IMG/VR virus record: IMGVR_UViG_3300047678_000713 | Span: 1-21,174 of that record | Reading direction: 5' to 3' (one strand) | DNA length: 21,174 bases | DNA from: a virus | The notes under the pieces: generated by a model | The model's database searches: none | The model's input: only the letters and a program-made list of their open reading frames with translations | Told to the model about the DNA's origin: nothing | Position numbers and translations under genes: made by a program | Shown: positions 1 through 21,174 of the stretch, one piece after another | Numbering within the stretch: position 1 is the first letter of the stretch | Layout of the letters: every line of letters begins with the position of its first letter

Positions 1-3
1 TTG

Positions 4-86
4 GCGAAAGGTCCTGCGGACCTTTCGCGCGGCCGAACGCCCGCGTAGCGGGCGGGGCCCCCGCCAGTTGCTTCGCAACGCGGGGG
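4..86. repeat. Composite intergenic palindromic element (copy 1)
   Basis: Three consecutive hairpins are visible. The first is a perfect 11-bp stem (4-14 with 18-28, loop TGC). The second is GCCCGC (39-44) with GCGGGC (48-53). The third has outer arms CCCCCGC (58-64) and GCGGGGG (80-86) around an inner stem GTTGC/GCAAC with loop TTC. The third hairpin, followed by AAGGAAGCC, has the same architecture as those at 5683-5711 and 5864-5900, with different but complementary inner arms. It fills the space upstream of the first structural gene. The family resembles REP/BIME-type intergenic mosaics in form; I cannot assign it to a named family. Confidence 0.8.
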
Positions 87-130
87 AAGGAAGCCGGTGT
101 TCTGCTTCAACATGCGTTTGGATTTTTAGA

Positions 131-484
131 ATGGCGCTGGTTTCGTGGAACCTCGACGGTCCGCTGAAGGCCGCCGACGCCGATACGGAATGGCTGGATA
201 TCATGGTGAAAAAACTGCAATGCGAGATGCAGCGCCAGCTTGCGCGCGTGTCCGACCTGGATAACCCGCCCAATACGGCGAGCGAACGCGCTTCCGATGC
301 GCGCACCCTGATGGCGCTGGAACGCACCCTGGAGCGGCTGGCCAAGCTGGAACGCGAGCGCGCCAGTGTGAAGGAAAAGAAGATCGCCAAGCATGACGGT
401 TCCGCCCGCACGGCGCTGGAGCGCCGACTGGATAAACGCCTTGCCGCCGCAAAGCCGCGCGGCCCTGCTGGCAAGCCTGAATGA
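131..484 (+). CDS. Putative small terminase subunit (RcGTA g1-like)
   Basis: This is a 117-residue product starting at ATG 131; the frame is open further upstream, but there it runs through the palindromic element, so that part is unlikely to be coding. The sequence is strongly charged. A helical, probably coiled-coil stretch rich in E, R and L spans about residues 55-85 and a Lys/Arg-rich tail ends the protein, which fits a DNA-recognising packaging subunit. I see no catalytic motif. The small-terminase assignment rests mainly on position immediately before the large terminase, as for g1 of RcGTA, not on a recognised domain. It overlaps the terminase start by 92 nt, so the two are likely coupled. 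ATG 203 is an alternative start. Confidence 0.6.
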   Translation: MALVSWNLDGPLKAADADTEWLDIMVKKLQCEMQRQLARVSDLDNPPNTASERASDARTLMALERTLERLAKLERERASVKEKKIAKHDGSARTALERRLDKRLAAAKPRGPAGKPE

Positions 485-1754
485 CGAAGACGCCCTGGCT
501 CTGGCGCGGGACTGGGATTTCTGGGCGCGCGATGCGCAGTTGCCGCCGGATGGTCCATGGCGCATCTGGCTGTTCTTAGGGGGACGCGGCGCGGGCAAGA
601 CCCGCGCGGGCGCCGAATGGATCGCGGGGCAAGTGCGCGAAGGCCGCATGGCGCGCATCGGCCTGATCGGCGCGACCCATGCCGATGCGCGGGCCGTGAT
701 GGTGGAAGGCGAGTCGGGATTGCTGAAGGTGGTGGACGGATTGAACTTTGAACCCTCCAACAGCCGCGTGCTGTGGCCCGACGGCGCGGTGGCGACGCTG
801 TTGTCGGCGGAGGAACCGGATTCCTTCCGCGGCCATCAGTTCGACGGCATATGGGGCGACGAATTCTGCAAATGGCGCGAGCCGCAGGCCGCGCTGGACA
901 TGGCGCTGATGGCGCTGCGCCTGGGACAGGTGCCGCGCATGCTGCTGACCACCACGCCGCGCGCCATTCCCGCTCTCACGGCGTTGATGGAATCGCCCGG
1001 CATGGCCATGACGCGCAGCGGCACGGCGGACAATGCCGCCAACCTGGCGGACGGTTTCCACGACCTGATGCTGGCGCGCTATGGCGGCACGGCGCTGGGG
1101 CGTCAGGAACTGGACGGCGAACTGATCGCCGACAGCGAAAGCGCGCTGTGGAAGCGCGGCTGGATAGAAGCGACGCGAGTCCTCCCCCTTGTGCGAAGCA
1201 CGGATGGGGGAGGGGGCTGTAGCCGGCCCTCGGACCAGCGAAAGCCGGAGGGGGTACCGGAAATGTCCCGTGTCGTTGTGGCGGTCGACCCGCCCGCTTC
1301 GGCGCAGGGCGATGAGTGCGGCATTGTCGTTGCCGGACGATTTGAAGACGAGGGGTATGTATTGGCCGACCTCTCTGCGGGCGGCCTGACCCCGGCAGGC
1401 TGGGCGGCGCGCACGATGGAGGCTTTCGCGCAGTTCGAGGCCGACGCCATCATCGCCGAGGCCAACCAGGGCGGCGAGATGGTGCGCAGTGTGCTGCAAC
1501 AGGCCGGTGCGGACGCGCCTGTGAAACTGGTGCATGCCTCGCGCGGAAAGCTCACCCGCGCCGCGCCGTATGCCGCGCTGTATGAGAGAGGCCGCATCCA
1601 TCATGCGGGCGCGTTTCCTGAACTGGAAGACCAGATGTGCAATTACGATGGCGGGTCCGGCAGCAAGAGTCCTGATCGCATGGATGCGCTGGTCTGGGCG
1701 CTGGCGGACCTCTTCGCCATGCCGCGCAAGAATCCCCGCATCCGCCGTATCTAG
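393..1754 (+). CDS. Phage terminase large subunit (RcGTA g2-like)
   Basis: This is the packaging motor: an N-terminal ATPase translocates DNA into the prohead and a C-terminal RNase H-fold nuclease cuts it. The P-loop GGRGAGKT is at residues 63-70, the Walker B acidic pair is D156-E157 (GIWGDE), and the coupling motif TTTP follows. Nuclease acidic residues are visible as D299 (VAVDPP), E356 (IIAEAN) and D431 (RMDAL). The 453-residue length is slightly above the usual value, and the excess is explained by a roughly 28-residue Gly/Ser/Pro/Arg-rich stretch (about 263-290) encoded by a palindromic element between the two domains. The start at 393 follows AAGGAAAAGAAG; the DWINALPP region just after it looks like the normal N-terminus of GTA-type terminases. 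The portal gene follows after 8 nt. Confidence 0.95.
   Translation: MTVPPARRWSADWINALPPQSRAALLASLNDEDALALARDWDFWARDAQLPPDGPWRIWLFLGGRGAGKTRAGAEWIAGQVREGRMARIGLIGATHADARAVMVEGESGLLKVVDGLNFEPSNSRVLWPDGAVATLLSAEEPDSFRGHQFDGIWGDEFCKWREPQAALDMALMALRLGQVPRMLLTTTPRAIPALTALMESPGMAMTRSGTADNAANLADGFHDLMLARYGGTALGRQELDGELIADSESALWKRGWIEATRVLPLVRSTDGGGGCSRPSDQRKPEGVPEMSRVVVAVDPPASAQGDECGIVVAGRFEDEGYVLADLSAGGLTPAGWAARTMEAFAQFEADAIIAEANQGGEMVRSVLQQAGADAPVKLVHASRGKLTRAAPYAALYERGRIHHAGAFPELEDQMCNYDGGSGSKSPDRMDALVWALADLFAMPRKNPRIRRI
1181..1248. repeat. Palindromic element inserted in frame in the terminase gene
   Basis: CCTCCCCC (1181-1188) pairs with GGGGGAGG (1206-1213) around an inner stem GTGC/GCAC with loop GAA. 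A second stem follows, CCGGC (1223-1227) with GCCGG (1244-1248), then a further G-run. The first hairpin has the same outer arms as the intergenic element at 5864-5900. The frame stays open through it and encodes a low-complexity linker between the ATPase and nuclease domains. The exact borders of the insertion cannot be set without an uninterrupted homolog; about 1178-1262 is likely. Confidence 0.75.
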
Positions 1755-1762
1755 GAGCCCAG

Positions 1763-2911
1763 ATGTTTGAATTCCTGCGCCGCACGCCCCGCGAAACAAA
1801 AGGCGGCTCGCCGCTGATCGCGCTGTCCCTGGCGAACGGGCCGCGCTGGTCGCCGCGCGATACGGCGGGCCTGGCGCGCATCGGGGTGATGAACAATGCC
1901 GTCGCCTATGCCTGTATCCGCAAGATCGCGGGCGCGGCAGCCTCGGTGCCCTGGCTGCTCTATGAAGGCGCGAACGAGCTGGAAGATCATCCGCTGCTGA
2001 CCCTGCTGGCGCGGCCCAATGCCCAGGAAGACGGCCCCGCTTTGTTCGAGCGCTTCCATGCCTTCCTGCAAAGCGCGGGCAATGCCTATCTGGAAGCCGT
2101 TGCGCTGGATGGTGCGCCCCGCGAACTGTATGTGCTGCGGCCCGACCGCATGACGGTGGTGCCGGGCGCGCGCGGCTGGCCCGCCGCCTATGATTACAAT
2201 ATCGGTGGCCAGACCACCCGGCTGGCGCGCGAGGCGGTGTTGCACACCACCCTGTTCCATCCGCTGGACGATTATTACGGCTTGTCGCCGCTGTCCGTCG
2301 CCGCAGGCGCCATCGAGGTGCATAATGCGGGCGCGGCCTGGACCAAGGGCCTCTTGGACAACGCCGCCCGGCCCAGCGGCGCACTTATATATAGGGGACC
2401 GGACGGGACCCCCGGCCTGACCGACGAGCAGTTCGGCCGCCTGAAGCGCGAATTGGAGGATGCCTATCAGGGCGCCGCCAATGCCGGTCGGCCCATGGTG
2501 CTGGAAGGCGGGCTGGACTGGAAGGCGATGAGCTACACGCCCTCCGACATGGATTTCGCCGAAACCCGCGCCGTGGCGGCGCGGGAAATCGCGCTGGCCT
2601 TCGGCGTGCCGCCCATGCTGCTGGGCATCCCCGGCGACAACACCTTCTCGAACTATGCCGAGGCCAACCTGAATTTCTGGCGCCAGACCGTGCTGCCCCT
2701 GGTGGCGCGCACCGCCGCCGCCCTGACGCGCTTCCTGTGCCCGCGCTTCGGCGAAGGCTTGCGCATCGGTTACGACGCTGACGCTGTAGAAGCGCTGGCC
2801 GAGGCACGTGAAACCACCTGGACCAAGCTGAACGAGGCCGGATTCCTGACGGTGAACGAGAAACGCCAGGCCGCGGGCTATTCCCCGCTGGAGGGTGGCG
2901 ACGCTTTGTAG
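1763..2911 (+). CDS. HK97-family phage portal protein (RcGTA g3-like)
   Basis: The portal forms the dodecameric ring at one capsid vertex through which DNA enters and to which the tail attaches. The 382-residue product shows the family's landmarks: an N-terminal segment with NNAVAYACIRKIA, the conserved LLxRPNAQEDG region, the FHPLDDYYGLSPL motif in the middle, and the FGVPPMLLG / TFSNYAEAN block near residues 288-312. Its length is typical of this family. The start ATG is preceded by AGGAG at 1754-1758, directly after the terminase stop. The next gene begins roughly 30 nt downstream. Confidence 0.95.
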   Translation: MFEFLRRTPRETKGGSPLIALSLANGPRWSPRDTAGLARIGVMNNAVAYACIRKIAGAAASVPWLLYEGANELEDHPLLTLLARPNAQEDGPALFERFHAFLQSAGNAYLEAVALDGAPRELYVLRPDRMTVVPGARGWPAAYDYNIGGQTTRLAREAVLHTTLFHPLDDYYGLSPLSVAAGAIEVHNAGAAWTKGLLDNAARPSGALIYRGPDGTPGLTDEQFGRLKRELEDAYQGAANAGRPMVLEGGLDWKAMSYTPSDMDFAETRAVAAREIALAFGVPPMLLGIPGDNTFSNYAEANLNFWRQTVLPLVARTAAALTRFLCPRFGEGLRIGYDADAVEALAEARETTWTKLNEAGFLTVNEKRQAAGYSPLEGGDAL

Positions 2912-2942
2912 AAGGTGCCAATGTCGCTCCATGTGGGAAGGC

Positions 2943-3506
2943 ATGACACTGATCCCGGGACGTGACTGCGGCGACTGCACCGTCTGCTGTACCTGGCCCA
3001 CCATCAACAAGCCGGAGATACAGAAAGTCTCCGGATCGACCTGCAAACATTGTACGGCTTCCGGCTGCGCCATCTATCAGACGCGCTATCCAATCTGCCG
3101 CAGTTACTTCTGCGCCTGGCGCACGGTGGAGATTTTCGACGAGAGCTGGCGGCCCGACAAATCCGGCGTGATGCCCTATGTGGAGACGGAAGGCATCTCG
3201 GACGGTTTCGACCTGTCCACCGGCATCGGCCTGATGCTGGTGGGCCATGCGGAAAAGATCGTACGCCAGCGCTGGTTCCAGGATTTCGTGGTGACGGGCG
3301 TGATGAATTCGGTGCCGCTGTTCCTGTCGATCCCCGGTCCGCGCGGCCACCAGGCCGCGACCACCTCGCTCAACACCGAACAGATGGTGGAGGCGATCAA
3401 CAAGGGCCGCACCAAAGAGGCGCTGGAAGCGGCGGTGAAACTGCTGCGCGGCTGGACATTCGAAAAGGCCGTCATCACTTATTCAGGGAATGACGTCAGT
3501 ACATGA
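2943..3506 (+). CDS. YkgJ-type cysteine-cluster protein inside the capsid operon
   Basis: The 187-residue product has a dense N-terminal cysteine cluster: C9, C12, C15-C16, C34, C37, C42, C52 and C57, in the arrangement CxxCxxCC ... CxxC ... GCxIYxxRxxxCRxxxC. This matches the YkgJ / zinc- or iron-chelating family, whose biochemical role is not well defined. The rest lacks a domain I recognise. The start is uncertain: ATG 2943 is chosen because MxLIPGRxCGDC looks like a family N-terminus, but ATG 2931 or an upstream GTG at 2895 are possible and no ideal ribosome site is seen. Its stop overlaps the next start in ATGA (3503-3506), so it is expressed with the structural genes. It is not one of the standard RcGTA genes. 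Confidence 0.8.
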   Translation: MTLIPGRDCGDCTVCCTWPTINKPEIQKVSGSTCKHCTASGCAIYQTRYPICRSYFCAWRTVEIFDESWRPDKSGVMPYVETEGISDGFDLSTGIGLMLVGHAEKIVRQRWFQDFVVTGVMNSVPLFLSIPGPRGHQAATTSLNTEQMVEAINKGRTKEALEAAVKLLRGWTFEKAVITYSGNDVST

Positions 3507-3769
3507 GTGTGATCGAACAGTTCCGGCGCGAGCCGGACAAGAAACTTCCAGCCGCCCTTGTGGCGGCTTTTTTATTGCAGACGGCGGGCGCGCTGTTCTG
3601 GGCGGGCAGCGCCGCCGAGCGCATCGCCTCCCTGGAGCGCACCCAGGCCAATGGCCAGGCGGCTATCGAGAAGGTCGCGGTTCTGGAAGTCCAGGTGCGC
3701 GCCATCAAGGACAGCGTGGATCGGATCGAAGCCAAGCTGGACAGAACCGCGACCATCCCGCCGCGCTGA
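3503..3769 (+). CDS. Small single-TM coiled-coil protein (g3.5 position)
   Basis: This 88-residue protein has one hydrophobic segment (about residues 15-36, PAALVAAFLLQTAGALFWAG) followed by a heptad-rich helix with IASLER, VAVLEVQVRAIKDSVDRIEAKLDR, typical of a membrane-anchored coiled coil. The ATG overlaps the preceding stop by 4 nt. It sits between portal and protease, where RcGTA has the small gene g3.5, but I cannot show homology. A small membrane-associated role is inferred only from topology. A terminator-shaped hairpin lies inside its coding sequence at 3551-3573. Confidence 0.75.
   Translation: MSVIEQFRREPDKKLPAALVAAFLLQTAGALFWAGSAAERIASLERTQANGQAAIEKVAVLEVQVRAIKDSVDRIEAKLDRTATIPPR
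3551..3573 (+). terminator. Intragenic terminator-shaped hairpin
   Basis: GCCGCC (3551-3556) pairs with GGCGGC (3562-3567), loop CTTGT, followed by six T residues. It has the form of a weak intrinsic terminator but lies within the coding part of the small membrane protein gene, where codons for AlaAlaLeuValAlaAlaPheLeu could produce it by chance. While ribosomes translate, it should not form. Confidence 0.3.
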
Positions 3770-3778
3770 CGCGCGGAC

Positions 3779-3828
3779 CCCTCCCCGAACTTTGCTCCGC
3801 AAATTTCGACCCTCCTTCAAGGGGAGGG
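3779..3828. repeat. Palindromic element upstream of the protease gene
   Basis: Outer arms CCCTCCCC (3779-3786) and GGGGAGGG (3821-3828) are perfectly complementary. Between them is an inner stem TTTGC/GCAAA with loop TCC (3791-3803) and a competing arm CCCTCC (3810-3815) that can also pair with the G-rich arm. The layout, C-rich arm, inner stem with 3-nt loop, G-rich arm, matches the other elements in this window. The G-rich right arm ends 12 nt before the protease ATG and is the only Shine-Dalgarno-like sequence there. Confidence 0.75.
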
Positions 3829-3840
3829 TGAAAGACGAGT

Positions 3841-4380
3841 ATGCCATTCCAGATTGCCTATGCGCGCCGGCCTCTGGCGCGGCGGGATACGTGCGGCCGA
3901 TTGGCGGCGCTGGGACCCAATGAGTTCGAAGGCTATGCCTCGCTGTTCGGCGTGGCCGATGGCGTGGGCGATATGGTGGCGCCCGGCGCGTTTGCCGCAT
4001 CGCTGCGGCGGCGCGGGCCTTCCGATGTGCGTCTCCTCTACCAGCACTTCTCTCATGCGCCCATAGGGGTGTGGGAAGAAATCACGGAAGATTCGCGCGG
4101 CCTGTATGTGCGCGGACGTCTGGTGGACGAAGTCGAGCAGGCACGCGATGTGCGCGCGTTGCTCACGGAAGGAGCCTTGAATGGCCTATCCATCGGCTTT
4201 CGCACCCTCCGCGCGCGGCGTGCGCCTGGCGGCGGGCGGCTGTTGCAGGAAATCGAGCTGTGGGAAATTTCGGTCGTGACCTTCCCCTTGCTCGCGGGTT
4301 CGACGGTCACGGCCATCGGCGCCCAGGATAACGACCTGGCGCGCGTGTTTCGGCAGGCCGGCGCGGCCATGCGCGCCTAA
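3841..4380 (+). CDS. HK97-family prohead protease (RcGTA g4-like)
   Basis: The prohead protease matures the capsid by trimming the N-terminal scaffold-like part of the major capsid protein, then removes itself. The 179-residue product has the family core FEGYASLFGVxD near residues 29-40, the catalytic His candidate H69 in LLYQHF, the catalytic Ser S117 in ALNGLSIGF, and the IELWEISVVTFP strand near 138-149 that carries the third acidic position. Length is normal for GTA-type proteases. ATG 3841 follows the G-rich arm of a palindromic element which probably acts as the ribosome site. The capsid gene follows after 17 nt. Confidence 0.93.
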   Translation: MPFQIAYARRPLARRDTCGRLAALGPNEFEGYASLFGVADGVGDMVAPGAFAASLRRRGPSDVRLLYQHFSHAPIGVWEEITEDSRGLYVRGRLVDEVEQARDVRALLTEGALNGLSIGFRTLRARRAPGGGRLLQEIELWEISVVTFPLLAGSTVTAIGAQDNDLARVFRQAGAAMRA

Positions 4381-4397
4381 TTTTATCAGGAGACGAT

Positions 4398-5627
4398 ATG
4401 GAACTGGAATCCAAGGCAATGGGCAGCGAGATCAAGCAGGCCTTCGACGATTTCCTGCGCGGTTTCGAGGCTTTCAAGCAGGACAATGACGAACGGCTGA
4501 AAGAGATAGAGCGCCGCTCCGGCGATGTGGTGGCCGAGGAAAAGGTGGACCGCATCAACAAGGCCCTCGACGCCCAGCAGCAGAAGATTGAATCGCTGAT
4601 GCTGGCGGCCTCCCGCCCCGCCCTGGGCGGTGACCAGAAGTCAGATCCCGCCCTGAAGGAACGCAAGGTCGCGTTTGACCGCTATGTCCGCAAGGGCGAT
4701 GCGGGCGGCCTGGACAGCATCGAGATCAAGGCGATGAGCGCGGGCAGCAATGCCGATGGCGGCTATACCGTGCCCTTGGAGATCGAGCGCACCATCGACC
4801 GCATACTGGCCAAGGCATCGCCCATCCGCTCCATCGCCACGGTGCGGCAGATCGGCGGCGGCGTCTATCGCAAGCCCATCGCCACCGTCGCCGCCGCGTC
4901 GGGCTGGGTGGGCGAAACCGACGCGCATCCCCAGACCAACGCCAACAGCCTGGCGGCGATCGATTTCCCGGCGATGGAGCTTTACGCCATGCCCGCCGCC
5001 ACCCAGACCCTGCTGGACGACAGCGCGGTGGACATCGAGCAATGGCTGGCCGACGAGGTGCAGATCGTGTTCGCCGAACAGGAAGGCGCGGCCTTTGTCA
5101 CTGGCGACGGCACCAACAAGCCCAGGGGCTTCCTCCAATACACCAATGTCGCGGATGCAAGCTGGAGCTGGGGCAATCTGGGCTATATCGCCAGCGGCGC
5201 GGCGGGGGCCTTCGCCGCGTCCAATCCGGCGGATGCGCTGATGGATCTGGCCTATGCCCCCAAGCAGGGCTATCGCGCCAATGGCCGCTGGACCATGAAC
5301 CGCAAGACCGAGGCGGCGATCCGCAAGTTCAAGGACTCGACCGGCAATTATGTGTGGCAGCCCGGTGTGGCGGCGGGCCAGCCCAACACCATCTTCGGCT
5401 ATCCGGTGACCGAGGTCGAAGACATGCCCGATATCGCCGCCAATTCCTTCTCGGTGGCGTTCGGTGATTTCGCGCGCGGTTACCTGGTCGTTGACCGCGT
5501 CGGCATCCGGGTGCTGCGCGATCCCTACAGCGCCAAGCCCTATGTGCTGTTCTACACCACCAAGCGGGTCGGCGGCGGGGTGCAGAATTTCGAGGCGATC
5601 AAGCTGATGAAATTCAGTTCTACTTGA
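4398..5627 (+). CDS. HK97-fold major capsid protein (RcGTA g5-like)
   Basis: This protein makes the icosahedral shell. The 409 residues divide into an N-terminal helical, charged delta domain (about 1-75, coiled-coil pattern FLRGFEAFKQDNDERLKEIERR), a linker (about 75-110) where prohead protease would cut, and the HK97-fold body beginning near MSAGSNADGGYTVP. The body has the family signatures WVGE near 170-176, LLDDSAVDIEQWLADEV, FVTGDGTNKPRGFL and the C-terminal VGGGVQNFEAIKLMKFS. A clear AGGAG (4390-4394) precedes ATG 4398. An intrinsic terminator about 150 nt downstream probably ends some transcripts here. Confidence 0.96.
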   Translation: MELESKAMGSEIKQAFDDFLRGFEAFKQDNDERLKEIERRSGDVVAEEKVDRINKALDAQQQKIESLMLAASRPALGGDQKSDPALKERKVAFDRYVRKGDAGGLDSIEIKAMSAGSNADGGYTVPLEIERTIDRILAKASPIRSIATVRQIGGGVYRKPIATVAAASGWVGETDAHPQTNANSLAAIDFPAMELYAMPAATQTLLDDSAVDIEQWLADEVQIVFAEQEGAAFVTGDGTNKPRGFLQYTNVADASWSWGNLGYIASGAAGAFAASNPADALMDLAYAPKQGYRANGRWTMNRKTEAAIRKFKDSTGNYVWQPGVAAGQPNTIFGYPVTEVEDMPDIAANSFSVAFGDFARGYLVVDRVGIRVLRDPYSAKPYVLFYTTKRVGGGVQNFEAIKLMKFSST

Positions 5628-5637
5628 CCCCCCATCC

Positions 5638-5719
5638 GTCGCAACTCGAGTCGGCTCCGCCGACATCTCGTTGCGACACCTTCCCCCGTCAGCGGCTTCG
5701 CCGCACGGGGGAAGGAAGC
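5638..5719. repeat. Composite palindromic element (copy 2)
   Basis: The first hairpin has arms GTCGCAAC (5638-5645) and GTTGCGAC (5670-5677) enclosing GTCGGC/GCCGAC with loop TCC (5650-5664). The second has arms CCCCCGT (5683-5689) and ACGGGGG (5705-5711) enclosing GCGGC/GCCGC with loop TTC, followed by AAGGAAGCC. The second hairpin and its AAGGAAGCC tail match copy 1 at 58-94 except that the inner arms differ in a complementary way. It starts 10 nt after the capsid stop. Confidence 0.85.
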
Positions 5720-5780
5720 CTGAGATTGCTTTTACCAGAGTTCGCGGCGCTTGCGCCGCGGAGGCCGCGAGAGCGGTGCT

Positions 5781-5824
5781 GGCCCTCATGGCGTTTCCCC
5801 TCCGCCATGGGGGCCTTTCTTATT
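5781..5824 (+). terminator. Intrinsic terminator after the major capsid gene
   Basis: A 13-bp stem (5781-5793 with 5803-5815, including one T-G wobble) with a 9-nt loop is followed by TTTCTTATT. This is a strong rho-independent terminator shape on the plus strand between the capsid and connector genes. A GC-rich hairpin CGCGGCGC/GCGCCGCG lies just before it (5743-5760). It would leave capsid transcripts more abundant than tail transcripts unless bypassed by antitermination or by a downstream promoter, neither of which I can identify. Confidence 0.75.
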
Positions 5825-5833
5825 GCCCCCTCC

Positions 5834-5900
5834 GTCCGCCACGCGCTCTCGCGCGAGCGGACACCTCCCCCGTCAGGAGGCTTCGCCTCCACGGGGGAGG
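5834..5900. repeat. Composite palindromic element (copy 3)
   Basis: GTCCGC (5834-5839) pairs with GCGGAC (5857-5862) around a GC-rich centre. It is followed by a perfect nested hairpin: outer CCTCCCCCGT (5864-5873) with ACGGGGGAGG (5891-5900), inner GGAGGC (5876-5881) with GCCTCC (5885-5890), loop TTC. With copy 2 and the terminator it occupies the 294 nt between capsid and connector genes, in which I see no gene. Confidence 0.85.
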
Positions 5901-5921
5901 CGGGCCTGTGAGAGTAAGAGA

Positions 5922-6470
5922 ATGTCGCTGCAACTCAATACGCCGCCCGCCGCCGAGCCGGTCTCGCTGGCCGAGGCGAAAGCGCATCTGAAGATGGATG
6001 CCGCCGATGACGATGCGCTGATCGCCACCCTGATCGCGGCGGCGCGGGCGCGGGCGGAATGGCATACGGGCCGCGCATTTGTTACCCAGGGCTGGACCCT
6101 GTGGCTGGATCGCTGGCCGGGTGACGGCTGCGTCGAGATTCCTTTGCCGCCGCTGCAAGGCGTCGCATCGGTCACGCACTATGCCTGCGACGACAGCGCG
6201 ACGGTCCTGGATGCGGGCGACTATCAGGTGGCGCAGGGCGCGCCCGCGCGGGTGGTGCTGAAATCAGCTGCGTCCCCTGCGAATCTGCGCGCGGCGGATG
6301 CGGTGGCCATCGCCTTCACGGCCGGTTATGGCAATGCCGCCGCCGTGCCCGCGCTGGTGCGCCAAGCGATATTGCAGATCGTTGCCGGCCTTTATGCCCA
6401 TCGCGGTGATGACGGCCTTCCACCGGATGCGCTGGCGCTGCTTGAACCCTATCGCATCCTGAAGCTCTGA
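5922..6470 (+). CDS. Head-tail connector protein (RcGTA g6-like, HK97 gp6 family)
   Basis: The adaptor ring binds under the portal and links it to the neck. The 182-residue product has the family hallmark AEPVSLAEAKAHLKMDAADDDALIATLIAAARARAEWHTGRAF near residues 8-52, which is the helical core of the gp6-like / phiE125 gp8 group. The C-terminal VPALVRQAILQIVAGLY helix is also typical. The frame is open upstream into the palindromic element, but similarity begins at MSLQLNTPP, so ATG 5922 is chosen; AGAGTAAGAG upstream is a weak ribosome site. The head closure gene begins 1 nt after the stop. Confidence 0.9.
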   Translation: MSLQLNTPPAAEPVSLAEAKAHLKMDAADDDALIATLIAAARARAEWHTGRAFVTQGWTLWLDRWPGDGCVEIPLPPLQGVASVTHYACDDSATVLDAGDYQVAQGAPARVVLKSAASPANLRAADAVAIAFTAGYGNAAAVPALVRQAILQIVAGLYAHRGDDGLPPDALALLEPYRILKL

Positions 6471-6471
6471 C

Positions 6472-6786
6472 ATGATCGGTCCACTCGACCAGCGCGCCCG
6501 CCTTCTGGCGCGGACAGCAGCGCCTGATGGCGGTGGCGGTACCAGCGTGAGCTGGACCGAACTGGCCGAAATCTGGATCGCGCTTGAAGTAACCAGCGGC
6601 AGTCAGGATGCTGCCGCAAACCGCCTGGAATCGCGCGCCCGCTATCGTTTGACCTTGCGACGGCGCGCCGATGTCGCGGCGGGCATGCGGCTTGAGACAG
6701 CGGCGCATCTGCTGGTGGTTCTGGCCGTGCTGGATGACGGCCCGCGCACCCAATTTATGATCCTTCTGTGCGAGGACGCGGCATGA
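6472..6786 (+). CDS. Phage head closure protein (RcGTA g7-like)
   Basis: This 104-residue protein is a head-tail adaptor that seals the portal channel after packaging. It begins IGPLDQRARLLARTAAPDGGGG, followed by WTELAEIWIALE, SRARYRLTLRRRADVAAGMRLE and a final beta strand pair, the order seen in the SPP1 gp16-type head closure family. Length is typical. Its stop overlaps the next ATG (ATGA at 6783-6786), so it is coupled to the tail terminator gene. Confidence 0.88.
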   Translation: MIGPLDQRARLLARTAAPDGGGGTSVSWTELAEIWIALEVTSGSQDAAANRLESRARYRLTLRRRADVAAGMRLETAAHLLVVLAVLDDGPRTQFMILLCEDAA

Positions 6787-7187
6787 GCGCGACCTGGGTC
6801 TTGCAACAGGCTGTATTCGCGGCCCTGGCGGCGGATGCGGGCGTGATCGCGCATCTGGGATCGCCGCCGCGCCTGTTCGACGAAGTGCCGCGCGATGCGG
6901 CGATGCCCTATGTGGTGATCGGCGAGGCCGCCGAGAGCGAATGGAACACCGCCACCGACAAGGGCGCATCGCTGACGTTCACCGTGACGGCATGGTCGCG
7001 CAGCGCCGGTTTCAGGGAAGTCAAAGAGATCGCAGGCGCAGTGCGCGCGGTGCTGGACGGCGGGGCATTGACCTTGAGCGGCGCGGCTTTGATCGACCTG
7101 CGCTTCGAGGCGACACGCTACTTGCGCGAAAGCGACGGCATCACGCGGCGCGCGGAACTGAGTTTCCGCGGCCTGGTGGAATTCTAG
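6783..7187 (+). CDS. Tail terminator protein, DUF3168 (RcGTA g8-like)
   Basis: The 134-residue product fits DUF3168, which stops tail tube growth and joins the tail to the head. Family features are the helical N-terminus LQQAVFAALAADAGVIAHLG, then PRLFDEVPRDAAMPYVVIGEA, and FTVTAWSRSAGFREVKEIAGAVRAVLDG. A GTG at 6768 is in frame but would sit inside the previous gene; ATG 6783, in a 4-nt overlap, is preferred. The tail tube gene follows after 9 nt with its own ribosome site. Confidence 0.9.
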   Translation: MSATWVLQQAVFAALAADAGVIAHLGSPPRLFDEVPRDAAMPYVVIGEAAESEWNTATDKGASLTFTVTAWSRSAGFREVKEIAGAVRAVLDGGALTLSGAALIDLRFEATRYLRESDGITRRAELSFRGLVEF

Positions 7188-7196
7188 GAGAAACAG

Positions 7197-7607
7197 ATGG
7201 CAGCCCAGCGCGGCAAGGACCTTCTCATCAAGATCGGGGATGGCGGCTCGCCCGAAACCTTCACCACCGTCGCGGGATTGCGCGCCACCACGCTGGCCTT
7301 CAACGCCCAGGCGGTTGACACGACCAATGCCGATTCCACCGACGCCTGGCGCGAATTGCTGGCGGGCGGCGGGGTGAAGTCGGCGATCTTGTCGGGTTCG
7401 GGCGTGTTCAAGGATGCGGCTTCCGACGCAGCGCTGCGCGCGGCCTTCTTCAATGCCACCTGCGGCAACTACCAGATCGTGATCCCCAGCTTCGGCATTG
7501 TGCAGGGGCCGTTCAAGATCACGTCGCTGCAATATGATGGCCCCTATGACGGCGAACTGAAGATTTCGCTCTCCCTGGCTTCGGCCGGCGCGTTGAGTTT
7601 CTCCTGA
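7197..7607 (+). CDS. Major tail tube protein, TP901-1 family (RcGTA g9-like)
   Basis: This 136-residue protein polymerises into the tail tube. It begins MAAQRGKDLLIKIGDGGSPETFTTVAGLRATTLAFNAQAVDTTNADS, the conserved N-terminus of the TP901-1-type major tail proteins in GTA-like clusters, and ends with the SLQYDGPYDGELKISLSLASAGALSFS beta-rich tail. GGAGAAAC lies just before the ATG. The last codon's TGA and the next ATG share one base (TGATG at 7605-7609). Confidence 0.93.
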   Translation: MAAQRGKDLLIKIGDGGSPETFTTVAGLRATTLAFNAQAVDTTNADSTDAWRELLAGGGVKSAILSGSGVFKDAASDAALRAAFFNATCGNYQIVIPSFGIVQGPFKITSLQYDGPYDGELKISLSLASAGALSFS

Positions 7608-7954
7608 TGGTCAACCGGATACGCGGCGAAGCGGCGCTGGACGCGGGCGGGCGGCAATATCGCCTGCTGCTGACCCTGGGCGCCCTGGCGGAGATCGAGG
7701 ACGGGCTGGGCTTGGACGATCTGTCCCAGGTCGGCGCGCGCCTGGCGCGTACCCGCGCGGCGGATCTCGCCATCGTGGCCGCAGCGCTGCTGCGCGGCGG
7801 CGGGCATGCGATGTGCGCGGCGGAGGTGCTGCGGCTGCCCTGTGACCTGGGCGAATTGATGCGCGGGATCAGCGACGCATTTGAAGCGGCAGGATTGCGC
7901 GCGCCCCAGGGAGAGGCGCGCGATGCTGCCCCTTTTGCTGGAAGCGCTGGCTGA
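7607..7954 (+). CDS. Tail assembly chaperone, GTA gp10 family
   Basis: The 115-residue product has the GTA gp10 pattern: GEAALDAGGRQYRLLLTLGALAEIEDGLGLDDL near residues 7-39, then an Ala-rich helical middle and a loose Pro/Ala/Gly tail. It lies between tail tube and tape measure, where siphovirus tail chaperones are encoded. It starts one base inside the preceding stop. Near its 3' end the frame reads through the heptamer C CCT TTT, after which a -1 shift would join it to the next small chaperone domain, producing a 168-residue fusion; without a shift it ends five residues later. Confidence 0.88.
   Translation: MVNRIRGEAALDAGGRQYRLLLTLGALAEIEDGLGLDDLSQVGARLARTRAADLAIVAAALLRGGGHAMCAAEVLRLPCDLGELMRGISDAFEAAGLRAPQGEARDAAPFAGSAG
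7908..7936 (+). promoter_or_regulatory. Candidate -1 programmed frameshift site in the tail chaperone
   Basis: Read in the gp10 frame, bases 7930-7936 are C CCT TTT, a canonical X XXY YYZ slippery heptamer. AGGGAGAGG (7908-7916) lies 13 nt upstream and resembles the internal Shine-Dalgarno stimulators known from bacterial -1 sites such as dnaX. A -1 shift leads into the frame coding the next chaperone domain. The gp10 frame meets a stop 15 nt past the heptamer (TGA 7952-7954). I could not establish a convincing downstream stimulatory hairpin. Confidence 0.55.
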
Positions 7955-8112
7955 ATCTCGGGTTGGGTGTGATGCAGCTGACGCCGGATGTGTTCTGGGC
8001 GCTGTCGCTGCCCGAATGGCGCGCGCTGCTGGATGGCCGCGCGGGCGCCAGGGCGCAGCCGCTGGCGCGCGGCGAAATGGAACACTTGATGAGGATGCAT
8101 CCCGATGGCTGA
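7936..8112 (+). CDS. Phage tail assembly chaperone domain (g10.1-like), probably made by -1 frameshift
   Basis: In the -1 frame relative to gp10, residues WLNLGLGVMQLTPDVFWALS and LPEWRALLDG match the small TIGR02216 / phage tail assembly chaperone family found after g10 in GTA-like clusters (LGLGxxxLxPxxFWxLxxxEW). The conserved part begins before any ATG of this frame; ATG 7972 would remove it, and only TTG 7963 or GTG 7969 lie between. ATG 7923 with a good ribosome site is in the third frame. Thus the domain is either made as a gp10 fusion through the 7930-7936 heptamer or the CCCCTTTT run holds an indel. The coordinates give the -1 frame portion, 58 codons plus stop. It overlaps the tape measure start by 8 nt. 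Confidence 0.7.
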   Translation, partial: CWKRWLNLGLGVMQLTPDVFWALSLPEWRALLDGRAGARAQPLARGEMEHLMRMHPDG

Positions 8113-8635
8113 ACCGTCTGTCGAGCAAAGCCTGGCCGGTGCGGCCAAGGCCTTCGCCGATTTCGCCAATGGCCCGGTGGCGCAGACCACCGCCACCATC
8201 GAGGCATCGGTGAATCGCAGTTTCAGTTCGGTGACGAACACCATCGCGCGCACCGCGGTGTCGGGGCGCAATTCCATGGCGCAACTGACGCAAGGCATCC
8301 TGGCCGATTTCGAGCGCATCGCAATCAGCCAGTTCCTCGTCAAGCCGCTTCAGTCTGTGATCGGCGGCGTGATCGGCTCGATCCTGCCGGTGGCGGGGGC
8401 GCGCGCCGCGGGCGGGCCTGTGGCGGCGGGCGAAACCTATCTGGTGGGCGAACAGGGGCCGGAGCTGTTCACGCCGTCGGGCAACGGCACGATCCTGCCG
8501 AACGGCGCGCCGGCGCGCGGGGCCCAGGTGGTCGTCAATATAACAACGCAGGACGCACAGAGTTTTCAGAAATCCAAAAGCCAGGTGGCGGCGATGCTTA
8601 CCCGCGCGATCGCCCAGGGCAATCGCAACCTTTGA
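8105..8635 (+). CDS. Short tail tape measure protein (RcGTA g11-like)
   Basis: At 176 residues this is far shorter than most siphovirus tape measures and also shorter than the already small RcGTA g11 (about 220). The N-terminus is helical; residues 83-103 (KPLQSVIGGVIGSILPVAGA) are hydrophobic and membrane-like. The C-terminal part has the well-known tape measure signature AAGGPVAAGETYLVGEQGPELFTPSGNGTILP and a VVVNITTQDAQSFQKSKSQ tail. These C-terminal features identify it. Tape measure length sets tail length, so the particle's tail should be very short. It begins inside the chaperone stop region (ATGGCTGA). Confidence 0.88.
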   Translation: MAEPSVEQSLAGAAKAFADFANGPVAQTTATIEASVNRSFSSVTNTIARTAVSGRNSMAQLTQGILADFERIAISQFLVKPLQSVIGGVIGSILPVAGARAAGGPVAAGETYLVGEQGPELFTPSGNGTILPNGAPARGAQVVVNITTQDAQSFQKSKSQVAAMLTRAIAQGNRNL

Positions 8636-8642
8636 CCCCTCT

Positions 8643-8702
8643 GTCCGCCACGCGCTCGCGCGCTGGCGGACCTCTCCCCGCCCGCGGCTCTGCTGTTCGG
8701 GG
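8643..8702. repeat. Composite palindromic element (copy 4, degenerate)
   Basis: GTCCGCCA (8643-8650) pairs perfectly with TGGCGGAC (8664-8671) around a CGCG-rich centre, closely resembling the first hairpin of copy 3. The second hairpin is worn, with only CCCCG (8676-8680) and CGGGG (8698-8702) still complementary. It lies in the 90-nt gap between tape measure and distal tail genes. Confidence 0.7.
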
Positions 8703-8725
8703 CGGAAAGCCGGAGTATTCGCATC

Positions 8726-9346
8726 GTGAATTTTCACGACGTTTCCTTTCCTCTCCCGGTCGCGTTCCATTCTGCCGGTGGTCCGGTGCGCAAGACCGAG
8801 ATCGTCGCGCTCGGCTCCGGCCATGAGGAGCGCAATGCGGTTTGGGCGGGGTCGCGCCGCCGTTTCGATGTCGGCTCCGGTGTGCGGACATTGGATGATC
8901 TCTATGCCGTGATCGCGTTCTTCGAGGCGCGGGCAGGGCGGCTTTACGGCTTCCGCTTCCGCGATTTCGCAGATTTCAAGTCGTGTTCGCCCGGTATCGT
9001 GCCCTCGCCGCTGGATCAGGCCATCGGCACCGGCAACGGCATCATCACCCAGTTTCAACTGGCGAAGACATATGCCTCCGGCGCGGGAAGCTGGACGCGG
9101 CAGATCAAGAAACCTGTGGCCGGCACGGTGCGGATTGCGGTCGCGGGCAGTGAAGTGATGAGCGGGTTCGCCGTCAACACGGGCACGGGCATCGTTACAT
9201 TCGCCAGCGCGCCGAGCGGCGCGGTGACGGCAGGCTTTGAATTCGACTGTCCGGTCCGGTTCGACAGCGATGCGCTGTCGATCAATTTGGCATCGTTCCA
9301 GGCGGGCGAGGCGCCCTCCATTCCGCTGGTGGAGGTGCTGCTGTGA
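8726..9346 (+). CDS. Distal tail protein, DUF2460 (RcGTA g12-like)
   Basis: The 206-residue product matches DUF2460/TIGR02217, the distal tail ring that joins tube and baseplate. Recognisable parts are FHDVSFPLPVAFHSAGGPVRKTEIVALGSGHEERNAVWAGSRRRFDVGSG at residues 3-52, the LDDLYAVIAFFEARAGRLYGFRFRDFADFKS block, and the C-terminal FDCPVRFDSDALSINLASFQAGEAPSIPLVEVLL. The start is GTG 8726, with CGGAG 10 nt upstream. Its TGA overlaps the next GTG start (GTGA). Confidence 0.93.
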   Translation: MNFHDVSFPLPVAFHSAGGPVRKTEIVALGSGHEERNAVWAGSRRRFDVGSGVRTLDDLYAVIAFFEARAGRLYGFRFRDFADFKSCSPGIVPSPLDQAIGTGNGIITQFQLAKTYASGAGSWTRQIKKPVAGTVRIAVAGSEVMSGFAVNTGTGIVTFASAPSGAVTAGFEFDCPVRFDSDALSINLASFQAGEAPSIPLVEVLL

Positions 9347-10224
9347 AGACCCTGCCGCCAGGCCTGCAGGCGCATCTGGACAGTGGCGCGACCACCCTGT
9401 GCTGGTGCTGGAAACTGGCGCGCGGTGATGGCGCGGTGCAGGGATTTACTGATCATGACCGAGCATTGGGGTTTGATGGTGTCACCTATGAAACGGTGTC
9501 GGGCTTCACCGCCAGCGAGGTGCAATCATCCCTGGGCCTTTCGGTGGACAATCTCACCATCGCCGGCGGGCTGTCCTCCGCCAGCCTGAACGAAGCCGAT
9601 CTGGCGGCGGGCCTGTATGACAATGCGCGGGTGGAAATCTGGCGCGTCAACTGGACCGATGTGGGCCAGCGCGTGCTGATGCGCGCGGGTACTCTGGGCG
9701 AGGTGACGCGCAGCGGCAATGCCTTCCAGGCCGAGCTGCGTGGCCTGGCCCAGGCCCTCAATCAGCCGGTGGGCCGTGTGTTCGGCCATCTGTGCGATGC
9801 CGATCTGGGCGACGCGCGGTGCGGCGTGGCGCTCAGCATCGTATCCGGCACGGTGGCGGCTGCGGCGGATGCGCGGCTTTTCACCGTGACGGGGCTGGAC
9901 ACCTTCGTCTCCGGCCATTTCTCGGGCGGCAAGCTGACCTTCACCTCCGGCGGCAATGCAGGCCGGGCGATGGACGTGAAGCGACACGGCGTCAGCGGCG
10001 GCATTGTCAGCATCGAATTGTGGCAGGCGATGGCCGAGCCGGTCTGGTCGGGGGACGGGTTCGACGTGACGCCTGGCTGCGACAAGCTGTTTGCCACCTG
10101 CGAAGCAAAGTTCGGCAACAGCGCGAATTTCCGGGGCTTCCCCCACATGCCGGGCAATGATGCGGTGGTGGCGGGCCCCGCCCAGAACCAGACACTGGAT
10201 GGTGGCAGCCGTCATGGCAACTGA
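9343..10224 (+). CDS. Tail hub protein, DUF2163 (RcGTA g13-like)
   Basis: The 293-residue product matches DUF2163/TIGR02218, the trimeric baseplate hub; the RcGTA counterpart is reported to carry an iron-sulfur cluster. Here four cysteines in the expected context are visible: C151 and C160 (GHLCDADLGDARCGV) and C246 and C253 (GCDKLFATC), followed by KFGNSANFRGFPHMPG, the strongest family signature. The N-terminal TDHDRALGFDGVTYE block is also typical. The GTG start overlaps the upstream stop and is preceded by GGAGGTG. It overlaps the peptidase gene by 11 nt. Confidence 0.94.
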   Translation: MKTLPPGLQAHLDSGATTLCWCWKLARGDGAVQGFTDHDRALGFDGVTYETVSGFTASEVQSSLGLSVDNLTIAGGLSSASLNEADLAAGLYDNARVEIWRVNWTDVGQRVLMRAGTLGEVTRSGNAFQAELRGLAQALNQPVGRVFGHLCDADLGDARCGVALSIVSGTVAAAADARLFTVTGLDTFVSGHFSGGKLTFTSGGNAGRAMDVKRHGVSGGIVSIELWQAMAEPVWSGDGFDVTPGCDKLFATCEAKFGNSANFRGFPHMPGNDAVVAGPAQNQTLDGGSRHGN

Positions 10225-10630
10225 CATTGTTTCCTTGGCGCGTGGCTGGATCGGTACGCCCTACCAGCACCAGGCCAGCCTGAAAGGCGTGGGCTGCGAC
10301 TGCCTGGGTTTGTTGCGTGGGGTATGGCGGGAGTTGCATGGCGATGAACCACAAACGCTACCGCCCTACACGCCCGACTGGTCGGAAGCGGGCGGCACGG
10401 AGACGCTGCGCGATGCGCTGGCGCGCCATCTGACGGCGGTGACACGGATCGCGCCGGGCGATGTCGCGCTGTTCCGAATGGTGCGCACGTCGCCCGCAAA
10501 ACATTGCGGCATTGCTGCCATGCAGGGCGGCATTCTCACGCTCATCCATGCGCGCCAGAACCGCCGCGTGGTTGAGGAACCGTTCGGCGCCTTCTGGCGC
10601 GCGCGGCTGGCTTTCAGTTTCCGGGTCTGA
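10214..10630 (+). CDS. NlpC/P60 family cell-wall peptidase (RcGTA g14-like)
   Basis: This 138-residue protein belongs to the papain-like NlpC/P60 group and should cut peptidoglycan peptides during DNA entry as part of the tail tip. It has ARGWIGTPYQHQASLKGVGCDCLGLLRGVW, with catalytic Cys C30 in DCLGL, H97 in KHCGI and a third polar candidate H112. PGDVALFRM matches the strand that precedes the catalytic His. The frame is open far upstream within the hub gene, but family similarity begins at ATDIVSLARGW, so ATG 10214 is used; ATG 10199 is a possible alternative. The next gene starts 1 nt after its stop. Confidence 0.93.
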   Translation: MATDIVSLARGWIGTPYQHQASLKGVGCDCLGLLRGVWRELHGDEPQTLPPYTPDWSEAGGTETLRDALARHLTAVTRIAPGDVALFRMVRTSPAKHCGIAAMQGGILTLIHARQNRRVVEEPFGAFWRARLAFSFRV

Positions 10631-10631
10631 C

Positions 10632-13600
10632 ATGGCATCGCTTCTGTTGAGCACCGCAGGTTCCGCCATCGGCGGATCGGCGCTGGGCAGCTTCAGCCTG
10701 TTCGGCGCCACCATCACCGGCGCACAGGTTGGCGGCGCCTTGGGGGCGCTGGCGGGTGCGGCCATCGATTCCGCGCTTATGCCGGGGCGCCAGATCGCGC
10801 GCAGCGGACCGCGCCTGTCCGATATCCAGATTCAGGCTTCGACCGAAGGTACGGCGATCCCGCGCCTGTTCGGACGCATGCGGCTGGCGGGTCAACTGAT
10901 CTGGGCCTCGCGTTTCAAGGAAACGGCAACGACGACAAAGAGCAGCGGCGGCGGCAAAGGCGGCCCGTCCACCACGGTCACGCAAACCGACTACAGCTAT
11001 TCCATCTCGTTCGCGGTTGGGTTGTGCGAAGGCGTGGCGACGCGTCTGGGCCGGGTGTGGGCCAATGGCATGCTGTTAGACCTGTCGAAATACACCCTGC
11101 GTTTCCATCGCGGCACGCAGGACCAGGCCGCCGATCCGCTGATCGCCGATATTGAAAACGGCCATGCGCCCGCCTATCGCGGCCTGTGCTATGTGGTGTT
11201 CGACGACATGCCCTTGGCGGAGTTCGGCAACCGCATCCCCCAATTGCAGTTCGAGATCGTCCGCAGCATCGGCCAGGACGATCCGGAGCGGCTGGAGAAT
11301 CGTCTGACCGCGGTGGCGCTCATCCCCGGCGCCGGCGAATTCGTCTATGCCGAAGCGCCGGTGTTCACCGATGACGGCATGGGCGGATCGGCGGCGCAGA
11401 ATGTGCATGGCGTGACGGGCGAGGCCGACATGATCGCCTCGCTCGACGATCTTTCGGCCCTGGCGCCGAACTGGGATGCCGTTTCCCTGGTGGTGGGCTG
11501 GTTCGGCGACGATCTGCGTTGCGGCTTCACCGCGATCAAGCCCGGTGTCGAAGCGGCGCCCAAAACGACATATCCGCTGGAATGGCGCGTCAATGGCGTC
11601 GATCGCGCCGGCGCGCATCTGGTGAGCCGGATCGCGGGCCGCCCCGCCTATGGCGGCACACCCAACGACGCCGACGTGGTGGCGGCGATCCAGGCCCTCA
11701 ACCTGCGGGGCAAGCGGGTGATGTTCTGTCCGTTCCTGTTTATGGACATTCCGGCGGACAATGGGCTGACCGATCCTTACAGTGGCGCCGCCGGTCAGCC
11801 TGTACATCCCTGGCGCGGCCGCATCACCTGTTCGCCTGCGCCAGGCGCTGTCGGCTCGCCCGACAAGACGGCGGCTGCGACGGCGCAGGTGGCGCATTTT
11901 TTCGGCAGCGCGGCCATCGGCGATTTCTCGGTGAGCGGTACGACCGTGTCCTGGACCGGTGGCGCCGATTGGGGCTGGCGGCGCATGGTGCTGCATTATG
12001 CGCATCTGTGCGCGGCCGCGGGCGGGGTCGAAGCCTTCCTGATCGGCTCTGAACTGCGCGGCCTGACCTGGGTGCGCGACGGCGCGGCAAGCTATCCCGC
12101 CGTGGCGGCCCTGAAAATGCTGGCGGCGGATGTCCGCGCCATCCTGGGGCCGGATGTGAAGATCGGCTATGCGGCGGACTGGTCAGAATATCCCAATCAC
12201 CAGACCGGCGACGCGCCGGGCGCGGTTCTGTTCCATCTCGATCCGCTGTGGAGCGATGCGAATATCGATTTTGTCGGCATCGACAATTATCTGCCGCTGT
12301 CCGACTGGCGCGACGGTACCGCACATCTGGACCGCGCAGTGGCCGACTCGATTTATGACGCTGGCTATCTGAAATCCAACATCCGTGGCGGCGAGTATCA
12401 CGACTGGTATTATGCCAGCGATGCCGACCGGGATGCGCAGCGTCGCACGCCGATCACGGACGGCCTTGCAAAGCCCTGGGTGTGGCGCGCCAAGGATCTT
12501 TGGGCCTGGTGGTCGAACAGCCATAGGGACCGTCCGACGGGCAGCGAAACCGCCGCGACGGCCTGGATGCCGCAGGGCAAGCCGATCCGCTTTACCGAAC
12601 TGGGCTGTCCCGCCATCGACCGGGGCGCCAATCAGCCCAATCTGTTCTTCGATCCCAAATCGAGCGAGAGCGCCATTCCTCGCTATTCCAGCGGCGCGCG
12701 CGACGATCTTGTGCAGCGGCGTTTTCTGGAGGCCCACCTGTCCTTCTGGAACGATCCCGCGAACAATCCCGTGTCCGGCGTCTATCACGCGCCGATGCTG
12801 GATGCAGACAGCATCTATCTGTGGTGCTGGGATGCACGGCCCTTTCCCTGGTTTCCGGCGCGCGCCGATGTGTGGGGCGACGCGGCCAACTACACAGGCG
12901 GCCACTGGCTGAACGGGCGGCTGGGCGCGGTGGGGCTGGGCGATGTGGTGGCAGAGCTGTGCGACGCGGCCGGGTTCGATTCCTATGATGTGAGCGGGCT
13001 GGACGGCATGGTCACCGGCTATGCCGTCACCGACACGATGAGCCCGCGCGATGCGCTTGGTCCGCTGATGCTGGCATGGGGCTTCGATGCGGTCGAAAGC
13101 GAAGGTGTACTGCGCTTCATCATGCGCGGCCGCGCCGATACGCGCGATTGCGGCCTTGCCGGTCTGGTGGTGCCGCAGGATGCCGCGGAGTTCGGCTTCG
13201 CGCTGACCCGGGCGCAGGAGAGTGATCTGCCGATGGTTTCGCGTATCGCCTATGTCGATGGCGATCAGGATTACCGCCAGGCCAGTGCCGAGGCGCGGCG
13301 GCTGACCGGGGCCAGCAACCGCGTGGCGCAATCGGCGCTGCCCCTGGTGCTGGACGAGGCGGGGGCGAACAGCATCGGAGCGCGGCTGCTGCAGGATGCC
13401 TGGGTGATGCGCGAAACCGCGTCCTTCGCGCTGCCGCCGTCGGCGCTGGCATTGGATGCGGGTGACGAGGTGCTGCTGGATACAGGCCGCGCGCATCGCT
13501 TGCGGGTAACACAGATCGAGGACGGCGTGGCCCGCGCCATCGAAGCGGTGGCGACCGATCCGTCGCTCTATGACAGTTTCGCGGGGCCCGCCGCACCGCC

Positions 13601-14576
13601 GCGCCTGGCGCAGACATTGGTTGCGCCGGGGCGCGCCCTGCTGTTCTTCCTCGACCTGCCCTGGATCATGGAAGACCAGAATACTGCCGCGCCCTTTGTC
13701 GCGGCCTATGCCGATCCCTGGCCGGGACAGGTGGTGGTGCTGCGCAGCGCGACGGATTCCGGTTTCACGCAGGATGCGACCCTGACCCGGCCTTGCAATT
13801 TCGGCCTCACCATCGCCGATTTCTGGTCCGGCCCGCCATGGCGCTGGGACCGGGTGAATGAATTGCGGGTGAAGCTGGCGCATGGCGCGCTGGCTTCGGC
13901 GGACGATATCGCCCTATTCGGCGGCGCCAATGCGCTGGCGGTGGAGAATGAGGATGGCGAATGGGAGATCGTGCAATTCGCCAACGCCGCGCTGACCGGC
14001 CCCGGCGAATACACCCTGACGAAATTGTTGCGCGGACGGCGCGGCAGCGAAGGCGCGATGCGCGCGCCGGTCGCGGCGGGCGCGCGGGTGGTTGTGCTGG
14101 ACGAAGCGCTGGCGCAGCTTGGCCTGACGGCGGGACAGGCGCGCCAGTCCTTCCATTATCGCTGGGGCCCTGCGGGGCGCCCGCTGGGCGATGTGACATG
14201 GCAGGGCACGCAGAAAAGCGTCCTGGGCACCGGCCTCATGCCGCTCGCGCCTGTCCATCTGCGCCATGCCTGGGATGGTGACGATCTGGTGATTTCCTGG
14301 AAGCGCCGTGATCGCGCCCCCTCTGCCGCGCATATCGCACTGGTGGAGACGCCGATGAGCGAAACCCGCGAGGCGTATGATCTGGAAATATATGATGGCG
14401 CGTCGGTGGTGCGCAGCTTTGGCGGCGTGACGCGGCATGCGCAGGTCTATACCGCCGCGCAGCAGGCGGTCGATTTTCCCGGCGGCCTGCCCAGTCCGCT
14501 GACCGTGGCGGTGTACCAGCTTTCATCCGTTGTGGGACGCGGGCGGCAAAAGAAAGGGCAATTGTATGTCGGATGA
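10632..14576 (+). CDS. Large baseplate/host-recognition protein with TIM-barrel-like domain (RcGTA g15-like)
   Basis: At 1314 residues this is the largest product, matching the GTA 'megatron' that closes the tail tip. The N-terminus has Gly/Ala-rich hydrophobic segments (MASLLLSTAGSAIGGSALGS..., GALGALAGAAIDSALMPGR). A glycoside hydrolase TIM-barrel-like domain spans about residues 440-710 (HYAHLC, LIGSELRGLT, VKIGYAADWSEY, DFVGIDNYLPLSDWRDG, IRFTELGCPAIDRGANQPN). A phage-tail hub domain follows (about 765-930, including SPRDALGPLMLAWGFDAVESEG). The E in FTELGCPA resembles a GH acid but activity is not proven for the family. ATG 10632 is chosen because upstream codons lie within the peptidase gene. 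It overlaps the next start by 11 nt. Confidence 0.94.
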   Translation: MASLLLSTAGSAIGGSALGSFSLFGATITGAQVGGALGALAGAAIDSALMPGRQIARSGPRLSDIQIQASTEGTAIPRLFGRMRLAGQLIWASRFKETATTTKSSGGGKGGPSTTVTQTDYSYSISFAVGLCEGVATRLGRVWANGMLLDLSKYTLRFHRGTQDQAADPLIADIENGHAPAYRGLCYVVFDDMPLAEFGNRIPQLQFEIVRSIGQDDPERLENRLTAVALIPGAGEFVYAEAPVFTDDGMGGSAAQNVHGVTGEADMIASLDDLSALAPNWDAVSLVVGWFGDDLRCGFTAIKPGVEAAPKTTYPLEWRVNGVDRAGAHLVSRIAGRPAYGGTPNDADVVAAIQALNLRGKRVMFCPFLFMDIPADNGLTDPYSGAAGQPVHPWRGRITCSPAPGAVGSPDKTAAATAQVAHFFGSAAIGDFSVSGTTVSWTGGADWGWRRMVLHYAHLCAAAGGVEAFLIGSELRGLTWVRDGAASYPAVAALKMLAADVRAILGPDVKIGYAADWSEYPNHQTGDAPGAVLFHLDPLWSDANIDFVGIDNYLPLSDWRDGTAHLDRAVADSIYDAGYLKSNIRGGEYHDWYYASDADRDAQRRTPITDGLAKPWVWRAKDLWAWWSNSHRDRPTGSETAATAWMPQGKPIRFTELGCPAIDRGANQPNLFFDPKSSESAIPRYSSGARDDLVQRRFLEAHLSFWNDPANNPVSGVYHAPMLDADSIYLWCWDARPFPWFPARADVWGDAANYTGGHWLNGRLGAVGLGDVVAELCDAAGFDSYDVSGLDGMVTGYAVTDTMSPRDALGPLMLAWGFDAVESEGVLRFIMRGRADTRDCGLAGLVVPQDAAEFGFALTRAQESDLPMVSRIAYVDGDQDYRQASAEARRLTGASNRVAQSALPLVLDEAGANSIGARLLQDAWVMRETASFALPPSALALDAGDEVLLDTGRAHRLRVTQIEDGVARAIEAVATDPSLYDSFAGPAAPPRLAQTLVAPGRALLFFLDLPWIMEDQNTAAPFVAAYADPWPGQVVVLRSATDSGFTQDATLTRPCNFGLTIADFWSGPPWRWDRVNELRVKLAHGALASADDIALFGGANALAVENEDGEWEIVQFANAALTGPGEYTLTKLLRGRRGSEGAMRAPVAAGARVVVLDEALAQLGLTAGQARQSFHYRWGPAGRPLGDVTWQGTQKSVLGTGLMPLAPVHLRHAWDGDDLVISWKRRDRAPSAAHIALVETPMSETREAYDLEIYDGASVVRSFGGVTRHAQVYTAAQQAVDFPGGLPSPLTVAVYQLSSVVGRGRQKKGQLYVG

Positions 14577-15264
14577 AACGCCGCGCCTGAAACTGGCGGA
14601 ACTGGCGCAGATGCAGGAGATGGACAGCGCTAGCATCAACGAAGTCCATGTGCAGCTCGACGCGCTGGTCGATCTGTATGTGCTGGGTCAGAACATCAAC
14701 ACGCCACCGGGATCGCCTGCCGATGGCGACACGTATCTTACCGGCGGCGCGCCCACCGGCGCATGGAGCGGTCATGCGGGCAAGATCGCCTATTGCATCG
14801 ATGGCGGCTGGCGCTTCTTCACACCCTTTGATGGTCTGCGCGCCCTTGTGGCGGGCAGCAACGCCTTTCTGCTTTATGCGGGCGGCTGGGTCGACCTCGA
14901 CTATGCCAGCAAGAGCGGGGCGCAGACGCTGGCCGACAAGACGCTGACCGGCGCCGTGGTGGCCACAAAATATGTGCGTGCCAGCCCGGCTGATGCCAGC
15001 ACCTACACTGTGGCGGACACCTGCGAGCATCTGATCCTGGAAAACGCGGTCGCCGCCAGCACCCTCACGGTGAGAACGCCCGCTTCGCCCATCGACGGCC
15101 AGGAGCTGCGCATCGCTGTCTGTGCCGCCTATGCGAGCCTCACCGTTACGGCCAATACGGGCCAGAGCGGCGTGCTGTTCCCCTCCGCTGCCGCCGCTTC
15201 CGCGGGCTGGCGCGCGAGCTGGAAATTCTCCACCACCGGCAATGTCTGGAATCCCTGCGCCTGA
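14566..15264 (+). CDS. DUF2793 tail-associated protein
   Basis: The 232-residue product has the DUF2793 signature: PRLKLAELAQMQEMDSASINEVHVQLDALVDLYVLGQN, then PPGSPADGDTYLTGGAPTGAWSGHAGKIAYCIDGGWRFFTP, near residues 5-90. The family is common just after g15-type genes in alphaproteobacterial prophages and is thought to be a tail or fibre component; function is not established. The C-terminal half (about 115-232) is beta-rich with many Ala/Thr/Ser, typical of appendages. AGAAAGGG precedes ATG 14566. Confidence 0.88.
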   Translation: MSDETPRLKLAELAQMQEMDSASINEVHVQLDALVDLYVLGQNINTPPGSPADGDTYLTGGAPTGAWSGHAGKIAYCIDGGWRFFTPFDGLRALVAGSNAFLLYAGGWVDLDYASKSGAQTLADKTLTGAVVATKYVRASPADASTYTVADTCEHLILENAVAASTLTVRTPASPIDGQELRIAVCAAYASLTVTANTGQSGVLFPSAAAASAGWRASWKFSTTGNVWNPCA

Positions 15265-15727
15265 CGTCATTGCTCGCGCCGCGCCGCTGATCCGGGACGC
15301 CGAAGGATTTTCCGCCAACCCCTATCGCGATGCGGCGGGGATCGCGACCATCGGCTATGGCAGCACCCGCTATGCACAAGGCCGTGCTGTGGCGATGACC
15401 GATGCGCCCATCAGCCGCGCGGGGGCCGAAACGCTGCTGCAAGCGGCAATGACGAGTATCTGGGCCGCGCTCACGCCGCATCTGGCGCGCCCACCCACCC
15501 TGAACCAGGCCGCGGCGCTGCTGTCGCTGGCCTACAACATCGGCACAGAAGCGCTCAGGACCTCGCGGCTGCTGGCCAGGTTCAATGAAGGCGACAGAAC
15601 GGGCGCGGCTGATGAATTCCTGCGCTGGGACAAGGCGCGCATCGGCGGCGTGCTGAAGCCGTTGGCGGGCCTGACGGCGCGGCGGCGGCGCGAGCAGGCG
15701 CTGTTCCTCGACACTTCCAACTCCTGA
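15242..15727 (+). CDS. GH24 phage lysozyme (endolysin)
   Basis: The 161-residue enzyme should cleave the peptidoglycan glycan backbone. The T4-type triad is clear: E21 in RDAEGF, D30 in PYRDAAG and T36 in IATIGYGST, with the standard 8- and 5-residue spacing. The NQAAALLSLAYNIG motif (about 93-106) and the C-terminal RRRREQALFL are also typical. There is no signal peptide or SAR-type N-terminal membrane anchor, so export should depend on a holin, and a candidate lies 1.7 kb downstream. It starts inside the end of the preceding gene (23-nt overlap) with no strong ribosome site, so translation is probably coupled. Confidence 0.93.
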   Translation: MSGIPAPDVIARAAPLIRDAEGFSANPYRDAAGIATIGYGSTRYAQGRAVAMTDAPISRAGAETLLQAAMTSIWAALTPHLARPPTLNQAAALLSLAYNIGTEALRTSRLLARFNEGDRTGAADEFLRWDKARIGGVLKPLAGLTARRRREQALFLDTSNS

Positions 15728-15737
15728 AAGGACAGGC

Positions 15738-16124
15738 ATGAGCGATATTCTCCAGAGCATGCTGGGGGGCGTATCCAAGCGCCTCAAGAACATGGGCGAT
15801 GGCAGCTTCGCCGAAGTGGCGGCGATGACGCGCGCCCCTTTGAGCTACAGCAATGTGGCCGGTTCGCCCTTCACCCTCACCGCAAGCTGGACCAAGGTGG
15901 CCACCACCACCGCGGCGACCCGCGCTCTGCGCATCGCGCCCCTGGCCGATGCGCCCTTGTTCGACATCGAGTGGGTGGCGGTGGCAGCGGGTTCGGCTGC
16001 GCCGTCCGATCCCTGTGGCGAGCCGGTGCTGGGCGGCGAGGATTTCTCCACCGGGCTTCCCTTGGGCGACATCTATCTGAAGAGCGCCAGTGGCCAGAAG
16101 GCCATCGTGCGGACGGGAGCATAG
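15738..16124 (+). CDS. Unknown phage-associated protein, 128 aa
   Basis: I do not recognise this family. The product begins with a short helix (MSDILQSMLGGVSKRLKNMG) and continues as a Thr/Ala/Ser/Pro-rich, probably beta-structured protein (SGSPFTLTASW-like strands, FDIEWVAVAAGS, STGLPLGDIYLKSASGQKAIV). It has no signal peptide or membrane segment. AAAGGACAGG precedes the ATG, and the stop is 1 nt from the SGNH gene. Position between endolysin and SGNH hydrolase suggests a tail accessory or adaptor for the SGNH protein, but this is inference. Confidence 0.75.
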   Translation: MSDILQSMLGGVSKRLKNMGDGSFAEVAAMTRAPLSYSNVAGSPFTLTASWTKVATTTAATRALRIAPLADAPLFDIEWVAVAAGSAAPSDPCGEPVLGGEDFSTGLPLGDIYLKSASGQKAIVRTGA

Positions 16125-16125
16125 G

Positions 16126-17433
16126 ATGGCCAAGGCCCTTCCCGCGTTTCCCACGTCCATCCAGCTCAAATACCAGAAGCTGTTGCGCGCGGCGGCGCGT
16201 GCCATGCCCGCGCCGGTGATGGCGAGCCCACCCACCCATACACTGGGTGCCGCCAACGCCAACTCCACCCTGGATACCGCGCGTACCACAAGCTACCAGG
16301 GCGGCCAGATCGAGATCGGCACCGATCCGCGTATCGAGCATATCGGCAGATGGGCCTTCAACGGCGCCAGCGCCTATACCGGCCAGATCCAGAACGCGGC
16401 CAACAATGCCGCCACCAAGCGGGGCATGCACGGCCAAGGCATCCGCTTCGGCTTCAACGGCCAGGTGTTCGACATCAGCCTGAACACCGGCAGCTCCAGC
16501 TTCATCATGTATGTCACCGACATGGCCGATGGCGTGCGCCGCCGCGCCCAGGCCAACGACTACACCACGGCTGACAGTTCCTATCACTATGCCAAGTTCG
16601 ATTTCGGTTCGGCGGGCAACCGCATCATCGAACTCTATTTCAGCCCCAGCACCCTGCTGCGCTGCCTCAACATCGCTCCTACCGGGATTGCGCCGGCCGA
16701 TGCGGCCTGCCAGGTCTATCGCGCCCCGGCGACGGATGCGCCGCGCATTCTGACCATGGGCGACAGCTATGAGGACGGCACGGGGAGCGGCAACACCAAC
16801 AATTGCAAGCTGACCGTCACCGATTTCATGGGCGAGCGGCTGGGGGCGCCGAACCTGCTGAGCCTGGGCCGTGGCGGGACGGGTTTCTTGAACCCGAACA
16901 CCGCGTCCCCCGCCTTCGGCACCTACCGCCAGCGCATCACCGATGCGGGAGGCACCGGAACGGGCGATCTGGACCTGGTCCATGTGGGAGAACTGGATTT
17001 CGTCTTCCTGCCGGGGAGCGTGAACGACAATCTGGCCATCAACGCCGCCTACACCGATGCGGCGGTCCAGGCGGAGATCGCGACCTTGCTGCCCCTGGTG
17101 ATGGCGAAACAGCCGCGCGCGGTGATCTATTGTTGGGGACCGCAGGTCACCAACACGGCGGCGGGCGCGGCGGTGCAGACCCGCTATGACGCGATGAAGG
17201 CGGCGGTGCTGGCGGTGGCGGGCGGGCCGAACAATCCGCGTCTGCGCTGGCTGGACAATTCCCCGTCCGGCGAGAATTGGATGTACGGATCGGCCAGTGT
17301 CGGCGTGAACAGCCGCATCATCGGTGCCGACAATGTCCATCTGAATGACGCCGGCATGGCGCTGATCGGCCATCGCCGTGCCAGCAGCATCCTGGCCGAC
17401 GCGCGCGCGGTTCTGGCGGCGGCGGGGCTGTGA
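16126..17433 (+). CDS. SGNH/GDSL hydrolase, probable tail-associated esterase
   Basis: The 435-residue product has a beta-rich N-terminal region (about 1-200) and a C-terminal SGNH domain. Block I is GDSYEDG with nucleophile S214, block II is LGRGGTG (about G249-G250), block III is GSVNDN with N300, and block V is DNVHLNDAG with D402 and H405. The full catalytic set is present, so it is predicted to remove acyl groups, perhaps from capsular or O-antigen sugars. Location among tail and lysis genes suggests a particle-bound depolymerase/deacylase; the substrate cannot be read from the sequence. ATG 16126 is preceded by CGGGAG. GTG 17430 of the next frame overlaps its stop. Confidence 0.88.
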   Translation: MAKALPAFPTSIQLKYQKLLRAAARAMPAPVMASPPTHTLGAANANSTLDTARTTSYQGGQIEIGTDPRIEHIGRWAFNGASAYTGQIQNAANNAATKRGMHGQGIRFGFNGQVFDISLNTGSSSFIMYVTDMADGVRRRAQANDYTTADSSYHYAKFDFGSAGNRIIELYFSPSTLLRCLNIAPTGIAPADAACQVYRAPATDAPRILTMGDSYEDGTGSGNTNNCKLTVTDFMGERLGAPNLLSLGRGGTGFLNPNTASPAFGTYRQRITDAGGTGTGDLDLVHVGELDFVFLPGSVNDNLAINAAYTDAAVQAEIATLLPLVMAKQPRAVIYCWGPQVTNTAAGAAVQTRYDAMKAAVLAVAGGPNNPRLRWLDNSPSGENWMYGSASVGVNSRIIGADNVHLNDAGMALIGHRRASSILADARAVLAAAGL

Positions 17434-17435
17434 CC

Positions 17436-17636
17436 ATGCGGATGGTGTCCGAATGGAAGCGCGCCTGGCGCTGGTTCTCGGTCCAGGCGATGGCGCTGGC
17501 GGTGGCGCTGCAAGGCGCCTGGGCTTCGTTGCCCGATGACATGCGGGCGCGCCTGCCCGGCGGCACGGTGGCGGCTTTCACCATCCTGCTGCTGCTGCTG
17601 GGGATCGGCGGACGCCTGGTGCGGCAGCGGCGATGA
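17436..17636 (+). CDS. Putative two-TM holin
   Basis: This 66-residue protein has a basic N-terminus (MRMVSEWKRAWRW), a first hydrophobic stretch (about 13-31), a short polar turn with PDDMRARLPGG, a second hydrophobic stretch (about 44-60, VAAFTILLLLLGIGG) and a basic tail RLVRQRR. Size, two membrane segments and charged ends fit a class II-like holin, and the neighbours (endolysin upstream, spanins downstream) support this. GTG 17430, overlapping the previous stop, could be the start instead. The stop overlaps the spanin ATG in ATGA. Confidence 0.75.
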   Translation: MRMVSEWKRAWRWFSVQAMALAVALQGAWASLPDDMRARLPGGTVAAFTILLLLLGIGGRLVRQRR

Positions 17637-18214
17637 TTGCATCCCTGATCGCACGGCTGGGTGCGCCTCTATCCACGGCGCTCGCGCTGACCTGCGCGGG
17701 TGGTCTGCTGTGGCAGACCGCGCGCATTGATGGCTGGCCGCTGATCGGCGGCGGCCTGAAGGCGGATGTGGCGCGGCTTCAGGGGCAGATCCTGGCGAAC
17801 GAACGGCGGCGCGCCGTCAGGCAAGCCGCCATGCTGGCGGAACAGGCGCGCCGGGCGGAAGCCGCGAACGGGCAGGCACGCATGCATGAATTGGCGAAGC
17901 GGTCGAATGACGAACATCTGCGCAAAGTTACGGAGAGCGTGCATGTGCAAATCGGTGAAGCTGGCGACCGCAATTGTGTGCTTCCCTGGGGTGCTGTCCG
18001 CCTGTTCGACGCCGCCGCCAGCGGCACCGATCCCGACGCCGTTGCCGCCCTTGTCGCTCCCGGCCTCCCTGATGATGCCCCCTCTGATGTCACGCTGTCT
18101 GAGGCTGTCACCCTGCTCGCCGCCAATCTTGCTCGCGCCCGGGCCAATGCCAGCCAGTTGAGCCGTCTGCAGCGCGCGGTGGAACCGCAAGCCGATCACG
18201 TGTTCCACAATTGA
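17633..18214 (+). CDS. Rz-like inner-membrane spanin
   Basis: The 193-residue product has one N-terminal membrane segment (about residues 11-28, APLSTALALTCAGGLLWQ) and then a long Arg/Ala/Glu/Gln helical region (about 42-105) that should form a periplasmic coiled coil, the standard Rz layout. The C-terminal third (about 110-193) is longer than in lambda Rz and includes Asp/Ala/Pro-rich sequence and a helix. That extension overlaps, out of frame, the Rz1-like lipoprotein, which explains its odd Pro-poor, Ala/Asp-rich composition. Coupled to the holin by a 4-nt overlap. Rz identity rests on topology and position, not on sequence similarity. Confidence 0.75.
   Translation: MIASLIARLGAPLSTALALTCAGGLLWQTARIDGWPLIGGGLKADVARLQGQILANERRRAVRQAAMLAEQARRAEAANGQARMHELAKRSNDEHLRKVTESVHVQIGEAGDRNCVLPWGAVRLFDAAASGTDPDAVAALVAPGLPDDAPSDVTLSEAVTLLAANLARARANASQLSRLQRAVEPQADHVFHN
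17943..18161 (+). CDS. Embedded Rz1-like outer-membrane lipoprotein (o-spanin)
   Basis: Lying wholly inside the Rz-like gene in the +1 frame, this 72-codon ORF starts MCKSVKLATAIVCFPGVLSAC: two Lys, a short hydrophobic core and the lipobox L18-S19-A20-C21. Right after the lipid-acceptor Cys comes a proline-rich stretch (STPPPAAPIPTPLPPLSLP), the hallmark of Rz1-type o-spanins. The mature part is about 52 residues, in the usual range. Overlapping, out-of-frame nesting in Rz is well known from lambda-type spanins. No strong ribosome site is visible; GGAGAGCG lies about 10 nt upstream. Gene callers would probably discard it. Confidence 0.78.
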   Translation: MCKSVKLATAIVCFPGVLSACSTPPPAAPIPTPLPPLSLPASLMMPPLMSRCLRLSPCSPPILLAPGPMPAS

Positions 18215-18329
18215 AGAACAAGGCGCGGTTCTTGCCGCACATTAACCCTCGAATCGTGACCTTGGCATGCGTCGGCTGTCTGGCACGGCGCTTGCTCCTG
18301 ACAGCGCAGACAACCCTCGGGGGAATGAT

Positions 18330-18962
18330 ATGCGCAGTTTCGGGATTCTGGGTCTTGCCCTCGCCGCCGCCATCAGCGTGAGCGCCGCCAACGCGACGCC
18401 ACTGACGGAAAATTTCGACACGGAACATGGCGGCGCTCCACAACTCAATTATTTCGGTCTGACCAACTTCACCGTCACCAATGCGGGCAGCGGCGGCTCT
18501 GTCGACCTGATCGGTTCGGGAAGCGGCGGAACGTCGTTCAATTTCTATCCGGGCCATGGCCTCTATATCGACATGTGCGGGTCGACCCGCGCCTGCGGCA
18601 CCCTGGCGACCAAGCAGATATTTTCTTCCGGCATCTATGACGTCAGCATCAGCCTGGGCGGCAATGCGCGCTCCGCCACCAAGACCGGCACCACGGTCAA
18701 TTTCGGCGGCTATTCGAACACGATCCTGCTGGACACGTTCCAGCTCTATACCCTGAACTTCACCACCACGCTGGCCGGTGCGTCCGCGCTGACCCTCGGC
18801 GATCTCGGGCTGGTCGCACCCAACATAGGCAATATCCTGTTCTCGGTGAGCATCACGCCATCCCCGACGGGTGCGGTCCCCGAGCCCATCAGCCTGGCGC
18901 TGTTCGGCATGGGCCTTGTCGGTGCCGCCACGCTCCGCCGCCGCAAGCTTTCCCCCGCCTGA
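18330..18962 (+). CDS. PEP-CTERM sorted secreted protein
   Basis: The 210-residue product has a signal peptide (MRSFGILGLALAAAISVSAANA, cleavage about residue 22) and a C-terminal PEP-CTERM tail from about residue 183: VPEP, a hydrophobic helix ISLALFGMGLVGAATL and RRRK. Such tails are recognised by exosortase systems and imply extracytoplasmic sorting. The middle is Gly/Ser/Thr-rich and beta-like (FTVTNAGSGGSVDLIGSGSGG, YIDMCGSTRACGTL, two Cys that could form a disulfide). CGGGGGA at 18318-18324 precedes ATG 18330. This is a host gene, not a phage gene, and marks the right border of the phage-like cluster. No exosortase gene is in the window. Confidence 0.9.
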   Translation: MRSFGILGLALAAAISVSAANATPLTENFDTEHGGAPQLNYFGLTNFTVTNAGSGGSVDLIGSGSGGTSFNFYPGHGLYIDMCGSTRACGTLATKQIFSSGIYDVSISLGGNARSATKTGTTVNFGGYSNTILLDTFQLYTLNFTTTLAGASALTLGDLGLVAPNIGNILFSVSITPSPTGAVPEPISLALFGMGLVGAATLRRRKLSPA

Positions 18963-18984
18963 ATTTCCCTTTCAGGCAGACTGC

Positions 18985-19010
18985 AGCGGCGCCTCCGGGC
19001 GCCGCTTTTT
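18985..19010 (+). terminator. Intrinsic terminator after the PEP-CTERM gene
   Basis: AGCGGCGCC (18985-18993) pairs with GGCGCCGCT (18998-19006), loop TCCG, and is followed by a run of T (19006-19010). It starts 22 nt after the stop codon. This is a textbook rho-independent terminator. Confidence 0.9.
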
Positions 19011-19032
19011 GTTGTGGCGAAGATAAAATTCC

Positions 19033-19063
19033 TTGAATTCGGCGATCGTAAGTACCTTATAAT
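19033..19063 (+). promoter_or_regulatory. Candidate sigma70-type promoter
   Basis: TTGAAT (19033-19038) and a perfect TATAAT (19058-19063) are separated by 19 nt, which is longer than ideal. They lie in an AT-rich patch unlike the rest of the window, 87 nt before the next gene. The -10 match is good but the spacing makes this tentative. Confidence 0.4.
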
Positions 19064-19149
19064 ACCAACTATTTCCGAAATGATATGAAAATAATCCTAT
19101 ACACCGGTCGTTTTTGGGTGCACGGTCCCTTCCTGACGGGAGGACGAGC

Positions 19150-19383
19150 ATGTCGCGTGAAAGGGATATTGAAACGGGGGTTGCGGTCGCCCTTGCGATG
19201 GCCGTCCTGCCCATGAACTGGATCGCGTATTGGGGACTTTCCATCGCGCTGATGGTACTGGCCGCCCGCGTCATATGGCTGACCGTGCGCCCGGCCCATG
19301 TGCGCCTGACAGCCAGCATCGCGGTGGTCATCCTGCTGTCGCTCATCCTGGTGCCGGAGATGATGAGCCGGCTGGGGCATTGA
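19150..19383 (+). CDS. Small membrane protein, 77 aa, unknown
   Basis: I do not recognise the family. The product starts with a charged MSRERDIETG and continues with hydrophobic segments at about residues 11-46 (probably two close membrane helices around a PMNW turn) and 53-72 (LTASIAVVILLSLILVPEMM). GGGAGG (19138-19143) lies 6 nt before ATG 19150, a convincing ribosome site, and a promoter-like sequence lies upstream. No neighbour indicates a pathway. Confidence 0.7.
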   Translation: MSRERDIETGVAVALAMAVLPMNWIAYWGLSIALMVLAARVIWLTVRPAHVRLTASIAVVILLSLILVPEMMSRLGH

Positions 19384-19431
19384 GGGTTTGCCCGGCTCCG
19401 CACCGGACCAGGGTGCAGATCGCGCGAACGC

Positions 19432-19476
19432 CCGGCCATTTTGTGGCCGGCGCAACCATGCCGGCAGGCTGCCGGC
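19432..19476. terminator. Paired hairpins between convergent genes
   Basis: CCGGCCA (19432-19438) pairs with TGGCCGG (19444-19450), loop TTTTG, and GCCGGC (19460-19465) pairs with GCCGGC (19471-19476). They lie between a plus-strand gene and the minus-strand gene ending at 19488. Neither has a clear T-run, so a terminator role is only suggested by position. Confidence 0.35.
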
Positions 19477-19487
19477 GGTGATCATGT

Positions 19488-19685
19488 CTAGTGGCGCGTT
19501 TTGGACGGAGCGGAATTCTTCTTCAGGTCCGAAACGATTTCGCGCACCCGCCGCCATTTCCTGCTGTCTGCGGTGTTGCCTTTGACGGCGAAGCTCTGGG
19601 CGTGGTTCTCGGCCATGGCTTCGGCCTTGCGGCCATACAGCCGGATCATCGCTTCGGCGAGATCCCATTCATCCACGTCGCTCAT
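19488..19685 (-). CDS. Small unknown soluble protein, 65 aa
   Basis: From the ATG at 19685 the product begins MSDVDEWDLAEAMIRLYGRKAEAMAENHAQSF and includes DSRKWRRVREIVSDLKKN. The pattern (E/D)W-x-x-A-x-A-x-x-x-Y/H-G-x-x-A-x-x-x-A ... W-x-x-I/V is shared by a group of small alphaproteobacterial proteins of unknown role, DUF6961-like as far as I can judge by eye. The frame is open upstream to 19817, but that extension runs into a terminator hairpin and is unlikely to be coding. No clear Shine-Dalgarno is seen. Confidence 0.6.
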   Translation of the reverse strand: MSDVDEWDLAEAMIRLYGRKAEAMAENHAQSFAVKGNTADSRKWRRVREIVSDLKKNSAPSKTRH

Positions 19686-19787
19686 GCCATGCCGCGCCAG
19701 AAAACTGGACCTAGTAAGGCCAAGGGCGCCGGGATTGCGACGTATACGGAATTTTAACCTTAAGAGCTGTGATGCCCGCCAAAACAA

Positions 19788-19815
19788 GAACCCCGCGCCT
19801 TGCGGCGCGGGGTTC
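19788..19815 (-). terminator. Intrinsic terminator of the minus-strand secreted protein gene
   Basis: A perfect 12-bp stem (19788-19799 with 19804-19815, loop TTGC) is followed, reading the minus strand, by TTGTTTT. It lies about 70 nt downstream of the stop of the minus-strand gene ending at 19888. A strong intrinsic terminator in that direction. Confidence 0.8.
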
Positions 19816-19887
19816 ACTTGACGGCCTGGGCCCTATGGGGAGGGGCATACCACGGGCTTTGGCCACAAGCTCGTTCTGTCCGGCGTC

Positions 19888-20238
19888 CTACAGGCGGAAC
19901 ACGCCCAGATAGGCTCCGCTATACGGGTCGATGCGTACCATCACGACACGGCCAAAGCGGTCATAGGTTCGCGCCACATAATGGCCGCGCGTGAAATAGG
20001 GCGCGCCGACCATGCGATAGTGATACGGACGCAAGGAGCGCTCGATCACAAACCGGTCCGCATAATGACGGCGCTCGATACGGTCGATGCGACGGTCCAG
20101 GCGGTTATCGATGCGGTCCATCCGGCGCTCGATGCGCTCGGCGCGGTGTTCCCACGGCGCGGCGCTGGCGGAGCCGAGACCGGCGACCGAAAGAACCGCA
20201 ACAGCCGCCGCAGCGAAGAGGGTCTTTTTGCCAAACAT
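19888..20238 (-). CDS. Secreted Arg-rich coiled protein, unknown
   Basis: The 116-residue product has a clear Sec signal peptide (MFGKKTLFAAAAVAVLSVAGLGSASA, cleavage about residue 26) and then a heptad-like charged run (HRAERIERRMDRIDNRLDRRIDRIERR, described here by its ER/DR repeats at about residues 30-56). A basic, aromatic C-terminal domain follows (PYHYRMVGAPYFTRGHYVARTYDRFGRVVMVRIDPYSG). The composition resembles small periplasmic stress or nickel/cobalt homeostasis proteins of the RcnB type, but I do not claim that family. The ATG is preceded by AAAGGAGACGAC. It is divergent from the PepSY-like gene. Confidence 0.75.
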   Translation of the reverse strand: MFGKKTLFAAAAVAVLSVAGLGSASAAPWEHRAERIERRMDRIDNRLDRRIDRIERRHYADRFVIERSLRPYHYRMVGAPYFTRGHYVARTYDRFGRVVMVRIDPYSGAYLGVFRL

Positions 20239-20269
20239 TGTCGTCTCCTTTAGATTCGGCAGAACAGGC

Positions 20270-20318
20270 GATCCCGTTCCATGTCCCGCACCATAGGGAG
20301 GCGTAGCTGAACGGGATC
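20270..20318. promoter_or_regulatory. 10-bp inverted repeat in the divergent intergenic region
   Basis: GATCCCGTTC (20270-20279) and GAACGGGATC (20309-20318) are exact reverse complements separated by 29 nt, in the 130 nt between the divergent secreted-protein genes. This could be a paired operator for a regulator, or an RNA stem in either transcript. A second small hairpin, CCGCA/TGCGG (20325-20340), lies next to it. Confidence 0.45.
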
Positions 20319-20368
20319 TGGATGCCGCATTCATGTGCGGTTCAGGTACGGGAACCTAGAAAAAGACC

Positions 20369-20986
20369 ATGCGCCCGGCCTTTTTCCCCCTTCTGGCCCT
20401 GCTGGCGCCGCTTCTGCTTGCGGCCCCGGCCGTGAGCCAGCCCGTCCAGCCCCTGGACCGGCTTCTGCCGGAAGTCCGGCGCAATCATCCCGGCCAGTTC
20501 TATGATGCCGACGGCCCGCATCCCGGCGCGGGCGGCTCGCAGCATTATCACCTGAAATGGATGACGCCGGAAGGCCGCATCATCTGGTACGACATGGATG
20601 CGCGCACCGGACGGGTGCTGGGCACTTCGCCCGGACGCGACAATTTCGATGGGCGCGGCGAAAATCCGTATCGCGGGTATGGAGGCCGTGGCGGCTATGA
20701 GGACCGGCGCGGCTATGACCGGCGCGGCGATGATGATGACGGTCCGCGGCGCGGACGCAGCCGTTTCCGCGGCGATCCGGAGATGGGCAATATGGGCGGT
20801 TTCGGCAATGATTTCGGCGGCCGCTGGTCGGGGCCCCGTGTCGATGGCCCGCGCGGCAATGGCCAGGTGTGGGGCGGTCCGGGGTTCAACAACCGCAATT
20901 TCGGTGGCAGTTTCGGGCCGGGCGGACGTTATCGTATGCCTGACGGCAACAGCCGCGGCGCGGGCCGTGGCCGCCGCGAACGCTGA
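20369..20986 (+). CDS. Secreted PepSY-like protein with Gly/Arg-rich tail
   Basis: The 205-residue product has a signal peptide (MRPAFFPLLALLAPLLLAAPAVS, cleavage about residue 23). A short domain with PLDRLLPEVRRNHPGQFYDADG, HYHLKWMTPEGRIIWYDMDARTGRVLG (about 28-88) follows and resembles a single PepSY repeat. The rest (about 95-205) is a low-complexity tail of G, R, D, N and F (YRGYGGRGGYEDRR, GGFGNDFGG). Secreted PepSY proteins are often encoded just before an OmpR-type response regulator and a histidine kinase, which fits the next gene 8 nt downstream. A sensor-accessory role is inferred. No good ribosome site is visible. Confidence 0.75.
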   Translation: MRPAFFPLLALLAPLLLAAPAVSQPVQPLDRLLPEVRRNHPGQFYDADGPHPGAGGSQHYHLKWMTPEGRIIWYDMDARTGRVLGTSPGRDNFDGRGENPYRGYGGRGGYEDRRGYDRRGDDDDGPRRGRSRFRGDPEMGNMGGFGNDFGGRWSGPRVDGPRGNGQVWGGPGFNNRNFGGSFGPGGRYRMPDGNSRGAGRGRRER

Positions 20987-20994
20987 GGACCGTC

Positions 20995-21174
20995 ATGCGC
21001 ATTCTGCTGGTCGAGGACGACAAGGACCTGCAGCGCCTCCTGAAGAAGGCGCTCGCCGATTCCGGCTATGTGGTGGATGTCGCGGGGGATGGCGAGGAGG
21101 GGCATTTCCTGGGCGACACCGAACCCTATGATGCGGTGATCCTGGATCTGGGCCTGCCCAAGATGGACGGCGTT
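20995..21174 (+). CDS. OmpR-type response regulator, N-terminal part (cut by window end)
   Basis: Only 60 residues are present, forming most of a receiver domain: ILLVEDD with the acidic pocket D8-D9, and phosphoacceptor D51 in VILDLGLPKMDG. The sequence and the DGEEGxFLGDTEPYDAVILDLGLP stretch are typical of OmpR/PhoB-class regulators, so a winged-helix output domain is expected beyond the window. GAGGA (20985-20989) precedes ATG 20995. It forms an operon with the PepSY-like gene; a sensor kinase gene probably follows. Confidence 0.93.
   Translation, partial: MRILLVEDDKDLQRLLKKALADSGYVVDVAGDGEEGHFLGDTEPYDAVILDLGLPKMDGV

Follow-up and report, generated by a model that had tools for sequence, protein, structure and literature searches.

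Comparative evidence for a proposed programmed -1 ribosomal frameshift joining the two tail chaperone frames of an RcGTA-type GTA cluster

In phage lambda, a -1 frameshift of the tail assembly chaperones G and GT was reportedly described by Levin (1993) and by Xu, Hendrix and Duda (2004). The programmed lambda G/GT shift has been reviewed in PMC5009743. The g10-g10.1 junction analysed here is similar in that it lies between the tail tube and tape measure genes and has a probable 0-frame chaperone, a -1 extension and, towards the 3' end of the upstream gene, an X_XXY_YYZ site. However, it uses CCCTTTN where lambda uses GGGAAAG, sequence comparison did not identify its -1 domain (PF09550) as lambda T, and it has a conserved upstream Shine-Dalgarno-like (SD-like) element within a vertically inherited GTA cluster. 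Heptamers with an SD-like element approximately 9-15 nt upstream are also found in the frameshifts of E. coli dnaX and of IS elements (PMC5009743, PMC4066793), but unlike the dnaX/IS911 kind, the present site has no evident downstream stem-loop, lies in other genes and would give a tail chaperone fusion. In alphaproteobacterial phages, a -1 frameshift in the pre-tape-measure chaperone was found in gp93/gp94 of the phiCbK-like Caulobacter phages, at AAAAAAC or, in Colossus, at GGGAAAC (PMC3556154); these are phages with distant proteins and not GTAs. The Rhodobacter capsulatus RcGTA has the same gene order and the same two protein families in g10/g10.1. In contrast, the Rhodobacterales relatives in our tree, from which R. 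capsulatus was judged, use start codons that usually overlap the gp10 stop, in line with the initial annotation, which had RcGTA with separate genes and a fusion as a departure from it. A +1 shift proposed for the Wolbachia GTA (PMC10299305) is in a hydrolase and differs from the -1 tail chaperone shift described here. A search of the open-access literature found no report of a g10/g10.1 frameshift in a GTA.

The window is the whole stretch of DNA analysed, 21,174 nucleotides of IMG/VR record IMGVR_UViG_3300047678_000713. Its genes are arranged as terminase, portal, protease, capsid, g6-g9, gp10, g10.1, tape measure and g12-g15, which is the RcGTA-type order, and matches above cut-off were obtained for NF048004 megatron, TIGR02217 and TIGR02218. 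The features of the junction and of the cluster end are as follows.

7197-7607, + strand: major tail tube protein (g9 type); PF06199 E 6e-43, TIGR02126 E 1e-28
7607-7954, + strand: gp10, the upstream 0-frame partner and probably a tail assembly chaperone of the G type, with 115 aa if unshifted; PF11836 E 2e-10 and predicted fold
7882-7884, + strand: TGA closing the chaperone (-1) frame upstream
7908-7916, + strand: AGGGAGAGG, Shine-Dalgarno-like putative stimulator, 13 nt 5' of the first C of the heptamer
7923-7925, + strand: decoy ATG in the third frame (not the chaperone frame), missing in relatives
7930-7936, + strand: slippery C_CCT_TTT heptamer of the gp10 frame; site kept in 43/43 representatives of the clade and in 81 distinct loci overall
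7930-8112, + strand: g10.1/TAC_6 chaperone domain read in the -1 frame (60 residues, then TGA); PF09550 E 6e-14, invariant W4, F22, W23 and E29
7952-7954, + strand: TGA terminating unshifted gp10
8105-8635, + strand: short tape measure protein (g11 type), 176 aa; PF09718 E 3e-8, NF058675 RcGTA_tape E 1e-12 (below the curated cut-off)
20995-21174, + strand: response regulator gene of the host, truncated at the window end, marking the chromosomal site of the cluster

The frames between the tail tube and tape measure genes of the window overlap, with the downstream frame at -1. The gp10 ATG at 7607 overlaps the tail-tube TGA (7605-7607), and the gp10 codons read GCC (7928), CCT (7931), TTT (7934), GCT (7937) and so on to TGA (7952). 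C_CCT_TTT at 7930-7936 is the only X_XXY_YYZ site in the gp10 frame, and codon shuffling of gp10 gave a chance of 0.006 for any X_XXY_YYZ (Y = A or T) in the open overlap. Translation of the -1 frame from 7930 begins PFCWKRWLNLGLGVMQLTPDVFWALSLPEW, and the predicted slip product consists of 110 gp10 residues followed by 58 chaperone residues, 168 in all. The anatomy proposed in the initial annotation was thus recovered at each point: a heptamer in the gp10 frame on codon-by-codon reading, an upstream element (AGGGAGAGG) 13 nt before its first C, a -1 shift leading into the g10.1 chaperone domain (PF09550 from that point), a predicted 168-residue fusion, and a lambda G/GT-like position with PF06199 upstream and PF09718 downstream.

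The product of the -1 frame matched PF09550 Phage_TAC_6 (E 6e-14), with the profile match starting exactly at the slip point, and, from profile position 1, TIGR02216 rcc01693, whose 45.7 bits fall short of the 56.1 cut-off. The predicted fold of gp10 (pLDDT 86) matched viral models annotated as tail assembly chaperone with TM up to 0.70, and its match with N15 GT was weak (E 0.1). No PDB relatives of either domain were found by sequence or by fold. The simplest reading of these matches is that gp10 would act as G and the gp10-TAC product as GT.

The response regulator at the window end was matched at 86-95% identity past the corresponding end of the cluster in seven of the ten genomes compared (G001, G449, G406, G447, G448, G004 and G003), and the two small genes adjoining it (19888 and 20369) also matched in those seven. 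It was not found in the stretch read of G007 and G432 or in the 17-kb contig of G002, which ends earlier. The PF09550 chaperone was present as a single copy per genome. A fixed site and one chaperone copy per genome give the pattern of vertical inheritance; judged from gene content and location, we take the cluster to be an RcGTA-type GTA passed on vertically and not a mobile prophage. Three other genes of the window were recorded, all on the + strand. A Cys-rich gene of 203 aa without Pfam match (2895-3503) lies between the portal and the next GTA gene, with 73-84% identity in G001, G002 and G004 and absence in the seven other genomes compared. A phage lysozyme gene (PF00959; 15122-15724) directly after g15 and DUF2793 was common only to G002 (L261) among the ten genomes. 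A GDSL-lipase-like gene (16090-17430) at the tail end of the cluster, just under the Pfam cut-off, was present in none of the ten.

Relatives were collected by tail-tube or chaperone homology and not by heptamer, and a tree of 132 representatives was inferred from tail tube, gp10 and chaperone with the P-F columns left out. The window was placed in a clade of 43 representatives (SH-aLRT 100), all of which had CCCTTTN in the gp10 0-frame and the chaperone at -1. The initial annotation had asked whether the heptamer and the -1 relation are kept in relatives, and within this clade they are (43/43). The phase was -1 in 81/81 distinct CCCTTT loci, and the site was present in 27 of the 34 PF09550-bearing genomes of the order of G001. 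A non-redundant set of 74 loci was selected by heptamer, so the fair figure for conservation is the one within the clade. Heptamers in this set were C_CCU_UUU or C_CCU_UUC at 64 loci and CCCTTTG at 10. CCCTTT was also found in 9 representatives of other lineages, Hyphomicrobium among them, and eight distinct loci had the lambda heptamer GGGAAAG or GGGAAAC/GGGAAAA. In Rhodobacterales, Caulobacterales and many Rhizobiales, the chaperone had its own start codon, which often overlapped the stop of gp10; the phase was -1 here too in most cases. Seven loci of Xanthobacteraceae or Methylobacteriaceae type (L081, L148, L157, L163, L164, L168 and L185) had neither ATG/GTG/TTG nor a heptamer and carried CTGA overlapping the gp10 stop. 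One contig labelled Bacillus subtilis SK6B4 (L145) contained a GTA cluster with a Pseudochrobactrum-like g10/g10.1 junction and is probably contamination.

A DNA-similarity search of phages gave matches to short pieces only. Three phage relatives had PF09550 in the -1 frame with a heptamer at the corresponding position, G_GGA_AAC in L269, C_CCT_TTA in L270 and G_GGA_AAC in L272. The gp10/TAC pairs of these phages (positions 1483, 1267 and 1471; MW202777, MW202748 and OP947159, respectively) are annotated as separate genes and not as frameshifts. ORF 00016 of Rhodobacter phage RcapNL (L271, 2429-2998) encodes a gp10-like protein of 190 aa, possibly a natural fusion, whose C-terminus is extended in one frame by a part without a Pfam match; only its gp10 part was recognised, and it was not used as an in-frame gp10-TAC fusion.

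TTT accounted for 11% of Phe codons and CCC for 32% of Pro codons in these genes, so the conserved CCC TTT speaks against chance. In loci without this site, the same Phe was encoded by TTC 24 times and by TTT 16 times. C_CCU_UUY belongs to H_HH.U_UU.Y, the motif class that PMC4066793 lists as the most efficient in E. coli. Across loci, the SD-like element is conserved: GGAG, GAGG or AGGA was present at -28 to -8 before the heptamer in 80% of the 74 loci compared to 10% of control windows, and the best anti-SD duplex at -30 to -11 was -8.3 kcal/mol compared to -4.1 kcal/mol in control windows (p 1e-12). Against synonymous shuffles encoding the same amino acids, the observed duplex was -8.5 and the shuffled -6.5 (p 1e-9), with 7% of loci singly beating their own shuffles at p ≤ 0.05. 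The Gly/Glu-rich linker therefore accounts for part of the SD signal and not for all of it. Spacing between the element and the heptamer had modes of 9, 12 and 15 nt. For RNA structure downstream, none was evident in the window (z -0.35 to +0.40), a weak tendency was seen across loci (mean z about -0.6) and Rfam gave no match, and a downstream stimulatory hairpin was rejected on these results.

The initial annotation had noted that the chaperone lacks a proper start before its conserved part, and this was borne out: from the TGA at 7882-7884 to the conserved W at 7939, the chaperone frame contains no ATG, GTG, TTG or CTG, and ATT 7894 is the only candidate. A separate g10.1 translated by re-initiation after the gp10 stop would have to start there or at CTG 7951, which overlaps that stop. 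Such a scheme has parallels in the ATGA/GTGA-type overlaps of Rhodobacterales and Caulobacterales loci, which have the same -1 phase, and in the CTGA overlap of some Xanthobacteraceae. However, initiation at CTG 7951 begins downstream of W4, a residue of the chaperone domain kept without exception in 59 homologues, and would drop it. From the upstream stop to the start of the chaperone domain, no ATG, GTG or TTG was present in 45 of the 74 loci and not even CTG, ATT, ATC or ATA in 30, and an in-frame stop was located at most four codons 5' of CCC TTT in 12 of the 81 loci. One of these loci (L228rc), in a large single contig, has an in-frame TGA four codons 5' of CCC TTT, with no start codon following. 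Re-initiation also leaves the strict CCC-TTT codon choice unexplained. Initiation at CTG or ATT was rejected on the loss of W4 with CTG and on the 30 loci without near-cognate starts, and we consider re-initiation very unlikely.

A second explanation, raised in the initial annotation, is that CCCCTTTT carries a sequencing error or mutation of one base, with the true g10.1 a separate gene of 62 residues having its own ribosome binding site and ATG 7923. The combination of AGGGAGAGG and this ATG does resemble a good ribosome binding site, and the chaperone homology starts just downstream of it. However, ATG 7923 of the window sits in the third frame and not in the chaperone frame, and with one base fewer, gp10 would also run on in a frame open to 8213, an extension that the initial annotation had foreseen. 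In the closest relative (L002/L082; 96% identity in the tail tube), GCGCGCGATGCTGCCCCTTTTGCTGG of the window is replaced by GCGCGCGAAGCCGCCCCTTTTGCTGG; this relative keeps the C4T4 run (CCCCTTTT) and the phase and lacks the ATG, with GAAGCC in place of GATGCT. Among the 74 non-redundant CCCTTT loci, only the window has an ATG at this position (0/73 others), and the clade members G449, G406, G447 and G448, on single contigs of 3.1-5.0 Mb, have an identical heptamer, phase and layout. The indel with an ATG 7923 start was accordingly rejected on the relatives, its residual probability being slighter still than that of re-initiation. The weakest alternative, transcriptional slippage at C4T4 giving a shifted mRNA, has a short homopolymer pair in its favour but was dismissed as next to impossible, since the runs are of only 3-4 bases where described bacterial cases have approximately nine A or T (PMC5009743), the T run is of three at CCCTTTG/CCCTTTC loci, and the SD-like element and strict phase would be left unexplained.

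Overall, the g10-g10.1 junction is very probably (approximately 0.93) a lambda G/GT-like programmed -1 ribosomal frameshift within a vertically inherited RcGTA-type GTA cluster. The initial observation was confirmed, and its interpretation as a frameshift appears well supported by comparative data. The data establish the anatomy of the site and its conservation, the lack of a start codon, the conserved SD-like element, the homology of the two domains and the fixed place in the chromosome; from these features, we infer slippage in cells, its rate and its role in assembly. The majority of ribosomes would end gp10 at TGA 7952. In a fraction of them, the anti-Shine-Dalgarno would pair with AGGGAGAGG and stall the ribosome over C_CCU_UUU, where tRNA-Pro and tRNA-Phe would re-pair on CCC UUU, and the shifted ribosomes would continue to give the 168-residue gp10-TAC fusion. 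On the analogy of lambda, coating of the tape measure would fall to gp10 and recruitment of the tail tube protein to the TAC domain of the fusion, with the ratio of gp10 to fusion set by the slip rate. As a counterpoint, the clusters of Rhodobacterales, Caulobacterales and many Rhizobiales manage via start codons without a frameshift.

A broader proposal, to which we give slightly less than even odds, is that SD-assisted -1 frameshifting at CCC-UUU/GGG-AAA may be the old state in alphaproteobacterial GTAs and their phage kin. On this view, Rhodobacter's separate g10 and g10.1 would be a derived condition that arose when a stop-start overlap was gained with the -1 phase unchanged, and a whole bacterial order would thus depend on recoding for its gene-transfer particles.

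One GTA study excluded g10.1 as too short (PMC9765227). Gene callers based on start codons cannot find g10.1 in these clusters, which is a possible reason why its annotation has been hard. GTAs are phage machines that bacteria have retained for themselves. A slippery heptamer and SD-like element kept at a fixed chromosomal site in related genomes argues that the chaperone ratio, and hence tail assembly, is still under selection, and a natural experiment is offered by sister lineages of GTAs, some having the frameshift and others lacking it.
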